From: an uncultured Clostridia bacterium
GTDB taxonomy: Bacteria > Bacillota > Clostridia > Christensenellales > Borkfalkiaceae
DNA length: 64,000 nt
Assembly (NCBI GenBank): GCA_944376295.1
Contig: CALWCE010000002.1
Location: 1 to 64,000 of the forward strand
Direction of reading: 5' to 3'
Made by a program: the position numbers and the translations under genes
The notes under the pieces: generated by a model
Database searches by the model: none
Seen by the model: only the letters and a program-made list of their open reading frames with translations
Told to the model about the DNA's origin: nothing
Part shown: positions 1-64,000 of the stretch, in pieces
How the letters are laid out: every line of letters begins with the position of its first letter
Numbering within the stretch: the stretch's first letter is position 1

Positions 1-1568
1 TGAGGGCCCTGCTCGCCTTGTTCGCCTTTCTCACCCTGAGGACCCTGGGCACCGGTTTCGCCCTTTTCACCCTGAGGGCCCTGCTCGCCTTGTTCGCCTT
101 TCTCACCCTGAGGACCCTGGGCACCGGTTTCTCCCTTTTCGCCCTGCGAGCCCGCTTCACCTTTTATATTCACGATGGGGGAACCCCAGCCCTCATTCCC
201 TTTTTGGTAAATATCACAGCTTGAAGTATCAAGATATAGATCACCTACCTTGCCTTCGCTTGCACCGGGTGCACCTGCTCCAGTCAGCCAAGTTGCACCA
301 TCTTCGCCGTCTTTACCAACGATAACGCCTAAATTCTTTTCTGCGCTGCCGTCTGTCAATGTAACAATCAACTCACCCCGTTCATTAATGGTTAACTGAG
401 CAATGCCGACGCCATCCTTACCCGGAGCACCTTGCTCCCCTTGGGTGCCGTCGTTCCCCACAACAGTTCCGACGTTGATGGATGTTTCCCCATCCGTCAA
501 TGTAATGATGAGTTCTCCCTTTTCATTGATTTCCGCACTTTGAATGCCAACGCCTTGTACGCCCTGTTCACCTTTGTCGCCCTGATCGCCTTTCTCACCG
601 ACCACGGTGCCTGCGTTGACAGAGGTGCCGTTTGTCAAAGTGATTACCAATTCACCGGCACTATTTATCGAAGCTCCCGTAATGCCAATGCCATCATCGC
701 CTTGAGCCCCTATGACTTTGCCAACATTGATGGTCGTACTGTCAGTTAACGTAATAACAAGGTCGCCGTTTTCATTAAGCGCAGCACTTCGTATACCAAT
801 TCCCTGTTCGCCTTGAGGACCCTCTGCGGCAATACCCGTATCGGTCTGCCCGATCCACCAATTGCCATTCTCGCCAATAAAAGGCGTTAATCCGTCATCG
901 CCTTTTTCACCTTGAGGGCCTTGTGCACCAGTTTCACCTTTCTCACCTTGAGGACCCTGTGCTCCGGTTTCGCCTTTCTCACCCTGGGGGCCTTGTGCTC
1001 CGGTTTCACCTTTCTCACCCTGAGGACCCTGCTCGCCCTGATCACCCTTCTCGCCCTTAGGGCCTTGCTCACCCGTTTCGCCTTTTTCGCCCTGAGGACC
1101 TACAAGAGATGCTAACCATTCACCCAAGGTTCCTTCAAACCCGTTCTCAAGCGCTAATTCATAAGCGGACTTTCCGTCGCTTCCAGGTGTTCCAGGTGCG
1201 CCGATCAGAGATTCTAGCCACTCTTCCTCTGTTCCAACATACCCGTTATCAACGGCAATCTCGTATGCCGATTTCCCTTCTTCGCCAGTATCTCCAACCA
1301 ACGAAAGCAGCCAGTCATTTTCTGTTCCTTGATAACCATGTTCAACGGCAATTTCATATGCCGTTTTACCATTGATGCCATTTTCCCCATCTTTTACGCT
1401 CAATCCCAAATAAAGCGATAGCCCGGCAAGTACAAGGATCAAAACACAAACTATCGCAAACAGAATAATACTGCTGAGCGATTTGTGTTTTGTAGCTGAT
1501 GTTCCCTCCGATTTTGCGACTTCATCGTTCTTCAGGTTTGAGCCTTCTACTTTTTTGTTCCTTTTCAT
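1..1568 (-). CDS. Collagen-like surface protein, partial (C-terminus beyond window)
   Basis: Open reading frame running off the left edge; ATG at 1568 preceded by AGGAGG. The product starts with a lysine-rich cytoplasmic stretch, one membrane helix at about residues 33-55 (IILFAIVCVLILVLAGLSLY), then an extracellular part. Three repeats of the type GKSAYEIAVDNGYVGTEEEW are followed by a block of Gly-X-Y triplets such as GPQGEKGETGAQ. Then comes the frequently seen segment FIGENGNWWIG, four beta-rich repeats of the type NEKGELIITLTDG separated by short collagen runs, and a second Gly-X-Y block at the window edge. Collagen-like triplets form trimeric stalks in bacterial surface and phage fibre proteins. 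Type II orientation (N-in, C-out) is inferred from the missing signal peptidase site. The ligand cannot be predicted. The AT-rich promoter and the mobile module next door suggest accessory DNA. Confidence 0.9.
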   Translation of the reverse strand, partial: MKRNKKVEGSNLKNDEVAKSEGTSATKHKSLSSIILFAIVCVLILVLAGLSLYLGLSVKDGENGINGKTAYEIAVEHGYQGTENDWLLSLVGDTGEEGKSAYEIAVDNGYVGTEEEWLESLIGAPGTPGSDGKSAYELALENGFEGTLGEWLASLVGPQGEKGETGEQGPKGEKGDQGEQGPQGEKGETGAQGPQGEKGETGAQGPQGEKGETGAQGPQGEKGDDGLTPFIGENGNWWIGQTDTGIAAEGPQGEQGIGIRSAALNENGDLVITLTDSTTINVGKVIGAQGDDGIGITGASINSAGELVITLTNGTSVNAGTVVGEKGDQGDKGEQGVQGVGIQSAEINEKGELIITLTDGETSINVGTVVGNDGTQGEQGAPGKDGVGIAQLTINERGELIVTLTDGSAEKNLGVIVGKDGEDGATWLTGAGAPGASEGKVGDLYLDTSSCDIYQKGNEGWGSPIVNIKGEAGSQGEKGETGAQGPQGEKGEQGEQGPQGEKGETGAQGPQGEKGEQGEQGP

Positions 1569-1597
1569 ATAAAGACCTCCTTTTTTCCATTTTTAAC

Positions 1598-1737
1598 TAA
1601 AAAATAAGGGCGCCCAATTAAAGGACGCCCGCAAAGTGTACCTTTAATTGATTGCGCTCAAATTTCCAACAAGTAGGAAATAAAGGGTACAGCGATGCCG
1701 TTGTAACCTACTTGTTGATAATTCAATTTGAGCGCAA
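1598..1737 (-). promoter_or_regulatory. Leader with large hairpin, antiterminator and terminator
   Basis: The transcript would begin with a long imperfect hairpin: arms TTGCGCTCAAATT and CAACAAGTAGG (plus-strand 1725-1737/1652-1664 and 1707-1717/1667-1677). It is followed by an intrinsic terminator, GGGCGTCC and GGGCGCCC around a UUUAAUU loop (1608-1630), then UUAUUUUUU. A perfect 10-bp alternative pairing, CAATTAAAGG (1641-1650) with CCTTTAATTG (1615-1624), consumes the loop and the end of the terminator 5' arm, so the two folds exclude each other. The ribosome binding site lies 20-25 nt downstream. This is attenuator or riboswitch architecture; the ligand is unknown. Confidence 0.65.
1600..1630 (-). 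terminator. Intrinsic terminator inside the leader
   Basis: 8-bp GC-rich stem (one G-U pair), 7-nt loop, then a T-rich tract on the minus strand, between the promoter and the start codon of the collagen-like gene. Confidence 0.75.
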
Positions 1738-1741
1738 ATTA

Positions 1742-1770
1742 AGTATAGCACAATTGCAGAGAAGAATCAA
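1742..1770 (-). promoter_or_regulatory. Promoter of the collagen-like gene
   Basis: Read on the minus strand: -35 TTGATT (1770-1765), 17-bp spacer, -10 TATACT (1747-1742). Predicted start is near 1735, about 165 nt before the ATG, which makes the leader described next. Confidence 0.75.
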
Positions 1771-1916
1771 TCTTTTTTTAAAAATTGGCAATCGGAAATT
1801 TAGCGTTATAATACGAACACTTTTCCCAGTTATATATACCGCTCATCAATGTGAAGAAAAAGCGTTTAAACCACCGCCTTCGAGACGGGATTTTTGAAAT
1901 TAAAGGGATGAAATAC

Positions 1917-1967
1917 AAACAAACGTTCTTATTTTGCTTGACAAACGTTTGTTCCGTGTGCTATAAT
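1917..1967 (+). promoter_or_regulatory. Strong promoter with two LexA-like boxes
   Basis: -35 TTGACA (1938-1943), 18-bp spacer, -10 TATAAT (1962-1967). Two sites resemble the Gram-positive SOS box GAACRNRYGTTC. AAACAAACGTTC (1917-1928) has one mismatch. On the other strand, GAACAAACGTTT (1954-1943) has one mismatch and lies between -35 and -10. A LexA-like or phage-type repressor bound there would block the promoter. Which repressor acts is inference. Confidence 0.6.
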
Positions 1968-1973
1968 GCCCTT

Positions 1974-2470
1974 GTATCGGTTAAGATGCACGCAAAGTGC
2001 CCGTGTCGGTGAAAGAAACGAGCGGGCAAGTTCCGTTCCCATTGCTTTATGAAGCTTGCAACTCCTCGGCAGATATGGCTTTAACGGGCTTGCCCGGCCG
2101 GCGGCGGATCGGTCGCGAAGGCGGCATTTTGCAACACAAAAAACGGTACCCGAGCAAGCTGTGTCTCCCGACACTGCATCTCGATTCACTTGCAGCGGCT
2201 GTTTTTAGGTAGCCGAGGCTTGCCACGACGGGTTACAAAGAATGGCTGTACGCTTCCGCTGTGACTCCCTCATAGGGATAGCGAACGACGGTCATCACTG
2301 TTTATAACGAGCGGCTTTTCAGCCGCTTATGGTGGAGGTTCTCGCTTCCACCGATGCTTTTGCTGTCCTCTTTAGAGGCGCGCAGAGGCCGTTATAAGCA
2401 TACCGTTTTTTGGACAAATGATAGAACCCAAGTCCATGGAAAGGTAACGCTTTCTGTGGACTTTTTGTTT
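1974..2470 (+). ncRNA. Large structured non-coding RNA, family unknown
   Basis: About 500 nt between a strong promoter and an intrinsic terminator, with no convincing reading frame (longest frames lack ribosome binding sites and known motifs). The 5' end (CGGT 1978-1981, ATGC 1986-1989) pairs with GCATACCG (2398-2405) just before the terminator, closing the molecule. Inside it, TTATAACG (2302-2309) pairs with CGTTATAA (2390-2397) to close a junction. That junction carries hairpins AGCGGC/GCCGCT (2310-2327), GGTGGA/TCCACC (2331-2352) and CCTC/GAGG (2367-2378). Further hairpins are GTGTC-TCCC-GACAC (2161-2174) and TCCCT/AGGGA (2264-2276). Size, closed ends and a relaxase neighbour recall the large ornate RNAs of phages and plasmids (ROOL, GOLLD). 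I could not match it to any of them, nor to tmRNA, RNase P or group II introns. Confidence 0.7.
2431..2470 (+). terminator. Terminator of the large RNA
   Basis: Stem AGTCCA-GAAAG with CTTTC-TGGACT, symmetric TG internal mismatches, 6-nt loop, then TTTTTGTTT. Confidence 0.85.
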
Positions 2471-2542
2471 TATTTGAGGCTATCTTCCCGCCCTCTTCGG
2501 CGCGGGTCAGAGATAGAGATAACGACAAACAGGAGGAAAGTT

Positions 2543-2658
2543 ATGCGCAACCAAACGACGATCAGACCGCCATAATTATGAAAACCAAACGGAAAGTAAC
2601 CGTCGTAAGCCGGCAAGCAAATCACAATCGAGCTTTTGAGTTCGACGAAGAAGTATAG
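2543..2658 (+). CDS. Two very short reading frames before oriT (doubtful)
   Basis: ATG at 2543 with a strong AGGAGGAAAG site encodes only 10 residues (MRNQTTIRPP) and stops at 2575. A second ATG at 2578 opens 26 residues (MKTKRKVTVVSRQ...FDEEV) ending at 2658 inside the oriT hairpin. The tight two-base spacing suggests translational coupling. Either they are leader peptides, or they are the remains of a small mobilisation gene truncated when the oriT region was joined. No family recognised. Confidence 0.3.
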
Positions 2659-2693
2659 CCCACTATACTTCGTTCCGAAGTTTAGTGGGCTCT
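2650..2693 (+). other. oriT: oriT-like inverted repeats for MobV relaxase
   Basis: Two overlapping inverted repeats. GAAGTATAG/CTATACTTC has a CCCA loop (2650-2671). A 16-nt arm pair, AGCCCACTATACTTCG with CGAAGTTTAGTGGGCT, has a TTC loop and one mismatch (2657-2691). The order hairpin, then TTAGTGGGCT, parallels the pMV158-type oriT, where a hairpin is followed by TAGTGTG and the nick before TTATAC. The inferred nick is within TAGTGGG/CT at about 2689-2690. The site sits directly before the relaxase, as in that family. Confidence 0.6.
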
Positions 2694-2731
2694 GCGAGGC
2701 TTTTGAAACAAGAAAACAAGGAGGTGAGAAG

Positions 2732-3832
2732 ATAAGTTTTTTAGTTTGTCACATGGAGAAGTATCACAAGACGGACATTGCGCCCGTCGAGCGGGAGAAC
2801 GAGCGCGACGAAAATTATCGGGCGGACAACCCGCAGATAGACCCCACGCGCACACGAGAGAATTACAACCTTATCAAACAGCAGAGGTCATACACGCAAT
2901 TTATCAATGATAAGATCGCGGCGCTTGACTTGCCTACGAAAGTGCGCAAGGATGCCGTGCTGATGTGTTCCTTCGTGGTCGGTTCGGACAGGGAGTTTTT
3001 CGGCAATTTATCGGAAGAAGAGCAGCAGCAATTCTTTGTGGACTGCACTCGCTTCTTTGCGGAGCGGTACGGCGAGAACAACATCATCTCGGCAATCGTA
3101 CATATGGACGAAACGACACCGCACCTACATTTGAATCTCGTTCCGATTGCAGACGGCAGGCTATCTGCAAAAACGCTGTTTGGCCGAAAGGAGTTGCAGA
3201 GTTTGCAGACAGACTTTCATGCCGCCGTTGGTAAGAAATGGAGCTTGCAACGCGGACGGGAAGGCAGCCAAGCAAAGCACCTCTCCACGGCGGAGTTCAA
3301 GGCGAAGAAGATCGTCGAGCAGGCGAACGGGGAAGCCGCCCACAGATTGAGGAGTGCAAGGCTTCATGCGGACGATATTGTCGCGCTGGCAAACTCTCAG
3401 GCAGATCACAAGCTGCAGATGGCGCAGTCTCAGGCGGATGAGCTTGTCGCCGAGGCGCAATCGCAGGCGGACAATGCCAAAGCGCAGGCGCAGGAATATC
3501 TGGACGGCGTGATCCAATCGGTGGAGAATGAAAAGGCAAAACCCATTCCAAAGCGGAGGCGTCAAGCCGAGGAAGAAATTGCCTTACTTCGCACAGAGAA
3601 CGAGGCTTTGCGACAGTCGAAGAGCATTGCTGATCGCGACCGCAAGGACTTATTTGAGCAGCTTCAAAAGGCAGAGAAACTTGGTAAAGGAAAAGAGACC
3701 GCCTTTAAGATGGTCGGCGATATGCTCTCCGCATATCCCGAAGAATTTGATACGCTGCTGAGGAAGTCTCAGGCAAAGAAATCAGCAGCCTCATCGTTCA
3801 AATCACACGGCTTTGATCGTGGCGGCAAGTAA
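2732..3832 (+). CDS. mobV: MobV-family relaxase (Pre/Mob plasmid mobilisation protein)
   Basis: Nicks oriT and pilots the cut strand during conjugative mobilisation. The N-terminus SFLVCHMEK matches the family opening (typically MSxxxxHMEK). The metal-binding triad motif is HMDETTPHLHLNLVP at about residues 129-143. After about residue 185 the protein is an alanine-rich coiled coil with heptad-like repeats (SQADHKLQ, SQADELVAEAQSQAD), which usually mediates dimerisation. The start is odd. The family start and a perfect AAGGAGG 7 nt upstream point to codon ATA at 2732; the first ATG in frame is 2753, inside the conserved HMEK, and a TTG at 2636 would translate through oriT. About 366 residues, within the family range. 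No type IV secretion genes are present, so it would depend on a helper element. Confidence 0.9.
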   Translation: MSFLVCHMEKYHKTDIAPVERENERDENYRADNPQIDPTRTRENYNLIKQQRSYTQFINDKIAALDLPTKVRKDAVLMCSFVVGSDREFFGNLSEEEQQQFFVDCTRFFAERYGENNIISAIVHMDETTPHLHLNLVPIADGRLSAKTLFGRKELQSLQTDFHAAVGKKWSLQRGREGSQAKHLSTAEFKAKKIVEQANGEAAHRLRSARLHADDIVALANSQADHKLQMAQSQADELVAEAQSQADNAKAQAQEYLDGVIQSVENEKAKPIPKRRRQAEEEIALLRTENEALRQSKSIADRDRKDLFEQLQKAEKLGKGKETAFKMVGDMLSAYPEEFDTLLRKSQAKKSAASSFKSHGFDRGGK

Positions 3833-3891
3833 CAACTGAATAAACGAAAACAAGGAGGAAAGCTATCGAGCGAACTACATAACAGAGGGGA

Positions 3892-4044
3892 ATGGCGAGA
3901 AATAAGACGGAGCTACAGAGTTGCGAGTTTGACTCGCTTGCAAGATTTCTGCTCCCTGCGATCCGCGCGTTTTATGAGGATGAGGACAACCGGCGCAAAT
4001 TTGAGGCATGGCAGGCTGAGCGGGCGAGACTGAATCACAAGTAA
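3892..4044 (+). CDS. Small relaxase-associated protein, 50 aa
   Basis: ATG at 3892 with GAGGGG just upstream; product MARNKTELQSCEFDSLA...FEAWQAERARLNHK. The pattern CEYDSLARFLLP-IR-F is, from memory, common in short proteins beside relaxases of clostridial mobilisable elements. Its function is unknown. It sits 59 bp after mobV with no terminator between, so it is probably the last gene of the same transcript. Predicted all-helical and charged at the C-terminus. Confidence 0.65.
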   Translation: MARNKTELQSCEFDSLARFLLPAIRAFYEDEDNRRKFEAWQAERARLNHK

Positions 4045-4074
4045 AAGTATTGGATTAACTTGCCGAATGGCAAG

Positions 4075-4110
4075 CGGCGGGCGCTTCAAACAAGCGCCCG
4101 CCGTTATTTT
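4075..4110 (+). terminator. Terminator after the mobilisation genes
   Basis: Perfect 12-bp stem CGGCGGGCGCTT/AAGCGCCCGCCG, 5-nt loop, then TTATTTT. It lies at the convergent end of the next minus-strand gene. Confidence 0.9.
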
Positions 4111-5248
4111 ATGATTTAAGAGTAATTATAATTAACTTTTCATTTGTGGGGCTTCTTGTTGCATGAAAATCCGTCCAATCATCCAACCCGGCTATCGCTT
4201 CGATATGTCGCTCCATCGTTTGCTTCATCCGGGTGCTTTTTCTTTTATTTAAAATAAAACTATCTAATTGACTAAAATCAATTTGTATTTCCTTACTCTT
4301 AACACTAATATAAACATGATCTAGAATCGTGCTCTGCAATAAGTATTCGTGCGGGTTTTCTTTTTTTGAGAATCGTTTTGTGCATTCAATTGTATCAACC
4401 AAAGATAATAACAATAGTAAAAAGTTCGTTCTTGTTATTCTTGCTGGGGATATGCTTGTTAACCCTTCAAGTCCCGAAGCCACATAATCTTTATTATCCC
4501 TAGGATTTTCCTTAAATATATTATGAGACGCTGCAATTATACATGACACTTTTTGAATTTTAGTGATTACATCACTTGGCCCATAATTAGCTTTTCCATT
4601 TAATGATACGATATATCTGCAATATTTATTGAATGCTTTGCATCCACCAACAATCCCATGGTCAGAGACATCATCAAACATATTCTCACTATCAGATGAA
4701 ATATTTTTTATCATCTTTGCATGTTTTTCCTGAATATAACGATAGTAATCTTTAATTTCTTTATAGGTATATGAAAAAAAGCATTCAAAGTCAGGAACGC
4801 GTGACAAATCATTCAAACATGTTAATTCGACGACATTATATGTATCTGTTAACAAATTATAAGCTTTTGTTATGCTCTCGAGAGCCAACATTTGTCTTAT
4901 CTCTCGGCAAAAATATCCATAATCATGGATTATTGCTGTTTGAAGCCACAATCTGGACTCATACAAGTATGCAAAACCAGTTAAGTTATTACCAGCTTTT
5001 GCAAAATTGCTTAGGCCTATTCCAAGTATCCAAGTAACAATAATGTGACTAGCTCGATGTCGATTGATAGAAATAGCCTCCATAGGAAATTCCAGAACTG
5101 ATGAAATAAGCTCTATACATTTCTTGTCGTCATTTATTAGATCTATAAATTTAGTATCTTTAATGATATTACATGTATTAAAATCTAATTGCTCCATTGA
5201 TAGCAACTGCTTATATATACCTTCTAAATAATCAAATAAGCTGTCCAT
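4109..5248 (-). CDS. HD-domain-like protein of unknown function, AT-rich
   Basis: 379 residues, much more AT-rich than its surroundings, start ATG 5248 with GGGGTG six bases upstream. I do not recognise the family, but residues spaced as in HD phosphohydrolases are visible: H68, H108-D109 (AIIHDYGYF), H197 (SDHGIVGG), H242 (AASHNIF) and D285 (LLSLVDTIE). HD enzymes hydrolyse phosphate esters of nucleotides, including signalling nucleotides, using one or two metals. No membrane segment or signal peptide. It is a lone gene between a mobilisation module and a tRNA, a common place for cargo such as defence genes; that role is inference. Alternative: an inactive regulatory HD fold. Confidence 0.6.
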   Translation of the reverse strand: MDSLFDYLEGIYKQLLSMEQLDFNTCNIIKDTKFIDLINDDKKCIELISSVLEFPMEAISINRHRASHIIVTWILGIGLSNFAKAGNNLTGFAYLYESRLWLQTAIIHDYGYFCREIRQMLALESITKAYNLLTDTYNVVELTCLNDLSRVPDFECFFSYTYKEIKDYYRYIQEKHAKMIKNISSDSENMFDDVSDHGIVGGCKAFNKYCRYIVSLNGKANYGPSDVITKIQKVSCIIAASHNIFKENPRDNKDYVASGLEGLTSISPARITRTNFLLLLLSLVDTIECTKRFSKKENPHEYLLQSTILDHVYISVKSKEIQIDFSQLDSFILNKRKSTRMKQTMERHIEAIAGLDDWTDFHATRSPTNEKLIIITLKS

Positions 5249-5331
5249 TTAAACACCCCGGTGTGGTTTAATCTTATCCTTGGTTAATGCAATCTATCAA
5301 AAATGAACCATTGTCCCTAGAAATATACAAT

Positions 5332-5371
5332 AAAGGCGAATCCGTCTCCTAATGGAAACGGGTTCGCCTTT
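5332..5371 (-). terminator. Terminator downstream of tRNA-Glu
   Basis: Long stem AAAGGCGAA...TTCGCCTTT with inner CCGT/ACGG pairing, 8 bases past the tRNA 3' end. The T-tract is short. Confidence 0.75.
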
Positions 5372-5379
5372 AACTTGTT

Positions 5380-5454
5380 TGGTGACCTTGCCGGGAATCG
5401 AACCCGGGATTGCGCCGTGAGAGGGCGCCGTCTTAACCGCTTGACCACAAGGCC
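5380..5454 (-). tRNA. tRNA-Glu (CUC)
   Basis: Full cloverleaf: acceptor GGCCTTG/CAAGGTC, D arm with GGTCAAGCGGTTAAGAC, anticodon stem GCGCC/GGCGC around loop CTCTCAC (anticodon CUC, reads GAG), T arm CCCGGGTTCGATTCCCGG, discriminator A and encoded CCA. Promoter on the minus strand: TTGCAA (5554-5549), 17-bp spacer, TATAAT (5531-5526). The 3' end faces the mobile module, the usual geometry for integration, but I see no second copy of the tRNA end in the window. Confidence 0.95.
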
Positions 5455-5591
5455 GTATGAACTTGTATTGCATTCCGAGCCGCCGCGACGGGCAAATTTT
5501 CCGTTCCAACCGCGACTACTTGGTGATTATAGCATATTCTCGTTCATCTTGCAACCATTTTTGCGCATGGTTCTGCAAAATTTTTTTTGTG

Positions 5592-5777
5592 AAATAAAAA
5601 TGACATCCGCCTGTGCCGCAAACCGATGAAGGTAGACCCGCTTCTCGCAGGTGGGTGCGCGGCGGCTCGGCATCTGACTTTCCGTAGCAACAGACCTTGC
5701 ATAGCCGCGCCGACAGGCGCTCCCGAATAAAAAATGTGGATCACGCATTTACCGGCTTCCGTACACCGCAGGTGTCA
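5592..5777 (-). ncRNA. ssrS: Candidate 6S RNA
   Basis: Stand-alone unit of about 180 nt. Promoter TTGCAA (5811-5806), 17 bp, TATAAT (5788-5783). The 5' ATGACACC pairs with the 3' GGATGTCAT directly before a TTTTTATTT tail. The middle forms a long interrupted rod with a strong inner helix (GCGCGGCT with AGCCG-CGCGC) flanked by a mostly unpaired stretch containing ATCCACATTTTTTATTCGGG. Length, closing helix, central bubble and lone promoter fit 6S RNA, which traps RNA polymerase holoenzyme in stationary phase. The assignment rests on shape and remembered consensus only. Confidence 0.55.
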
Positions 5778-5847
5778 TCTACATTATAGCAAAAGATGCC
5801 CCGCATTGCAACCCTTGAAGGCAAATTTCCGCCAAGAAATATTTCCC

Positions 5848-6465
5848 TCAGAATAACACCTCCTCCCACGCGGCGGCTTCCTCCTCATGGCAGAGGGCAA
5901 GAAGATGCTCCCCCGCCTCCTTCCATTCGATGCGGCAGGACTGCTCTTTTCCCGCGCGCAAAATAAGTCCGTCGGGCAGAACGCTCGCCTCTTTCCACGC
6001 CGGAAGCCCCTCGCCCGTCATTTTGAGATAGCTCTCCTTTCCCGTCCAGATGCGGTAAAACGCCCCCTCGCGCCCCCCTTCCCCCGCCCCTTCGACGAAG
6101 GCGCGCTCTTCCTTTAAAAATTGTTTCAAGACCCCTTCCCGCACGCGGGAGAGTTTTTCGACGTCGCAGCCGACGGGGCGCTCCCCCACCGCAAGCACCG
6201 CCATCCCCCCGCCGTGCGCAAGGCTTAAAAAAAGGCGCGGATGCAAGAGCTTCCCCCGTCCGTCCGCAAAAACTTCCTCGGCGCTTGCAAAATAGCGGGG
6301 CAGGATGCGGGCAAGCAGCAGCCCCGCCCCCGCGCTCTCCCTGCGCTTTTCCAAAGACAATAGCCGCACCGCCTTTTCAAGCCGCGCCGCGGGCAGCTCA
6401 GAAGAAAGACCACCCTCCCGCGGGTCGGGCAGGAGAGCGGTATCCATGTAAAACACGTTCGTCAA
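5848..6465 (-). CDS. 4'-phosphopantetheinyl transferase, Sfp type
   Basis: Transfers phosphopantetheine from CoA to the conserved serine of carrier proteins. Signature motifs are present: VGCDVEKLS at about residue 98 (magnesium-binding Asp and Glu) and WTGKESYLKMTGEGL at about residue 140 (KESxxK). 205 residues, slightly shorter than Sfp. It follows the PP2C gene by one base, so it is probably the last gene of that transcript. The acyl carrier protein 2 kb upstream is a plausible substrate, though no AcpS is visible in the window. Confidence 0.9.
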   Translation of the reverse strand: MTNVFYMDTALLPDPREGGLSSELPAARLEKAVRLLSLEKRRESAGAGLLLARILPRYFASAEEVFADGRGKLLHPRLFLSLAHGGGMAVLAVGERPVGCDVEKLSRVREGVLKQFLKEERAFVEGAGEGGREGAFYRIWTGKESYLKMTGEGLPAWKEASVLPDGLILRAGKEQSCRIEWKEAGEHLLALCHEEEAAAWEEVLF

Positions 6466-6466
6466 T

Positions 6467-7981
6467 TCAGTTCACCTTGATGACGGGGAAGCGGATGGTG
6501 AGCACGTTGCGGTTCTCCTGCGTGCGGTAATAGATCTCGCCCGCGATCTGACGGATGATCGCCATGCCCATGCCGCCCTCGGCATAATTGCTCGTATAGT
6601 ATCCCCCCTCGGGGCGCACCTGCAGGGGATTGAAAGGCTCGCCGTCGTCCGTAAAGCGCACGACGAAGCTGTTGCCCTCCACCTGACAGTTGAGACGGAT
6701 GGAAGTCGCCCCCGAATGGTTGACGATGTTGGTGAAGATCTCCTCGCACGCCAAAAAGATCTTGTTCTTCCTGGGATCGTCTTTGAGCCAATCGAGGATG
6801 GTATCGCGCAGACGTTCGAGCTCGCTCGTCTTGGGGCTGAGTTCTGTCTGGATGCCGTTGGGATAGTAGAGCGCATAGACGGAGACGTCGTCTTTGAGGG
6901 GAGCATCCCCCGCAAAGCCCCTCACCGCATCGGTGACGGCGGAGACGATGCATTCCGCCCCCAGCGAGCGCTCCCAGCCCTCTTTGACGGCGTCGAAGAG
7001 ACGATCGTAGCCGAACGCTTCTCCCGCGGCGTTCCTCGCTTCCACCGCGCCGTTCGTGTAGGTGACGAGGCAGCGCCCCGGCTTGAAGATGAGGTATTCT
7101 TCGGTGAGTTCGGGCGCTTCGTAGAGCCCGAGCGGGCAGCCGGGCTGCACGCGGAGAAATGTGCGCTCCTTGCCCACGAGAAGGGGCGGGTGCGCGCCCG
7201 CGTTGACATAGCGCAGCTCCCCCGTCGCCGGCATGAAGACGGCAAAGAATCCCGTCAACGCGAGCGAATCGGGATTATTGGCAAGCAGCGCCCCGTTGAG
7301 GCGCAGAACTGCCTCCCCCAGCGTATCCGAGCTGTGGGCGGCGTCGCGGAAGAGCTCTTTGACGCGGGCGGCAAAGCGCGCCGCGGCAAAGCCCGTCCCC
7401 CAGATATCCGCCGTCATGAAGCAGAGGGTGCGGCGGCCCAGATAAAAGCCGTCGAAAAGGTCCGCGGCAATGAGAGAAGAGCGCGCCGCCCCGCCCGCGC
7501 CGCTGAAATCGAGCTCCACGCAGGGAAGCGAGGTCGCCGCAAGGGCGGACTCCATATCGCGGGCGATGCCCTCCTCCGCCTTTCTGCGCGCGTCGAGGGC
7601 GATGGCGTTCTCGCGGCTTTTCACCGACTCGTTGACCGTCTTTGCAAGCGTTTCGACGGCGCTGTCGAGGGGCGCCCATTCGCCGCCGATCTGAGGGTCC
7701 TTCCCCTCCGTCGCGGCACGTTCGATGGCGCGCGCCGCACGGGTGATAGAGGAGCGGATGCGGTTGAAATAGAGGGTGAGCGCCACGCCGTACATGACGA
7801 GGAGCACGACAAGCGCAGGGATGACCTCCCACAAGACGCGGCGGAGCGTTGCAACGTCGTTGCCCACGCCCTCGGGCAGGAGCACGAGATAGCGCACGAC
7901 GCCGTAGACGGCGCCGACGACGAGAAAACCGACAAGAAGCAGCGTTAAGATCTTGGGGAAAGTGAGCTTCTTCGCGTTCAT
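6467..7981 (-). CDS. Membrane SpoIIE-type PP2C phosphatase fused to RsbW-like ATPase domain
   Basis: 504 residues starting at an ATG that overlaps the STAS stop codon (ATGA). Two membrane helices at about 10-35 and 52-72, a HAMP-like linker, then a SpoIIE/RsbU PP2C domain at about 145-390 with NAGAHPPLLV and the metal-binding LKDDVSVYALYY. The usual GDVSGHG is ADIWGTG here. Residues about 400-500 are a GHKL ATPase of the RsbW/SpoIIAB type: ACEEIFTNIVNH (N box), DDGEPFNPL and GGMGMAIIRQIAG. Such ATPases phosphorylate STAS proteins and the phosphatase reverses it. Having both activities in one membrane protein with the STAS gene coupled upstream gives a self-contained partner switch. The output sigma factor or target is not in the window. 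Confidence 0.88.
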   Translation of the reverse strand: MNAKKLTFPKILTLLLVGFLVVGAVYGVVRYLVLLPEGVGNDVATLRRVLWEVIPALVVLLVMYGVALTLYFNRIRSSITRAARAIERAATEGKDPQIGGEWAPLDSAVETLAKTVNESVKSRENAIALDARRKAEEGIARDMESALAATSLPCVELDFSGAGGAARSSLIAADLFDGFYLGRRTLCFMTADIWGTGFAAARFAARVKELFRDAAHSSDTLGEAVLRLNGALLANNPDSLALTGFFAVFMPATGELRYVNAGAHPPLLVGKERTFLRVQPGCPLGLYEAPELTEEYLIFKPGRCLVTYTNGAVEARNAAGEAFGYDRLFDAVKEGWERSLGAECIVSAVTDAVRGFAGDAPLKDDVSVYALYYPNGIQTELSPKTSELERLRDTILDWLKDDPRKNKIFLACEEIFTNIVNHSGATSIRLNCQVEGNSFVVRFTDDGEPFNPLQVRPEGGYYTSNYAEGGMGMAIIRQIAGEIYYRTQENRNVLTIRFPVIKVN

Positions 7982-8277
7982 CCGAGCACCTCCAGATGGT
8001 TGACAAGCCCGGTCATCGCAAGGACTTCCTTGACAAATTCGGGCACGCGGACGAGGGAAAAGCTGCCCCCCTTTGCCGCCATGCGCTTTTGGGCGAGCGC
8101 GAACTGCCTCAGCCCCGCCGAGGAGACATATTCGAGCTTCTGAAGGTCCAGAACAAGGTCGGTGATCCCCCCCAGCGCAGAAACCGCCGCTCCAAGTTCT
8201 TCTGCCGTCATCGCGTCGAGGCTCCCCGTGAGCGAGAGCATCGCCGCCGTGCCGTCTATCGTCTTTTCGATCGTCAT
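7978..8277 (-). CDS. STAS-domain anti-anti-sigma factor
   Basis: 99 residues, start ATG 8277 with GGAGGACGAAGG upstream (an ORF extension to 8337 lacks a binding site). The phosphorylation-site motif YVSSAGLRQF is at about residue 55, after LVLDLQKLE, as in SpoIIAA and RsbV. Unphosphorylated STAS proteins bind the ATPase or anti-sigma partner; serine phosphorylation releases it. Translationally coupled to the next gene, whose ATPase and PP2C domains are the obvious kinase and phosphatase. Confidence 0.9.
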   Translation of the reverse strand: MTIEKTIDGTAAMLSLTGSLDAMTAEELGAAVSALGGITDLVLDLQKLEYVSSAGLRQFALAQKRMAAKGGSFSLVRVPEFVKEVLAMTGLVNHLEVLG

Positions 8278-8397
8278 CCTTCGTCCTCCTTGCGTATTTC
8301 CCGCCGCCGAGGCGGCGTTTGGCAACATTTTTTCCATTATAGCATATCGCAGGGCAAAAGAAAAGCCCCGCCGCGAAATTTCTCCGCCTGCGGGACA

Positions 8398-8432
8398 AAA
8401 AAGAAAGGACGCGATCTAAGCCGCGTCCTCAT
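8398..8432 (-). terminator. Terminator after acpP
   Basis: Stem AGGACGCG/CGCGTCCT, 8-nt loop, then TTCTTTTTT on the minus strand. Confidence 0.9.
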
Positions 8433-8435
8433 CCT

Positions 8436-8663
8436 TTACTTCTGGAGCTTGTTCATCATATCGACGATATCCTGCACCGTCTTGATGTTTTCGACATCGG
8501 TCTCGGGAAGGGTGATGCCGTACTCGTCTTCGAGCGCCATCATGAGCTCCACGACGTCGAGGGAATCGGCGCCGAGATCTTTGACGACCTCCTGCTCGGG
8601 GCGGATGCTCTCCGCAGGGATCCCCAGCTGTTCGCCGAGCATATTGCAAACTTTCTCTAACAT
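8436..8663 (-). CDS. acpP: Acyl carrier protein
   Basis: 75 residues. LGADSLDVVELMM carries the serine that receives phosphopantetheine; the acidic helix II and C-terminal helix are typical. ATG at 8663 chosen because GGAGG lies 8 bases upstream; the upstream in-frame starts overlap the binding site. Monocistronic, between its own promoter (8720-8748) and terminator. No fatty acid synthesis genes adjoin it. Confidence 0.95.
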   Translation of the reverse strand: MLEKVCNMLGEQLGIPAESIRPEQEVVKDLGADSLDVVELMMALEDEYGITLPETDVENIKTVQDIVDMMNKLQK

Positions 8664-8719
8664 AGTCATATCCTCCGTAAGTCGCCGCACGCAGCGGCAC
8701 GTCATAGCTTTGTGTGACT

Positions 8720-8748
8720 ATCATACAACAAGAATGTGAGTTTGTCAA
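8720..8748 (-). promoter_or_regulatory. acpP promoter
   Basis: TTGACA (8748-8743), 17-bp spacer, TATGAT (8725-8720). The -35 lies inside the last codons of the upstream alkD-like gene. Confidence 0.85.
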
Positions 8749-9446
8749 CCCTTTTCGGGAATTTTGCCCCCATTCGTTGCTTTTTTGAACGATTTGAGCT
8801 CCTCTTTCTGCTCTTTCGTGAGGCGGAAGCTCTCGCACGCCTTTCGGATCGCCATATTGTGCACAAAGGGGATGAGCCGCCCCTCTTTGAGGTAGGCAAG
8901 CCCTTCTCTGTAACACTTGACGAGCACTTCCGCCATCAGCCACGCGGCGCCCATGCCCGTATAATAGCGGCTCCCGTCCGCTTCTTCGAGCGCCGCGAAA
9001 ATGTCGGGCAGATACTTTTCTTCCACATAATCGTGCAGGAGGGAGACGAGGGCATAACGCTCCACGAACTCCCTTCCGTCGCGCGCAAAGGCGCGGATAC
9101 AGGGCAAAAACTCCTCTTTATGCTTTGCGATGCAGGGGGCATGGAAGCCGTCCACCGTCGCCCAATTGTCGAGAAGCCCCACCATTTCAGAAAGCCCCTC
9201 GCAAAAGAGGTCAAAGGGCAAGAGCGCATAGAGGGAAAACTTCAGAAAGGTCACCTCGTAATACTCGTCGGGGAAGGAGAGAAAGCGTTCCGTCTCCCCC
9301 TTCCACATGCGCGCCAGCCGCCTCAAAACGGGCATCCTCACGCCGATGACCTCGATGTTCTCGTTCTTCAAGAGCTTTTTATAAAATTCCCGGTACCCCT
9401 CGTCGCGCTCCGAAAAGAGGCGGGAGAGCACTTCCTCGTACGTCAT
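8745..9446 (-). CDS. AlkD-like DNA alkylation repair HEAT-repeat protein
   Basis: 233 residues of helical repeats. DNWATVDGF at about residue 92 is the family signature, whose aspartate helps eject positively charged alkylated bases (N3- and N7-alkylpurines). ATG overlaps the glycosylase stop (ATGA), so translation is coupled. Last gene of the uvrC-to-alkD operon, giving three repair functions on one transcript. Confidence 0.88.
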   Translation of the reverse strand: MTYEEVLSRLFSERDEGYREFYKKLLKNENIEVIGVRMPVLRRLARMWKGETERFLSFPDEYYEVTFLKFSLYALLPFDLFCEGLSEMVGLLDNWATVDGFHAPCIAKHKEEFLPCIRAFARDGREFVERYALVSLLHDYVEEKYLPDIFAALEEADGSRYYTGMGAAWLMAEVLVKCYREGLAYLKEGRLIPFVHNMAIRKACESFRLTKEQKEELKSFKKATNGGKIPEKG

Positions 9447-9970
9447 CTCTGCTCCTCTGCGCCCGAGCGGGCTTCTTCACCGCCTGCCCCCGTAAACGCC
9501 TCCGAAAGCGCCTCGAACCACGGCTCCATGCAAAAGCGCGGGTTGGCGGGCGACGTCGAAGGGAGCTTTTTGGCGATGGGCACAAGTTCGGGGAAATGCC
9601 TTTGAAACAAATGATACGCCGCCGTGCCGTTGCAGAGGATGCGGCGGATCCTGCTCCCCTTGACGAGCGAAGCGACGTCTGCGACCTGTTCCCCGCGGAT
9701 GGAAGCGTCGGAAGAACCTTCGATGGTGCAGCTCAAAACGACGTCCCACAGCGCCGCGCCGTGCTTTAAGACATACGCCCGCCTGCCCTCGGGATCCTTC
9801 GGCGGCTCCTCGTGAAAGAACGCCCCGAGCGTGCGCCAAAACTTATTCTGCGGGTTGCCGTAGTAAAAGCCCTGCGCGCGGCTCTTGACGGAGGGAAAGC
9901 TCCCTAAAATGAGCACGCGGCTGTTTTCGTCGAAGACGGGCGCAAAGCCCTCGCAAAAGGCGGCTTTCAC
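9443..9970 (-). CDS. DNA-deoxyinosine glycosylase (Mug/TDG-like)
   Basis: Removes hypoxanthine from deaminated adenine in DNA. The fold signature is LILGSFPSVKS near the N-terminus, then YYGNPQNKFW and, near the C-terminus, STSPAN. About 175 residues from the GTG at 9970, which overlaps the M16 stop (GTGA). An upstream GTG at 10003 would extend it by 11 residues into the preceding gene; family members usually begin just before GFxPVxDxNSRVLILG, which favours 9970. 4-bp overlaps at both ends place it firmly in the operon. Confidence 0.87.
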   Translation of the reverse strand: MKAAFCEGFAPVFDENSRVLILGSFPSVKSRAQGFYYGNPQNKFWRTLGAFFHEEPPKDPEGRRAYVLKHGAALWDVVLSCTIEGSSDASIRGEQVADVASLVKGSRIRRILCNGTAAYHLFQRHFPELVPIAKKLPSTSPANPRFCMEPWFEALSEAFTGAGGEEARSGAEEQR

Positions 9971-11205
9971 AGGGAGAGGGGGGCTTTGAGGTTGCCCACG
10001 CACGCCGAAGCGGCGGCGGAGAAATCGAGATTTTCCGCGATGACCCGCAGGATATCCTCGCGGGTGAGCGCGGAAATTTCCGCCATGCGCTGCTCGAAGT
10101 CGTACACCTCGTTCTTATAGAGGAGCTGCTTGCCGTAGACGAGCATCTGCGACGAGGTGTTCTCCTGCGAGAAGATATTGCTCGCTTTGAGCGTCTCGCG
10201 CCCGCGCAGAAATTCTTCCTCGGTGACGCCCTTCTCTTTGAACTCGGTCAAAACGGCGGAAACCGCCTTCGCGGCGTCCTCCGCCTTCTTGGGGTTGACG
10301 CCCGCATACACGGTGAGCATGCCCGTCTCCTTGTAGTGAGAGGTGTAGGAATAGACGGAATAGGCAAGCCCCAGCTCTTCGCGCACTCTCTTAAAGAGGC
10401 GCGAGCTCATCCCGCCGCCCAAAACGGCGTTCATCACCTGCACGGCGGCTAAGTTTTCGCTGTCGCGCGAAACGGTGGGAAAGCCGAAGGCAAAGTGCGC
10501 CTGCTCGATGGACTTTTGGCGGAAGATGCTCTCCGTGCGGCGGACGATGCGCTTCTCGCGCTCTATGAACTTTTCGCCCGCAAGCGCGCCGAACTCCCGT
10601 TCCGCCAATTCCTCGGCAAAGGCGGGCTCGATGTTGCCCGCAAAGGAGATGACGATGTTTTCGGGGCAGTAGCGCTCCTTTTTATAGGCAAAGAGCTGCT
10701 CTCTCGTGAAGCCCTCCACGTTCTTTTGAGGACCTAAGATGTTGCGCCCGTAGTTGTCGTTCCCGAACGCCGCCCGAGAGAGAAGATCGAGGCACAGATC
10801 CTCGGGCGAATCTTCGTCCATGCCGATCTCTTCGATCACGACGCCCTTCTCGCGCGCCATCTCGTCTTCGGGGAAGGTGGAGCGCAGAAAGAGCTCAGAA
10901 AGGAGCGAAAACGCCTCTTTTGCGTGATCGCTCGTCGACTTTGCGTAGTAGCAGGTGAGATCTTTCCCCGTGAAGGCGTTCACCTGCGCGCCGATCGCAT
11001 CGAAGGCGTCGGAAAGCTCAAAGGCGGTGTATTTTTCCGTGCCCTTGAACTGCATATGTTCGATAAAGTGGGAGATGCCGTCCTCCTCGTCCCGTTCGAA
11101 GGCGGCGCCCGTGCCCACGAGCACGCCCATCGTGACGGACAGCAGCCCCTCCATGCGCTTGGTGATGACGCGCACGCCGTTTGGAAGTGTCTTTGTCGTT
11201 ACCAT
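9967..11205 (-). CDS. mlpA: M16 family zinc peptidase (MlpA/YmxG-like)
   Basis: 412 residues. The inverted zinc motif HFIEH is at about residue 45, with a downstream glutamate region (VIEEIGMDEDSPED) as third ligand; a second, inactive M16 repeat follows. The pair ylxY-mlpA is a conserved neighbourhood in Bacillus subtilis, which supports the name. Substrate unknown. Starts 53 bp after ylxY and overlaps the glycosylase by 4 bp. Confidence 0.9.
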   Translation of the reverse strand: MVTTKTLPNGVRVITKRMEGLLSVTMGVLVGTGAAFERDEEDGISHFIEHMQFKGTEKYTAFELSDAFDAIGAQVNAFTGKDLTCYYAKSTSDHAKEAFSLLSELFLRSTFPEDEMAREKGVVIEEIGMDEDSPEDLCLDLLSRAAFGNDNYGRNILGPQKNVEGFTREQLFAYKKERYCPENIVISFAGNIEPAFAEELAEREFGALAGEKFIEREKRIVRRTESIFRQKSIEQAHFAFGFPTVSRDSENLAAVQVMNAVLGGGMSSRLFKRVREELGLAYSVYSYTSHYKETGMLTVYAGVNPKKAEDAAKAVSAVLTEFKEKGVTEEEFLRGRETLKASNIFSQENTSSQMLVYGKQLLYKNEVYDFEQRMAEISALTREDILRVIAENLDFSAAASACVGNLKAPLSL

Positions 11206-11258
11206 ATCGTTCAGTATCCTTCTCCTTGGTGAGTTTTATCCGCCATTCGGCGCAGGGC

Positions 11259-11984
11259 TCAGCCGATGTTCTCCCCCGCGGGGATGACCGCAAGCCCCTG
11301 TTCTTCGTAATATTGCAGCATTTTCGGGAGCGCCTTTAAGGTGTGCTCCATGGGGTGCATCAGGATGAGCTCCCCGCCCTTGATATCCTTCGTCGCCCGC
11401 GTGTAGCAGAGCGCAACGTCTTTATCGCGCCAATCGATGGTATCGCGGCTCCAGAGGACGGTCTTGAGCCCCAGACTTTCGGCAGCGCGCAGGGTATCTT
11501 CCGAATACGCCCCCGAAGGCGGCGCAAAGAGGGAAATTTGCTTCCCCGTCACAAGCGACAAAAATTCGACGCTCGTTCCGATCTCTTCCGCATTCTCGCG
11601 GAAAGAGAGCTTGTCGTGCTCGCGGTGGAAGTACCCATGCGAGCCCACCTCGTGCCCTTCCTCCGCCATGCGCTTGACCGTCGGCACGTTGTCGTCCGCC
11701 CAGCAGCCGCCCACAAAGAAGGTGACGCGCACCCCCTGTTCCCGAAAGAGATCGAGCATTTTTTCGACGATGTCCGTCCCCCAATAGACGTTGATCGTGA
11801 GGGAGACGGCGGGCTTGGTGCCGCGGTCGTACACCTTGCCCGCGGGCGCGGAGACGGCGGCGGAGGAGGGCAGAAAACAGACCGCCCCGATGACGAGCAC
11901 GATGAAAGCGAGCGCCAGGTTGCACAGCGCCGTCAGGGCGCGCGGAGAGAGCTTTTTCACGCTCCTATTGTATGCGCGCGGCAA
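11259..11984 (-). CDS. ylxY: Polysaccharide deacetylase-like protein (YlxY type)
   Basis: 241 residues: one N-terminal membrane anchor (about 17-38), then a NodB fold. The zinc histidines are present in SHGYFHREHD, and FAPPSGAY matches motif 3. Motif 1, normally TFDDG, reads LTINVYWGTD, so the catalytic aspartates are missing. The same change is known in the YlxY branch, so activity is doubtful but family membership is not. Start uncertain: TTG 11984 or GTG 11960, neither with a good ribosome binding site. Confidence 0.85.
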   Translation of the reverse strand: MPRAYNRSVKKLSPRALTALCNLALAFIVLVIGAVCFLPSSAAVSAPAGKVYDRGTKPAVSLTINVYWGTDIVEKMLDLFREQGVRVTFFVGGCWADDNVPTVKRMAEEGHEVGSHGYFHREHDKLSFRENAEEIGTSVEFLSLVTGKQISLFAPPSGAYSEDTLRAAESLGLKTVLWSRDTIDWRDKDVALCYTRATKDIKGGELILMHPMEHTLKALPKMLQYYEEQGLAVIPAGENIG

Positions 11985-12066
11985 AAGCGGTTATGCCCTT
12001 TGCGCCCGCCCGCGCCGTCCTGCGTTTTGCCGTCGCTCCTATGTCGGCGCCGCACGCCGCAGCCCT

Positions 12067-14418
12067 TCAATTGAGCTTTGCGATGGTGACGCCGCTCTCC
12101 CCCTCGCCGTACTTGCCGAGGCGGAATTCCTTGATGCGCTTATCCTTCCTCAAGGCGTTCTGCACGGCGGCGCGGAGCTTCCCCGTGCCCATGCCATGGA
12201 CGATGCGCACTTCGTCGAAGTTATTGAGGACGGCGCTGTCCAAAAAGTCGTCGAGCTCCTGCAAGGCCTCCGAAGCGGAGAGCCCGATGAGGTTGACTTC
12301 CCTCGGCACGACGGGGCGCTCCTGTAAATTTCGGATGACTTCGACGCGCTCCTTCTTTTCTTCCTTCTTCCGCGCAAGGAAGAGCTCTTTTATTTTGCAG
12401 CGCACCTGCATGAAGCCGCTCTGCACCTGTGCTTCGCCCTTGCTTTGATTGACGGAGAGCACCGTGCCCTCTGCGTTCAGGCTCTGCAAAAACACCTTGT
12501 CGCCTGCTTTGAGCGTCTTGGGATCGGCGGGCTCGAGCCGCACTTTTTCCTCTTCCTCGGCGGGAAGGGCGCTCTCCATCTTGTTGCGGAGGGTGCGCGC
12601 GCGGATGAGGTCGGCTTCCGAAAGCTGTTCCTTTTTGAAGATCTCCTCGATCTCGGCAACGAGTTCTTCCGCTTCCGCCGTGCGGCTCAAAATGACCCTT
12701 CGCGCCTCGGCGCGGGAAGTGAGCAAAAACTTTTCCCGCTCCTTTTTGAACGCCGCCTCTTCCTTTTCGAGGGAAGTCAGCTTTTCCTGCCACTCTCTGC
12801 GGATGGCTTCCGCCTCTTCCCGCGCGGCGTCCGCTTTGATGCGGCTCTCCTCGGCGGCGCGCACGGTGTGATCGAACGCCTGCGCCCCCAAAGAAAGATG
12901 CGACCGCGCCTCTTGAATGACCTCCTCGGGGAGCCCCAGCTTCGAACAGATGAAGAGGGCGTTGGAAGCGCCCGGCATGCCGATCTTGAGGCGGAAGAGG
13001 GGCTTTAAGCTCTCGCTGTCAAACTCCATGCAGCCGTTTTCGGCGCCTTCTGCCGAGAAAGCGTACTCCTTGAGCGCCGAATAGTGGGTGGTGACGATGC
13101 CGCGCGTGCCGCGTTTGAGAAGCGTTTTCAAGACGGCGCGGGCGAGCGCCTGCCCTTCCTCGGGGTCGGTGCCGCCGCCCGGCTCGTCGATGAGCACGAA
13201 GCTCTTTTCCCCCGCGTGTTCCAAAATATATTTGAGGCTGACGACGTGCGAGGAAAACGTCGAAAGATTTTCTTCGATGGACTGGCTGTCGCCCACGTCG
13301 CAGAAGACTTGGTCGAAGACGGGCAGGCTCGTGCCTTCTGCGGCGGGCACAAAGAGCCCGCACGCCGCCATCAGGCAGAAGAGCCCGCACATTTTGAGCG
13401 TCACCGTCTTGCCGCCCGTATTCGCGCCGCTGATGAGGAGGAAGCGGTAGTCCTCCCCCACCGAGACGGAGACGGGCACGGCGCGCTTGGGATCGAGCAA
13501 AGGGTGCCGCCCCTTGACGATATGCACGGCGCCCTTCCCGTTGAGGACGGGCCGCACGCACTTCAGACGGTGCCCGTATTCGGCGCGGGCGTAGAAGCTG
13601 TCCACTTCCGAAAGGATGTCCATGTCGCGCTCCAGCGCCTCGCGGTGCGCCCCGACGCGGTGGGAAAGCTCTGCTAAGATGCGCGCGATCTCCTGCTCCT
13701 CGTCGAGGTGCAGCGTCCTTAATTCGTTGTTCATTTCGAGCACTTCCTCGGGCTCGATGAACACCGTCTGCCCGCTCTGCGAGCGGTCGTGGATGAGCCC
13801 GCGCACGGCGCGCTTGTATTCCACCTTGACGGGCAGGACGTACCTCTCGCCGCGCATGGTGATGAGCTCGTCCTGCAGATATTTGCGCTCTCCCCCCGCC
13901 AAATATTCCTGCAATCTGGCGCGGATACGCTCGTTGAGGAGCCTTATTTCGCGGCGGATCGCAAACAATTTTTCGCTGGCGCGGTCCTGAAGTTCGTTCT
14001 CCCCCACGATCTTCTCCGTGATGTCCTCTTCGAGGGTGCGGTCGAAAATGAGATATTCCGTCAGCTCTTTGAGCCGCACGATGCGCTCGTCCGCAAAGGA
14101 ACGCACGGAGGAATGGCACGCGCGCGCCGAGCGCAGCAGCGCCGCCGCCGACAAAAGTTCGGTGCACGAAAGCGTCGCCCCCTTTTCGGCGCGCTCCAAA
14201 GCGTCGCCCTGCGGCGGGTAATAGAGAACGCGCCCCGCTCCCAGCGTCAGAAGGAGAAGATCCGCCTCTTCCGTAAGATCGAGAAGCCGCCGCGCCTCTC
14301 CGATATCCGAAGCGGGGGCAAAGCGGGCAAGGCGCTCCTTTCCCCCCTCGAGCACGGCGTAAGCGGCAGCCGCGCTCAATATTTTATCGAGCTCCAAGCT
14401 CTCTCTGCTCTCTTTCAT
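12067..14418 (-). CDS. mutS2: MutS2 family ATPase with Smr domain
   Basis: 783 residues. N-terminal clamp, MutS-type ATPase (Walker A SGANTGGKT at about 330, Walker B FVLIDEPGGGTDP at about 405), long coiled coil, KOW-like part and C-terminal Smr domain. MutS2 splits collided ribosomes (RqcU) in Bacillus and limits recombination elsewhere. In this Smr domain the HGMGTG motif is kept but the usual LDLRG motif reads VNLIG, so the nuclease site may be altered. ATGA overlap with the U32 gene upstream. Confidence 0.95.
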   Translation of the reverse strand: MKESRESLELDKILSAAAAYAVLEGGKERLARFAPASDIGEARRLLDLTEEADLLLLTLGAGRVLYYPPQGDALERAEKGATLSCTELLSAAALLRSARACHSSVRSFADERIVRLKELTEYLIFDRTLEEDITEKIVGENELQDRASEKLFAIRREIRLLNERIRARLQEYLAGGERKYLQDELITMRGERYVLPVKVEYKRAVRGLIHDRSQSGQTVFIEPEEVLEMNNELRTLHLDEEQEIARILAELSHRVGAHREALERDMDILSEVDSFYARAEYGHRLKCVRPVLNGKGAVHIVKGRHPLLDPKRAVPVSVSVGEDYRFLLISGANTGGKTVTLKMCGLFCLMAACGLFVPAAEGTSLPVFDQVFCDVGDSQSIEENLSTFSSHVVSLKYILEHAGEKSFVLIDEPGGGTDPEEGQALARAVLKTLLKRGTRGIVTTHYSALKEYAFSAEGAENGCMEFDSESLKPLFRLKIGMPGASNALFICSKLGLPEEVIQEARSHLSLGAQAFDHTVRAAEESRIKADAAREEAEAIRREWQEKLTSLEKEEAAFKKEREKFLLTSRAEARRVILSRTAEAEELVAEIEEIFKKEQLSEADLIRARTLRNKMESALPAEEEEKVRLEPADPKTLKAGDKVFLQSLNAEGTVLSVNQSKGEAQVQSGFMQVRCKIKELFLARKKEEKKERVEVIRNLQERPVVPREVNLIGLSASEALQELDDFLDSAVLNNFDEVRIVHGMGTGKLRAAVQNALRKDKRIKEFRLGKYGEGESGVTIAKLN

Positions 14419-16595
14419 AGCATGCTCCTTTCCGTATGCCCCTTCGTCGCCCCTTTAAGCGCCCCTTCGGGCATATGCGCACGGCTCACAAGGTACTTCG
14501 GGTCCGTGCGGCAGGAGGCGTCAACAAGCGCCCCCGCCCCCACATCCGTTCCTGCGAGCAGCACGCAGTTGTAAACTTCAAAGCGGCAGTACTTTGCCCC
14601 CGTGCGGTAGCGGCGCAAAGGAAAGCTCCGCCCCGTTTCGTCGGTGAGGCGGTACTCCCCGCGTTTATCGCACGTTTTGCACGTCCTTCCGAAGGGGCAG
14701 TAGCAAAGGTCCATCACCTTGACGCTGCCGAGCGTCAGCACGAACGCCCCCTCGGCGGCAAGCGCGCCCTGTTCGCGCGCGGAAAGCTCCTTGGAAAGGG
14801 CGAAATACTCCGCTCCCGCCCCCTTTGCGCCCATGACCGCAAAGCGGTTGGTGAGGTTGAAGCCCGTGCCCGCGAACAGCTTTTTGTGGTATTTTTCTGC
14901 GAACTTCACGCCCCAGCTGCCCTCCGCATACACGCCGTCGAAGAGGGAAAGCGCGGAAAGAAGGGCTCTTTCGTCCTCCGCCGTGAAGAAGGGCGGGAGA
15001 TACAAGTACTTCTCCCCCTCCCCTTTTCGGACTTCTGCAGGGTCGACGGCGGCATAGTCGCGCGGCTTATAGATGAGGACGTCCGCTTGGAGCCCCGCGA
15101 AGTCTTCGGCGATGACCGCCGTCTTTTGAGATGGCGCGAGGGAAAGTCCGGCAGTTCCCCCCACGGGCGCAAGCGCCTCTCTTGCGGGCGCAAGATACTG
15201 TGCAAGCCCCTGAAAGAAGGCGCGCCTGAGCGCGTTGAGCGCCGATTTGGGGAGGAACGCCCCCTCCGTTTCCACTTTTTCAAAGGTCACCGAAAAGGGC
15301 AGCGTGTCCGTCTTTTGGAAGCAATTCTTGAGCTCTTCTTCGGAAAGCGGCGCGCGCTCTGCCCGGGCAAGCGATTCGTCCGTCATTTCGAATGTGCCGC
15401 AGCGCATTTTGGGCGGCTCCCCTGCCACAAAGCGCAGGAAAAGCCTGACTTCCCGCCGCCGCTCCTTTCTGAGAAGCGCCTCTTTGAGCGCGGTGTCCGT
15501 CGTGATGCGCACCTCGTCGCCCGCGCGCAGTTTGCTCTCGGACGAGAGGAAAAACCCCCGCTCGTCTGCCGAGGCGAAAACGGCGCCGCCCGCTTCCTTC
15601 CCGCCGCGCAAAATTTTGAAGCCGTCCCCCTTTCGGGCGCTCCCGCGGCAGTAATATCTGCCGCCCTTCACTTCGAGGACGCCCACCCTCTCGCCGATAT
15701 GCCCCTGCACATTGCGGGAGAGCAAGTTTTCCTGCCCGAACGCAAGGCCCTCGGTGTAATCTCCGCGGTCGAAGGTACGGGCAAGCGCAAAGCGCGCCGC
15801 TAAAAGCTCGCTTTTCTCCGTCCCGTCCAAAATGGCGCGGTAATAGCCGACCGCCGCCGAGACGTACTCCTCCCGCCGCATCCTGCCCTCGATCTTCAAC
15901 GAGGTGACGCCCGCATCGAGCAGTTCTTTCACGCGCTCGCCGACGCTGAGATCGGACAAAGAGAGCGCATACGCGCGCTCTTCGAAGCCCGCTCTGTCGA
16001 TGGAATACAGTTTGCGGCAGGGCTGTTTGCATCTGCCGCGGTTGCCGCTGTTGTTGCCCGCGAAGGAGGAAAAATAACACTGCCCCGAAAAGCAGGAACA
16101 AAGCGCCCCCTGCACGAACGCCTCCGTCTCGATGACTGCGGAAATGGCGGCAATGTCGCCGAGCGGCGTCTCCCGCGCGAGCACAACGCGCGAAAAGCCG
16201 TATTCCTTGGCAAGCTCCGCGCCGTACACGTTGCAGCAGCCCGCCTGCGTCGAAAGATGGAGCATCATGGAAGGATACCGCCTTTTGAGCTCCTTCCCCA
16301 GGAAAATATCCTGGATAAGAAGGGCGTCTGCCCCCAAATTCCAAGCGGTGAGCGCGCTTTCAAAAAAGGCGTCTAATTCGCCATCTTTGACGAGCGTATT
16401 CAGACAGACGTACACCTTCGCCCCGAGAAGATGGGCAAGGCGCACCGTTTCGGAAAATTCGGACAGCGCAAAATTTCCCGCACCCGCGCGCGCGGAAAAT
16501 GCGGGAAGTCCCAGATAGATGGCGTCTGCGCCCGCCGCCAAGGCAGACTTTGCGCAGGCGATGTCCCCCGCGGGGGCTAAAAGTTCTTGTTTCAT
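14415..16595 (-). CDS. U32 family peptidase / RlhA-like protein
   Basis: 726 residues. N-terminal U32 barrel beginning ELLAPAGDIACAKSALAAGA, followed by cysteine-rich CSCFSGQCYFSS and RCKQPC motifs that in characterised relatives hold an iron-sulfur cluster. There is a DUF3656-like middle and a C-terminal CYCPFGRTCKTC. Relatives act in tRNA or rRNA hydroxylation rather than proteolysis, so the peptidase name is historical. Coupled by ATGA overlaps to hprK and mutS2. Confidence 0.88.
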   Translation of the reverse strand: MKQELLAPAGDIACAKSALAAGADAIYLGLPAFSARAGAGNFALSEFSETVRLAHLLGAKVYVCLNTLVKDGELDAFFESALTAWNLGADALLIQDIFLGKELKRRYPSMMLHLSTQAGCCNVYGAELAKEYGFSRVVLARETPLGDIAAISAVIETEAFVQGALCSCFSGQCYFSSFAGNNSGNRGRCKQPCRKLYSIDRAGFEERAYALSLSDLSVGERVKELLDAGVTSLKIEGRMRREEYVSAAVGYYRAILDGTEKSELLAARFALARTFDRGDYTEGLAFGQENLLSRNVQGHIGERVGVLEVKGGRYYCRGSARKGDGFKILRGGKEAGGAVFASADERGFFLSSESKLRAGDEVRITTDTALKEALLRKERRREVRLFLRFVAGEPPKMRCGTFEMTDESLARAERAPLSEEELKNCFQKTDTLPFSVTFEKVETEGAFLPKSALNALRRAFFQGLAQYLAPAREALAPVGGTAGLSLAPSQKTAVIAEDFAGLQADVLIYKPRDYAAVDPAEVRKGEGEKYLYLPPFFTAEDERALLSALSLFDGVYAEGSWGVKFAEKYHKKLFAGTGFNLTNRFAVMGAKGAGAEYFALSKELSAREQGALAAEGAFVLTLGSVKVMDLCYCPFGRTCKTCDKRGEYRLTDETGRSFPLRRYRTGAKYCRFEVYNCVLLAGTDVGAGALVDASCRTDPKYLVSRAHMPEGALKGATKGHTERSML

Positions 16596-17518
16596 CTGCC
16601 GATGGTGCGTTGGATGAGTTCCTGCGCCGCGTCGTAGCCCATGTTTTTGAGGCGCTGATTGCGGGCGGCGACTTCGATGAGGATGGAAAGATTGCGCCCG
16701 GGGCTGACGGGAACGATGAGCTTTGGCACTTTGACGCCTAAGATCTCTTCGGTGAGCTTTTCGCCGCCGATGCGGTCGTACTGCTTATCGCGCTGCCAGT
16801 GCTCGAGCTCCATGATGACTTCGACCTGCTTTTCGTCGAGGATGGAACCCGAACCGTACATGTTTTTCACGTTGATGATGCCGATGCCTCTCAGCTCCAT
16901 GAAATAGCGGATGCGCTCGGGCGCGGTGCCGACGAGCCCGCTCGAAACGCGCTTGATGAGCACGGAGTCGTCCGCGACGAGGCGGTGTCCGCGCTTGATG
17001 AGCTCCATCGACGTCTCGCTCTTGCCGACGCCCGATGAGCCCGTGATGAGGATGCCGACGCCGAAGACGTCCATCAGAACGCCGTGAACGGTGGTCGTGG
17101 GCGCAAGCAGCCGCGAAAGATAGGCGACGAGGTCTGCCATGACCATCGTCGTGAGGCGGCTTGAGCGGAAGATGGGCGTTGCCGTCGCCCGCGCGAATTC
17201 CATGAATTCGGGCAAAACAGGCAGATCGCGCGAGAAGATGACGCAGGGGATCTCGCCGCAGTCGAAGAGCTTTTTGATCTTTTCCTTGCGCTCTTCCGAA
17301 GAGAAGGAACGAAGGTATTCGTGCTCGGTGAGCCCGATGACAAGGATGCGCTGCGTATCGAAATAGCTGAAAAAGCCTGCAAGGCGCAGACCGGGACGGT
17401 CGACGCTGATGCTGCTGAGCTTGACGATGCCGCGCCCCGCATACAGCATTTCGACCTCGAGATCGCTCGCAAACTTATCGAGCATCACCGTGACGGTCGG
17501 AAAAAAGTGTTCGTTCAT
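16592..17518 (-). CDS. hprK: HPr kinase/phosphorylase
   Basis: 308 residues from ATG 17518 (GGAGGACAGCA upstream; longer frames are unsupported). Walker A GSSGVGKS at about 155, catalytic VADDSV and the signature MELRGIGIINV. Phosphorylates HPr on Ser46 and reverses it, controlling carbon catabolite repression. It implies HPr and CcpA elsewhere in the genome. Position beside uvrC is frequent in Clostridia. Confidence 0.95.
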   Translation of the reverse strand: MNEHFFPTVTVMLDKFASDLEVEMLYAGRGIVKLSSISVDRPGLRLAGFFSYFDTQRILVIGLTEHEYLRSFSSEERKEKIKKLFDCGEIPCVIFSRDLPVLPEFMEFARATATPIFRSSRLTTMVMADLVAYLSRLLAPTTTVHGVLMDVFGVGILITGSSGVGKSETSMELIKRGHRLVADDSVLIKRVSSGLVGTAPERIRYFMELRGIGIINVKNMYGSGSILDEKQVEVIMELEHWQRDKQYDRIGGEKLTEEILGVKVPKLIVPVSPGRNLSILIEVAARNQRLKNMGYDAAQELIQRTIGR

Positions 17519-18357
17519 TGCTGTCCTCCTTCGGGCGCTTGCGCGTCCCCCTTCATCACATACTGTTCGAGCGCATAAGCAACACCGTCCTCCTCGTTGG
17601 AGGGGATGACTGTCGCCGCGCGTTTCAATGCGTCCACGCCGTTCGAGACGGCAAACTTCCCGCCCGCCGCTTCGAGCATAGGAAGATCGTTGAGCTGATC
17701 GCCCGCCGCCGCGATGCGTTCTCGGGGGATATGATAGTATCCGGAAAGGAAGGTGACCGCCTTCCCCTTGTTTTCGCCCGCGGGCATGACTTCGACGAGC
17801 CAATCGGAAGAGCTCGTCACATAGTACTCCTCCCCGAGCCTTTGAGAGAGCCGTTCGCGCAGCGCTTCCCGTTTTTCGGGCTCCACCATGACGAGCACTT
17901 TGACGATATCGAGTTTTTCTCTTTCCGCGAACTCCGAAAGCGGGCATGCGGGCACTTCGGCTTTCACGCCGCACACTTTTTCATAGGCTTCCAGCATCCC
18001 GTCGCGGCGGTTCGTGAACAGGTCCCACACCGTGTAGATGTGGATATGCAGCCCCTCTTTTTCGAGAAGACGGATGAGAAAGAGCGCCGCTTCCCGCGGG
18101 AAACAGCCCGCGCGGATCACCTCCCCCTTCCCCATATCGTAGACGACAGAGCCCTGAAAGGCGATGACGGGGCCCGACGTGATGCCGAGCTCTTTGGCGC
18201 GCGGCAAAATGGACGGGACCATGCGCCCCGTGCAGACGGTGAAAATGCCGCCCCGTGCGCGGTATTCTGCAATGACTTGTTTGGTGTGCTCCGAAATGGT
18301 GCCGTCCGCCCTGACGAGGGTGCCGTCGAAGTCGGAAACAAACAGATCGTATTTCAT
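17515..18357 (-). CDS. Cof-type HAD-IIB phosphatase
   Basis: 280 residues. Motif I DFDGTLV at residue 9 (nucleophile Asp), motif III lysine near ENKGKAV, motif IV GDQLNDLPML, and a type IIB cap between. Substrate, probably a sugar phosphate or phosphorylated cofactor, cannot be read. 4-bp overlap with hprK. Confidence 0.9.
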   Translation of the reverse strand: MKYDLFVSDFDGTLVRADGTISEHTKQVIAEYRARGGIFTVCTGRMVPSILPRAKELGITSGPVIAFQGSVVYDMGKGEVIRAGCFPREAALFLIRLLEKEGLHIHIYTVWDLFTNRRDGMLEAYEKVCGVKAEVPACPLSEFAEREKLDIVKVLVMVEPEKREALRERLSQRLGEEYYVTSSSDWLVEVMPAGENKGKAVTFLSGYYHIPRERIAAAGDQLNDLPMLEAAGGKFAVSNGVDALKRAATVIPSNEEDGVAYALEQYVMKGDAQAPEGGQQ

Positions 18358-18360
18358 CGG

Positions 18361-20163
18361 TTATAATGTCTCGAAATATGCGCGGATGGTATGCGCGAGC
18401 TTGCGCCCGATGCCGGGCGTTTGAGAGAGTTCTTCTTCCGAAGCGCGCATGATCTTATCGATGGTGCCGAACTTTTCCATGAGCGCCTTGCGCTTTTCTT
18501 TGCCGACGCCTTCGATCTCGTCGAGAACGGAGGAAAGGTTGCGCTTGCTGTGTAAATTCCGAAAATAGGTGATGGCAAAGCGGTGCGCCTCGTCGCGGAT
18601 GCGCTGCAAGGTGCGGAGCGCATAGTCGCGGCGGGAAAGGCGGACGGGCTCGGGGGAAGCAAGCGTATAGATCTCCTCTTCCTGCTTGGCGAGCGAGATG
18701 AGGTCGATGCCTTCGATGCCCAGCTCTTCGAAGATCGCACGGACTGCGGAGAGCTGCCCCCTGCCGCCGTCGATGACGATGAGCTGGGGTTTGGGGAAGC
18801 GCTCCTCTTCGTCCGTTCCGAGCTTTAAAAGGCGGCGGGAGAGCACTTCTTTTAAGGAAGCGAAGTCGTCCGCGCCCTCCACCGTCCTGATCTTGAAGCG
18901 GCGGTAGGCGGTTTTATCCGCTTCGCCGTCCGTAAAGACGACCATACTGCCCACCTTATCGACGCCCGAGATGTTGGAGATATCGTAGCACTCCATGCGC
19001 TTGGGGTAATGCGAGAGCCCGAGCACTTCCTCAAGGCGCTTGCAGGCGTTGACCGTCATGTCGTTCTTATGTTCGATGGCGGAGACGGACTTTTCGAGAT
19101 ATTCCCGCGCATTGCGGGCCGCCATATCGAGAAGATCGCGCTTGACGCCCTGCTTGGGGCGCACGATCTCCGTCTTCCTGCCCGTCTTTTCGCGCGCGTA
19201 CGCCGAAAAGAGTTCGTCGTCCATCTCTTCGTCGGTGACGAGCTCGTGCGGCAGCTCGTGCGAGGAATAATATTGGGTGAGAAAGCTCAAAAAGCTCTCG
19301 CCGCCCTCGCCCGCGCCCTCTTCGAGGGGGAAGGTGCGGCTGCCCTGCATGATGCCCCGCCGCGTGACGAGCACGCAGATGGCGCCGTAGATGCCGTTCG
19401 TCGCCCGCGCCCAGATGTCCGCCTCCACGTCCTTGGGCATGGCAGTGATGCGGCGGAGCTTCAGGCGCGAGAGCATCTCGATGCGGTCGCGGTACTCAAG
19501 GGCGAGCTCGAATTCCTCGTTTTCGGCAAATTTTTGCATCTTTTCGCGGAGAAGTTCTTCCGCTTCCTCGTAATTGCCCGCAAGAAAGGACGCCGCGCCC
19601 GCAACGCGCGAAGAATAATCTTCTTGCGAGATATAGCCCGCGCAGGGGGCGGGACAGCGCCCGAGGTGATAGTTGAGGCAGGGCCGCTGCGCTTTCCCGA
19701 GCGTCTTTTTGCAGGTGCGCACGCCGTAGACGCGCGCGGCGATATCGACGATGTCCTTGCAGCTGATGCCGCCCATGAAGGGGCCGAAGTATTTGCCGTC
19801 CTTTTGGATGCGGCGGGTGATGGAAATATGCGGGAAGGGCTCCTTCGTGTGCAGTTTGATGTAGGGGTAAGTCTTATCGTCCTTTAAAAGGATATTGTAT
19901 TTGGGCTTATACTTCTTGATGAAGGTGTTTTCGAGGGAGAGCGCGTCTACCTCGCTCGGGGTGACGACGTAGGAAAAATCGGCGATGTTTTCGACCATCG
20001 CCTGCACCTTGGGGGGCTTGAGCGAGGAGTGAAAGTACTGCCGCACGCGGTTTTTGAGCACCCGCGCCTTGCCCACATAGATGATGACACCATCCTGATC
20101 CATCATGAGATAGACGCCGGGCGCATCGGGCAGCAGTTTGAGTTTTTCCTGTATGACACTCAT
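18361..20163 (-). CDS. uvrC: Excinuclease ABC subunit C
   Basis: Makes both incisions in nucleotide excision repair. 600 residues: GIY-YIG domain (GVYLMMDQDGVIIYVGKA, residues 15-32) and a cysteine cluster (CNYH-like CLNYHLGRCPAPC, about 155). A UVR helix pair follows at about 205, then an RNase H-like nuclease in the C-terminal half and a helix-hairpin-helix pair at the end (IEGVGKEKRKAL, TPGIGRKLA). First gene of the long operon; no uvrA or uvrB nearby. Confidence 0.96.
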   Translation of the reverse strand: MSVIQEKLKLLPDAPGVYLMMDQDGVIIYVGKARVLKNRVRQYFHSSLKPPKVQAMVENIADFSYVVTPSEVDALSLENTFIKKYKPKYNILLKDDKTYPYIKLHTKEPFPHISITRRIQKDGKYFGPFMGGISCKDIVDIAARVYGVRTCKKTLGKAQRPCLNYHLGRCPAPCAGYISQEDYSSRVAGAASFLAGNYEEAEELLREKMQKFAENEEFELALEYRDRIEMLSRLKLRRITAMPKDVEADIWARATNGIYGAICVLVTRRGIMQGSRTFPLEEGAGEGGESFLSFLTQYYSSHELPHELVTDEEMDDELFSAYAREKTGRKTEIVRPKQGVKRDLLDMAARNAREYLEKSVSAIEHKNDMTVNACKRLEEVLGLSHYPKRMECYDISNISGVDKVGSMVVFTDGEADKTAYRRFKIRTVEGADDFASLKEVLSRRLLKLGTDEEERFPKPQLIVIDGGRGQLSAVRAIFEELGIEGIDLISLAKQEEEIYTLASPEPVRLSRRDYALRTLQRIRDEAHRFAITYFRNLHSKRNLSSVLDEIEGVGKEKRKALMEKFGTIDKIMRASEEELSQTPGIGRKLAHTIRAYFETL

Positions 20164-20171
20164 CCAAATCT

Positions 20172-20200
20172 ATTATACACGCCTTCGGGCGATTTTTCAA
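20172..20200 (-). promoter_or_regulatory. Promoter of the uvrC operon
   Basis: TTGAAA (20200-20195), 17-bp spacer, TATAAT (20177-20172), just before the uvrC start. No SOS box is visible over it. Confidence 0.8.
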
Positions 20201-20262
20201 GGGCTTACGGCATTTTTCCGCACTTTTTCGCAAAATGCGCCCCTGTTTGCCGAAAAATGCCC

Positions 20263-20598
20263 TCAAAAGCCCAAAAATTCCACGCCTTTCAATAAAATGT
20301 CGTTGACGATCTCGTTCGCGAGCGCGTAAAAAATGACTTTGCCGTGGCGCTCGCAGCGCACGAGCCCGCTGTCCTTCAAATAGCGGAGCTGATGGGAGAC
20401 CGTCGTCTGATTGAGTGAAAGGACGCGGGAAAGATCGGTGACGCACAGTTCGGAGATGGCGAGCGCCGACAACAGTTTCAGCCTCGTGGCGTCCGAAAAG
20501 ACGGAGAAAAAGCGCACGAGGGAGGAGAGCGTTTCCCCTTTCGGGACGCCCTCCGAGATGATGCCGCTCGTGCGGCGGTCCAAAAGCAGCGTTTGCAT
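20263..20598 (-). CDS. ArsR/SmtB family repressor
   Basis: 111 residues from ATG 20598 (AAAGGGGG upstream). Winged helix with ELCVTDLSRVLSLNQTTVSHQLRYL as recognition region. The ELCVCDL metal motif of ArsR/CadC sensors has only its first cysteine here, so metal sensing is uncertain. Its target is unknown; the divergent DUF1294 gene shares the intergenic region. Confidence 0.9.
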   Translation of the reverse strand: MQTLLLDRRTSGIISEGVPKGETLSSLVRFFSVFSDATRLKLLSALAISELCVTDLSRVLSLNQTTVSHQLRYLKDSGLVRCERHGKVIFYALANEIVNDILLKGVEFLGF

Positions 20599-20730
20599 AC
20601 ATTGCCCCCTTTGCCAAAATATACGGCTCTTTTTTTCATTGTACCGCCTGCGCATATGATAAAACGGGGCTTCTTTGTCGAAAAACCGCCTCCTTTGCCC
20701 CAAAGTTTTGTGAAAATTTGCCCTTCCCCC

Positions 20731-20759
20731 TTGACGAGGAGCGCTTTCGGGTGTAAAAT
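20731..20759 (+). promoter_or_regulatory. Promoter of the DUF1294 gene
   Basis: TTGACG, 17-bp spacer, TAAAAT. The predicted transcript start coincides with the ATG at 20766. Confidence 0.7.
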
Positions 20760-20765
20760 GAGGAT

Positions 20766-21041
20766 ATGGAGCCGATATTTTATCTTCTCATCGTCTGCGC
20801 TGCGATGAGCCTTGTTGCCTTTGTTTTTTACGGCGCGGACAAGCGGAAAGCCAAAAAAGGGGCGTGGAGAGTGCCCGAAAAGGTGCTATTATACCTTTCC
20901 TTCTTCGGCGGCGCCCCGGGCGGCATCTTAGGCATGCTCCTCTTCCGCCATAAGACCAGGCATTGGTACTTCTGGCTCGTCAATTTTTTGGGCCTTGCGC
21001 TCGTTGCGGGGCTTGCAGCCGCCCTTTTATTGCTCCTTTGA
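20766..21041 (+). CDS. DUF1294 membrane protein
   Basis: 91 residues, three hydrophobic helices, with the family pattern YGADKRKAKKGAWRVPE and FFGGAPGGILGMLLFRHKT. Function unknown. GAGG lies only two bases before the ATG and the promoter places the RNA start at the ATG, so translation may be leaderless. Confidence 0.88.
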   Translation: MEPIFYLLIVCAAMSLVAFVFYGADKRKAKKGAWRVPEKVLLYLSFFGGAPGGILGMLLFRHKTRHWYFWLVNFLGLALVAGLAAALLLLL

Positions 21042-21073
21042 GCTGCACATACACACCTCCTTTTTATTTTATT

Positions 21074-21112
21074 GGGAAAAAGAGCCCTGTTTCGGGGCTC
21101 TTTTTCACACTT
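21074..21112. terminator. Bidirectional terminator
   Basis: AAAAAGAGCCC, 6-nt loop, GGGGCTCTTTTT; serves the DUF1294 gene and the converging copA. Confidence 0.85.
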
Positions 21113-21195
21113 TTTAGTGCGCGTTTTCACATTATTTTTGCCGATTTCTGCACGGTTTTCACCGTTTTTCACACTATTGAGCGATGATTTTCCGC

Positions 21196-23610
21196 TCAGA
21201 TCTCCTTCGCGGAATAGCCCGCTTCGGCGATCGCCGCAAGGAGCGTTTCGGAAGGGATGTCCTCGTTCAGGGTGACGAGGGCGGTCTTCTTTTTGAGGTC
21301 GACTTCCGCCTTCCCGACGCCCGCGACGCCTTCGAGCGCCGCCTTGACGTGCGCGACGCAGTGCATGCACATCATGCCTTCTACTTTGAATTTCTTTTTC
21401 ATAGCTTGTTCTCCTTGTTCGGGCGCTCTGCCCGTTTTTTTGCGTTGGAAGCGCACGAGGCGCAATGCGTTGGTGACGACGAAGAGCGAGGAAAGGCTCA
21501 TCGCCGCCGACGCGATCATGGGGTTTAAGGTGACGCCCGCGAAGGCGAACACGCCCGCGGCGAGCGGGATGCCGATGCAGTTATAGAAGAACGCCCAGAA
21601 GAGATTTTCCTTGACGATGCGCATCGTCCTGCGGGAGAGAGCGACCGCCTTCTGCGCCGCTCTCAGGTCGCTCCCCACGAGCACCACGTCCGCGCTCTCG
21701 ATGGCGATATCGGTGCCGCCGCCCATCGCAAAGCCGACGTCGGCTGCCTTTAAGGCGGGGGAATCGTTGATGCCGTCGCCCACCATCGCGACGCCCTTCT
21801 TCGCACGGTTCGGAAGTTTCGCGTTCTCTTCGCGGCACGCCTGCACGGCGCGGAGCTTATCTTCGGGCAGCACTTCGGCGTAGACGTCCTCTTTGGCGAT
21901 GCCCGCCTCGCCCGCGATATGCGCGGCGACCTTTTTGTTGTCGCCCGTGAGCATGCGCACCGTGCAGCCCATCGCTTGGAGCGAGGCGACCGCCTCGCGG
22001 CTGCCTTCCTTCAAGGTGTCGGCAAGGGCGAAGAGGGCGAGGATGCGCTCGCCGTCTGCAAGGAAGAGGACGGTGCTGCCCGCTTCGGAGAGGGCGTCGA
22101 AGCGCTCTTCCCATGCCCCGAAGGGAAGGTTTTTCTCCTTCATGAGGCGGTCGTTGCCGAGGAAGTACTCCTTCCCGTTCACATAGCCGTGCGCGCCGAG
22201 CCCTGTGAGGTATTCGACCTCTTCGGCGTTCTCCCCCTCGCCGCAGAATTCGGCGATGCAGCGGGAGAGCGGGTGATCGAGCTTGATCTCGAGGGCGTAG
22301 GCGATGCGCTTTGCCCCCTCTTCCCCCTCGAAGGTGACGACTTTGGGTTTGCCTTCGGTGAGCGTCGCCGTCTTATCGAGGAGCACCGTTCCGATGTCGG
22401 CGGCGCGCTGCAATGCTTCGGCGTTTTTATAGAGCACGCCCATCGAGGCGCCCCTGCCCGTGGCTGCCATGATGGCGACGGGCGTCGCGAGCCCCAGCGC
22501 GCAGGGGCAGGAGATGACGAGCACGCTGACGCCGAAGTTGACGGCTTGCGCCGCATCGTGCGTGATGATGAGCCAGACCGCGAAGGTGATGAGGGCGAGG
22601 GTGACGACGACGGGCACGAAGACCGCGGCGACTTTATCTGCAAGCTTCTGGATGGGGGCTTTGGACGCACCCGCTTCGCGCACCATGCGGATGACGCCCG
22701 AAAGCAGAGTGTCTTCCCCCACCTGCTCGGCGCGGATGAGAAGATAGCCGCTCGTGACGATGGAAGCGCTGACCGCGCGGCCGCCCTCCGCAAGTTCGAC
22801 GGGCAGGCTTTCGCCCGTGATCGCCGCCTGATCGACAAAGGCGTGGCCTTCGACGATGGTGCCGTCCACCGCGACGGAGCCCCCCTGCTTGACGACGACG
22901 AGATCGCCCGCCTTCACTTCGGAAAGCGGTACGCGCACCTCTTTGCCGTCCTTCAGAAGGGTGACGGTGTCGGGCGCGAGGGAGAGGAGCTTTTCCACTT
23001 CCTTCCCCGTCCGCGCCTTGCTCCGATCCTCGAGCCATTTGCCCAAAGTGACGAGCGTGACGATCATCGCCGCCGATTCGAAGAAGAGATGCCCGCCGCT
23101 CCCCGAAACGGCGACGGCGAGGCTGTATAAAAAGGATGCCGCCGCGCCTAAGGTGACGAGGGTATCCATATTGGGGACGAGCTTGATTGCCGCCATGACG
23201 CCGCTTGCAAAGAAGCGGTAGTTGAGGCAGAGCACGGCGAGCGTGAGGGCGATCTGAAAGCCGTAGTTGAGCCAGCCCGAAGGCACGGGGAGCCCGATCA
23301 TGTGACCCATCGCAAGATACATCTCGGGGATGAGCAGCACGAGCGATAGGAAAAAGCGCAGCTTGAGCGTGAGGCCCATCTGCTTTTTGGCGGGCGCTTT
23401 GCCGTAGTCGTACGCGCCGTAGCCGAGCGACGTGACCGCCGCGCGGATATCGCCGTCCGAGAGTTTGCTCTCGTCGAAGGTGACGTCCATGCTCTCCCCC
23501 ATCAGCGAGACGGAGCAGGAAGAGACGCCGTCGAGTTTGGAGACGGTGCGCTCGATGCCCGAGGAGCACGCCGCGCACGTCATGCCTGTGACCGAATATT
23601 TTTTGTTCAT
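21196..23610 (-). CDS. copA: Copper-exporting P1B-type ATPase with N- and C-terminal HMA domains
   Basis: 804 residues from ATG 23610 (AAAAGGAGTCAT upstream). N-terminal metal-binding domain GMTCAACSSG, eight predicted membrane helices, TGES, the transmembrane CPC motif in ISCPCALGLATP, MLTGD and GDGINDSPAL. Two oddities. The phosphorylation motif reads DKTATLTEG instead of the near-universal DKTGTLT. A second HMA domain (GMMCMHCVAHV) ends the protein. It begins MKKKFKV behind an internal AAGGAG nine bases before an in-frame ATG, so a free CopZ-like chaperone could also be made. Exports Cu(I). Confidence 0.95.
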   Translation of the reverse strand: MNKKYSVTGMTCAACSSGIERTVSKLDGVSSCSVSLMGESMDVTFDESKLSDGDIRAAVTSLGYGAYDYGKAPAKKQMGLTLKLRFFLSLVLLIPEMYLAMGHMIGLPVPSGWLNYGFQIALTLAVLCLNYRFFASGVMAAIKLVPNMDTLVTLGAAASFLYSLAVAVSGSGGHLFFESAAMIVTLVTLGKWLEDRSKARTGKEVEKLLSLAPDTVTLLKDGKEVRVPLSEVKAGDLVVVKQGGSVAVDGTIVEGHAFVDQAAITGESLPVELAEGGRAVSASIVTSGYLLIRAEQVGEDTLLSGVIRMVREAGASKAPIQKLADKVAAVFVPVVVTLALITFAVWLIITHDAAQAVNFGVSVLVISCPCALGLATPVAIMAATGRGASMGVLYKNAEALQRAADIGTVLLDKTATLTEGKPKVVTFEGEEGAKRIAYALEIKLDHPLSRCIAEFCGEGENAEEVEYLTGLGAHGYVNGKEYFLGNDRLMKEKNLPFGAWEERFDALSEAGSTVLFLADGERILALFALADTLKEGSREAVASLQAMGCTVRMLTGDNKKVAAHIAGEAGIAKEDVYAEVLPEDKLRAVQACREENAKLPNRAKKGVAMVGDGINDSPALKAADVGFAMGGGTDIAIESADVVLVGSDLRAAQKAVALSRRTMRIVKENLFWAFFYNCIGIPLAAGVFAFAGVTLNPMIASAAMSLSSLFVVTNALRLVRFQRKKTGRAPEQGEQAMKKKFKVEGMMCMHCVAHVKAALEGVAGVGKAEVDLKKKTALVTLNEDIPSETLLAAIAEAGYSAKEI

Positions 23611-23639
23611 ATGACTCCTTTTGCATGTTTGGAGAAAGC

Positions 23640-24294
23640 GCCTTCTTAGGGCTCCCAAAAAAGATATGCCTTAGCAAAGATTTTTTGGGAAAAGGAGACG
23701 CAGGCGTAAAAAGCGCAGCGGCTGCCGTAAGGCGAACGCTCGCATATGCGCCTTGCGGCGACGCGGCGACTCCTTTCGCCATAATGTCGGGCTTAACAAC
23801 CCTTCCGTCTTGCCGCCTCGGCAAACCTTCGGACGGCAATCCACCTCCCCTTACACAGGGGAGGCTAAATTAGAGAATTTTGCCGATCGAGAAAGCGCCT
23901 GCTCGCCCCTCAAACCTACCCCAAGGGAGGCTATCATGAGGAATACTCCTTCCGCCGCGCGCCCGCTCTGCGGGCGCGCGGCACCTCCCTCTTATATAGG
24001 GCTCCCGCAAAGATCATGCGAAGCAAAAGATTTGTGGGAAGAGGGAGAGGAAGGCAAGGGGGGGTGGCGAACCCCGGCAGTTACTCCCTCCGTCTCATCA
24101 TCGGCATTCGCCGAATGATGAGCCACCTCCCCGAAGAGGAGGTCAAATTATGGAATTTTGCCGATCGAGAAAGCGCCTGCTCGCCCCTCAAGAAGGAGCC
24201 TAAAACAAGGCGACTCCCTCAGTCACGACGTCGGCTTTCAGCCGAACGCCGTGACAGCTCCCTCAAGAAGGAGCCTATAATAAGGAAATGGCGT
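23640..24294. repeat. Mosaic of nested palindromic repeats between csoR and copA
   Basis: No gene visible. Members: hairpins of the CTCCC...GGGAA(G/A)AGG family at 23648-23693 and 23998-24045, a CTTCCGTCTTGCCGCCTCGG unit at 23800-23935, a CTCCCTCCGTCTC unit at 24083-24165, and a CTCCCTCAGTCACG unit at 24213-24290. The tail GAAAGCGCCTGCTCGCCCCT appears twice here (23891 and 24169). These families recur through the window. Confidence 0.85.
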
Positions 24295-24594
24295 TTATTG
24301 GAAGCGCTTGAAGAGATCGACGAGTTCGTCGACGACCTCCGTCTTGCCGGCGCGGATGTCGCGAATGAGACAAGTGTGGACGTGCGCATCCAAAATGTAG
24401 GCAGCAAGGCTCCTGATCGCCTTGTCCGCCGCAGAGAGCTGGATGAGGATGTCGTCGCAGTAGCGGTCCTCCTCCACCATGCGCCCGACGCCCTGAAGCT
24501 GCCCCGTGATGCGGTTGAGCCGCGAGGCGATCGCCTTCTTTTCTTCCTCGCTGCGCACCGTCGTGCGCGTCTCCTTATTGCAGCAGTCTGCCAT
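24295..24594 (-). CDS. csoR: CsoR family copper-sensing repressor
   Basis: 99 residues, all-helical. RLNRITGQLQGVGRMVEEDRYC carries the first copper ligand cysteine; HVHTC supplies the histidine and second cysteine, giving the C-H-C set of copper sensors. Copper binding releases DNA and derepresses export. Operator-like repeat at 24619-24637 immediately upstream indicates autoregulation. copA follows after 684 bp of repeats. Confidence 0.93.
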   Translation of the reverse strand: MADCCNKETRTTVRSEEEKKAIASRLNRITGQLQGVGRMVEEDRYCDDILIQLSAADKAIRSLAAYILDAHVHTCLIRDIRAGKTEVVDELVDLFKRFQ

Positions 24595-24618
24595 ATCCGT
24601 TCCTTCCTGTATCTTGAT

Positions 24619-24637
24619 ATACCCCCTACGGGTATAT
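24619..24637 (-). promoter_or_regulatory. CsoR operator
   Basis: Inverted repeat TATACCC-CCTAC-GGGTATA, 25 bp before the csoR start; matches the GC-cored, TA-flanked CsoR boxes. None was found directly before copA. Confidence 0.8.
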
Positions 24638-24685
24638 TCATTATATGCCCCTCCCCCGTATTTGTCAAGCGTTTGGGGGCAAAGA

Positions 24686-24714
24686 AAGCTCCCCTTTTCG
24701 GGGAGCGGGCGATG
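24686..24714 (-). terminator. Terminator after the rubredoxin-flavoprotein gene
   Basis: GCTCCCC-GAAA-GGGGAGC followed by TTTCTTTG on the minus strand. Confidence 0.8.
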
Positions 24715-24721
24715 TCGCGTT

Positions 24722-25375
24722 TTACTGCTTTTTGAAAAATTCCTTGCCGACGCCGCAGCGGGGGCAAGTCCAGCTATCGGGAAGCTCCTCGAAGGGCGTC
24801 TCGCCGTCGTAGACGTAGCCGCAGACCGAACATACCCACTTGGCTTCGGCAGGGGCGGGCGCGGCGGGAGCGGGCTCTTCCGCCTGATAGGTGGGCGCGT
24901 TCTTCGCCGTCTTGCCCTTTAAGACCCTGTGATAGTAGCTGTACGTCATGGGCGCGTCCTTTGCGAGCTTGCCGCAGTCGAGCACCTCGCCCAAAAAGAC
25001 GGTGTGGGTGGAGGTATCCATCGTGGAGACGACCTTGCAGGAAAACCACGCGACGCCGCCGTCGGGCACGGGGAGCTTGCCGCGCACGGCGTAAGGGGTC
25101 TGAGCGAATTTATCGAACTCTTGGGACGTGCGGAAGCCGAAGGTGCCGATGAGGGCGGGATCGGCGCCCTCGCCGAGGACGGTGAGCGCGAAGTGGCCGC
25201 TCTCCGAAACCGCCTTGTGCGTGTAGTTGTTCTTGTTGAGGCTGACGGCGATCGTCGCAGGCTGCGAGGTGATCTGCATCGCGCTGTTGGCAACGCAGCC
25301 GACAGGCTTGCCTTCGTCCCAGCTCGTGCAAAGATACACGCCGTAAGAAAGATCGTAAAATGCAGTTTTATCCAT
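24722..25375 (-). CDS. hrb: Flavin reductase-rubredoxin fusion (high-molecular-weight rubredoxin)
   Basis: 217 residues: FMN-binding flavin reductase-like domain (1-150), an Ala/Pro linker ([10 protein letters not shown]), and rubredoxin (165-217) with both iron ligand pairs, [10 protein letters not shown] and CPRCGVG. In acetogens such proteins pass electrons from NAD(P)H to flavodiiron oxidases or to rubrerythrin, removing oxygen or peroxide. Suits a strict anaerobe. Single gene. Confidence 0.92.
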
Positions 25376-25417
25376 GATTTTCTCCCTTATGATCTGTTAT
25401 TTTGGCGGATGTGAGGG

Positions 25418-25745
25418 ATGGCGCCCTCCGTCGCGTCGTCGTGCTTAACAACCCCTCCGTCTTGCCGCCTCGGTAAACCTTCGGACGGCAATCCACCTTC
25501 TCGCGCGGTAGAGACCGCGCTGCTCCTCTTCCCACGCATCTGCTGCGCATCTGCGCGGGAGCCCTATATTTTACTCCCTCAGTCTTGCCGCCGATGTTCC
25601 ATCGGACAGCAAGACAGCTCCCTCAAGAAGGCGCCTAAAATGAGGAATTTGGCAAATCAAAAAAACACTTGCTCACCCCTCAAACCCACCCCAAAAAAAT
25701 ACTACGTCTTTTTTTGGGGACCCCGTGGGAGGCGCCTATAATGAG
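25418..25745. repeat. Palindromic repeat cluster
   Basis: No gene. Contains a second CTTCCGTCTTGCCGCCTCGG-like unit (25452-25495), an inverted copy of the GGGAGCCC hairpin family (25520-25556), a CTCCCTCAGTC...GACAGCTCCCTC unit whose stem is TCTTGC/GCAAGA (25563-25640), and CCCCAAAAAAA/TTTTTTTGGGG hairpin (25683-25722). Confidence 0.85.
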
Positions 25746-25801
25746 GAAAATAGACAAAAAGCGGACGTGTGAAACACTATCCGCTTTCGATCGTTGCTTG
25801 C

Positions 25802-25990
25802 TCAGTCCTTGGCTTCTTTCTGCGCGACGACTTCCTTCCCGTCGTAATAACCGCAGTTCTTGCAGACGCGGTGCGCAACTTTCAGCTCGTGGCAGTGCGG
25901 GCACTCGACAAGCGTCGGAGCCGTTGCCTTATAGTTTGCAAAACGCTTGTTCGTTCTGCTCTTGGACTGTTTTCCCTTGGGGACTGCCAT
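25802..25990 (-). CDS. rpmF: Ribosomal protein L32
   Basis: 62 residues, MAVPKGKQSKSRTNKR start and zinc ligands CPHC and CKNC. Directly after yceD, the usual order. Confidence 0.97.
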   Translation of the reverse strand: MAVPKGKQSKSRTNKRFANYKATAPTLVECPHCHELKVAHRVCKNCGYYDGKEVVAQKEAKD

Positions 25991-26010
25991 AATATCACCT
26001 CTCTTCCTAT

Positions 26011-26427
26011 TTACTCTTCGTTGTATTCGGGCGCCGAGCAGCCCTCCGCACAAAATAGCGCCGAAGGGAGCGCAAACAGCACCGTATCGCGCAAAAATTC
26101 GCCTAAGTCGACGATGCCGTTCCGGTAGGTGTAGTCCTCTTCTTCCGCCTTGCCGCCTTTGGGGACGAACAGCGCTTCCGCTTCCGTTACGATGTGCTCT
26201 TTCGTCGGCTTCAGGCAGCGCGAGCACGCGCCTTCCAAAGTGAAGGAGAGCTCCCCTTTGACTTCCACGCTGTTGTCTTCGAAAATTTCGTAATCGAGGA
26301 CGGCGTGGACGGGCGTTGAGAAGGAGACGAACGGGATATCGATGAGGCTTGCATCGCCTTCGAACTCGAAATCGAGCGTTCCCGTGTACTTCCCTTCTGC
26401 ATTGCATTTCCGGACGTCGATCATCAT
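26011..26427 (-). CDS. yceD: YceD family (DUF177) protein
   Basis: 138 residues; CSRCL motif and an acidic C-terminus (SAPEYNEE). Adjacent to rpmF as in most bacteria; linked to 23S rRNA or large-subunit assembly. ATGATG at the start; either ATG could be used. Confidence 0.9.
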   Translation of the reverse strand: MMIDVRKCNAEGKYTGTLDFEFEGDASLIDIPFVSFSTPVHAVLDYEIFEDNSVEVKGELSFTLEGACSRCLKPTKEHIVTEAEALFVPKGGKAEEEDYTYRNGIVDLGEFLRDTVLFALPSALFCAEGCSAPEYNEE

Positions 26428-26519
26428 TAGACTTTACGAGTATAGTATTTTTCCCGCGGTTTGTCAATCGGTTTTTATGCCCATTTGCAAAAATAAGGGG
26501 AAAATTGATGAGCGGGGCG

Positions 26520-26975
26520 GACGGGATGACTCCCTCAGTTGCGTACGGTGGAGAGAAGCGCCTTTGCTGCATGTCTTACTTTTTATAATAAGGCGACTCC
26601 CTCAGTCTCGCTGCGCTCGACAGCTCCCCCACGGGAGGAGCCAAGGGAATAGTTGCTTCATAAATGATTTCCGCGAGCAAAACCACGCTTTTGCGCTGCG
26701 GGACTCAATTTGCCTCTTGCCAGAGGCTTGCTGTCAAATAAGGACAAAATAGCGGGTGGGCGAAAAGGCAAGTTAAAATCAACAAACTACACCCCTCGCG
26801 GAAAGATTTTTGCGAAGCAAAAAGATTTTCGCGAAATCTTAAAGCCAAGCTGCGGAGATGACTTTGGAAAGGAGATGCAAGCAAGACAAGGAGCGCGCGG
26901 ACTTGCCGCAGGGAGCTTACTGAGGCGTAAGTGACCAAGGCAAGACGCAAGCGCGACACCGTATTGCGCCGCAGA
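26520..26975. repeat. Repeat cluster between ackA and yceD
   Basis: No gene. CTCCCTCAGT units at 26528 and 26589 (stem TCTCG/CGAGA-like, then GACAGCTCCC), and a long hairpin GCGGAAAGATTTTTGC/GCAAAAAGATTTTCGC at 26799-26838. Remainder looks like degenerate coding-like filler. Confidence 0.7.
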
Positions 26976-26981
26976 TACTTT

Positions 26982-28175
26982 TCAAAGCAAAGCGGCGGTT
27001 TCGCGGGCGATCACCAGCTCCTCATTCGTCGGGATGACGAGCACCTTGACGCGGGAATCTGCCGCCGAGATCTCGTGGATCTGACCGTCGTTTTTGTAGT
27101 TGTTGCGCGCTTCATCGAGCTTGACGCCGAAGAATTCGAGCCCGCCCGCGACTGCAGAACGGATGGTGGGCGTGTTCTCGCCGACGCCCGCCGTGAAGAC
27201 GATGCAGTCGAGCCCGCCCATCACCGCCATGTAGGCGCCGACGTACTTCTTGCAGGCGTAGGTAAAGAGATCGAGCGCAAGGCGCGCGCGGTCATTGCCC
27301 GCCTCTTTGGCAGCTTTGAGGTCGCGGAAGTCGCTCGAGACGCCCGAAACGCCCAGCATGCCGCACTTCTTGTTGAGATACACGAGCCCTTCGTCCATCG
27401 TCATGCCCTTCTTCTTGCACAAAAAGTCGATGGCTGCGACGTCGATGTCGCCGCTGCGCGTGCCCATGGGAACGCCCGCGAGGGGGGTGAAGCCCATCGA
27501 GGTATCGACGCACTTGCCGCCGTCCACCGCGGAGATAGAAGAGCCGTTGCCCAAGTGGCAGGTGACGATCTTGAGTTCTTCGGGCTTTTTGCCGAGGTAT
27601 TCCGCGGCAGCGCCCGCGACGTACTTGTGCGACGTGCCGTGCGCGCCGTAACGGCGCACTTGATACTGCTTGTAGTCGTCGTAATCGATGGCGTAGAGGT
27701 ACGCGTAGTCGGGCATGGTCGCGTGGAAGGACGTATCGAAGACGAGCGCCATCTTCTTATCGGGCATGACGGCGCGGCAGGCGTTGATGCCGAGGATCGC
27801 CGCAGGGTTGTGGAGCGGCGCGAGTTCGGCGATCTCGTCCATCGTCTTCATGACTTCGTCGGTGACGAGCGTCGTCTTGGTGAACGCCTCGCCCGAGGCG
27901 ACGACGCGGTGGCCGACGGCGTCGATCTCGTCCATCGAGGAGATGACGCCCGCCTCGCCGTCGACGAGCTCTTTGAGCACGAGGGAGATGGCTTCGGTGT
28001 GGTTGGGAAGGTCCTTTTCGATGACGTACTCCTGCCCCTTCGCCTTATGGGTGAGCTTGCCGCCCGAAATGCCGATGCGTTCGCAGGTGCCCTTGGCGAT
28101 GACGCCCTCCGTCTCCATATCGATGAGCTGATACTTGAGCGAGGAGCTCCCCGCGTTGATGACTAAGATCTTCAT
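26982..28175 (-). CDS. ackA: Acetate kinase
   Basis: 397 residues. VINAGSSSLKYQLID at the N-terminus, GHRVVASG, HNPAAILGI and the ATP site GNGSSISAV. Converts acetyl phosphate and ADP to acetate and ATP. 29 bp after pta, one transcript. Marks acetate as a fermentation product. Confidence 0.97.
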   Translation of the reverse strand: MKILVINAGSSSLKYQLIDMETEGVIAKGTCERIGISGGKLTHKAKGQEYVIEKDLPNHTEAISLVLKELVDGEAGVISSMDEIDAVGHRVVASGEAFTKTTLVTDEVMKTMDEIAELAPLHNPAAILGINACRAVMPDKKMALVFDTSFHATMPDYAYLYAIDYDDYKQYQVRRYGAHGTSHKYVAGAAAEYLGKKPEELKIVTCHLGNGSSISAVDGGKCVDTSMGFTPLAGVPMGTRSGDIDVAAIDFLCKKKGMTMDEGLVYLNKKCGMLGVSGVSSDFRDLKAAKEAGNDRARLALDLFTYACKKYVGAYMAVMGGLDCIVFTAGVGENTPTIRSAVAGGLEFFGVKLDEARNNYKNDGQIHEISAADSRVKVLVIPTNEELVIARETAALL

Positions 28176-28204
28176 ATTCTTAATTACCCCTTATATTTGG
28201 CTTT

Positions 28205-29248
28205 TTATCTCGTTTGCAGTGCGGTGATGGCGACGGCGCAGACGATGTCGCTCGCCTTGCAGCCGCGAGAAAGATCGTTGAGTGGCTTTGCAAAGCCCTG
28301 GCAGATGGGACCGATCGCCTGGAAGCCGCCGAGGCGTTCTGCGATCTTATAGCCGATGTTCGCCGCCTGAAGATCGGGGAAGATGAACACGTTTGCATGC
28401 CCCGCGACTTCCGAACCGGGCGCCTTGAATTCGCCCACGGAGGGAACGATGGCGGCGTCGAACTGGAGCTCGCCGTCGATCTTAAGATCGGGCGCCTTCT
28501 CTTTGGCGATGCGGACCGCTTCCTGCACGAGGGTGACGTTGTCGTGCTTGGCGCTGCCCTTCGTCGAGAAGGAGAGCATGGCGACCTTGGGATCGAGGCC
28601 CGCGATCTCGCGCGCGCTCTTGGCGGTCGCGATCGCCATATCGGCAAGGTCTTCCGCCGTGTAGGTGGGATTTAAGCCGCAGTCGGCAAAGACGAGCTTG
28701 CCGTCGGGCACATACTCGTTGCCCGTGACGGGCGCGACCATGAGGTTGAAGCTGGAGACCGACTTGACGCCCTCCGCCGTCTTGATGATCTGGAGCCCGG
28801 GGCGCAGCGTGTTCGCCGTCGAATGGCAGGCGCCCGAGACAAGGCCGTCCACGTCGCCGTTTTTGAGCATGAGCGCGCCGAAGAAGGTGGGATCTTTCGC
28901 CTGTTCCTTCGCCTGCTCTTCCGTCATGCCCTTCGCCTTGCGGAGTTCGTATAAGAGCGCCGCGTACTGTTCGAGCTTGGGGGAGGTGGCGGGATCGATG
29001 ATCTCGATATAGCTGAGATCGACGTTAGGATTGTTCTTTGCGATCTCTTCGCGGTTGCCGAGCAGCACGATGTGCGCGAGCTTTTCCTGCGTGCAGATGG
29101 AAGCAGCCTCGACGACGCGCTTATCTTCGCCTTCGCACAGCACGATGCGCTTGTTGAGCGCCTGTGCCTTCTTCTTAATCTCTTCGACGATGGTGCCGCT
29201 CTCGACGATCTTTCTGCCGAGCTCTTTGACCTTGTCCATGAAAGCCAT
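28205..29248 (-). CDS. pta: Phosphate acetyltransferase
   Basis: 347 residues from ATG 29248 (GGAGGGAATACT upstream). Short, catalytic-domain-only form with GLVSGACHSTANTLRP and the C-terminal ICQGFAKPLNDLSRGC. Makes acetyl phosphate from acetyl-CoA, feeding AckA. Confidence 0.96.
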   Translation of the reverse strand: MAFMDKVKELGRKIVESGTIVEEIKKKAQALNKRIVLCEGEDKRVVEAASICTQEKLAHIVLLGNREEIAKNNPNVDLSYIEIIDPATSPKLEQYAALLYELRKAKGMTEEQAKEQAKDPTFFGALMLKNGDVDGLVSGACHSTANTLRPGLQIIKTAEGVKSVSSFNLMVAPVTGNEYVPDGKLVFADCGLNPTYTAEDLADMAIATAKSAREIAGLDPKVAMLSFSTKGSAKHDNVTLVQEAVRIAKEKAPDLKIDGELQFDAAIVPSVGEFKAPGSEVAGHANVFIFPDLQAANIGYKIAERLGGFQAIGPICQGFAKPLNDLSRGCKASDIVCAVAITALQTR

Positions 29249-29334
29249 AGTATTCCCTCCGAATTTTACTTTCTTTTTCCCGCCTCTTCGTGTATAATGG
29301 ATGCGGGGCCCCGTTCGGGGGCTCATTCCCCATT

Positions 29335-29363
29335 ATTATACACTATCACGCCAAAATTGTAAA
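29335..29363 (-). promoter_or_regulatory. pta-ackA promoter
   Basis: TTTACA, 17-bp spacer, TATAAT (29340-29335). The leader holds a GGGGCC/GGCCCC-rich palindrome. Confidence 0.75.
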
Positions 29364-29413
29364 GTACTCTCTTTATAAGTTTTTGTGATTTGACGAAATT
29401 TCGGAGGCCGCAT

Positions 29414-30601
29414 ATGCGCATCGCAGCAGTTGTATGTGAGTACAACCCCTTCCACAACGGACACAAATATCAGCTCGAACGCATCCGCGAAGAGAGCGGG
29501 TGCGACAAGATTTTATGCCTGATGAGCGGGTGCTTCACCCAGCGCGGGGATATGGCGCTCTTCGACAAATACACGCGCGCCCGCCATGCCGTGGAGAACG
29601 GCGCGGACCTCGTTCTAGAGCTCCCCACCGCCTTTGCCGTGGGTTCTGCCGAACAGTTCGCGCGCGGGGCGGTGCATCTCCTCGCCTCAATTCCCGCAGT
29701 GAAGGCGCTGTGCTTCGGATGCGAGAGCGGCACGAAGGAGGAATTCCTGGCGGCGGCAGGGGCGACGCTCTCCGAGGACAAGCAGTTCAAGGCGCTACTA
29801 AAAGACAACATGAAGGACGGCACGAGCTATGTGAAAGCCCGTACCGAGACGGTGCTCGCCCTCCACAAGGAATTGGACGAGAAGCTGTTTACGCTGCCCA
29901 ACAATATCCTCGGCATCGAATACTGCCGCGCCCTCCTGCAGGAAGGAAAGGGCATCGAACCCCTCCCTCTTACGCGCGTGGGCGGGGGCTTCCGCGACGA
30001 GGGGCTTTTGAAGAACTTCTCTTCGGCGACCGCCATCCGCGGGGCGATCGCACGGGGCGAGAAGAAGGAGAAGAAGCTCATAAAGGCGAACGTGCCGCAG
30101 GATGTGTTCCGCGACCTCGAGCGGGCGGCGGGGCGTGCCCCCTACCCCGAGGCGGCGATGTGCGCGCTGCTCTCTGCCGCTCCCGAGGAGGTGTGCCGCT
30201 GCCCCGACTGTTCGGAAGGCCTTGAAAACAGGCTGCGCACGATGGCGAAGAGCAATTCGGGCTATGTGGAAGTGCTGGATAAGTGCATCTCCAAACGCTA
30301 TACGCGCTCGCGGTTGAAGCGCATCTTTTTGCAGAACTTTTTGGGGCTCGACCGAAAAGACGTGCGGCTGTATCTTGAAAACCCCCTCTACTACAAAGTG
30401 CTTGCCGTGAAAAAGAAGGATGCAGAGAGCCTGCTTGCGGCGCTTTCGGGGGGCGCCTTCCGCTCGCTGACGCGCAAGAGCGACGTGCAGGGGCTGAAAA
30501 GAGAGGCGCTCGCCTGCTTTGCGCTGGACGCGCACGCCTTGGAGCTTTACAATGTGCTCTCGCATGGCACTCATAACGAGTTCGAAATGATACAAATATA
30601 A
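29414..30601 (+). CDS. tmcAL: tRNA(Met) cytidine acetate ligase
   Basis: 395 residues from ATG 29414 (CGGAGG upstream). Nucleotidyltransferase signature CEYNPFHNGH, then LMSGCFTQRGD and SSATAIRGAI. TmcAL activates acetate with ATP and acetylates C34 of elongator tRNA-Met. Divergent from pta-ackA, so an enzyme that consumes acetate adjoins those that make it. Confidence 0.93.
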   Translation: MRIAAVVCEYNPFHNGHKYQLERIREESGCDKILCLMSGCFTQRGDMALFDKYTRARHAVENGADLVLELPTAFAVGSAEQFARGAVHLLASIPAVKALCFGCESGTKEEFLAAAGATLSEDKQFKALLKDNMKDGTSYVKARTETVLALHKELDEKLFTLPNNILGIEYCRALLQEGKGIEPLPLTRVGGGFRDEGLLKNFSSATAIRGAIARGEKKEKKLIKANVPQDVFRDLERAAGRAPYPEAAMCALLSAAPEEVCRCPDCSEGLENRLRTMAKSNSGYVEVLDKCISKRYTRSRLKRIFLQNFLGLDRKDVRLYLENPLYYKVLAVKKKDAESLLAALSGGAFRSLTRKSDVQGLKREALACFALDAHALELYNVLSHGTHNEFEMIQI

Positions 30602-31436
30602 ATTCACACTTTTTTGTGCAGGCACAAAAAAGTCGTGAGGAGTGGAGCGCCGCGATTTCAAGCAGCGGTTTCGCCCGCGCACTTTTTTGTCTTTATTGAA
30701 CAATAAGCGCCAAGTATGGCGCAAATTGGGGCCCGCAGCGCAGGGAAACCCTGCTCGCGGAAGAGAATGATAAGTTCACACTTTTTTGTGCAGGTACAAA
30801 AAAGTCGTGAGAAAGTTTCGCCGCGAATCTTTTGCTTCGGAAAATCTTCGCGGCGAGTTTTTACTCCCTCAGTCACGGTGTCGGCTTTCAGCCGAACGCC
30901 GTGACAGCTCCCTCAAGAAGGCGCCTAAAATGAGGAATTTTATCAAATTCAGAAAGCGCCTGCTCACTCCCCAAAGAGGAGGCTAAAATGTGGTGACTCC
31001 TTCCGCCCCTTCGGGGCACCTTCTCGCGCGGTAGAGCCCGCGCTCGGTCAGGAAACGGCACGCTCCATGTGCCGTTTCCAAGTTCGCAAGTGGTCAAAGC
31101 CACACCGTGGCTTTGCCAAGAAAGCACTTGCTCACCCCCAAACCCACCCCAAAAAAACACTTCGTCTTTTTTTGGGGACCCCGGGGAGGGAGGCAAGGAA
31201 GTGTTGCTTTACGGCGACGCGGAGGCAAGGGAAAGGCGGAAACCCGAACAAGGACTCCCTCAGTCACGGTGTCGGCTTTCAGCCGAACGCCGTGACAGCT
31301 CCCTCAAGAAGGCGCCTAAAATGAGGAATTTTATCAAATTCAGAAAACGCCTGCTCACCCCCGAAGAGGAGGCTAAAATGGGGAAGGGGGGCGGGGCGCA
31401 GCGAAAGCTGCGCCCCGCCCCCTTCTTTTATCTGAT
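30602..31436. repeat. Large repeat block after tmcAL
   Basis: No gene in 835 bp. A CACTTTTTTGTGC...CACAAAAAAGTCG hairpin occurs twice (30605-30638, 30778-30811). A unit of about 125 bp starting CTCCCTCAGTCACGGTGTCG occurs almost identically at 30864-30988 and 31256-31380. Between them lie a GGTCAAAGCC/GGCTTTGCC unit (31092-31138) and a CCCCAAAAAAA/TTTTTTTGGGG hairpin (31147-31183). A GC-rich hairpin at 31390-31428, GGGGGCGGGGCGCAGC with its complement, may end fbp transcription. Confidence 0.85.
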
Positions 31437-33398
31437 TCAAAGGGTGCTGATGTGTTCGCGGATGATGCCGAGGCGGTAGGCATCCAGAAGTTCGGTGAGC
31501 TCTTCGATGCGCTCCTGCATGCGGCGGCCTTCGTCGGTATCGCGGATGGAGAGGCGGTCGCTCGTCTTCTGGACGACCTCGGTCGCCGAATGGATGTCCG
31601 TCTCGTTGCGGATGGCGTCTTCGGTGGAACTGAAGGGCTCGTATGCGACGAGGCGCATGCCGTAGGAATTGCTCACGAGCGTATAGCCCGCGATGCCCGT
31701 CTCGCGCTGATAGGGCCGCGACATGCCGCCGTCGATCATGAGCACTCTTCCCCCGCATTTGATGGGCGTTTCGCCGCTCTTCAAATGCACGGGCATATGC
31801 CCGTTGATGATGTGCGCCGAAGGGCTCTTGCCGTCCAGCCCGAATTCGTTCAAGATGGCGGTGATCACCTTGTCGTTGTCGAGATACTTGTAGTAGGCGC
31901 TCTTGGCTTCGTAATAGCAGGACGGGTCTTTGACGAAGTAGCGCTCGAAGGTGGTCATGCGCTCCTTGCCGTAGAGGGGGGAATTTTCGTTCGCCCACAA
32001 AAACCACATGGTGTCCTGCCCGAAGCGACGCTCTTCGCCCTCGGGAAGATAGTAGCCCTTGCGCACCCATTCTTCGAGCTTTTCGAAGAGGGCGCGGCCG
32101 TGGTAAGCCGCATCCCCCACCTGCACTTCCTTGAAGGAGCCGTCTTCCTCGAGGGGAACGCAGCCATGATAGAGAAGGTTGCCGTTGCAGGGAAGATACA
32201 TGCTCCCCCTCGCAAAGAGGAAGGAGATGTGCCGCTGCAGCTTTTCGCTGCCCGTGAAGGACGCTTTGAGCTTCTGCATGACGACTTCTTCCCCATCCGA
32301 GAGCTTGTAAGGGTCGTTTTTATCGATGGTCGGGAAGTTGCAGTCGTCCAAAGGATAGCGCTTGCCGTCGATCGTGACCGTCTTTTCTTCGAAATCGATC
32401 TTATCGAGGAGCAGGCGCTGCTCCATATGGTACTCGGGATGACGGGCGATGAGCTGACCTTCGAGCTTGAACAGGATGACGGTGATCGCCTTGTGGAGCT
32501 TGCGGTCCATATCGGGGTCGTAGGGATCGTAGCTCTGCGAGCCCGTGATCTTGAAACACTCGCAGGGGTCGCCCGCATAGGTATCGAGCGCGAACTTGGC
32601 AAGGGGCAGGAGGTTGATGCCGTAGCCGCTCTCGAGCGTGTTGAAGTTGCCGTACTTTGCCGAGATGCGCACGACGGAGGCGATGCAGGCAAGGCTGCCG
32701 CTCGCCGCGCCGATCCAGCAGATGTCGTGATTGCCCCACTGGAAGTCGACGTTGTCGTACGTCAACAGCGTATCCATGATGACGTTGGCGCCCGGACCGC
32801 GGTCGAAGATATCCCCCAAAATGTGGATGCGGTCGACGGCGAGGCGCTGGATGACATTGCAGAAGGCGATGACGAAGGGCTTGGCGCGGTTGGTGGCGAT
32901 GATCGCCGAGATGATGCCGTTGTAGTACGCCTCCTTATCCTGTACTTCCTCCTTCTCATTCAAAAGCTCTTCGATGACATAGGCGTAGTCTTTGGGAAGC
33001 GCCCTTCTCACCTTGGAGCGGGAGTACTTGGACGCGATGCGGCGGTTGACGCGCACCAGGCGGTAGATGGTCGTCTTGTACCAATCGTCGAGTTCCTCTT
33101 CCGTCGCTTCGACGAGGGAAAGCTTCTGCTCGGGATAGTAGATGAGCGTTGCGAGCGATTTCTTCTCCTTGGCGGAGAGGGAATTCTTGAACTCCTCGTC
33201 GATCTTCTTGCGGATGGAGCCCGAACCGTTCTTTAAGATGTGCAGGAACGATTCGTATTCGCCGTGGATGTCGGTGATGAAGTGCTCGGTACCCTTGGGA
33301 AGGTTGAGAATGGACGAAAGGTTGATGATCTCCATGGCGGCGTCGTTCGCCGTCGGATATTGCAGCGAGAGCTGCTGCAGATAGCGTTTGTCTTGCAT
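31437..33398 (-). CDS. fbp: Fructose-1,6-bisphosphatase, class III
   Basis: 653 residues from ATG 33398 (GGGGGATCCT upstream). Metallophosphoesterase motifs TDIHGEYESF, LGDIFDRGPG and GNHDICW, then NGHMPV near the C-terminus. Gluconeogenic enzyme found mainly in Bacillota and Bacteroidota. Monocistronic. Confidence 0.96.
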   Translation of the reverse strand: MQDKRYLQQLSLQYPTANDAAMEIINLSSILNLPKGTEHFITDIHGEYESFLHILKNGSGSIRKKIDEEFKNSLSAKEKKSLATLIYYPEQKLSLVEATEEELDDWYKTTIYRLVRVNRRIASKYSRSKVRRALPKDYAYVIEELLNEKEEVQDKEAYYNGIISAIIATNRAKPFVIAFCNVIQRLAVDRIHILGDIFDRGPGANVIMDTLLTYDNVDFQWGNHDICWIGAASGSLACIASVVRISAKYGNFNTLESGYGINLLPLAKFALDTYAGDPCECFKITGSQSYDPYDPDMDRKLHKAITVILFKLEGQLIARHPEYHMEQRLLLDKIDFEEKTVTIDGKRYPLDDCNFPTIDKNDPYKLSDGEEVVMQKLKASFTGSEKLQRHISFLFARGSMYLPCNGNLLYHGCVPLEEDGSFKEVQVGDAAYHGRALFEKLEEWVRKGYYLPEGEERRFGQDTMWFLWANENSPLYGKERMTTFERYFVKDPSCYYEAKSAYYKYLDNDKVITAILNEFGLDGKSPSAHIINGHMPVHLKSGETPIKCGGRVLMIDGGMSRPYQRETGIAGYTLVSNSYGMRLVAYEPFSSTEDAIRNETDIHSATEVVQKTSDRLSIRDTDEGRRMQERIEELTELLDAYRLGIIREHISTL

Positions 33399-33448
33399 AG
33401 GATCCCCCAAAACGCGCACGATCGCGCGAAAATACACATTCCTTTTTT

Positions 33449-33477
33449 ATTATAGCGCATTTTTTATGCTTTGACAA
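33449..33477 (-). promoter_or_regulatory. fbp promoter
   Basis: TTGTCA, 17-bp spacer, TATAAT (33454-33449). Confidence 0.8.
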
Positions 33478-33485
33478 GACCTCTT

Positions 33486-33524
33486 TTCAAAAAAACTTGC
33501 CCCCGGGAGCCCGGGGGCAGACGT
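33486..33524 (-). terminator. Terminator after the GH43 gene
   Basis: CTGCCCCCGGG/CCCGGGGGCAAG with minimal loop, then TTTTTTT on the minus strand. Confidence 0.9.
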
Positions 33525-33545
33525 TTGCATGCGGACGGCGGCAGA

Positions 33546-35495
33546 TCATTCGCCGATCGTCGAAATGTTGTTCATGAACAGGGCGCAGCTGCGCTTGCCC
33601 GTGGTGTGGCCCATCGCCGTGACGGTGAAGCCCGATCTGTTCTGTTCATAGAGCCATGCGGGGCGCACGACGCCGTAATACACCGTCTCGACCGTGGTGC
33701 CGGGAATGACGTTCGCCGAATCAAACGTGAGCTTGATATAGCCGTCGCCATACATGAGCCAGCCGCCCACCTGCGTGCCGTTATAACTTATCTTCCCGTC
33801 CTCCGAGAGCACGACTTCGACGGACTGCACCGCGCCGCTCCCCGAGATCGAACTGTTGGAGAGGGCGACGAGCTTGAAACGGCCGCCGTCGGTAAAACGG
33901 AAGAGTTCTTCCGCCGAAACGGAACGGTCGATCTCGCCGCCGTAGCGGTTGGGGTTGATGCACAGATCGCCGAAACTGTTGAGATAGTACTGATGGAGCT
34001 GCACCATGAAGACCGCCGAAGAAGGGTTATAGGTATAGGTGCGGGTGATGTATGCCGCAAGATCCAAGCCCGAGGACGTCGTGAACAGGTCGTTGTGGCC
34101 CGGCATGACGATATCCGTCTCTTTGCTGCCCGCCGCCTTGTCCTTCCAGGTGAAGCTGCCCATATACATGTTGCCCTCGTTGGCGAGGTTGCCCGGAGCC
34201 TGATTATACACGCTGCCGCCGTTGACGGAGGTGTATCTGCCCCAGACGGACTCGCTCCTGCCGCCCCACATCTGATAGGCGACGTTGAGCCCGTTGTAGG
34301 AGTGCATGGAGTAGTAATACGTCTTGCCCTCTTCGATGACGCCGTTCTCATCGGAAACGGTGACGTTGTCGTGGCGGGCGATGACGGGCGCTTCCATCGC
34401 GCCCTGCGAGATCATGCTGCCGTAATACTCGGTGGAGACCTCCTCGCCGTAGAGGAAGTTGCTGTACTTTTCCACCGCCTCGTTGCGGAAATCGCGCACC
34501 TCCTGCCAGGAATAGAAGGTGTCTTTTTTATACATTTTGTCCTTGCGCAGACCCGTTTTGGGGTCCAGCTCGAGCATCCAGTTGCCCGTGCCGAAGGAGC
34601 CGTACGCCATATACATCTTGCCGTCCGTATCGTAGACGATCTGCGGGTCGATGGAGTTGACGTCGATGGCGCCCTCCGTGCCGTCGGGGATGCAGGACTG
34701 CATGAGAACGCCCTTGTAGACGAAAGAGCCGGGCTCGATCGTATCGGACTCCATGAGGATGATGCACGCCTTGGAGTAGTTGGTGCCGTCAACGTTGACA
34801 AGCGCGTCGGAGACGCAGCAGGTATAGAGCCAATAGCCGCCGTCGGGAGCGGCGACGATATCGGGCGCCCACCACTGGACAAAGCCGGAATCGTTGGTGC
34901 CGCCGATCCAGTCTATCAGCTTCTGCGGAAGGATGCTGTCCGACTCCGTCGTCTTGCCGAGGTATTCCCAGGTGAGAAGATCGGTGGAGCGGCGGATCTC
35001 GTTGCCGTGATCCCAGCCCGTGGAGACGATGTAATAGGCGGGCGCGCCGTCCTCCTCCACTTCGATGAGGGAAGGATCGTGGCAGCCGCCGAGAAGATCG
35101 CCGCTCTGCGAATAGTCGAGCGCCGTGCCGTCGTACTGATTGCCGGGATCGGTGGGATAGGCGGGCACGACTTCCACGCGGAATTTGTCTCCCCCCTTCA
35201 AGGTGAGCGTCAAAACGCCCTCCGAAACTGCCGTGACCGTGCCCGTCGCTTCATCGTAGGTAGCGATCGTATCGGGATCGGAAACGGCGTTGCCGTCCGC
35301 ATCGACGGCGGAGACGGACTCCGCGCCTTCGACGACGACTTTGGTGTCGGCTTCCGACAGAAAGCCCGCGCCGAGATTGTCGAAACAGATGCGCGCCGCG
35401 GTCGGCTCCTCTGCGGCGTTCTTGCAGCCCGTAAGAAGGCTTAAAGCGAGAACCGAGCCGAGCGCAAGCGAAATTACTTTGGATAACTTCTTCAA
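33546..35495 (-). CDS. GH43 arabinanase-like lipoprotein
   Basis: 649 residues from TTG 35495 (GGAGGGG upstream; no ATG fits the signal). Lipoprotein signal peptide with lipobox LLTGC, a bacterial Ig-like domain (about 35-105), then a five-bladed GH43 propeller. Catalytic residues in order: CHDPSLIEV (general base Asp), NSIDPQIVYD (pKa modulator Asp) and MEAPVIARHD (general acid Glu). The C-terminal 130 residues are a beta-sandwich. Probable endo-1,5-alpha-L-arabinanase acting on plant arabinan outside the cell; no transporter or second glycosidase adjoins it. Subfamily is inferred. Confidence 0.87.
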   Translation of the reverse strand: MKKLSKVISLALGSVLALSLLTGCKNAAEEPTAARICFDNLGAGFLSEADTKVVVEGAESVSAVDADGNAVSDPDTIATYDEATGTVTAVSEGVLTLTLKGGDKFRVEVVPAYPTDPGNQYDGTALDYSQSGDLLGGCHDPSLIEVEEDGAPAYYIVSTGWDHGNEIRRSTDLLTWEYLGKTTESDSILPQKLIDWIGGTNDSGFVQWWAPDIVAAPDGGYWLYTCCVSDALVNVDGTNYSKACIILMESDTIEPGSFVYKGVLMQSCIPDGTEGAIDVNSIDPQIVYDTDGKMYMAYGSFGTGNWMLELDPKTGLRKDKMYKKDTFYSWQEVRDFRNEAVEKYSNFLYGEEVSTEYYGSMISQGAMEAPVIARHDNVTVSDENGVIEEGKTYYYSMHSYNGLNVAYQMWGGRSESVWGRYTSVNGGSVYNQAPGNLANEGNMYMGSFTWKDKAAGSKETDIVMPGHNDLFTTSSGLDLAAYITRTYTYNPSSAVFMVQLHQYYLNSFGDLCINPNRYGGEIDRSVSAEELFRFTDGGRFKLVALSNSSISGSGAVQSVEVVLSEDGKISYNGTQVGGWLMYGDGYIKLTFDSANVIPGTTVETVYYGVVRPAWLYEQNRSGFTVTAMGHTTGKRSCALFMNNISTIGE

Positions 35496-35523
35496 GATAC
35501 CCCTCCCCCTATATTTTTGTTTT

Positions 35524-35552
35524 ATTCTATCATAAACTGTTTCAAATTGCAA
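35524..35552 (-). promoter_or_regulatory. Promoter of the GH43 gene
   Basis: TTGCAA (35552-35547), 17-bp spacer, TAGAAT (35529-35524). A run of nine T followed by nine G lies at 35588-35605, 36 bp further upstream. Confidence 0.75.
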
Positions 35553-35624
35553 TAGAAATAAAAATTTTTGTGGGGCGGAACGGAAAATTTTTTTTTGGGG
35601 GGGGGCGGAAAGAGAAAAGACAAA

Positions 35625-36440
35625 ACCTCTCCGCAGGGGAGAGGCTTTGCCTAAGTGAGAGAATATGAAAAAATTATGGAGTGTAAGCTGCTTCCTGCGC
35701 TTGCAAGCATATCTTACCTCATCCGCGTGTATTCTGCGTGAAAACCACATTAAAAGGGGGAGAATTTCGGGGGAAATACGGTGAAATGCGGGGGTGACAT
35801 CAAGGAGGTTGGCGTTTACTCCGGCAATTACTCCCTCCGTCGCGCTGCCGGGCTTAACAACCCTTCCGCCTCGCTTCGCTCGGCACCCTCCCTTACACAG
35901 GGAGGGCTAAAATGAGGTGACTCCTTCCGCCCCTTCGGGGCACCTCCCTCTTATATAGGGCTCCCAAAAAAGATTTGCCTTGGCAAAGATTTTTGGGAAG
36001 AGGGCGAGAAAGCGCTTTCTTGTCTTTCAGGGTTCCCACAAAACTCGCGTAGCGAGTTTTGTGGGAAGAGGAGCGGCAGGCATATAAGGTCATGCGGCAA
36101 ACGAAGCGCGCCGCAGACCAAAACGCCTTGCCGCGACGAGGTGGGGCTTTGACCGCTTTCGAGCTTGGAAACGGCACATTGTCCGTGTCGTTACAGGGCT
36201 CCCGCGCAGATGCGAAGCAGATGCGTGGGAAGAGGAGACGCAAGCCGAGCGGTCAAGCCGCGAGGAACGCAGCGGCGGACCTAAAGGCTTTGCGGCGACG
36301 AGAGCGCGGGCACTACCGCGCGAGAAAAGCAGGCGTAAAAAGCGCAGCGGTTGCCGTCAGGCGATCGCTCGCATATGCGCCTTGCGGCGACGCGGGAGGC
36401 AAGGGGGATGCGGTTGCGGCGACGCGGGAGACTAAAATGA
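35625..36440. repeat. Palindromic repeat cluster upstream of the GH43 gene
   Basis: No gene. CCTCTCC-GCAG-GGGAGAGG (35627-35646). CTCCCTCCGTCGCG unit (35829-35912). Three hairpins of the GGG(C/T)TCCC...GGGAAGAGG family with different stems: AAAAAAGATTTGCC (35957-36003), ACAAAACTCGC (36029-36072) and GCGCAGATGCG (36199-36236). A GGGGCTTTGACCGC unit at 36142-36180 is inverted relative to 47668-47700. Confidence 0.85.
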
Positions 36441-36445
36441 GGAAT

Positions 36446-37963
36446 TTACAGGAATTTTGAGGCGATGGCGTGGGCGATGCGGAGGCCGTCGGCGGCGGCA
36501 GAGGTGATGCCGCCCGCATACCCGCAGCCCTCGCCGCAGGGGTACACGCCCGAGATGCCCTCCGCCTCGAAATTTTCGCCGCGCAGGATGCGGACGGGAG
36601 AGCTCGTGCGCGATTCGACGCCCGTCAACACGCCCTCATACGAGGAAAACCCCGCAAGGCGCAGCGCCATATCGGGGATGGCGGCGCGGAGAGACGCGCA
36701 CACGGCGGGGGGAAGATAGGCGTCGACGGGCGCAAAGGCGGTGCCGCGCGCGTAGGAAGGTCTGACCTCGCCGAAGTAGTAGCTCTCCTTTTTGGCAAGG
36801 AAGTCGCCCACGAGCTGCGCGGGGGCGAGATACCCGCCGCCCGCCGCAAGATATGCGGCGCGCTCGATCTTGCGCTGGAAGGCAACGCCCGCCAAAGCGC
36901 CCTCGCCGAAGTCTTCCTTTTTCACCTGCACGACGAGCGCGGAATTGGCGTTCTTTTCGTCGCGGGCGAAGTTGCTCATGCCGTTGACGACGACGCCCCC
37001 CTCTTCGGACGCGGCGGGGATGACGACGCCGCCCGGGCACATGCAGAAGGTGAACACGGCGCGCTCCGAGGCGTGCGAGACGAGTTTATAGTCGGCGGGC
37101 GGGAGCGCCGCGTAGCCTTCGCCGTACTGCGCCCGCGAGATGCGCGACTGGAGATGCTCGATGCGCACCCCCACCGCGAAGTCCTTCGCCTCCATGTGAA
37201 AACCCCTGTTTTGCAGCAGTTCGAAGGTGTCGCGCGCGCTGTGGCCGACGGCGAGGACGAGAAGGGAAGCTTCCTCCCACGCGCTGTTCACGGAGATAGC
37301 GGTGAGCGCGCCGTCTTTTATGCGCACGTCGTCGAGCTTGCTGCTATAACGGATGGCGCCGCCGTGCTCCAGGATATAGCGGCGCATATTGGCGATGACG
37401 AGGCGGAGCTTATCGCTGCCGATGTGCGGGCGGCCGAGATAGGCGATCTCTTCGGGCGCGCCGAATTCCACGAACGTTTCCAAGATCTCGCGGTGGAAGG
37501 CGCTATTGGTCTGCGTATAGAGCTTGCCGTCCGAAAAGGTGCCCGCGCCCCCTTCGCCGAACTGCACGTTGCTGTCGGGAGCGAGCACGCCCGTCTGAAA
37601 GAAATTCTCGATGTCCTGGGCGCGCTCTTCGACGGGTTTGCCGCGCTCGAGAAGGACGGGCTCCATGCCGTGACGGATGAGGCGCAGGGCGCAGAAGAGC
37701 CCCGCGGGACCTGCGCCCGCGATGAACACTTTGGGTGCGGGGCGCGTGATGCGGGGATAGGTGCGCGCGGGGGGCTGTTCGGGGCGGGAGGAGCACTCCA
37801 CCGAATACACCCACCTGATGTTGGACTTGTCGCGCGCGTCGAGCGATTTTTTGAGGATGCGGAAATAGCGGACGGGCGCGTGCAGCTTGCGTTCGCACAG
37901 TTTGAGAAGTTCCGTCTCCTTCTTCCCGGGGCGCAGGGTGAGGTTGTGATAAATTACAGGCAT
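36446..37963 (-). CDS. FAD-dependent oxidoreductase (COG2509-like)
   Basis: 505 residues. A short N-terminal domain (to about 75) precedes FAD-binding GAGPAGLFCALRLIRHG; EGGAGTFSDGKLYT and CPGGVVIPA are family motifs and PCGEGCGYAGGITSAA closes the FAD site. Substrate unknown. ATG 37963 lies inside the end of the preceding flavoprotein gene (10-bp overlap). Confidence 0.88.
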   Translation of the reverse strand: MPVIYHNLTLRPGKKETELLKLCERKLHAPVRYFRILKKSLDARDKSNIRWVYSVECSSRPEQPPARTYPRITRPAPKVFIAGAGPAGLFCALRLIRHGMEPVLLERGKPVEERAQDIENFFQTGVLAPDSNVQFGEGGAGTFSDGKLYTQTNSAFHREILETFVEFGAPEEIAYLGRPHIGSDKLRLVIANMRRYILEHGGAIRYSSKLDDVRIKDGALTAISVNSAWEEASLLVLAVGHSARDTFELLQNRGFHMEAKDFAVGVRIEHLQSRISRAQYGEGYAALPPADYKLVSHASERAVFTFCMCPGGVVIPAASEEGGVVVNGMSNFARDEKNANSALVVQVKKEDFGEGALAGVAFQRKIERAAYLAAGGGYLAPAQLVGDFLAKKESYYFGEVRPSYARGTAFAPVDAYLPPAVCASLRAAIPDMALRLAGFSSYEGVLTGVESRTSSPVRILRGENFEAEGISGVYPCGEGCGYAGGITSAAADGLRIAHAIASKFL

Positions 37964-39105
37964 AAAAGCGCCTCCGAAGCAAGATAGGCGGACGTGAACG
38001 CCCATTGCAGGTTATAACCGCCGCAGTCGCCGTCGACGTTGAGCATCTCGCCCGCAAAGAAGAGATTGGGCGCAAAGCGGCTTTCGAGCGTCTCTTTGAC
38101 CTCGGAGAGGGGCACGCCGCCCCGCGTCGCCTGCGCGGAAGCAAAGCCGAGCGTCCCCTTGACGGTGACGGGGAAGCCCTTTAAAAGGGCGGCAAGGCGG
38201 CGCTTATCCCCTTCGCTCTTTTTGTAGAGGAAGCGCCCGAGCCCGTTGTTGACGAGGCATAAAAGACAGTCCGCCCCCTCCCCCTTTTCAAGCGCGGAGA
38301 GGATGCGGTCTTTGGGAACGTCGGGCAGAAGATCGAGAAGGACAGTGTCGCCCGCCTCGGCATAGGAAGAGGCGCGGAAGGCGGCGTCGCCCGAAAGCCC
38401 GCTCTCCGTGAAGAGCACGTCGCCCCGCACGCGGCAGACTTCCCTGCCCGCGCGAAGGACGATGAGGACGGCGTCGATGCGGATGCCTTTGAGCCCGCGC
38501 ACCTCGTTTGCGTCGCATTTCAGCTGCACGAGGACGGGAGACAAGGGCAGCACGGTGTGCCCCAGAGGCTTTACGAGGGAGAACGCCGAGCCGTCCGTGC
38601 CGAAGTTGGGCGCGGCGCACCCGCCTGCCGCAAGAAGGACGGCGGAAAAGCGTTCCGTCCCCGCCGCCGTAGAAAGAGCAAAGCCGTTTTTCTCCCTTTT
38701 GATGGAAGTAACTTGGGCGGAAAGGCGGATGTCGGTATGGAGTCGGGAAAGTTCGCGGCGGAAAAGGTCGGTAATTGCAGACGCCTGCCGCCCCGCGGGG
38801 TACACCCTGCCGCGCGCATCGGGCAGAAAGACGCCGCCGAGCGTTTCGAGAAAGGCGATCGTCTCCTCCGCGCCGAAACGCTGAAGGGCGCGGGCGAGAA
38901 GGGCGGGATCGTCCGTATGATAGTGTTCTGCCCCCATGTGAAGGTTGGTGACGTTCCCCTGCCCGTTGCCCGTTGCGGACAGCTTGCGGCCGAGGCGTTC
39001 TCCCCGTTCGAAGAGGGTGATGTGTTTTCCCGCCTGCAAGAGGCGGACGGCGGCCGTGAGCCCTGCGGCTCCCCCGCCGATGACGGCGATGTGATCCATG
39101 CGCAT
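37954..39105 (-). CDS. HI0933-family flavoprotein
   Basis: 383 residues. IAVIGGGAAGLTAAVRLLQAGK dinucleotide fold, RLGRKLSATGNGQGNVTN signature and GGYNLQWAFTSAYLAS at the C-terminus. Related to BaiN-type and aminoacetone oxidases; substrate not predictable. First of two overlapping flavoenzyme genes. Confidence 0.9.
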   Translation of the reverse strand: MRMDHIAVIGGGAAGLTAAVRLLQAGKHITLFERGERLGRKLSATGNGQGNVTNLHMGAEHYHTDDPALLARALQRFGAEETIAFLETLGGVFLPDARGRVYPAGRQASAITDLFRRELSRLHTDIRLSAQVTSIKREKNGFALSTAAGTERFSAVLLAAGGCAAPNFGTDGSAFSLVKPLGHTVLPLSPVLVQLKCDANEVRGLKGIRIDAVLIVLRAGREVCRVRGDVLFTESGLSGDAAFRASSYAEAGDTVLLDLLPDVPKDRILSALEKGEGADCLLCLVNNGLGRFLYKKSEGDKRRLAALLKGFPVTVKGTLGFASAQATRGGVPLSEVKETLESRFAPNLFFAGEMLNVDGDCGGYNLQWAFTSAYLASEALLCL

Positions 39106-39137
39106 ATTTTACAGCAAATGTAAAATTTTGTCAATGA

Positions 39138-39166
39138 TTGACAGACTGCGTTTTTTATGATATACT
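39138..39166 (+). promoter_or_regulatory. Promoter of the DUF1508 gene
   Basis: TTGACA, 17-bp spacer, TATACT: one of the best matches in the window, implying strong expression. Confidence 0.88.
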
Positions 39167-39197
39167 ATGAGTGAATTCAGAAATTTGGGGGTAACGT

Positions 39198-39845
39198 ATG
39201 AAAAAAAGCCCTATGGTGAAAGTCAAAGTGACGCCGCTCAAAGAAGACGAGGAAAAGAAGGCCGCAAAGCCCGCCGTGAAGGCGGAGAAAAAGTCGGCCG
39301 TAAAGACAGAGAAGACCGCTGCAAAGACGGAACAGGCGGAAAAGAAGGCTGCCGTGAAGGCCGCAAAGGCGGAAAAAGCAGCGCCGAAAGCCGCCGAAAA
39401 GAGCGCTCCGAAGACGGAAAAAGCCGCCGAAAAGAACGCGCCCAAGAAAGCCGTGAAAACCGCGCCGAAAGCGGAAAAGGCCGCTCCGAAGGCGGAGAAA
39501 CAGGAACAGAAGGGATACAGCGGCAAGTGGGTCATCTCCCCCATGAACGGGGGATATACCTTCGAACTGCGCGCCTCCAACGGGGAGAAGATGCTCTCGG
39601 GCGGGCACTATACGACGCTTGCGGGCGCGAAGGGCGGCATCGAGACGTATAAGAACAACATTAAAAAGGGGAATTTCCGCATCGTGCAGACCAAGATGGG
39701 AGACTATATCTTCCAGCTCCTGAATGCGAGCGGGAAGCTGCTTGCCTACGGCGCCGATTACAACACCCGCGCAGGCTGCGAGAGCGCGCTCGAATCTACC
39801 CGCCGCTTCGCCGCGACCGCGCCCGTGGAAGTTTCGGAGTATTAA
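39198..39845 (+). CDS. Tandem DUF1508 protein with histone-H1-like Lys/Ala tail
   Basis: 215 residues; GGGGG seven bases before the ATG. Residues about 15-100 are almost only Lys, Ala, Glu, Pro and Thr in AEKAAPKA-type repeats, like bacterial H1 homologues. Residues about 108-155 (GKWVISPMNGGYTFELRASNG...GGIETYKNN) and 160-205 are two YegP/UPF0339 domains. A polycationic tail predicts nucleic-acid binding. Function of the domain is unknown. Strong promoter and single-gene unit. Confidence 0.85.
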   Translation: MKKSPMVKVKVTPLKEDEEKKAAKPAVKAEKKSAVKTEKTAAKTEQAEKKAAVKAAKAEKAAPKAAEKSAPKTEKAAEKNAPKKAVKTAPKAEKAAPKAEKQEQKGYSGKWVISPMNGGYTFELRASNGEKMLSGGHYTTLAGAKGGIETYKNNIKKGNFRIVQTKMGDYIFQLLNASGKLLAYGADYNTRAGCESALESTRRFAATAPVEVSEY

Positions 39846-39862
39846 AAATTCCGCCGAAACGA

Positions 39863-39990
39863 TTGACAAAACGGAAAAAGCGTGATAAACGAAAAGAGCA
39901 ACAGAGGGACGCTGCATTTCAGCGGTCAGCCCCGAGTTCGATCAAATAACCGTCTCCGAGACTACCACATCATGGGCGGTTATTTTTTTA
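39863..39990 (+). ncRNA. Possible small RNA
   Basis: TTGACA (39863) with a weak -10 17 bp on, then about 95 nt containing a hairpin CGCTG-CATTT-CAGCG (39910-39924) and an end stem ATAACCG/CGGTTAT with T7 (39946-39989). No reading frame. Could simply be the terminator of the DUF1508 gene. Confidence 0.4.
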
Positions 39991-39999
39991 TGATCGGAA

Positions 40000-40260
40000 G
40001 GTGACTCCTTCCGTCACGGCTGCGCCGTGCCACCTCCCTCGGGGAGGGAGGCAAGGGGAAAAAGTAAAATTTTGCCGCACCTCACCTTCACGCAAGACTC
40101 GCTGCGCGATCTCTTCGGGAAGTGTTTACTCCCTCCGTCTCACCATCGGCATACGCCGAATGATGAGCCACCTCCCCGAAGAGGAGGCTAAATTGTGGAA
40201 TTTAGCAAATCAGGAAAACGCCTGCTCACCCCTCAAGAAGGCGCCTAAAATAAGGAAAAA
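40000..40260. repeat. Palindromic repeat cluster
   Basis: No gene. CTTCCGTCACGGCTGCGCCGTG unit with CCTCCCTCGGGGAGGGAGG (40004-40054) and a CTCCCTCCGTCTCACCATCGG unit (40129-40192) nearly identical to 24083-24165, with the GAAAACGCCTGCTCACCCCT tail. Confidence 0.85.
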
Positions 40261-40263
40261 TTC

Positions 40264-40312
40264 AGAAAAATTTTGCCGCGGCGGTCCGTACGGACCGCCG
40301 CGGCGTCTTTCT
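40264..40312 (-). terminator. Terminator after mrp
   Basis: GCCGCGGCGGTCC-GTAC-GGACCGCCGCGGC followed by AAAATTTTT on the minus strand. Confidence 0.75.
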
Positions 40313-40317
40313 GAAGA

Positions 40318-41169
40318 TCATGCTTCGGGGGTGGCGCGGACGATCTCGCGCGAGGAGGAAATGACGGAGAAGAGCTCCTTCAAAGCGTCGGTATCGGCGA
40401 ATTCGATCATGCCCTCGTCGGCAAGCTCGGCATACTTCGGGTCGATGGGAAGGCGCGCCGCCGCGGGGAACTTGTGCTCCATGGCAAGCGCCGCCGCCTT
40501 GCTCGCCCCGAAGGGCTCGATCGTTCTGCCGCAGCCGGGGCAGGTGAGATAGCTCATGTTCTCTACAAGTCCCAAGACGGGGACCTTCATCATATCCGCC
40601 ATGTTGACCGCCTTTTTGACGATCATTTCGACAAGGTCCTGCGGGGTGGTGACGATGACGACGCCGCTTAACGGGATGCTCTGGAAGACGGTGAGCGGCA
40701 CGTCGCCCGTTCCCGGGGGCATGTCGATGAACATGATATCCACATCGTCCCACACGACGTCCGTCCAGAACTGCTGCGCCGCGCCCGCGATGAGGGTGCC
40801 GCGCCAGATGACGGGGTCGTCTTCATGCTCCAAAAGCGAGTTCATCGACATCATTTGGATGCCGCCCCTGGAGACGAGGGGGTAGATCTCCCCTTCCGTG
40901 CCGCGCGCTCTTTCATGCACGCCGAACATTTTGGGGATGGAAGGGCCCGTGATGTCGGCATCGAGCACCGCCGTGCGCATGCCGAGCTTGTTTGCGTGCG
41001 CAGCTAAAAGCGCCGTGACGAGCGATTTGCCCACGCCGCCCTTGCCGCTTGCGACGGCGACGACGCGCTTTACTTTTGCGTCGGGGTGAAGGGGCTTGAT
41101 GAAGGACTGCTTATCGCGCGAGGAGCAGTTGCTGCTGCAGGAGGAGCAGTCGTGCGTACATTCTGCCAT
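40318..41169 (-). CDS. mrp: Mrp/NBP35-type iron-sulfur carrier ATPase
   Basis: 283 residues. Cysteine-rich N-terminus CTHDCSSCSSNC, deviant Walker A ASGKGGVGKS at about 42, MPPGTGDVPLT, and the cluster-binding CPGCG at about 215. Assembles and delivers Fe-S clusters to apoproteins. Single gene with its own terminator. Confidence 0.93.
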   Translation of the reverse strand: MAECTHDCSSCSSNCSSRDKQSFIKPLHPDAKVKRVVAVASGKGGVGKSLVTALLAAHANKLGMRTAVLDADITGPSIPKMFGVHERARGTEGEIYPLVSRGGIQMMSMNSLLEHEDDPVIWRGTLIAGAAQQFWTDVVWDDVDIMFIDMPPGTGDVPLTVFQSIPLSGVVIVTTPQDLVEMIVKKAVNMADMMKVPVLGLVENMSYLTCPGCGRTIEPFGASKAAALAMEHKFPAAARLPIDPKYAELADEGMIEFADTDALKELFSVISSSREIVRATPEA

Positions 41170-41231
41170 AGATCTTTGCTTCCTTATCGTTTTTCCCGCT
41201 CATTGTACTCCCTTTTCGGCGCAAAGTCAAA

Positions 41232-43007
41232 TCATTTGCGCATATTGAGGGCGTAATAGCGGCCGCGGCGCGCCATGAGCTCTTCGTGCGAGCCCTCTTC
41301 GGCGATGCCTTTATCGGAGATGTAGAGGATGCGGTCTGCCTTGCGGATGGTGGAGAGGCGGTGGGCGACGATGAACGCCGTCTTGCCCGCGAGGATGGTA
41401 TCGAGCGCGCCTTGGATCAAAAGCTCCGTCTCCGAATCGATGGCGCTCGTCGCTTCGTCCAGAATGATGATGCGGGGATTTTTGAGCACGATGCGCGCGA
41501 AGGAGATGAGCTGCTTTTCCCCCGCCGAGAGCCCTTCGCCGCGCTCGCCGAGCTGCGAGAAAAAGCCTTCGGGGAAGCGGGCGGCGACGCGGTCGGCATA
41601 GATGCGCTTGGCGGCCATAATGCACTCCTCGTCCGTCGCTTCGGGAGTGCCGTAGCGGATGTTATCTAAAATGCTGCCGCGGAAGAGGAAGGGCTCCTGC
41701 ATGAGGACGCCGATCTCCTTGCGCAGAGAGTGCAGCGTGACGTCCTTGACGTCGTGCCCGTCGACGGTGACGCTCCCCTCCCCCACGTCGTAAAAGCGCG
41801 TGAGAAGGTTGATGACCGTCGTTTTGCCTGCGCCCGTGGGGCCGACGAGGGCGATCTTTTCGCCCGCACGGACGTGAAGATCGAAATGTTCGAGGACGTG
41901 GATGCCCGGCTCGTAGCCGAAGGTGACGTCGTTGAAGTCCACCTTCCCTTCGATGTCGTGCAGGACGGCGGCGTCCTTTTTATCGGCGATGGAGACAGGG
42001 GTGTCGATGGTCTCGTAGATGCGCTCTAAATTCGCCGAGACCTGCGCGAGCTGCTGCAAAATGGCGGTGATCTGCAAAAGCGGCTCCGAACACAGCCCCA
42101 TGTAGAGGAGGAAGGCGATGACGGTGCCTGCGATGGCGGTATCGCCCCCCGACAAAAGGGCGAAGGCGACGGCGTAGAGGGCGAGCGTGCCCGCGTTCCA
42201 GAAAAATTCCGAGACGGGCGCGTTGAGCTCGTTGCGGCGCACGATCTTCATCCACGTCCTGAAGCTGTCTTCCTGTAAGTCGTAATAGACCTTTTGGTTA
42301 TAGTCGGAGCGGTTGTAGTTCTTGATGACCTTCTCGCCCATGATGGACTCGACGATGAAGGCGTTGCGGTTGCTGTTCTTGGCGCGGTGGGTGCGGAAGA
42401 GCTTTCTCACCGCCGACTTGACGAGCAGGACGCACACGGTGAGCGGGATGAGCGCCGCATAGACGACGGCGGTCAAAAGCGGACTGATGCAGAGCATGAG
42501 CACGGTGCCGACGATGATCTTGAGGACGCTGACGATGGCATCGAGGAGATAGGACGTGAAGAAGTCGGCGAGCTCGTTGATGTACTCCGTGACGCGGATG
42601 GAGATCTTGCCTGCGGGGCGGGTGTCGTAATACTCGAACGGAAGCTCCTGCAAGTGCGAGAAGATCTCGCGGCGCAAATCGGTGATGATGCCGTGCCCCA
42701 CCGTGCCCATGACGGAGCGGTAGAAGTAGGGAAGGAGCGCCGTGAAAAGCCCGATGGCGGCGAGCCCCGCCATATACAAAACGAAGGTGCGGAGACGGCC
42801 TTCTTCCATCGGGATGACCTCGTTGATGACCGTGCGGATGATGGCGGGCGGGAGAAGGGAGAGCACCGAGGAGAAGATGAGAAGGAAGAGCGCCGTCAAA
42901 AACAGCTTTTTGTAGGGCGCGATGCGCTTTAAGATGCGGCCGAGGTACTTGACGTCGACTTTGTCCGCCTTGACCTCTTCATCCATAAAATAGGTGTTGC
43001 GCTTCAC
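41232..43007 (-). CDS. ABC exporter half-transporter, subunit B
   Basis: 591 residues: six membrane helices (about 35-320), then the ATPase with Walker A GPTGAGKTT, Walker B IIILDEATSAID (catalytic Glu present) and a degenerate signature LSAGEKQL in place of LSGGQ. That is the mirror image of its partner, so the pair should form one canonical and one degenerate ATP site. Overlaps the partner by 4 bp. Substrate unknown; drug or lipid export is usual. Confidence 0.93.
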   Translation of the reverse strand: MKRNTYFMDEEVKADKVDVKYLGRILKRIAPYKKLFLTALFLLIFSSVLSLLPPAIIRTVINEVIPMEEGRLRTFVLYMAGLAAIGLFTALLPYFYRSVMGTVGHGIITDLRREIFSHLQELPFEYYDTRPAGKISIRVTEYINELADFFTSYLLDAIVSVLKIIVGTVLMLCISPLLTAVVYAALIPLTVCVLLVKSAVRKLFRTHRAKNSNRNAFIVESIMGEKVIKNYNRSDYNQKVYYDLQEDSFRTWMKIVRRNELNAPVSEFFWNAGTLALYAVAFALLSGGDTAIAGTVIAFLLYMGLCSEPLLQITAILQQLAQVSANLERIYETIDTPVSIADKKDAAVLHDIEGKVDFNDVTFGYEPGIHVLEHFDLHVRAGEKIALVGPTGAGKTTVINLLTRFYDVGEGSVTVDGHDVKDVTLHSLRKEIGVLMQEPFLFRGSILDNIRYGTPEATDEECIMAAKRIYADRVAARFPEGFFSQLGERGEGLSAGEKQLISFARIVLKNPRIIILDEATSAIDSETELLIQGALDTILAGKTAFIVAHRLSTIRKADRILYISDKGIAEEGSHEELMARRGRYYALNMRK

Positions 43008-44824
43008 AGTTCCGCCCTCCCGTAAGAAGAATCGTCGAGCTGTCCGTCGCTCGTCTGCAGGTGATAGACCGCCGCGAACGCGCCGTTCTTTGCGATGAGC
43101 TCTTCCGCCGTGCCCCGCTCGATGATCTCGCCGTCGCGGAGATAGATTATTTCGTCGCAGTCGAGGACGGAGGAGACGCGGTGCGCGGCGATGACGAGCG
43201 TGCTGTCGGGGCAGTGCTCCTTGATGGAAGTGAGCACGCGGCGCTCCGTCGCCATGTCGAGCGCGGAGGAAGCGTCGTCGAGGACGAGGACGGGCGCGCC
43301 CTTGATGAGCGCCCGCGCGATGGAGAGGCGCTGTTTCTGCCCGCCCGAAAGCCCCACGCCGCGCTCGCCCACCACCGTCTCGTAGCCCGCTTCGAGCTTG
43401 CCGATGAACTGGTCTGCCTGCGCGATCTGCGTGGCGCGCACGACTTCCTCTTCGGGGACGTCGGGATGGGCGAAGGCGATGTTGGCGTCCACCGTGTTGG
43501 AGAAGAGGAAGACGTCCTGGAAGACGTAGGCGAACTCCGAACGGAGCGCTTCCAGAGAATAGTCGCGGATGTCGGTGCCGTCGAGGGTGATATCCCCCGC
43601 CGTCACGTCGTAGATGCGGCTCAGGCTCTTCAAAAGCACCGATTTTCCGCTGCCCGTGCCCCCCATGACGCCCAGCTTCTTGCCGTAGGGAAGATCGAGC
43701 GTGATGTGCTTTAAGACGGGCTTTTCGCCGAGGGTCAGAGAGACGTCCTCAAAGCGGAAGTGCGGCTTTTGCGGCGCGGTACGGAGGGCGCGGCTGTCGT
43801 GGATGGCGCCCTCTTCGGTGAGGAACTTTTTGAGGCGCGCGCCCGAGACGAGCTGATTCTGCATCATGTAGAAGGAGCGGCTGATCTGCATGATGTGCGA
43901 GATGATCTTGGTGACGTACGTCGTCGCCGCCGTGAGCGCGCCGAGGGCGATGCTGCCGCTCAACACGAGCGCGAACGCCACGCAGACGGTGCCCACATAC
44001 CCCACCTGCTGGCAGAGCGTGAAAATGCTGTTGTACTTGGCGGAGAGCTTGGCTTCCTGCTTGTTGAGGGCATAGACGCGCTCGTTGTCGCGGTCGAATT
44101 TGTGCATCTCCGTCTCTTCGCCCGCGAAGGAGCGCACGATGCGCACGGCGTCGATGTTCTCCTGCACCGTCAAATTGATGGCGGAATAGCTCTCGCGGAT
44201 CTCCTTGAAGAGCACTTTTGCCTGCTTTAAATAGCGCACGAGCGCCACCGTGAAGAAGGGCGCGACGGCGACGGGGAGAAAGAGGAGCCGCCAGTCGAGC
44301 ATGGTGAGCGTGACGACGGAGAGCACGATGACGATGACCGAATCGAAGATATTTAAGATCATGCGCGAATACAGCTCCTTGAAGGAGATGGTATCGCGGT
44401 TCATCGTGGTGAGGAGCTCGCCCACGTTGTAGCGGGAGAGCGTTTCGCCGTCGAGCTCCAAAAGCTTGGCATATGTTTCGGCGCGGAGGGTGCACTCCAT
44501 GGCGACGCCGCACCACTGGAAGGTGACGTTCTTCGCATAGAGGAGCACGATGCGGACGAGGAAGACGCCCGCAAAAATGAGGACAAGGTGCAAAAAGAGC
44601 TCCCCCGAAGCGGGCGCGCCGAGGCGACCGTCGAAGAGAAACCCGATGAAGCCCTCGTCGACGGGCGAGGAAGGGTCGTAGGCGATCACATAGTCGATGA
44701 TGCCCGCAGACAGCAAGGGCAGCAGCAGATCGCACAGAATAGCGACAAGGGAAAAGACTTTGACGAGGATGTCGAGCGGAAGATACTTTTTCCAGTACTT
44801 CCAGCCGAAACGGAAGATGTCCAT
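43004..44824 (-). CDS. ABC exporter half-transporter, subunit A
   Basis: 606 residues from ATG 44824 (AGAGG upstream). Six membrane helices, Walker A GGTGSGKSV, canonical signature LSGGQKQRL, but Walker B VLVLDDASSALD, with Asp for the catalytic Glu. Matches the asymmetric heterodimers such as TM287/288. First gene of the pair. Confidence 0.93.
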   Translation of the reverse strand: MDIFRFGWKYWKKYLPLDILVKVFSLVAILCDLLLPLLSAGIIDYVIAYDPSSPVDEGFIGFLFDGRLGAPASGELFLHLVLIFAGVFLVRIVLLYAKNVTFQWCGVAMECTLRAETYAKLLELDGETLSRYNVGELLTTMNRDTISFKELYSRMILNIFDSVIVIVLSVVTLTMLDWRLLFLPVAVAPFFTVALVRYLKQAKVLFKEIRESYSAINLTVQENIDAVRIVRSFAGEETEMHKFDRDNERVYALNKQEAKLSAKYNSIFTLCQQVGYVGTVCVAFALVLSGSIALGALTAATTYVTKIISHIMQISRSFYMMQNQLVSGARLKKFLTEEGAIHDSRALRTAPQKPHFRFEDVSLTLGEKPVLKHITLDLPYGKKLGVMGGTGSGKSVLLKSLSRIYDVTAGDITLDGTDIRDYSLEALRSEFAYVFQDVFLFSNTVDANIAFAHPDVPEEEVVRATQIAQADQFIGKLEAGYETVVGERGVGLSGGQKQRLSIARALIKGAPVLVLDDASSALDMATERRVLTSIKEHCPDSTLVIAAHRVSSVLDCDEIIYLRDGEIIERGTAEELIAKNGAFAAVYHLQTSDGQLDDSSYGRAEL

Positions 44825-44875
44825 AAAGAACCTCTTGGTATTTTTCGGGGGGGATGGTTTTTGGGGTGAGGGCGG

Positions 44876-45000
44876 GTCGTACTCCTTCCGCCAGCCTTTC
44901 GGGATCCACAACCCCTCCGTCTTGCCTTCGGCAAGCCACCTCCCCTTACACAGGGGAGGCTATATTGAGGCGACTCCCTCAAAGAGGGAGCCAAGGGGGA
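44876..45000. repeat. Palindromic repeat cluster
   Basis: CTTCCGCCAGCC and CCTCCGTCTTGCCTTCGGCAAG units, CCTCCCC-TTACACA-GGGGAGG hairpin (44938-44959) and CTCCCTC-AAA-GAGGGAG (44974-44990). No gene. Confidence 0.85.
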
Positions 45001-45155
45001 AAGGGTGGCGCGGATCCGAAAATTTGCCTCATTCTATCATGTTTCGGCAAAGCCTTCAAGCGTTCTTTATGATTATTTTTTATTTTATGTCATGATGAAG
45101 CAAAGCGCGGCGGGGCACTCTTTTCGGAGCGCCCCGCCGCGCAAAATGACCAAAA

Positions 45156-45428
45156 GAAAAAACTGTGAAGCTTTTTTTGTTGCACCACACCGAAGCGGAA
45201 GCGAAGCAGGTAACTAGCGCAAAGCTACCTCATGGCACACGCACCGAACTGTTTAGTGCTGCTGTATCCCTACCCTGACACGGTTCGCAGAGATGCGTTG
45301 CATAAGACCTTGCGATCGACATTCCTTACTCCGCGCAGCCTTCCATGTACTGCACCGAGAAAAGCATTCGGCTCTGCTATAGCGGATTGCAGATACAGGG
45401 CACCGCTAACTCCCCGCCTATCACAGTA
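45156..45428 (-). ncRNA. ffs: Signal recognition particle RNA, large form with Alu domain
   Basis: About 270 nt. The 5' part GGCGGGGAGTTAGCGGTGCC, CTGCAATCCGCTATAGCAGA and GCCGAATGC closely match the Bacillus subtilis SRP RNA Alu domain as I recall it. The S-domain tip carries GTGTCAGG...ACAGCAGCACTAA, the Ffh-binding asymmetric loop region. The 5' ACTGTGA pairs with 3' TCACAGT just before TTTTTT, closing helix 5 and ending transcription. Promoter TTGCCA (45462-45457), 17 bp, TATACT (45439-45434). Targets nascent membrane proteins with Ffh and FtsY. Confidence 0.95.
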
Positions 45429-45504
45429 CGTTCAGTATAGCGCAAATCGCCGCTTTTGGCAAGCGATTTTGTATGAGCCGCATTTTCTTTTTTGCGGGAA
45501 TCCC

Positions 45505-45533
45505 TTGCGCTTTCTTTCAACATGTGCTATACT
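45505..45533 (+). promoter_or_regulatory. Promoter of the leader before the 59-aa gene
   Basis: TTGCGC, 17-bp spacer, TATACT (45528-45533). Faces away from the SRP RNA promoter. Confidence 0.75.
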
Positions 45534-45539
45534 GAGCGT

Positions 45540-45685
45540 GCGATGCTAACTGAATAGTTGACTCCAATGAGGTACGGATCGGCATTTCGTATCTCTACTT
45601 TCTCGCGATCGGGAAGGTTGTACCCGCAATCGGAGATACAAATGCAGGGCGTGTCTCCGTTGGAGCGCGCCCTTTATTTTTTAAG
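45540..45685 (+). promoter_or_regulatory. Structured leader ending in a terminator
   Basis: About 145 nt. A 13-bp helix GCATTT-(C)-GTATCTC with GAGATAC-AAATGC encloses a second hairpin (CGAT-CGGG...CCCG-CA-ATCG). It is followed by terminator GGGCG..TCTCC-GTT-GGAG..CGCCC (45647-45672) and TTTATTTTTT, then AAGGAGG and ATG. The segment CTCCAA at about 45562 can pair with TTGGAG of the terminator, a possible antiterminator. Ligand unknown; could also be a stand-alone small RNA. Confidence 0.55.
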
Positions 45686-45695
45686 GAGGAAAAAA

Positions 45696-45875
45696 ATGGC
45701 AGACAAGATCGCATGGGATGCAGGCGCGGAAGTGACGGCGGAGGACGTTATGGCCTCTTTGAAGCCGCTCTTTGACGAATACCTTTTCGGGACGTGCGGG
45801 CAGCAGGGAGATACCCTCCTCTATACCCTCCCCGACGGCAGGGCGTTTCGCCTCAAAGCGGAACGGATCAAGTGA
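45696..45875 (+). CDS. Small protein of unknown function, 59 aa
   Basis: Perfect AAGGAGG seven bases before the ATG. MADKIAWDAGAEVTAED...GTCGQQGDTLLYTLPDGRAFRL. One or two helices and a short beta hairpin, acidic, one cysteine. No family recognised. Preceded by the terminator-bearing leader and followed by a GC-rich palindrome (45883-45915). Confidence 0.7.
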   Translation: MADKIAWDAGAEVTAEDVMASLKPLFDEYLFGTCGQQGDTLLYTLPDGRAFRLKAERIK

Positions 45876-45928
45876 CTTTTGCGGCGGCGCCCCGTATGAC
45901 GGGGCGCCGCCGCATGATAAAAAAGGGG

Positions 45929-45957
45929 TTGCACTTTTTGAGCGGGTGTGATATAAT
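45929..45957 (+). promoter_or_regulatory. Promoter of the M18 aminopeptidase
   Basis: TTGCAC, 17-bp spacer, TATAAT. Confidence 0.8.
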
Positions 45958-45992
45958 GCTGCGCGGAAAATATTTTACGGAGGCTTTCAGTC

Positions 45993-47390
45993 ATGGCTGA
46001 AAAGAGCGAAGGACAGAAGAAATTCGAAACGCTGTCTTACGAAAGGAAAAACTACTTCGAAGTCGCCCCGAAAGAGGAGCTTGACAAGATGTTCGCCTTT
46101 GCCGAGGGGTATAAAAAGTACCTCAACGACGGCAAGACGGAGCGCGAGGCGTGCGACGCCGCCGTCGCCATCGCAAAGGAACACGGTTTTACCGAATACA
46201 AGTTCGGCGATGCCCTGCATGCGGGCGACAAGAAATATTTTGTCAACCGCGGCAAGAGCGTCGTCGTGTTCCGCGTCGGCAGCAAGAATTTGGAAGAGGA
46301 CGGCTTCCGCATCCTCGCTTCCCACATCGACTGCCCGCGCGTCGATATCAAGCAGGTGCCCCTCTATGAGGACAGCGGCATGTGCTTTTTGAAGACGCAC
46401 TACTACGGCGGCATCAAGAAATATCAGTGGACCGCCATCCCCCTCGCCCTGCACGGCGCCGTCATTTTGAAGGACGGAAAAAAGATCGAGATCAAGGTGG
46501 GCGAGGACGAAAACGACCCCGTCTTCTACATCAACGACCTGCTGCCCCACCTCGCCGCGGAGCAGATGGCGCAGAACGCCGCCAAAGTCATCGAGGGCGA
46601 ACAGCTCAACGTACTCGTCGGCGGGCTCCCCTATGCGGATGAGGACGTGAAGGAAAAAATCAAGCTCACCGTGCTCTCCATCCTCAACGAGAAGTACGGC
46701 ATGTGCGAAGAGGACTTCCTCTCCGCCGAGCTTTCGGCCGTTCCCGCTTTCAAGGCGCGCGACGTCGGCTTCGACCGTGCGCTCATCGGCGCTTACGGCC
46801 ACGACGACCGCGTGTGCTCCTATCCCGCGCTCATGACCGTCGTCGAAAACGAGAGCGAGCACACCGTGCTTGCGATGCTCGTCGACAAGGAAGAGATCGG
46901 CAGCGAGGGCACGACGGGGCTGCAGTGCGAAGTCTATGAGGATCTGATGGAGGAAATTGCCGTTGCCTTCCATGCCAACTTCCGCAAGGTGAAGGCGGCC
47001 TCGAAGTGCCTCTCCGCGGACGTGACGGCGGCATACGACCCCAACTTTGCAAACGCGTACGAAAAGAAGAACGCCGCCATGCTCTCGTGCGGGGCGGGCA
47101 TCTGCAAGTTCACCGGTTCGCGCGGCAAGAGCGGCTCCAACGACGCTTCCGCAGAATTTTTGGGCGAAGTGAGGCAGATGTTCGAAAAAGAGGGCGTCGT
47201 CTGGCAGACGGCGGAACTCGGCAAGGTGGATATCGGCGGCGGCGGGACGGTCGCGAAGTACGTCGCCAACATGAATATCGACACGGTGGATATCGGCGTG
47301 CCCGTCATCTCCATGCACGCGCCGTATGAGGTCATTTCGAAGGCAGACCTTTACAGCAACTACCGCGCGTTCGTTGCGTTCATGAAGTAA
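45993..47390 (+). CDS. apeA: M18 family zinc aminopeptidase
   Basis: 465 residues. Metal-site motifs ASHIDCPRVDIKQ (about 110), VDKEEIGSEGT (about 300) and the C-terminal MHAPYEVISKADL with the last histidine ligand. Cytoplasmic dodecameric enzymes removing N-terminal residues, often acidic ones. TTACGGAGG-type site upstream; own promoter and terminator. Confidence 0.94.
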   Translation: MAEKSEGQKKFETLSYERKNYFEVAPKEELDKMFAFAEGYKKYLNDGKTEREACDAAVAIAKEHGFTEYKFGDALHAGDKKYFVNRGKSVVVFRVGSKNLEEDGFRILASHIDCPRVDIKQVPLYEDSGMCFLKTHYYGGIKKYQWTAIPLALHGAVILKDGKKIEIKVGEDENDPVFYINDLLPHLAAEQMAQNAAKVIEGEQLNVLVGGLPYADEDVKEKIKLTVLSILNEKYGMCEEDFLSAELSAVPAFKARDVGFDRALIGAYGHDDRVCSYPALMTVVENESEHTVLAMLVDKEEIGSEGTTGLQCEVYEDLMEEIAVAFHANFRKVKAASKCLSADVTAAYDPNFANAYEKKNAAMLSCGAGICKFTGSRGKSGSNDASAEFLGEVRQMFEKEGVVWQTAELGKVDIGGGGTVAKYVANMNIDTVDIGVPVISMHAPYEVISKADLYSNYRAFVAFMK

Positions 47391-47414
47391 CTTGTTTGGA
47401 ATAGACGAAGCGGG

Positions 47415-47449
47415 GCGCCGCGGCTCGAAAGAGCCGCGGCGCTTTTTTT
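47415..47449 (+). terminator. Terminator after the M18 gene
   Basis: Perfect 12-bp stem GCGCCGCGGCTC-GAAA-GAGCCGCGGCGC and T7. Confidence 0.95.
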
Positions 47450-47454
47450 GTGTG

Positions 47455-47935
47455 GGGACGAAATTCCGATAAGGACTTGCCGCAAAGCAAGACGCAAGCA
47501 TTGTTGCGCACGCGTATCCCCCGCCTTTACAACCCTCCCGCCTCGCTTTGCTCGGCACCGTCTCGCGCGGTAGAGACCGCGCTGCTCCTCTTCCCACGCA
47601 TCTGCTTCGCATCTGCGCGGGAGCCCTGAAATGCCCCGAACAATGGGGCATTCCCAAGCTCGAAAGCGGTCAAAGCCCCACCGGGGCTTTGCCAAGAAAG
47701 CACTTGCTCACCCCTTACACAGGGAGGGCTATGAGAAGAGCGTTTTACGGCGACGCGGGAGGCAAGAAAGGGCGAAATTCCAGCAGTTACTCCCTCAGTC
47801 ACTTCGTGACAGCTCCCTTTACACAAGGGAGCCTATGGCGCCGCGAGGGCATGATAACCCTTCCGTCTGCTTCGCAGACACCTCCCTCTAAGAGGGAGGC
47901 AAGGGAGAGACGATCACCGGCGACGACGTGGGAGG
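47455..47935. repeat. Repeat block before rplQ
   Basis: No gene. Includes CCTCTTCCCACGCATCTGC...GGGAGCCC (47585-47627, inverted relative to 36199-36236), GAATGCCCC-type palindrome (47629-47654), GGTCAAAGCC/GGCTTTGCC (47668-47693) with the AAGCACTTGCTCACCCC tail, CAGTCACTTCGTGACAGCTCCC with TTACACA loop (47800-47832), and CTTCCGTCTGCTTCGCAGAC with CCTCCCTC/GAGGGAGG (47861-47900). Confidence 0.85.
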
Positions 47936-47944
47936 CACGAAAAA

Positions 47945-47990
47945 ATAAAAAAAGACCCGTGGGGACACGGGTCTTTTGCTCTGATCGTGC
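47945..47990 (-). terminator. End of the alpha operon
   Basis: AAAAGACCCGTG-TCCC-CACGGGTCTTTTTTT on the minus strand, just past rplQ. Confidence 0.92.
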
Positions 47991-48008
47991 TTTTGGGCTG
48001 CCCTGAAC

Positions 48009-48515
48009 TCAGACGAGCTCGATGACTGCCTTTTCGGAAGCGTCGCCGCGGCGCTGGCCGAGGAGATAGATCCTCGTATAACCGCCGCCCTGGCCGAGTT
48101 CTTCCTTGCGCTGTGCGTACTTGGGAGCGATCTCGTTGAAGAGCTTCTCCACAAGGGGATGCTGCACCTGTGCGGTACGCTCCTTGTACGCCTTCTTGCT
48201 CTCGCCGAATGCCTTGATCTCCTGAAGATCGTACGTCTTTGCGATGATCTGGCGGCGTGCCGCAAGCTTCTTGGGGCCGTCTTTGACGGAAGTCGTCTTG
48301 ACTTCCTTGCCCTTCTTATCCTTGGCGACGACTTCGTATTCGACGACGTCGTCGTAGGTGTTCACCGCCTTGGTGATGAGTTTTTCAACATAGGAGCGCA
48401 GCTCCTTCGCACGGGCCTGCGTCGTCTCGATCCTGCCGTACCACAGGAGCTGGGACGCCTGCCCTCTCAACAAAGCCATTCTCTGCTTTGTGGTCTTGCC
48501 CAATTTACCCGGCAT
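48009..48515 (-). CDS. rplQ: Ribosomal protein L17
   Basis: Start MPGKLGKTTKQRMALLRGQA is typical. 168 residues, about 45 more than usual: an insertion of charged sequence (EVVAKDKKGKEVKTTSVKDG and onward, about 60-110) separates the conserved N-terminal part from the C-terminal GGYTRIYLLGQRRGD. Last gene of the supercluster. Confidence 0.96.
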   Translation of the reverse strand: MPGKLGKTTKQRMALLRGQASQLLWYGRIETTQARAKELRSYVEKLITKAVNTYDDVVEYEVVAKDKKGKEVKTTSVKDGPKKLAARRQIIAKTYDLQEIKAFGESKKAYKERTAQVQHPLVEKLFNEIAPKYAQRKEELGQGGGYTRIYLLGQRRGDASEKAVIELV

Positions 48516-48518
48516 TTT

Positions 48519-49472
48519 TTAATCCTCCTTTTTTTCCAGCGAAAGACCGTAGGATTCGAGCTTTGCAATGACTTCGTCGAGCGACTTCTTGCCAAGATTG
48601 CGCACCTTGAGCATTTCGTCTTCGGACTTGCTGATAAGGTCTTCCACCGTGTGAATGTTTGCTCTCTTCAGACAGTTGTAGGAACGGACAGAGAAATCCA
48701 TGTCCTCGATCTTCATGGAGAGGATCTGCTGCTGTTTGTCGTCGTCCGTCTTGACGAGGATGTCCATATCCTTGATCGTATCGGACAGGTTGACGAACAG
48801 GTTGATGTGATCCTGCATGATCTTTGCCGCGAGGGAGACGATCTCTCTTCCGGAGAAGGTGCCGTCCGTCCACACCTCGATGGTCAGCCGATCGTAATCG
48901 ATGTTCTGCCCCACGCGCGCGGGTTCTACGTTGTAGTTGACCTTCTGCACGGGCGTATAGATGGAATCGATGGGGATGTAATCGATGATGGGCTGCTTGT
49001 TCTCTTTGGCGGGCTTGTAGCCTCTGCCTCTGCCGATGGTGATCTCCATGTCGATCTTTCCGCCCTCGTCCACCGTGCAGATGTACTGGTCGGAATTGAC
49101 GATCTCCACTTCGGCGTCCTGCGCGATATCGGCTGCCGTGATCACCGCGGGGCCTTCCTTGCAAAGACGCAGCGTCTTCGTATAGTCCTTATCGGTGATC
49201 TTGGTCTTGATGGCGAGGAGCTTTAAGTTGAGGATGATCTCGGTCACGTCCTCCTTCACTCCGGGGATGGCGGAAAATTCGTGCTTGACGCTCCCGTCCA
49301 TGAACTTGATCCCCTGTGCGGCGGCGCCGGGCAATGCCGAAAGAAGGATCCTTCTCAGGCAGTTGCCGATGGTAAGACCGAAGCCCTTCTCGAGCGGCTC
49401 GACGACGATCTTTGCATACGATCTTTCCTCGTTTTCCGTCACGTCGATCTTGGGCATATCCATTTCGATCAT
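48519..49472 (-). CDS. rpoA: RNA polymerase alpha subunit
   Basis: 317 residues: N-terminal dimerisation domain to about 235 and C-terminal helix-hairpin-helix domain (RNLGKKSLDEVIAKLESYGL) for UP elements and activators. Between rpsD and rplQ as usual. Confidence 0.98.
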   Translation of the reverse strand: MIEMDMPKIDVTENEERSYAKIVVEPLEKGFGLTIGNCLRRILLSALPGAAAQGIKFMDGSVKHEFSAIPGVKEDVTEIILNLKLLAIKTKITDKDYTKTLRLCKEGPAVITAADIAQDAEVEIVNSDQYICTVDEGGKIDMEITIGRGRGYKPAKENKQPIIDYIPIDSIYTPVQKVNYNVEPARVGQNIDYDRLTIEVWTDGTFSGREIVSLAAKIMQDHINLFVNLSDTIKDMDILVKTDDDKQQQILSMKIEDMDFSVRSYNCLKRANIHTVEDLISKSEDEMLKVRNLGKKSLDEVIAKLESYGLSLEKKED

Positions 49473-49494
49473 ATCGTGATCCTCCTTTTATTGA

Positions 49495-50118
49495 TTACTT
49501 GGAGTACAGCTCGACAATCATATGCTCTGCGATCTGGCTGTCGACGTCCTCACGGGTAGGAAGGGCAAGCACTTTGCCTTCCAGCTTCTCGGGGTCGAAT
49601 TCCAGCCACTTGGGCATATTCGCAACCTTCATCGTCTTGATCTGTTCGAAAAATTTGTTGTTCCTGCTGTTTTCCTTGACGGCGATGACGTCGCCTGCCT
49701 TCACGCTGTAGGAAGGGATGTTGACCGTCTTGCCGTTCACGGTAAAGTGGGCATGGTTGACGAGCTGGCGGGCCTGCGTACGCGATGCGCCGACGCCCAT
49801 ACGGAAGACGACGTTGTCGAGACGGCGCTCGAGCAGGGAGAGCATGTTCTCACCCGTGATGCCCTTCATGCGGTCCGCAACTTCATAGTAGTGGCGGAAC
49901 TGGCCTTCCTGCACGCCGTAGATGCGCTTCGTTTTCTGCTTCTCACGAAGCTGAAGCCCGTACTCGGAGACCTTCTTTCTGCCTGCGCCGTGCTGGCCGG
50001 GAGCCGTGGGGCGCTTGTTGAAGGGGCACTTGTCCATATAGCACTTTTCGCCCTTGAGGAAGAGCTTCGCGCCCTCCCTTCTGCAAAGCTTGCATTTTGC
50101 GTCTCTGTAAACTGCCAT
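49495..50118 (-). CDS. rpsD: Ribosomal protein S4
   Basis: 207 residues; zinc-binding N-terminus CKLCRREG...CYMDKCPF (the C+ form) and S4 RNA-binding domain [10 protein letters not shown]. In the alpha operon here, unlike Bacillus, where rpsD is separate. Confidence 0.98.
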
Positions 50119-50130
50119 GTTCTACTCTCC

Positions 50131-50529
50131 TTAAACTCTTCTGCGCTTGGGGGGCCTGCACCCGTTGTGCGCGATGGGCGAAACGTCGGAAATGAGCGTG
50201 ACGTCGAGCTCGCAGTTGGCAAGCGCGCGGATCGCGGACTCTCTGCCTGCGCCGGGGCCCTTGACATACACTTCGACGGAACGGAGGCCGTGCTCTTTTG
50301 CGGCCTTTGCAGCCGTTTCCGCTGCCATCTGTGCTGCAAAGGGCGTGCCCTTCCTCGAACCTCTGAAGCCGAGCGAGCCTGCGCTCGACCAGGAGATCGC
50401 GTTGCCGCTCATATCGGTGATGGTGACGAGCGTGTTGTTGAACGTGGACTGGATATGGACCTGTCCTTTATCTACCTTCTTCAGTTCTCTGCGCTTGCGC
50501 GAGACGACTGTCTTTCTCTTATCTGCCAT
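50131..50529 (-). CDS. rpsK: Ribosomal protein S11
   Basis: 132 residues; [15 protein letters not shown] and the C-terminal [12 protein letters not shown]. Between rpsM and rpsD. Confidence 0.98.
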
Positions 50530-50539
50530 AGCTCACTCC

Positions 50540-50908
50540 TTACTTCTTCTTGTTCGCAACGGTGCGGCGGGGACCCTTTCTCGTCCTCGCGTTGCGCTTG
50601 GTGCTCTGCCCGCGGACGGGAAGACCCTTTCTGTGGCGCACGCCGCGATAGCAGCCGATCTCCATGAGACGCTTGATGTTCAAGCTGACCTGGCTGCGGA
50701 GCTCGCCCTCCACGACATAGTGGTGGTCGATATATTCTCTTAACTTGGAAACGTCGTTCTCATCGAGGTCCTTGACTCTCGTGTCGGGATCGATGCCCGT
50801 CGCTTCGAGGATCTTCTTGGACGTGGTGAGCCCGATCCCGTAAATGTAGGTGAGTCCGATCTCCACGCGCTTTTCGTTGGGAAGATCGACACCGGCAATA
50901 CGTGCCAT
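50540..50908 (-). CDS. rpsM: Ribosomal protein S13
   Basis: 122 residues; [21 protein letters not shown] start and basic C-terminal [14 protein letters not shown]. First gene behind the internal promoter at 51114. Confidence 0.98.
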
Positions 50909-51113
50909 TGATGAAACCTCCGGTTTTTTTTGGTTGGTATATTTTTTCTATCGAAACGGATCCCGCGGCGGACAGTGGAAAATATCGCGCCGCATGGCTC
51001 CCTTGTTTTCAAAGCAAGATGCCCTTTTGGACTTTTAAGCGCAAAGCAAGCCGACTTTCCGCACTTTGGGGTGCGGAAACTCAGCTTCATCTGCGATTTG
51101 TCACATACAGGGC
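50909..51113 (-). promoter_or_regulatory. Leader of rpsM, about 200 nt
   Basis: No gene. From the promoter at 51114-51143 the RNA holds hairpins CCGCACC/GGTGCGG-like (51055-51080) and GCGGCG...CGCCGC (50968-50998) before CCGGAGG. A regulatory role, such as ribosomal protein feedback, is possible but not shown. Confidence 0.45.
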
Positions 51114-51143
51114 ATTATAGCACAGAGGTGCCGACCGTGTCAA
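51114..51143 (-). promoter_or_regulatory. Internal promoter before rpsM
   Basis: TTGACA (51143-51138), 18-bp spacer, TATAAT (51119-51114), 40 bp after the end of rpmJ. Confidence 0.85.
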
Positions 51144-51182
51144 GCGATTTTACTTGCACGATGCCCGCTTTGAGGGCAAATT

Positions 51183-51299
51183 TTAGCCCTGTCTCTGCTT
51201 ATGGCTCTTGTTCTTGGAACAGATGACCATGACTTTGCCGTTTCTCTTGATGACCTTGCACTTATCGCACATAGGCTTCACGGAAGGTCTGACTTTCAT
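51183..51299 (-). CDS. rpmJ: Ribosomal protein L36
   Basis: 38 residues, [32 protein letters not shown] with the C-C-C-H zinc set. Between infA and rpsM. Confidence 0.97.
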
Positions 51300-51362
51300 A
51301 ACTGATTCCTCCTCGTCCCCTGCCGCGTCCGGGCGCGGGGCGTAAATTTTTTCGCTGCTCGG

Positions 51363-51584
51363 TCAGGACTTGCTCCGCCAGGTGATCCGCCCCTTCGTAA
51401 GATCGTAGGGGCTCATCTCGAGCTTGACCGAATCGCCCTCGATGATGCGGATGTAGTTCATTCTCAGCTTTCCGGAGATGTATGCGGTGATCACATGACC
51501 GTTGGAAAGCCTTACCTTAAACGTTGCGTTGGGCAGCGCCTCGATGACTTTGCCTTCCGCTTCGATAACGTCGTCCTTGGACAT
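51363..51584 (-). CDS. infA: Translation initiation factor IF-1
   Basis: 73 residues, S1-like OB fold ([20 protein letters not shown]). Standard position after map. Confidence 0.98.
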
Positions 51585-51610
51585 AACTCCTCCGATTGAT
51601 ATTGGTACGC

Positions 51611-52354
51611 TCAGAGCGTCAAGATCTCCGTGCCGTCCTCGCGGATGACCACGGTGTTTTCGTAATGCGCGGCGGGCTTCTTATCCGCCATGACTGCCGT
51701 CCAGCCGTCGTCGAGGACGTTCACGCGCCAGTCCCCCATCGCGATCATCGGTTCGATGCAGATGACCGTGCCCGCTTTGAGGCGCATCCCCGTCCCCCTT
51801 CTTCCGAAGTTGTAAACGGAGGGGTCTTCGTGCATCTCCCGCCCGATGCCGTGCCCCGTATAGGAGCGGATGACGGAAAAGCCGTTGCTTTCGGCGTGCG
51901 TCTGCACCCGATAGCCGATGTCGAAGAGGGGCGTGCCCGCCCTGAGCCCTTCGAGCGCCTTGAAGAAGCATTCTTCCGTCACGCGGATGAGCTTCTGCTT
52001 CTCGGGGGAGATCTCCCCCACCGCGAAGGTGCGGGCGCCGTCGCCGTGGAAGCCGTTCTTGTAGGCGCAGAGATCCACGCTGACGATGTCGCCCTCTTCG
52101 AGGACCCTGTCGTCCGGGATGCCGTGCACCACGACTTCGTTGACGGAGACGCAGGCGCTGGCGGGGAAGCCGCCGTAGCCGAGACAGCTCGGCTCGGCGC
52201 CGCTCGCTTTGATGAAATCGTAGACGAGCTTGTCCACTTCTCCCGTCGTCATGCCGGGCCTGATGCGCTCGCCCACGAAGGAGAGACAGTCCCTGACGAT
52301 GGCGCACGGAGCGCGCATCAGTTCGATCTCTTCCTCGCTCTTGACGTGTACCAT
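51611..52354 (-). CDS. map: Methionine aminopeptidase, type I
   Basis: 247 residues; metal ligands in [26 protein letters not shown] and the final EDGTEILTL. No N-terminal zinc-finger extension. Follows adk. Confidence 0.97.
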
Positions 52355-52355
52355 A

Positions 52356-52997
52356 TCAGCCGTTCAGCTTGTCGAGCACGGCCTTGACCTGCTCGAACAG
52401 CACTTCGGCGGGCGCCTCGGTACCCGTGACGTTGAGGATGATGCCCTTCTTCGTGTAGTAGTCGATGAGGGGCGCCGTCTGCTCGTTGTAGACGTTGAGG
52501 CGGCTCTCGACGGTCTCGGGGTTGTCGTCCTTGCGCTGATAGAGCTCGCCGCCGCAGCGTGCGCACGTCGTCGCGCCGTTCAGGGTGGAGACGTGATAGC
52601 TCTCGCCGCACTTCGAGCACACTCTTCTGCCGCAGAGGCGGTCCATGAGCAGCTTGAAGTCGATGTTGATGTTGACGACGCCGTCGATCTTAGCGAACTT
52701 ATCGAGCTCCTCCGCCTGATAGAGGTTGCGGGGGAAGCCGTCGAGGAGATACCCCTTCGCGTTCTTGACGTCGTCCCAGGTGAGACGGTCTTTGACGATC
52801 GCGACGGTCACTTCGTCGGGGACGAGCTCGCCCTTGTCGATATACGACTTTGCAAGCTTGCCGATCTCGGTGCCGTTCTTGATGTTCGCGCGGAAGATGT
52901 CGCCCGTCGAGATGTGCACGAGGCCGTAACGCTCTGCGATCTTGGTCGCCTGCGTGCCCTTGCCTGCGCCGGGAGCGCCCAAAAGGATAAGATTCAT
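52356..52997 (-). CDS. adk: Adenylate kinase
   Basis: 213 residues; P-loop GAPGAGKGTQA and a zinc-type LID with CSKCGESYH and CARCGG, as in Gram-positive forms. Between secY and map. Confidence 0.98.
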   Translation of the reverse strand: MNLILLGAPGAGKGTQATKIAERYGLVHISTGDIFRANIKNGTEIGKLAKSYIDKGELVPDEVTVAIVKDRLTWDDVKNAKGYLLDGFPRNLYQAEELDKFAKIDGVVNINIDFKLLMDRLCGRRVCSKCGESYHVSTLNGATTCARCGGELYQRKDDNPETVESRLNVYNEQTAPLIDYYTKKGIILNVTGTEAPAEVLFEQVKAVLDKLNG

Positions 52998-53016
52998 ACC
53001 GTTGCCTCCGTGTAAC

Positions 53017-54330
53017 TTATTTTAAGAATCCCTTGTAGTTCTTCATCATGATCTGCGACTGGAGCTGCTTATCGAACTCGAGCGCCACGCTCACCACGAT
53101 GAGGATACCCGTCGTGGAGAAGACGTTGATGAGGTCGACCGTGACGAAGCTGAAGATGAGGGAAGGGATGAACGCAATGAGCGTCAGATAAATGGCGCCG
53201 AACAGCGTGATGCGGTTGTTGATCTTACGCAGGTACTGCGCCGTGGGCTTGCCGGGGCGGATGCCCTGGATGAAGCCGCCGTTCTGCTGGATGGTGCGGC
53301 TGACGTCTTCGGGGTTGAACTGGATCTGCGCGTAGAAGAATGCGAACGCGAAGATGAGCACGGTGAGCACGAGGACGTAGATCCACGTACCCGAGCCGAA
53401 CACCTGGTTCCACCAATTGAGCGCATCCGACCATGCGGGGACGACGCTCATGATCATCGAGGGGAAGGAGATGATCGCGAACGCGAAGATGAGGGGCATG
53501 ACGCCGCTCCCCGAGATCTTCATGGGGATGACGGACGACTGGCCGCCGTACATCTTGGTGCCGCGCACCTGCTTTGCGTACTGCACGGGGATCTTGCGCT
53601 CTGCAAGGTCGACAAAGACGATGCAGAAGAACACGACGATGGCGAGCACGAGGAAGCCGATGACTTCGAAGAGGGGCGCGATGTTGTTCGCCGAGATCTT
53701 GGTGAGCTTATCGAGGATGGAAAGCCCCGCCGTGGAGATGATACCCACGAAGATGATGAGCGAGATGCCGTTGCCCACGCCGTACTCGGTGATGCGCTCG
53801 CCCAGCCACATGACGAGCATGGCGCCCGCCGTGTAGATGACCGTCATGTAGACGATCGCGAGCCAGGGCTGGTTGAAGAAGAGATCCCAACGGATGCTGG
53901 AATTGTCCGAGACGTCCGTCGTAAAGCCGCCCGCAAAATTGACGATGATGCCGACTGCCTGGATGACGGCGAGCACGATCGTGATGATGCGGGTGATGTT
54001 GGTGATCTTCTTCCTGCCCTCTTCGCCCTGCTTGGAGAGGCGTTCGAGCGCGGGGATGCCGACGGTGAGCAGCTGCACGATAATGGACGCGTTGATATAC
54101 GGTCCGATACCAAGCGCGAACAGCGTGCCGTTGGCGAGCGCGCCGCCCGTGACGCCGCTCATGAGTCCCAGAAAGTCGTTCGTGGTGACCGCATCCGTCA
54201 AGAGCCCGTTCGCAAGACCGGGGACGGGGATGTAGCACCCGATACGGAATACGGCAAGAAGAAGCAATGTTAAAAGGATCTTCCTGCGGATGTCCTTATT
54301 GGCGAAGGCGTTTTTTAATGTTTCGATCAT
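53017..54330 (-). CDS. secY: Preprotein translocase subunit SecY
   Basis: 437 residues, ten membrane helices; start IETLKNAFANKDIRRKI, plug region after helix 1, and GIRPGKPTAQYL. Core of the Sec channel, served by the SRP RNA at 45 kb. Confidence 0.98.
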   Translation of the reverse strand: MIETLKNAFANKDIRRKILLTLLLLAVFRIGCYIPVPGLANGLLTDAVTTNDFLGLMSGVTGGALANGTLFALGIGPYINASIIVQLLTVGIPALERLSKQGEEGRKKITNITRIITIVLAVIQAVGIIVNFAGGFTTDVSDNSSIRWDLFFNQPWLAIVYMTVIYTAGAMLVMWLGERITEYGVGNGISLIIFVGIISTAGLSILDKLTKISANNIAPLFEVIGFLVLAIVVFFCIVFVDLAERKIPVQYAKQVRGTKMYGGQSSVIPMKISGSGVMPLIFAFAIISFPSMIMSVVPAWSDALNWWNQVFGSGTWIYVLVLTVLIFAFAFFYAQIQFNPEDVSRTIQQNGGFIQGIRPGKPTAQYLRKINNRITLFGAIYLTLIAFIPSLIFSFVTVDLINVFSTTGILIVVSVALEFDKQLQSQIMMKNYKGFLK

Positions 54331-54406
54331 GTTTTACTCCTGTTGTTTGCCTGAGGACAAGCGAAAAGCGACGGAAGACGCCCCTTGAAACAAGGGCGCC
54401 TCATGA

Positions 54407-54856
54407 TCATTCGATCACTTCCGCCGTGCCGCCTGCCTGCTCGATAGCAGCCTTTGCAGACGCGGAGAATTTTGCAGCCTTGACGGTGAGGGCGGCTTTG
54501 AGTTCGCCGTTGCCGAGCACCTTGAGCCCGCAATCGTTCTTGACTGCCTTCGCAAGACCGTTCTCCATGACGAAACCGTAGTCAACGACGGTCCCTGCGG
54601 GGAGATCGGAAAGTGCGGAGAGATTGACGATGACGTATTCCTTGCGGAACGCGTTGTTGAAGCCGCGCTTGGGCACCCTTCTTGCAAGGGGCATCTGACC
54701 GCCTTCGAAGCCCGGCCTGACGCCGCCGCCCGAACGCGCCCACTGACCCTTGTGGCCCTTGCCGCTCGTCTTGCCCAGGCCGGAGCCGATGCCGCGGCCA
54801 AGGCGCTTTGCGGAAGTTCTCGCTCCCTCGGCGGGAGAAATAGTATCGATTCTCAT
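54407..54856 (-). CDS. rplO: Ribosomal protein L15
   Basis: 149 residues; [21 protein letters not shown]-terminus. Between rpmD and secY. Confidence 0.98.
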
Positions 54857-54866
54857 TGCTGTCTCC

Positions 54867-55040
54867 TTATACGTTCTCGACCTTGACGAGGTGCTCCACC
54901 TTCTTCAGCTTGCCGCGAAGGGCGGGCGTGTCTTCGAACGTGCGTTCGGAACGGATCTTCTTGAGCCCGAGCGACGCCACCGTCGCCTTGACGGACTCGA
55001 CCTCGCCGATGGTGCTCTTGACAAGTGTAACTTTAACCAT
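54867..55040 (-). CDS. rpmD: Ribosomal protein L30
   Basis: 57 residues, [20 protein letters not shown] and [12 protein letters not shown] 55040 with GGAGGACGG upstream. Confidence 0.97.
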
Positions 55041-55051
55041 TTCCGTCCTCC

Positions 55052-55570
55052 TTAGCCGACGACCTCTTCCACGGTCTTACCGCGGAGCGCGGCGATCTCT
55101 TCCGCCGTCTTGAGCTCCGCAAGGCCCGCGACGACTGCCTTGATGCAGTTGACGGGGTTCTGCGTACCGTGAGACTTCGTCCTGATGTTCTTGATGCCTG
55201 CGGCTTCCATGACCGCACGCACGGGGCCGCCCGCGATGACGCCGGTACCGTTTTCGGCGGGCATCATGAGGACTGCGCCCTTGCCGAACTTCCCGAGCAC
55301 TTCGTGAGGGATGGTCGTATCGACGATCGGCACTCTGATGAGGTTCTTCTTGGCTGCCTGGGTCGCCTTTTCGATGGCTTCGGGAACTTCCTTCGCCTTG
55401 CCCTGGCCGTAGCCCACTTTGCCGTTGCCGTCGCCGACGACGACGAGCGCTGCAAAACGCATGTTGCGGCCGCCCTTGACCGTCTTGCTGACGCGGTTGA
55501 TGCCGATCAGCTTCTTGATGAAACCGTCGTCCTGATCCTGTTTTCTCTGAGGTCTGTTTTCTCTTGCCAT
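55052..55570 (-). CDS. rpsE: Ribosomal protein S5
   Basis: 172 residues; [14 protein letters not shown] and [15 protein letters not shown]. Central to decoding fidelity. Confidence 0.98.
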
Positions 55571-55582
55571 GATGTTCTCCTC

Positions 55583-55951
55583 TTAGAATTCAAGCCCGGC
55601 TTCGCGAGCGCCGTCCGCAACTGCCTTGACGCGGCCCGTGTAAAGGTAACCGCCGCGGTCGAACACGACCGTCTCGATGCCCTTTTCCTTGGCGCGCTCG
55701 CCTGCAGCCTTGCCGACGATCTTGGCGGCTTCCGTCTTGGTCTTGCCTGCGACCTCTTCACGGATGCTCTTCTCGAGCGTGGAGGCGGACGCGAGCGTCA
55801 CGCCCTTCACGTCGTCGATCACCTGCACATAGATGTGATTGAGACTTCTGTAAACATTCAGACGGGGCGTTTCCGCCGTACCCGAAACGTGCTTGCGGAC
55901 GCGGGCGTGACGGCGCTGTCTGACCGAATTTTTATCGATTTTCGTTATCAT
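55583..55951 (-). CDS. rplR: Ribosomal protein L18
   Basis: 122 residues; [23 protein letters not shown] and C-terminal [14 protein letters not shown]. Binds 5S rRNA. Confidence 0.98.
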
Positions 55952-55962
55952 GATACGCTCCT

Positions 55963-56511
55963 TTACTTCTTGCCCTTGCCGCTCGTCTTGCCTTCCTTAT
56001 GCTCGACGTGCTCGCCCTTGTAGCGGATGCCGTAGCCGTGATAGGGCTCGGGAACGCGGATGGCGCGAAGGTCTGCCGCGACCTGGCCGACGAGCACCTT
56101 GTCGATGCCCGAAACGACGATATCCGTCTGCGTGGGGCACTCGATCTTGATGCCTTCGGGCTGCGCGACTTCGACGGGATGGGAAAAGCCCACGTTGAGG
56201 ACGAGCTTGTTGCCCTGCATCGCCGCTCTCCAGCCGACGCCCTTGACTTCGAGGGCCTTGCTGTAACCTTCGGAGACGCCCTTGACCATGCCTGCGACGA
56301 GCGCGCGGTAAAGGCCGTGCAGAGCGCCCGTCTCCTTCTCCTCGTTCTGAGCGACGAGGGTGAGGTGGCCGTTCTCCGTCTTGAATTCGATGGCGCCCTT
56401 CATCTCGCGGGTCAGCGTCCCCTTGGGGCCCTTGACCGTGATGAGGGAGTTTTCACACTTGACGTCCACGCCCTGGGGGAGCGCGATGCTCATCTTACCG
56501 ATTCTCGACAT
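55963..56511 (-). CDS. rplF: Ribosomal protein L6
   Basis: 182 residues; [15 protein letters not shown] and C-terminal [13 protein letters not shown]. Confidence 0.98.
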
Positions 56512-56521
56512 AGCTCCCTCC

Positions 56522-56914
56522 TTAATAGACGTAGCAGAGCACTTCGCCGCCCACGTTCTTGAGCTTTGCCTGCTTGTCCGTCATGATGCCCTGGTTGGTG
56601 GAGACGATCGCGATGCCGAAGCCGCCCAACACCTTGGGCATCTCCTTGGCGCCGCTGTACGTCCTCAGACCGGGTTTGGAGACACGCTTGAGGCCGTTGA
56701 TGACCGAGCGGTTGTCGTCCGTGTATTTGAGCGTGAGAACGAGCTTGCCGTTGAAGCCGTCCTCGACGAGCTCGACGCCCTTGAGATAACCCTCTTCGAG
56801 CATGATCTGCGCGATGGCAGACTTCATTTTGGAGGAGGGCACCTCCACCGTTTCCTTGTGCACGGTGAGGCCGTTTCTGATTCTTGTGAGCATATCTGCG
56901 ATAGGATCTGTCAT
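56522..56914 (-). CDS. rpsH: Ribosomal protein S8
   Basis: 130 residues from ATG 56914; [15 protein letters not shown] and [14 protein letters not shown]. Longer upstream frame overlaps rpsN and is rejected. Confidence 0.98.
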
Positions 56915-56925
56915 CTCTTGCCTCC

Positions 56926-57111
56926 TTACCAGCTCGACTTCTTCACGCCGGGGATCTGGCCCTTGTATGCGAGGTTCCTGAAGCAGATACGGCAGATCCC
57001 GTACTTTCTCAGGACGGCGTGCGGTCTTCCGCAGATCGTGCAACGGGTGTAGGCACGCGTGGAAAACTTGGGCGTCTTTTGCTGCTTATTGATCATTGAC
57101 TTCTTTGCCAT
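56926..57111 (-). CDS. rpsN: Ribosomal protein S14, type Z
   Basis: 61 residues with zinc pairs CTIC and CRIC; the short zinc form typical of Bacillota and Actinobacteria. Confidence 0.98.
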
Positions 57112-57122
57112 GTCGTATCTCC

Positions 57123-57713
57123 TTACTTCTTGAAGGGCATCCCGAGTGCCGTCAAAAGTTCTCTCGCTTCCTCGTCGGACTTTGCCGTCGTGACGATGCA
57201 GACGTCCATACCGCGGATCTTCTCGACCTGATCGTAGGTGATCTCGGGGAAGATGAGCTGTTCCTTGAGGCCGAGGGCGTAGTTGCCTCTGCCGTCGAAC
57301 GCCTTCTGCGAAACGCCGCGGAAGTCGCGCACGCGGGGAAGGGCGATGGAGACGAGCTTGTCGTAGAAGTCGTACATGCGCTTGCCGCGCAGCGTGACTT
57401 TGAGGCCGACGTTCATGCCCTCTCTCACCTTGAAGTTTGCGACAGACTTGGTCGCCTTGCAGTAGATGGGCTTCTGACCCGTGATGAGCTTGAGCTCACC
57501 TTCGGTGATCTGCATGGACTTCTGATTGTCCTTGATGTCGCCGAGGCCGGTGTTGATGACGATCTTTTCGATGCGGGGCACCTGCATGACCGACTTGTAG
57601 CCGAACTTCTTCATGAGGTAGGGCACGACTTCCTTGTCGTACTGCACCTTCACGCGGCTGGGAGCCGATGCGACCTTTTCCTCCGCCACTGCGGAGCTTT
57701 CCTTCTTTGCCAT
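57123..57713 (-). CDS. rplE: Ribosomal protein L5
   Basis: 196 residues, with a 17-residue N-terminal extension ([17 protein letters not shown]) before the usual [22 protein letters not shown] and C-terminal [13 protein letters not shown]. Binds 5S rRNA. Confidence 0.98.
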
Positions 57714-57735
57714 ATTTACTCCTTACCCGCCGGCC

Positions 57736-58182
57736 TTATTCTTCGCCCGTGACAGCGGACGTGCTCTCGGCGGTCTCTTCGACTTCGGCAGTCTTGGCGC
57801 TGCGCTTTCTCACCCTCTTCTTGGGAGCTTCTTCCTGGGTGCCGGCTTCTGCCTTTGCCTTCTTGGAATAAGCCTTGTCGAGGACGGCGCCGCACTTCTT
57901 GCAGACGCGCACCTTCTTGCCGTCGATGACTGCGTGAGCGACTCTCGTCGCCTTGCCGCACTTGTCGCACACGACTTCGACGTTGGAAACGTCGATGGGA
58001 GCTTCCTCGGTGACGATCTTGCTCGTCTCGTTGGCTCTTCTCGCCTTCTCGTGCTTGTGGACGATGTTGACGCCCTCGACAATGACGGTGTTGTGCTTGG
58101 GAGAGGTCGTAAGGACCTTCCCTTCCTTGCCCTTATATTTGCCCGTGATGACGCGTACGGTATCGTTGATCTTGACGTTCAT
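57736..58182 (-). CDS. rplX: Ribosomal protein L24, extended
   Basis: 148 residues, about 45 longer than usual. KOW motif TGKYKGKEGKVL, zinc ribbon CDKCGKATR...CKKCGAVLD, then an unusual low-complexity tail (KKAKAEAGTQEEAPKKRVRK and an acidic TAEVEETAES) after about residue 108. Confidence 0.97.
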   Translation of the reverse strand: MNVKINDTVRVITGKYKGKEGKVLTTSPKHNTVIVEGVNIVHKHEKARRANETSKIVTEEAPIDVSNVEVVCDKCGKATRVAHAVIDGKKVRVCKKCGAVLDKAYSKKAKAEAGTQEEAPKKRVRKRSAKTAEVEETAESTSAVTGEE

Positions 58183-58194
58183 TCCATTGCCTCC

Positions 58195-58563
58195 TTACAG
58201 TACCTCGGGAGCGAGGGAGATGATCCTCATGTAGTCCTTCTCTCTCAGCTCTCTTGCAATGGGCCCGAAGATACGCGTGCCCTTGGGCTGCTTCTGGCTG
58301 TCGATGATGACGGCAGCGTTGTCATCGAAGCGGATGTAGGTGCCGTCCTGACGGCGGATGCCCTTCGCGCTCCTGACGATGACCGCCTTCACGACGTCGC
58401 CCTTCTTGACGGCGCCGCCGGGGGTCGCAGTTTTGACGGACGCCACGATGACGTCACCGATATTGCCGCTTCTGCGGAAGGAGCCGCCCAGAACGCGGAT
58501 GCACATCAGCTCCTTTGCGCCCGAGTTGTCCGCCGCTTTCAGCCTGGTCTGAGGTTGTATCAT
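58195..58563 (-). CDS. rplN: Ribosomal protein L14
   Basis: 122 residues; [20 protein letters not shown] and [11 protein letters not shown]. Confidence 0.98.
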
Positions 58564-58581
58564 AGTTTGTTCTCCTTCTCC

Positions 58582-58845
58582 TTACTTCGCCTTCTCGACG
58601 ATCTCGGCAACTCTCCAATTCTTGTCTTTGCTGAGCTTTCTCGTCTCGACGATGCGGACCTTGTCGCCGATGCCGCACTCGTTCTCTTCGTCGTGCGCCT
58701 TGAAACGGCGGGTCCTCGTGATCGTCTTCTTGTAGACGGGGTGGATGCTCTTGTCCGTCACGGCGACGACGACCGTCTTATCCATCTTGTCGGACACAAC
58801 GATGCCGACTCTTTCTTTTCTAAGATTTCTTTCCATCTTCGTCAC
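58582..58845 (-). CDS. rpsQ: Ribosomal protein S17
   Basis: 87 residues; [16 protein letters not shown] and [15 protein letters not shown]. Confidence 0.98.
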
Positions 58846-58846
58846 C

Positions 58847-59047
58847 TCATGCCTTTGCCTTTAACTCACGCGCACGGATCTCGGTGTTGACGCGCGCGAT
58901 GTTCCGCTTGCACGTTCTGATCGAGACGGGGTTTTCGAGCTGCCCCGATGCGTGACGGAAACGGAGGTTGAAAAGCTCGCTCTTGAGCTCCTTCAGCTTT
59001 TCAGCGAGCTCGACGTCGGTCATGTTATGGAATTCGTTCCCTTTCAT
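58847..59047 (-). CDS. rpmC: Ribosomal protein L29
   Basis: 66 residues; [20 protein letters not shown]. Its ATG shares one base with the rplP stop (TGATG). Confidence 0.97.
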
Positions 59048-59487
59048 CAGACTTCACCGCCTTCTGCAGTATTTTCGAGGTCCGCTTTCTTTACGAACTT
59101 GCACTTGACGGGGAGCTTGTGACCTGCAAGGCGCATTGCCTCGCGTGCGATATCCTCGCTCACGCCCGCCATTTCGAACATCACGGTGCCGGGCTTGACG
59201 ACCGCGATCCAGTATTCCACCGCGCCCTTACCGGAACCCATACGGGCTTCCGCAGGGTGACGGGTGATGGGCTTGTGGGGGAAGATGTCGATCCAGACTT
59301 TGCCGCCGCGCTTGATGAATCTCGTCATTGCGATACGGGCTGCCTCGATCTGGTTGGACTTGATCCAGCCGCTCTCTTCCGCGACGAGGCCGTACTCGCC
59401 GTAAGCCACTTTATTGCCCTTGTGAGCGGCGCCCTTCATCGTGGGGCGGTGCTGCTTTCTTCTCTTGACTCTCTTCGGGATTAACAT
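59047..59487 (-). CDS. rplP: Ribosomal protein L16
   Basis: 146 residues from ATG 59487, sharing one base with the rpsC stop (TAATG). [19 protein letters not shown] and [19 protein letters not shown] region. Confidence 0.98.
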
Positions 59488-60146
59488 TACTTGCCTCCTT
59501 CCGCTCTCTTCGCACCTTTGAGCACTTCGCCCTTGTAGATCCAGCACTTGACGCCGATCATGCCGAAGGTGGTGTGCGCTTCCGCGAAGCCGTAATCGAT
59601 GTCGGCACGCAGCGTCTGAAGCGGGATGCTGCCCTCGTGATAGTGCTCGGTACCCGCGATCTCGCGCCCGTCGAGACGGCCGCTGACCTGCATCTTGACG
59701 CCCTTCACGCCCGAACGCATCGTCCTGCCGATCGCCTGCTTCATCGCACGGCGGAAGGAAACGCGCTTCTCGAGCTGTGCCGCGACGCTCTCTGCAACGA
59801 GCTGAGCGTCTGCATCCACTTTACGCACTTCGGTGACGTTGATGATGACCTGCTTGCCCTTGGTGAGCTTAGTAAGGTCCTTCTTGATGACTTCGATCTC
59901 GGAGCCTGCTTTGCCGATGAGGACACCGGGGCGGCCCGTGTAGACGGTGACGACGATCTTGCCGGCAGCCCTCTCGATGAGGATCTTACTGATCGCTGCC
60001 GCGTAGTACTTCTTCTTGATGAAGGTACGGATGGAATGGTCCTCCTTGAGGTAAACGGAGAACTCCTTCTTGTCGGCGTACCACTGGGTATCCCAGGGCT
60101 TGATGACGCCCACTCTCAGGCCGTGAGGATTAACTTTCTGTCCCAT
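59487..60146 (-). CDS. rpsC: Ribosomal protein S3
   Basis: 219 residues; [22 protein letters not shown] domain [19 protein letters not shown]. Confidence 0.98.
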
Positions 60147-60147
60147 G

Positions 60148-60546
60148 TTAGATTCCCTCCGTATGCTTCACATCGAGGATGACCGTGATGTGGCTCGTTC
60201 TCTTCAAAATCGCGTGGCCTCTGCCCTTGGAAACGGGCTGCATTCTCTTCAACATCGTGCCGCCGTCCGCAAAGCACTCCGCAACGTACAGATCGTTCCT
60301 GTCCATCCCGCGGTTGTGCTCCGCATTGGCGACCGCGCTCATGAGCACCTTCTTGGTGGGAGCTGCGCCGCCGTTGGGGCAGTTGTCGAGGATGGCGCCT
60401 GCCTCCTGCACGGACTTGCCGCGGATGAGGTCGAGCACCGTTCTCACCTTATAGGGGGAGATCCTGATATATTTTGCGACCGCGTAAGGGCGTTTTTCCC
60501 TTCTTTCTTCCACTCTTGCGGCCTTCTTCTTCATATTGCCAGCCAT
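60148..60546 (-). CDS. rplV: Ribosomal protein L22
   Basis: 132 residues from ATG 60546 (GAGGAGGAAAGCA upstream); a 15-residue basic extension precedes [15 protein letters not shown]-terminal [15 protein letters not shown] lines the exit tunnel. Confidence 0.97.
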
Positions 60547-60557
60547 TGCTTTCCTCC

Positions 60558-60836
60558 TCACTTCTTAGGCGACGTGGTCTTCGCCGTATGACCGCGGAAC
60601 GTTCTCGTGGGAGCGAACTCGCCGAGCTTGCAGCCCACCATGTCCTCCGTGATATATACGGGAACGTGCTTCCTGCCGTCGTAGACGGCGATCGTGTGAC
60701 CGACCATCTGAGGGAAGATCGTCGATGCTCTCGACCAGGTCTTGAGCACTTTCTTTTCGTTTGCTTCGTTCATGGCCTCGATGCGGCTCAAAAGCTTCGC
60801 TTCGACGTAAGGCCCTTTCTTGACACTTCTCGACAT
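60558..60836 (-). CDS. rpsS: Ribosomal protein S19
   Basis: 92 residues; [15 protein letters not shown] and [17 protein letters not shown]. Confidence 0.98.
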
Positions 60837-60850
60837 TTGACCTGTCCTCC

Positions 60851-61681
60851 TCAGTTGATCCTCTTAAGGATGAATTTGCTCGTCGGGTTCTTCTTCTTTC
60901 TCGTCTTGTAACCGAGAGCGGGCTTGCCCCAAGGCGTTTCGGGACCTGCATGACCGACGGGAGACTTGCCTTCGCCGCCGCCGTGAGGGTGGTCGTTGGG
61001 GTTCATGACCGAGCCGCGGACGGTGGGACGGGTACCGAGGTGGCGCGTCTTGCCCGCCTTGCCGATGCGGATGATCTCATGCTCGACGTTGCCGACCTGA
61101 CCGATGGTCGCGCGGCACTCTGCGGGGATGAGGCGCATCTCGCCCGAAGGCATCTTGATGGTCGCATAGCCGTTTTCGCATGCCATGATCTGTGCGGAGA
61201 TGCCGGCAGCCCTTGCGACCTGTGCGCCGCGGCCGGGCTTCATCTCGATGTTGTGCACCATGGTACCGACGGGGATGTCCTTCAAAGCGAGCGCGTTGCC
61301 CACCTTGATATCGGAACCTGCGCCGCTCGTCACCTTGTCGCCGACGTTGAGGCCGACGGGGGCGAGGATGTAGCGCTTCTCGCCGTCTGCATAGACGAGG
61401 AGGGCGATGTTCGCGCTGCGGTTGGGATCGTACTGGATGCTCTTGACCGTTGCGGGGATGCCGTCCTTATTGCGCTTGAAATCGATGACGCGGTACTTGC
61501 GCTTGTTGCCGCCGCCGATGTGGCGGACCGTGATCCTGCCGGCGTTGTTTCTGCCGCCGGACTTGCGCTGATCCTCGAGGAGGGAGCGCTCCGCCTTGTC
61601 GCCCGAGAGCTGTTCCTTGTAGTTGGGAACGGTCATGAAACGGCGCGCCGCGGAGGTGGGTTTATATCTCTTGACTGCCAT
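60851..61681 (-). CDS. rplB: Ribosomal protein L2
   Basis: 276 residues; [20 protein letters not shown] and [18 protein letters not shown] with the peptidyl-transferase-proximal histidine. Confidence 0.98.
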
Positions 61682-61701
61682 AATACCTGTATCCTCCTAA
61701 G

Positions 61702-61992
61702 TTAGGTCAACGAGTTGAAATACTCGATGGGTTTGGAAGCTTCTTCAAGCTGAACGATCGCCTTCTTCGTCTTGGGGGTGTAACCCTCGTTGCGGCCCAT
61801 CCTCTTGAGCTTGCCGGGACGGGTGACGGTGTTCACGCTCTTGACGTCGACGCCGAACATCTCTTCGACGGCGATCTTGATCTGCGTCTTGTTGGCGGAC
61901 TTTGCGACGATGAACGTGTACTTCTTATCCGCGATGCCGTCGTAACCCTTCTCGGTCAGGACGGGCTTTAAGATGATATCTTCGGGTGTCAT
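61702..61992 (-). CDS. rplW: Ribosomal protein L23
   Basis: 96 residues; ILKPVLTEKGYDGIADKKYTF. SRP and trigger factor docking site at the tunnel exit. ATGA overlap with rplD. Confidence 0.98.
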   Translation of the reverse strand: MTPEDIILKPVLTEKGYDGIADKKYTFIVAKSANKTQIKIAVEEMFGVDVKSVNTVTRPGKLKRMGRNEGYTPKTKKAIVQLEEASKPIEYFNSLT

Positions 61993-62615
61993 ACCGCGTA
62001 AGCCTCCTCGAGTTTTTTCACCGTGCCCTTGGTGAGCACCACGACCGCGTTCGAAACGATCTCGTAGGTGTTGATCTCTTCGACGGAGATCGTGGAGAAT
62101 TTCTGGATGTTGCGCGCTGCAAGGATGACGTCCTTGTCGTTCTCGTCGAGCACGACGACGGTGCGTTTGTCAAGTTTGAGAGCCTGACGGAATGCCTCCA
62201 TCTCCTTCGTCTTGGGAGCGGAGACCTTGACCTCGTCCACGACGACGAGCTCGCCGTCCGCGACCTTCTTGGAGAGGGCGGAAAGAAGCGCGCCGCGCTT
62301 TGCGGTCTTGTTCATCTTCTTGGAGAAGTCGCGGGACTTGGGTGCGAACACGACGCCGCCCTTCGTCCACTGGGGCGCGCGGATGGAACCCTGGCGCGCA
62401 CGGCCCGTGCCCTTCTGTCTCCAGGGCTTTGCACCGCCGCCGCGCACTTCCGTGCGGGTAAGGGTGGACTTGGTGCCCTGACGGCCGTTCGCAAGATAGG
62501 TGACGACCGCCTGATGGATGAGGGGCTCGTTGTATTCCACGCCGAAGACGCTGTCGTTGAGTTCGAGCTCGCCGACCTCGGCGCCCTTCATATTGTAAAC
62601 TTTCACGTTTGCCAT
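61989..62615 (-). CDS. rplD: Ribosomal protein L4
   Basis: 208 residues from ATG 62615; tunnel loop GGGAKPWRQKGTGRARQGS. Longer frames overlap rplC and are rejected. Confidence 0.98.
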   Translation of the reverse strand: MANVKVYNMKGAEVGELELNDSVFGVEYNEPLIHQAVVTYLANGRQGTKSTLTRTEVRGGGAKPWRQKGTGRARQGSIRAPQWTKGGVVFAPKSRDFSKKMNKTAKRGALLSALSKKVADGELVVVDEVKVSAPKTKEMEAFRQALKLDKRTVVVLDENDKDVILAARNIQKFSTISVEEINTYEIVSNAVVVLTKGTVKKLEEAYAV

Positions 62616-62626
62616 GTCTTTTCTCC

Positions 62627-63277
62627 TTACTTCACCTTGACGCTGTCCGCAAGGGTGACGATGCTGCCCTTGGGGCCGGGGATGGCACCCTTGATGAGGA
62701 TGGCGTTTCTTGCGGCGTCCACTCTCACCACTTCGAGGTTCTGGATCGTGACCGTCTCGACACCCCACTGACCTGCGAGGTTCTTGTGCTTGAACACGCG
62801 GGAGGGATCGCTGATGGAACCCATCGAACCGGGCTCGCGGTGGACAGGGCCGACGCCGTGCGTTTCCTTGAGGCGGTGCTGGTTCCAACGCTTGATGACG
62901 CCCGTGTAGCCGTGGCCCTTGGAGGTGCCGTGGGCATCCACCTTGTCGCCTGCCGCGAAGACGTCTGCCTTGAGCTCGTCGCCCACCTTGAAGCCTTCGA
63001 CGGAAGCAAGGCGCACTTCTTTGAGTACCTTGCAGGGGGTAACGCCCGCCTTCTTGAACTGCCCGAGGTCGGGCTTGTTGAAGACGTGCCTGCTCTTCTT
63101 TTCGTCCTCGACCTTATCGAAGCCGAGCTTGAGGGCGCAGTAGCCGTCCGTTTCGACCGTCTTGACCTGAACGACGGGGCAGGGGCCCGCTTCCACGACG
63201 GTAACGGGGATCACCTTGCCGTCTTCCGCGAAGATCTGCGTCATGCCGACCTTGCGGCCGATGATTGCTTTATTCAT
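62627..63277 (-). CDS. rplC: Ribosomal protein L3
   Basis: 216 residues; AIIGRKVGMTQIFAEDG and GTSKGHGYTGVIKRWN. Confidence 0.98.
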   Translation of the reverse strand: MNKAIIGRKVGMTQIFAEDGKVIPVTVVEAGPCPVVQVKTVETDGYCALKLGFDKVEDEKKSRHVFNKPDLGQFKKAGVTPCKVLKEVRLASVEGFKVGDELKADVFAAGDKVDAHGTSKGHGYTGVIKRWNQHRLKETHGVGPVHREPGSMGSISDPSRVFKHKNLAGQWGVETVTIQNLEVVRVDAARNAILIKGAIPGPKGSIVTLADSVKVK

Positions 63278-63332
63278 GGATAAAGTTCACTCCTTTTATT
63301 TTTCTCAATACCGCTTTTGCAGTATCACTTTG

Positions 63333-63632
63333 TTAAAGTTTTACCTTGATGTCGACGCCTGCGGGGATGTGGATGGAATCCAGCAGCTTGGCGTTGGGGG
63401 AATAGATGTCGATGATGCGCTTGTAGGTGCGCAGCTCGAACTGCTCGCGCGAATCCTTATACTTATGCGGGCAGCGGAGGATGGTGACCACCTCGCGCTC
63501 GGTGGGGAGCGGGATGGGACCGGAGATCTTCGCTCCGCCCTTCTGCATCGTCTCTACGATGCGCTGCGCCGCCTGATCGACGAGTTCGTGATCGTATGCC
63601 GACAGCTTGATCCTGATCTTCTGACTTGCCAT
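63333..63632 (-). CDS. rpsJ: Ribosomal protein S10
   Basis: 99 residues; [19 protein letters not shown] and [11 protein letters not shown]. First gene of the supercluster. Confidence 0.98.
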
Positions 63633-63639
63633 TTGCTTA

Positions 63640-63865
63640 CTCCTTTTTATACTAACTATGGATTTTTTGTGTCAACGTATCCGTGCGTATCGAGGTATCT
63701 CCATCAAAAAAACACTTGGTTGGAGTGCTTTGATGCAAAAGCCTCGGTTAGTCGCAGGAGTCGCGCTCCTACATTTGTCAACGGAAATTATCTGCCGAGG
63801 GGCTTTCCGACCTCGATTTTTCAGTAACTTCCCGTCTCAACCCTATACGCCGCAATGACACAGCT
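63640..63865 (-). promoter_or_regulatory. Leader of the S10 operon
   Basis: No gene in about 225 nt. Short hairpins CGAGG/CCTCG (63796-63826) and AGGAGCGCGACTCCT (63757-63771), and a run of seven T (63703-63709) on the minus strand without a GC-rich stem. Possible regulation not resolved. Confidence 0.4.
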
Positions 63866-63870
63866 TGAAC

Positions 63871-63899
63871 ATTCTACCATAATGTCAAGCCGATGTCAA
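63871..63899 (-). promoter_or_regulatory. Promoter of the S10 supercluster
   Basis: TTGACA (63899-63894), 17-bp spacer, TAGAAT (63876-63871). Beyond it to 64000 I see only AT-rich sequence with no gene. Confidence 0.88.
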
Positions 63900-64000
63900 C
63901 GGTTTGAACGGATATTTTTTCTGATTTTTGCCCTTTTTCGCAAATTTCAGCCGTCTTTTTTGCATTTTGAGGGGCGTTCTCCAAAAAAATGCGCCGCCCG

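What the first reader, a model, noticed from the sequence alone, without database searches (positions are those of the whole stretch)
1974..2470. Undescribed ~500-nt structured RNA beside a relaxase
A complete transcription unit (consensus promoter, intrinsic terminator) with no credible protein. Its 5' and 3' ends pair, and an 8-bp helix closes a three-hairpin junction near the 3' end. Large ornate RNAs on phages and plasmids (ROOL, GOLLD) share size and setting, but I could not match this sequence to any family I know.
Basis: partly seen in the sequence, partly recalled or inferred. Interest (0 to 1): 0.85.

Follow-up and report, generated by a model that had tools for sequence, protein, structure and literature searches.

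The report
SOS-box RNA heading relaxase operons
A roughly 500-base folded RNA that matches no family in the Rfam catalogue sits between a promoter with a likely DNA-damage switch and a DNA-transfer gene in small mobile elements of uncultured gut-type bacteria, and probably helps decide when that gene is switched on.

Summary
The observation largely holds. Window 1974-2472 encodes a structured RNA with a 12/12 consensus promoter and an intrinsic terminator (T1); no Rfam 15 family matches. Ten copies (the window's and nine homologues) give a 156-pair consensus: 97.7% of cells paired, 22 pairs with compensatory changes; 0 of 500 shuffles reach either value. Two held-out homologues (69-71% identical) keep 135 of 154 and 137 of 153 pairs. 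G-U cells outnumber A-C cells 193 to 10, so plus-strand RNA is the likely functional molecule. A second, divergent RNA type sits at the same place in related elements. The window's genome has five RNAs, each followed by a MobV gene. (2) T1 lies between the only good promoter found and the downstream genes, which may be MobV, MobC plus another relaxase, or DUF6291-MobV. I read the RNA as an SOS-inducible operon leader controlling read-through into the relaxase, working like Tn916 canT but without detectable similarity to it. The mechanism is inferred.

The parts
1917..1928 (+). operator, probable LexA (SOS) box AAACAAACGTTC, 21 bases before the -35
   Evidence: word at -20 to -22 in 34 of 38 RNA promoters and at -10 in one more; shuffle expectation 0.23; same word upstream of 22 of 25 LexA-domain hits, 0.38 expected; position
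1943..1954 (+). second operator-like word AAACGTTTGTTC, from the last base of the -35 into the spacer
   Evidence: in 5 close copies (W, L010, L011, L012, L063)
1938..1967 (+). sigma-70 type promoter TTGACA-18-TATAAT, extended TG
   Evidence: 12/12
1974..2429 (+). structured RNA: 5' domain 1992-2132; long-range helix 2137-2148/2401-2412; middle domains 2149-2232 and 2242-2295; 3' three-hairpin domain 2299-2400 (transcription start inferred from the promoter)
2430..2472 (+). intrinsic terminator T1
   Evidence: helix 21 (one compensatory pair); a terminator-like hairpin before the mini-ORF in 32 of 36 loci with one
2481..2515 (+). hairpin between T1 and the ribosome site of the mini-ORF; similar hairpins seen by eye in homologues
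   Evidence: sequence; no statistical test
2543..2575 (+). mini-ORF MRNQTTIRPP*, possible arrest (leader) peptide
   Evidence: [R/G]PP* mini-ORF in 36 of 54 relaxase loci with enough upstream sequence, 0.3 expected from shuffles
2650..2690 (+). oriT-like inverted repeat (AGTATAGCCCACTATACTT at 2652-2670) overlapping a longer hairpin
   Evidence: repeat found in 51 of 54 testable loci; the name oriT rests on recalled pMV158, not tested
2732..3832 (+). MobV relaxase gene; start codon probably ATA at 2732
   Evidence: Mob_Pre PF01076 E=6.5e-54; NCBIfam MobV; ATA in 53 and ATT in 4 of 57 related loci; PDB 4lvi aligns from the next residue

Best explanation
It is a new family of large structured RNA that forms the leader of the mobilization operon of small, apparently integrated mobile elements. 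SHOWN by sequence: conserved plus-strand RNA structure; consensus promoter; conserved LexA-like operator; intrinsic terminator T1 between this promoter and the relaxase; no better-than-chance promoter between T1 and the mini-ORF in the loci examined; RNAs of these two types ahead of different relaxase operons. INFERRED: LexA holds the promoter down. After DNA damage the promoter fires, and the nascent RNA folds and acts in cis on RNA polymerase (antitermination, as proposed for canT of Tn916) or on T1 itself, so that transcription reads into the RPP* mini-ORF, oriT and the relaxase gene. Stalling on RPP* and the ATA start codon may be further brakes on relaxase synthesis.
For: Structure: 156 pairs, 97.7% of cells paired, 22 pairs with compensatory change, 0/500 shuffles for both, slid controls 2-9 such pairs; held-out L100 137/153 and L101 135/154 pairs, slid controls 53-71; G-U 193 vs A-C 10 cells. 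Promoter matching 11-12 of 12 in 21 of 22 mini-ORF-bearing loci examined, and nothing above shuffles in the 130 bases before the mini-ORF. LexA box. The RNA heads mini-ORF-MobC-PF03432 relaxase in L104 and DUF6291-MobV in L100, where the first ribosome site is 31 bases and the second 113 bases behind the T1 stem and the best promoter match in that gap is 8/12, no better than shuffles. Five RNAs in the own genome, each followed by MobV. Precedent canT: RNA most likely acting in cis, needed for transcription of transfer genes and for conjugation (PMC11658703).
Against: No transcript, termination or induction data. T1 is strong and conserved, which also suits a stand-alone RNA. R1 and R2 find nothing significant in the canT region of Tn925. 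In most loci the operator lies upstream of the -35, not over it, so repression there is not the textbook geometry; L047 and L049 lack it, recA lacks the word, and three of five genome matches to a stricter word do not stand before genes I could recognise as SOS genes. A promoter-like match inside the oriT-like repeat (9/12 at 2642-2669) could drive the relaxase without read-through. Eighteen of 54 testable relaxase loci lack the mini-ORF, and a sixth MobV-like gene of the own genome has no RNA match.
Confidence: 0.5

Rival explanations
1. A stand-alone trans-acting RNA (RNA-only or RNA-protein complex) needed for transfer, like sgm-sRNA of SGI1; the downstream gene is merely its neighbour.
For: Own promoter and conserved terminator; very elaborate structure with near-invariant long-range helices; SGI1 needs a self-encoded RNA encoded next to oriT (PMC9299015).
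Against: In the loci I looked at, complete RNAs lie upstream of and on the same strand as a relaxase operon or its remnant (one relaxase gene cut after about 42 codons, L063); exceptions are L101, whose contig ends too soon, and the weak match L098 with no relaxase. The RNA stands ahead of different relaxase operons (L104, L100), and no independent promoter was found behind T1.
Confidence: 0.28
2. A very large riboswitch or attenuator: a ligand-binding domain switches T1 on and off by alternative pairing.
For: RNA followed directly by an intrinsic terminator ahead of the gene. In the window's RNA type I saw by eye that UGGAC just 5' of T1 could pair with GUCCA of its 5' arm (sequences; no statistical test).
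Against: No Rfam riboswitch family matches; the alternative pairing was not seen in the second RNA type (by eye only).
Confidence: 0.12
3. A DNA-level element: a folded single strand serving as origin or primer site after conjugative transfer, only incidentally transcribed.
For: Next to the oriT-like repeat of a relaxase gene.
Against: G-U cells outnumber A-C cells 193 to 10, the mark of plus-strand RNA (folded single-stranded DNA with G-T pairs is not strictly excluded); conserved promoter, operator and terminator.
Confidence: 0.05

Closest known systems
canT of Tn916 (RNA antiterminator)
   Same: complex RNA of an integrated element (452-base and 341-base fragments active), ahead of terminators and relaxase genes, required for their transcription (PMC11658703: abstract, passages, one section)
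   Different: no significant match of R1 or R2; that it lacks an SOS box, RPP* mini-ORF or T1 directly behind it is recalled, not tested
conAn (ConAn1 protein + conAn2 RNA) of pLS20
   Same: RNA part responsible for antitermination at the start of a conjugation operon of a Gram-positive element (PMC8955417, passages)
   Different: has a protein partner that gives processivity; sequence comparison not done here
sgm-sRNA of SGI1
   Same: self-encoded RNA beside oriT of a mobilizable island, essential for transfer (PMC9299015)
   Different: matured from a primary transcript that can also be an mRNA; complements in trans; atypical relaxase; sequence comparison not done here
ROOL, GOLLD, OLE
   Same: large ornate RNAs (PMC12286853 seen in search listing only); setting on phages and plasmids recalled or from the finding
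   Different: no covariance-model match to them up to E=10

Membership tests
Any Rfam 15 family incl. ROOL, GOLLD, OLE, HEARO, group I/II introns, riboswitches | covariance-model score at gathering cut-off | tested here: not met
   for the window (E up to 10; four chance-level matches to other families); for seven related loci (ten matches, all tRNA)
canT (Tn916) | sequence/structure homology | tested here: not met
   R1 best E 0.3, R2 best E 0.078 in pCF10/Tn925 40000-46400 with filters off; R1 and R2 model only parts of the two RNA types
canT (Tn916) | large RNA in the leader of transfer genes, upstream of a terminator, same strand | tested here: met
canT (Tn916) | processive antitermination in cis | not testable with these tools
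   needs reporters
conAn2 (pLS20) | homology and a ConAn1-type protein partner | not tested
   no sequence comparison was made
SGI1 sgm-sRNA type transfer RNA | required for transfer, works in trans | not testable with these tools
   needs mating assays
LexA/SOS regulon | LexA operator of the GAACN4GTT[C/T] type in the promoter | tested here: met
   relaxed word in 35 of 38 promoters vs 0.23 expected; same word before 22 of 25 LexA-domain hits vs 0.38 expected and, by eye, before a TIGR03916 repair gene
LexA/SOS regulon | LexA binding and induction by DNA damage | not testable with these tools
   needs gel shift and expression data
MobV relaxase | Mob_Pre / MobV profile | tested here: met

The most novel reading that the evidence does not exclude
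A new class of RNA-based gene switch: an SOS-induced, roughly 360-840 nt RNA, modular in the second type, that lets RNA polymerase pass the terminator guarding the relaxase. It would be the first of three stacked brakes (terminator, RPP* arrest peptide, ATA start codon) that keep mobilization silent until DNA damage.
Probability: 0.35. Interest if true: 0.88.

Novelty: new variant of a known kind. Interest (0 to 1): 0.75.

Why it matters
If true, it adds a large structured RNA family to the short list of RNAs that control DNA transfer, and ties the SOS response to mobilization of small elements in uncultured Clostridia-type bacteria through an RNA leader. It would also be a natural system for asking how big RNAs act on RNA polymerase: many homologues, two divergent types and clear operon context make it directly testable in a laboratory Bacillus.

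Tried and rejected
Protein-coding reading of the RNA: rejected. Rfam families, introns, riboswitches, tRNA or tmRNA: none at this place. Public phage or plasmid records: no DNA match for the window's RNA (plasmids, phages) or for one second-type RNA (plasmids). The relaxase has 2043 plasmid records with a match, all under 60% identical; the DNA upstream of those genes was not examined. Relaxase in viral contigs: three stretches matched a pattern, none encodes a relative. Two exact RNA motifs in viral contigs: none. My ideas that the second-type tail resembles a tracrRNA or a box C/D element, and that its U-rich units form triple helices, were by eye, untested and dropped. The apparent RNA 3' part at L024 2259-2545 is an artefact: the profile contained flanking non-RNA sequence from L024. 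G601 (L098) is a weak match without mini-ORF or relaxase, probably chance.

Rows and overlaps. The ten rows of A2 include the window's own RNA, and L016 and L017 are nearly identical. L100 and L101 were found with R1, which models the 5' domain, so that part of the held-out test is not independent. The 38 loci include two contigs counted twice (L102=L060, L103=L026), and L040's promoter lies at its contig end and cannot be tested; without these, 33 of 35 carry the word. One search was given 25 of the 58 relaxase loci (window plus 57), chosen by me for long upstream sequence and signs of an RNA; 22 had a mini-ORF by its regex (L014 ends GPP* and was missed there). In one search, 4 of 58 loci (L021, L023, L035, L036) were too short upstream. 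One search used the 25 best of 34 places; one row (L138) was given L139's coordinates, which shifts the stretch by three bases. R2 was built from 14 of the 17 sources that it matches; L025, L037 and L040 are the others. Shuffles keep single-base content only. One search selects relatives by peptide patterns and is not a census.

Full report
WHERE IT IS. The window lies in a 2.03 Mb genome in 30 contigs. Near relatives of its relaxase gene come from assemblies titled Candidatus Borkfalkia, uncultured Clostridia and some others. The unit reads promoter 1938-1967, RNA from about 1974 (inferred start), T1 stem 2430-2463. After it come a hairpin, a ribosome site, the mini-ORF MRNQTTIRPP* (2543-2575), an oriT-like repeat (2652-2670) and the MobV gene.

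IS IT A REAL RNA? The fold is more stable than all 100 dinucleotide shuffles, z -5.85. Rfam 15 has no family for it. By DNA, 7 of 103 genomes of the genus match at E<=0.001: six, including the own genome with two copies, by a long match, one by 28 bases only. With covariance model R1 (5' domain), 5 of 396 genomes of the order match, from 4 of 142 genera, one in another family; three of the five (own, G389, G253) hold sequences R1 was built from, and G339 (L101) and G349 (L100) are new.

STRUCTURE. RNAalifold on ten copies (72-100% identical in pairs) gives 156 pairs; 22 carry a change on both sides. Of 1540 cells, 97.7% pair. None of 500 shuffles reaches the observed paired percentage, number of compensatory pairs or cells, or covariation score; the count of further pair types is not exceptional (182/500). 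Structures slid by 1-3 columns pair 38-45% of cells and have 2-9 compensatory pairs. Ten of 21 helices hold at least one compensatory pair. The two long-range helices, 2137-2148/2401-2412 and 2299-2309/2390-2400, hardly vary in that set, so they are conserved but not proven by it. In the held-out homologues L100 (71% identical to the window) and L101 (69%), 137 of 153 and 135 of 154 pairs hold, with 13 and 16 compensatory changes against the window, including C-G to U-A in the second helix in L100; slid controls give 53-71 pairs, and 16 and 19 pairs are broken. Both were found by the 5'-domain model, so independence is best for the rest of the RNA.

WHICH STRAND, WHAT CODE. In the paired columns there are 193 G-U cells and 10 A-C cells; 51 pairs mix Watson-Crick with G-U, 7 mix Watson-Crick with A-C. 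A structure acting on the minus strand would give the reverse. No frame is open across the set, and indels against the window are nearly all of 1 or 2 bases.

A SECOND TYPE. Upstream of more distant relaxase genes lie RNAs of 363-842 nt (18 loci, promoter to terminator by pattern) with a consensus promoter, the motifs ACCCGAGC and TATAAGCATACnnTTTTTT or variants, repeated units about 70 nt apart in some, and a different T1. Both motifs also occur in the window's RNA. Whether the two types descend from one RNA is an inference. On its core alignment 4 of 15 predicted pairs show a change on both sides. Model R2 from that core matches 17 of 58 relaxase sources at E<1e-3, 14 of them its own building set, 7 of 396 genomes of the order (G339, G349 and G389 hold building sequences) and 2 of 391 of the class, the own one and a weak one. 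The own genome has three such RNAs besides its two of the window's type. It has six MobV-like genes; each of the five RNAs is followed by one.

OPERON LOGIC. Of 22 mini-ORF-bearing loci examined, 21 have a promoter matching 11-12 of 12 ahead of the RNA; the best promoter-like match in the 130 bases before the mini-ORF never stands out from shuffles (smallest fraction of shuffles as good 0.42). Of 54 testable relaxase loci, 36 have the [R/G]PP* mini-ORF (0.3 expected) and 51 the oriT-like repeat; a terminator-like hairpin precedes the mini-ORF in 32 of those 36. Of 13 RNA loci fetched (four of them, L095, L099, L102 and L103, are contigs already held), 10 have MobV downstream. Of the other three, L104 has the mini-ORF followed by a MobC/NikA-like protein and a PF03432 relaxase (MOBP is my recalled label), L101's contig ends too soon, and L098 has neither. 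In L100 the first ribosome site follows 31 bases after the T1 stem and a second after 113 bases, ahead of a DUF6291 reading frame and then MobV; the best promoter match between is 8/12, no better than shuffles. These arrangements suit a leader that serves whatever relaxase operon stands behind it.

SOS BOX. The word [AG]AACN4GTT[CT] occurs in the promoter stretch of 35 of 38 RNA loci (0.23 expected), 34 of them at -20 to -22 from the -35 and one at -10; it is absent in L047, L049 and the contig-end case L040. The window and four close relatives have a second word in the spacer. The host lexA (TIGR00498) has TAGAACATTTGTTTGC before it. Of the 25 best LexA-domain hits in related genomes, 22 have the word upstream, 0.38 expected. 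By eye, the same word stands before a DNA repair radical-SAM gene (TIGR03916). Against: recA has no such word in the stretch fetched, and of five genome matches to a stricter word (one in the backwards control), one is an RNA promoter, one the repair gene, and three are not before genes I recognise as SOS genes. LexA boxes are given as GAACN4GTTC for B. subtilis and predicted as GAACN4GTTT or GTTC in C. difficile (PMC4234289, passages). LexA control is thus well supported by sequence and unproven by experiment. Loci are related, so counts are not independent events.

MECHANISM. Shown: promoter, operator, RNA structure, T1 between promoter and genes. Inferred: derepression by DNA damage and RNA-dependent read-through. 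[quoted passage not shown]). R1 and R2 find nothing significant in the corresponding region of Tn925 on pCF10, so I do not call this a canT. The SGI1 sgm-sRNA (PMC9299015: abstract and first part of the discussion) is the precedent for the stand-alone reading.

IN PRINT? Searches for RNA with relaxase/MobV, ornate RNAs, relaxase with leader peptide and antitermination, conAn and SOS with mobilizable elements and RNA listed nothing that, by title and start of abstract, describes this RNA. Only openly licensed papers are in that library.

START CODON. At the position before the conserved S[Y/F]LVCHMEK, 53 of 57 loci have ATA and 4 ATT, most with a GGAGG-like site a few bases upstream; 26 of 56 have an in-frame stop within the few codons before it (counted from its output). 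MobM (4lvi) aligns from the next residue. This looks like a conserved non-ATG start.

Noticed in passing
2732-2734; 57 related loci: The relaxase seems to start at ATA (53 of 57 loci) or ATT (4 of 57) behind a good ribosome site; gene callers limited to ATG/GTG/TTG would misplace the start.
   Followed up: partly
2543-2575: Mini-ORF MxxQTTIRPP* with ribosome site; an [R/G]PP* mini-ORF occurs in 36 of 54 testable relaxase loci, 0.3 expected from shuffles; a Pro-Pro-stop ending suggests an arrest peptide.
   Followed up: partly
L067/L068 (G059 contig 7): Two direct copies of the RNA about 13 kb apart flank a region with a serine-recombinase-like ORF and ORFs that look like a restriction-modification system (read by eye, no family search); the first copy is followed by a relaxase gene cut after about 42 codons.
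   Followed up: partly
L024 2287-4270 (also L095): The 5' half of a window-type RNA lies between two 92.6% copies of an 890-bp chromosomal stretch, with a second-type RNA and relaxase further on.
   Followed up: partly
1-1569: Minus-strand gene with many collagen-like GXY repeats in the left flank (by eye).
   Followed up: no
1650-1740: Long inverted repeat (GCGCTCAAATT and CAACAAGTAGG arms) between the collagen-like gene and the element (by eye).
   Followed up: no
4109-5248: 379-aa ORF without Pfam match lies between the relaxase unit and tRNA-Glu; in L010, L011 and L013 the unit is next to the tRNA-Glu region without it.
   Followed up: no
5600-5777 and 45163-45426: 6S RNA and large SRP RNA genes.
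   Followed up: no
L022, L032, L065, L066 upstream of the relaxase: Insertions of about 100 bp that look like small hairpin elements sit inside the second-type RNA (by eye).
   Followed up: no
L100 4740-4760: The DUF6291 reading frame ahead of MobV may also begin at an ATA codon behind a GGAGGG site (by eye).
   Followed up: no
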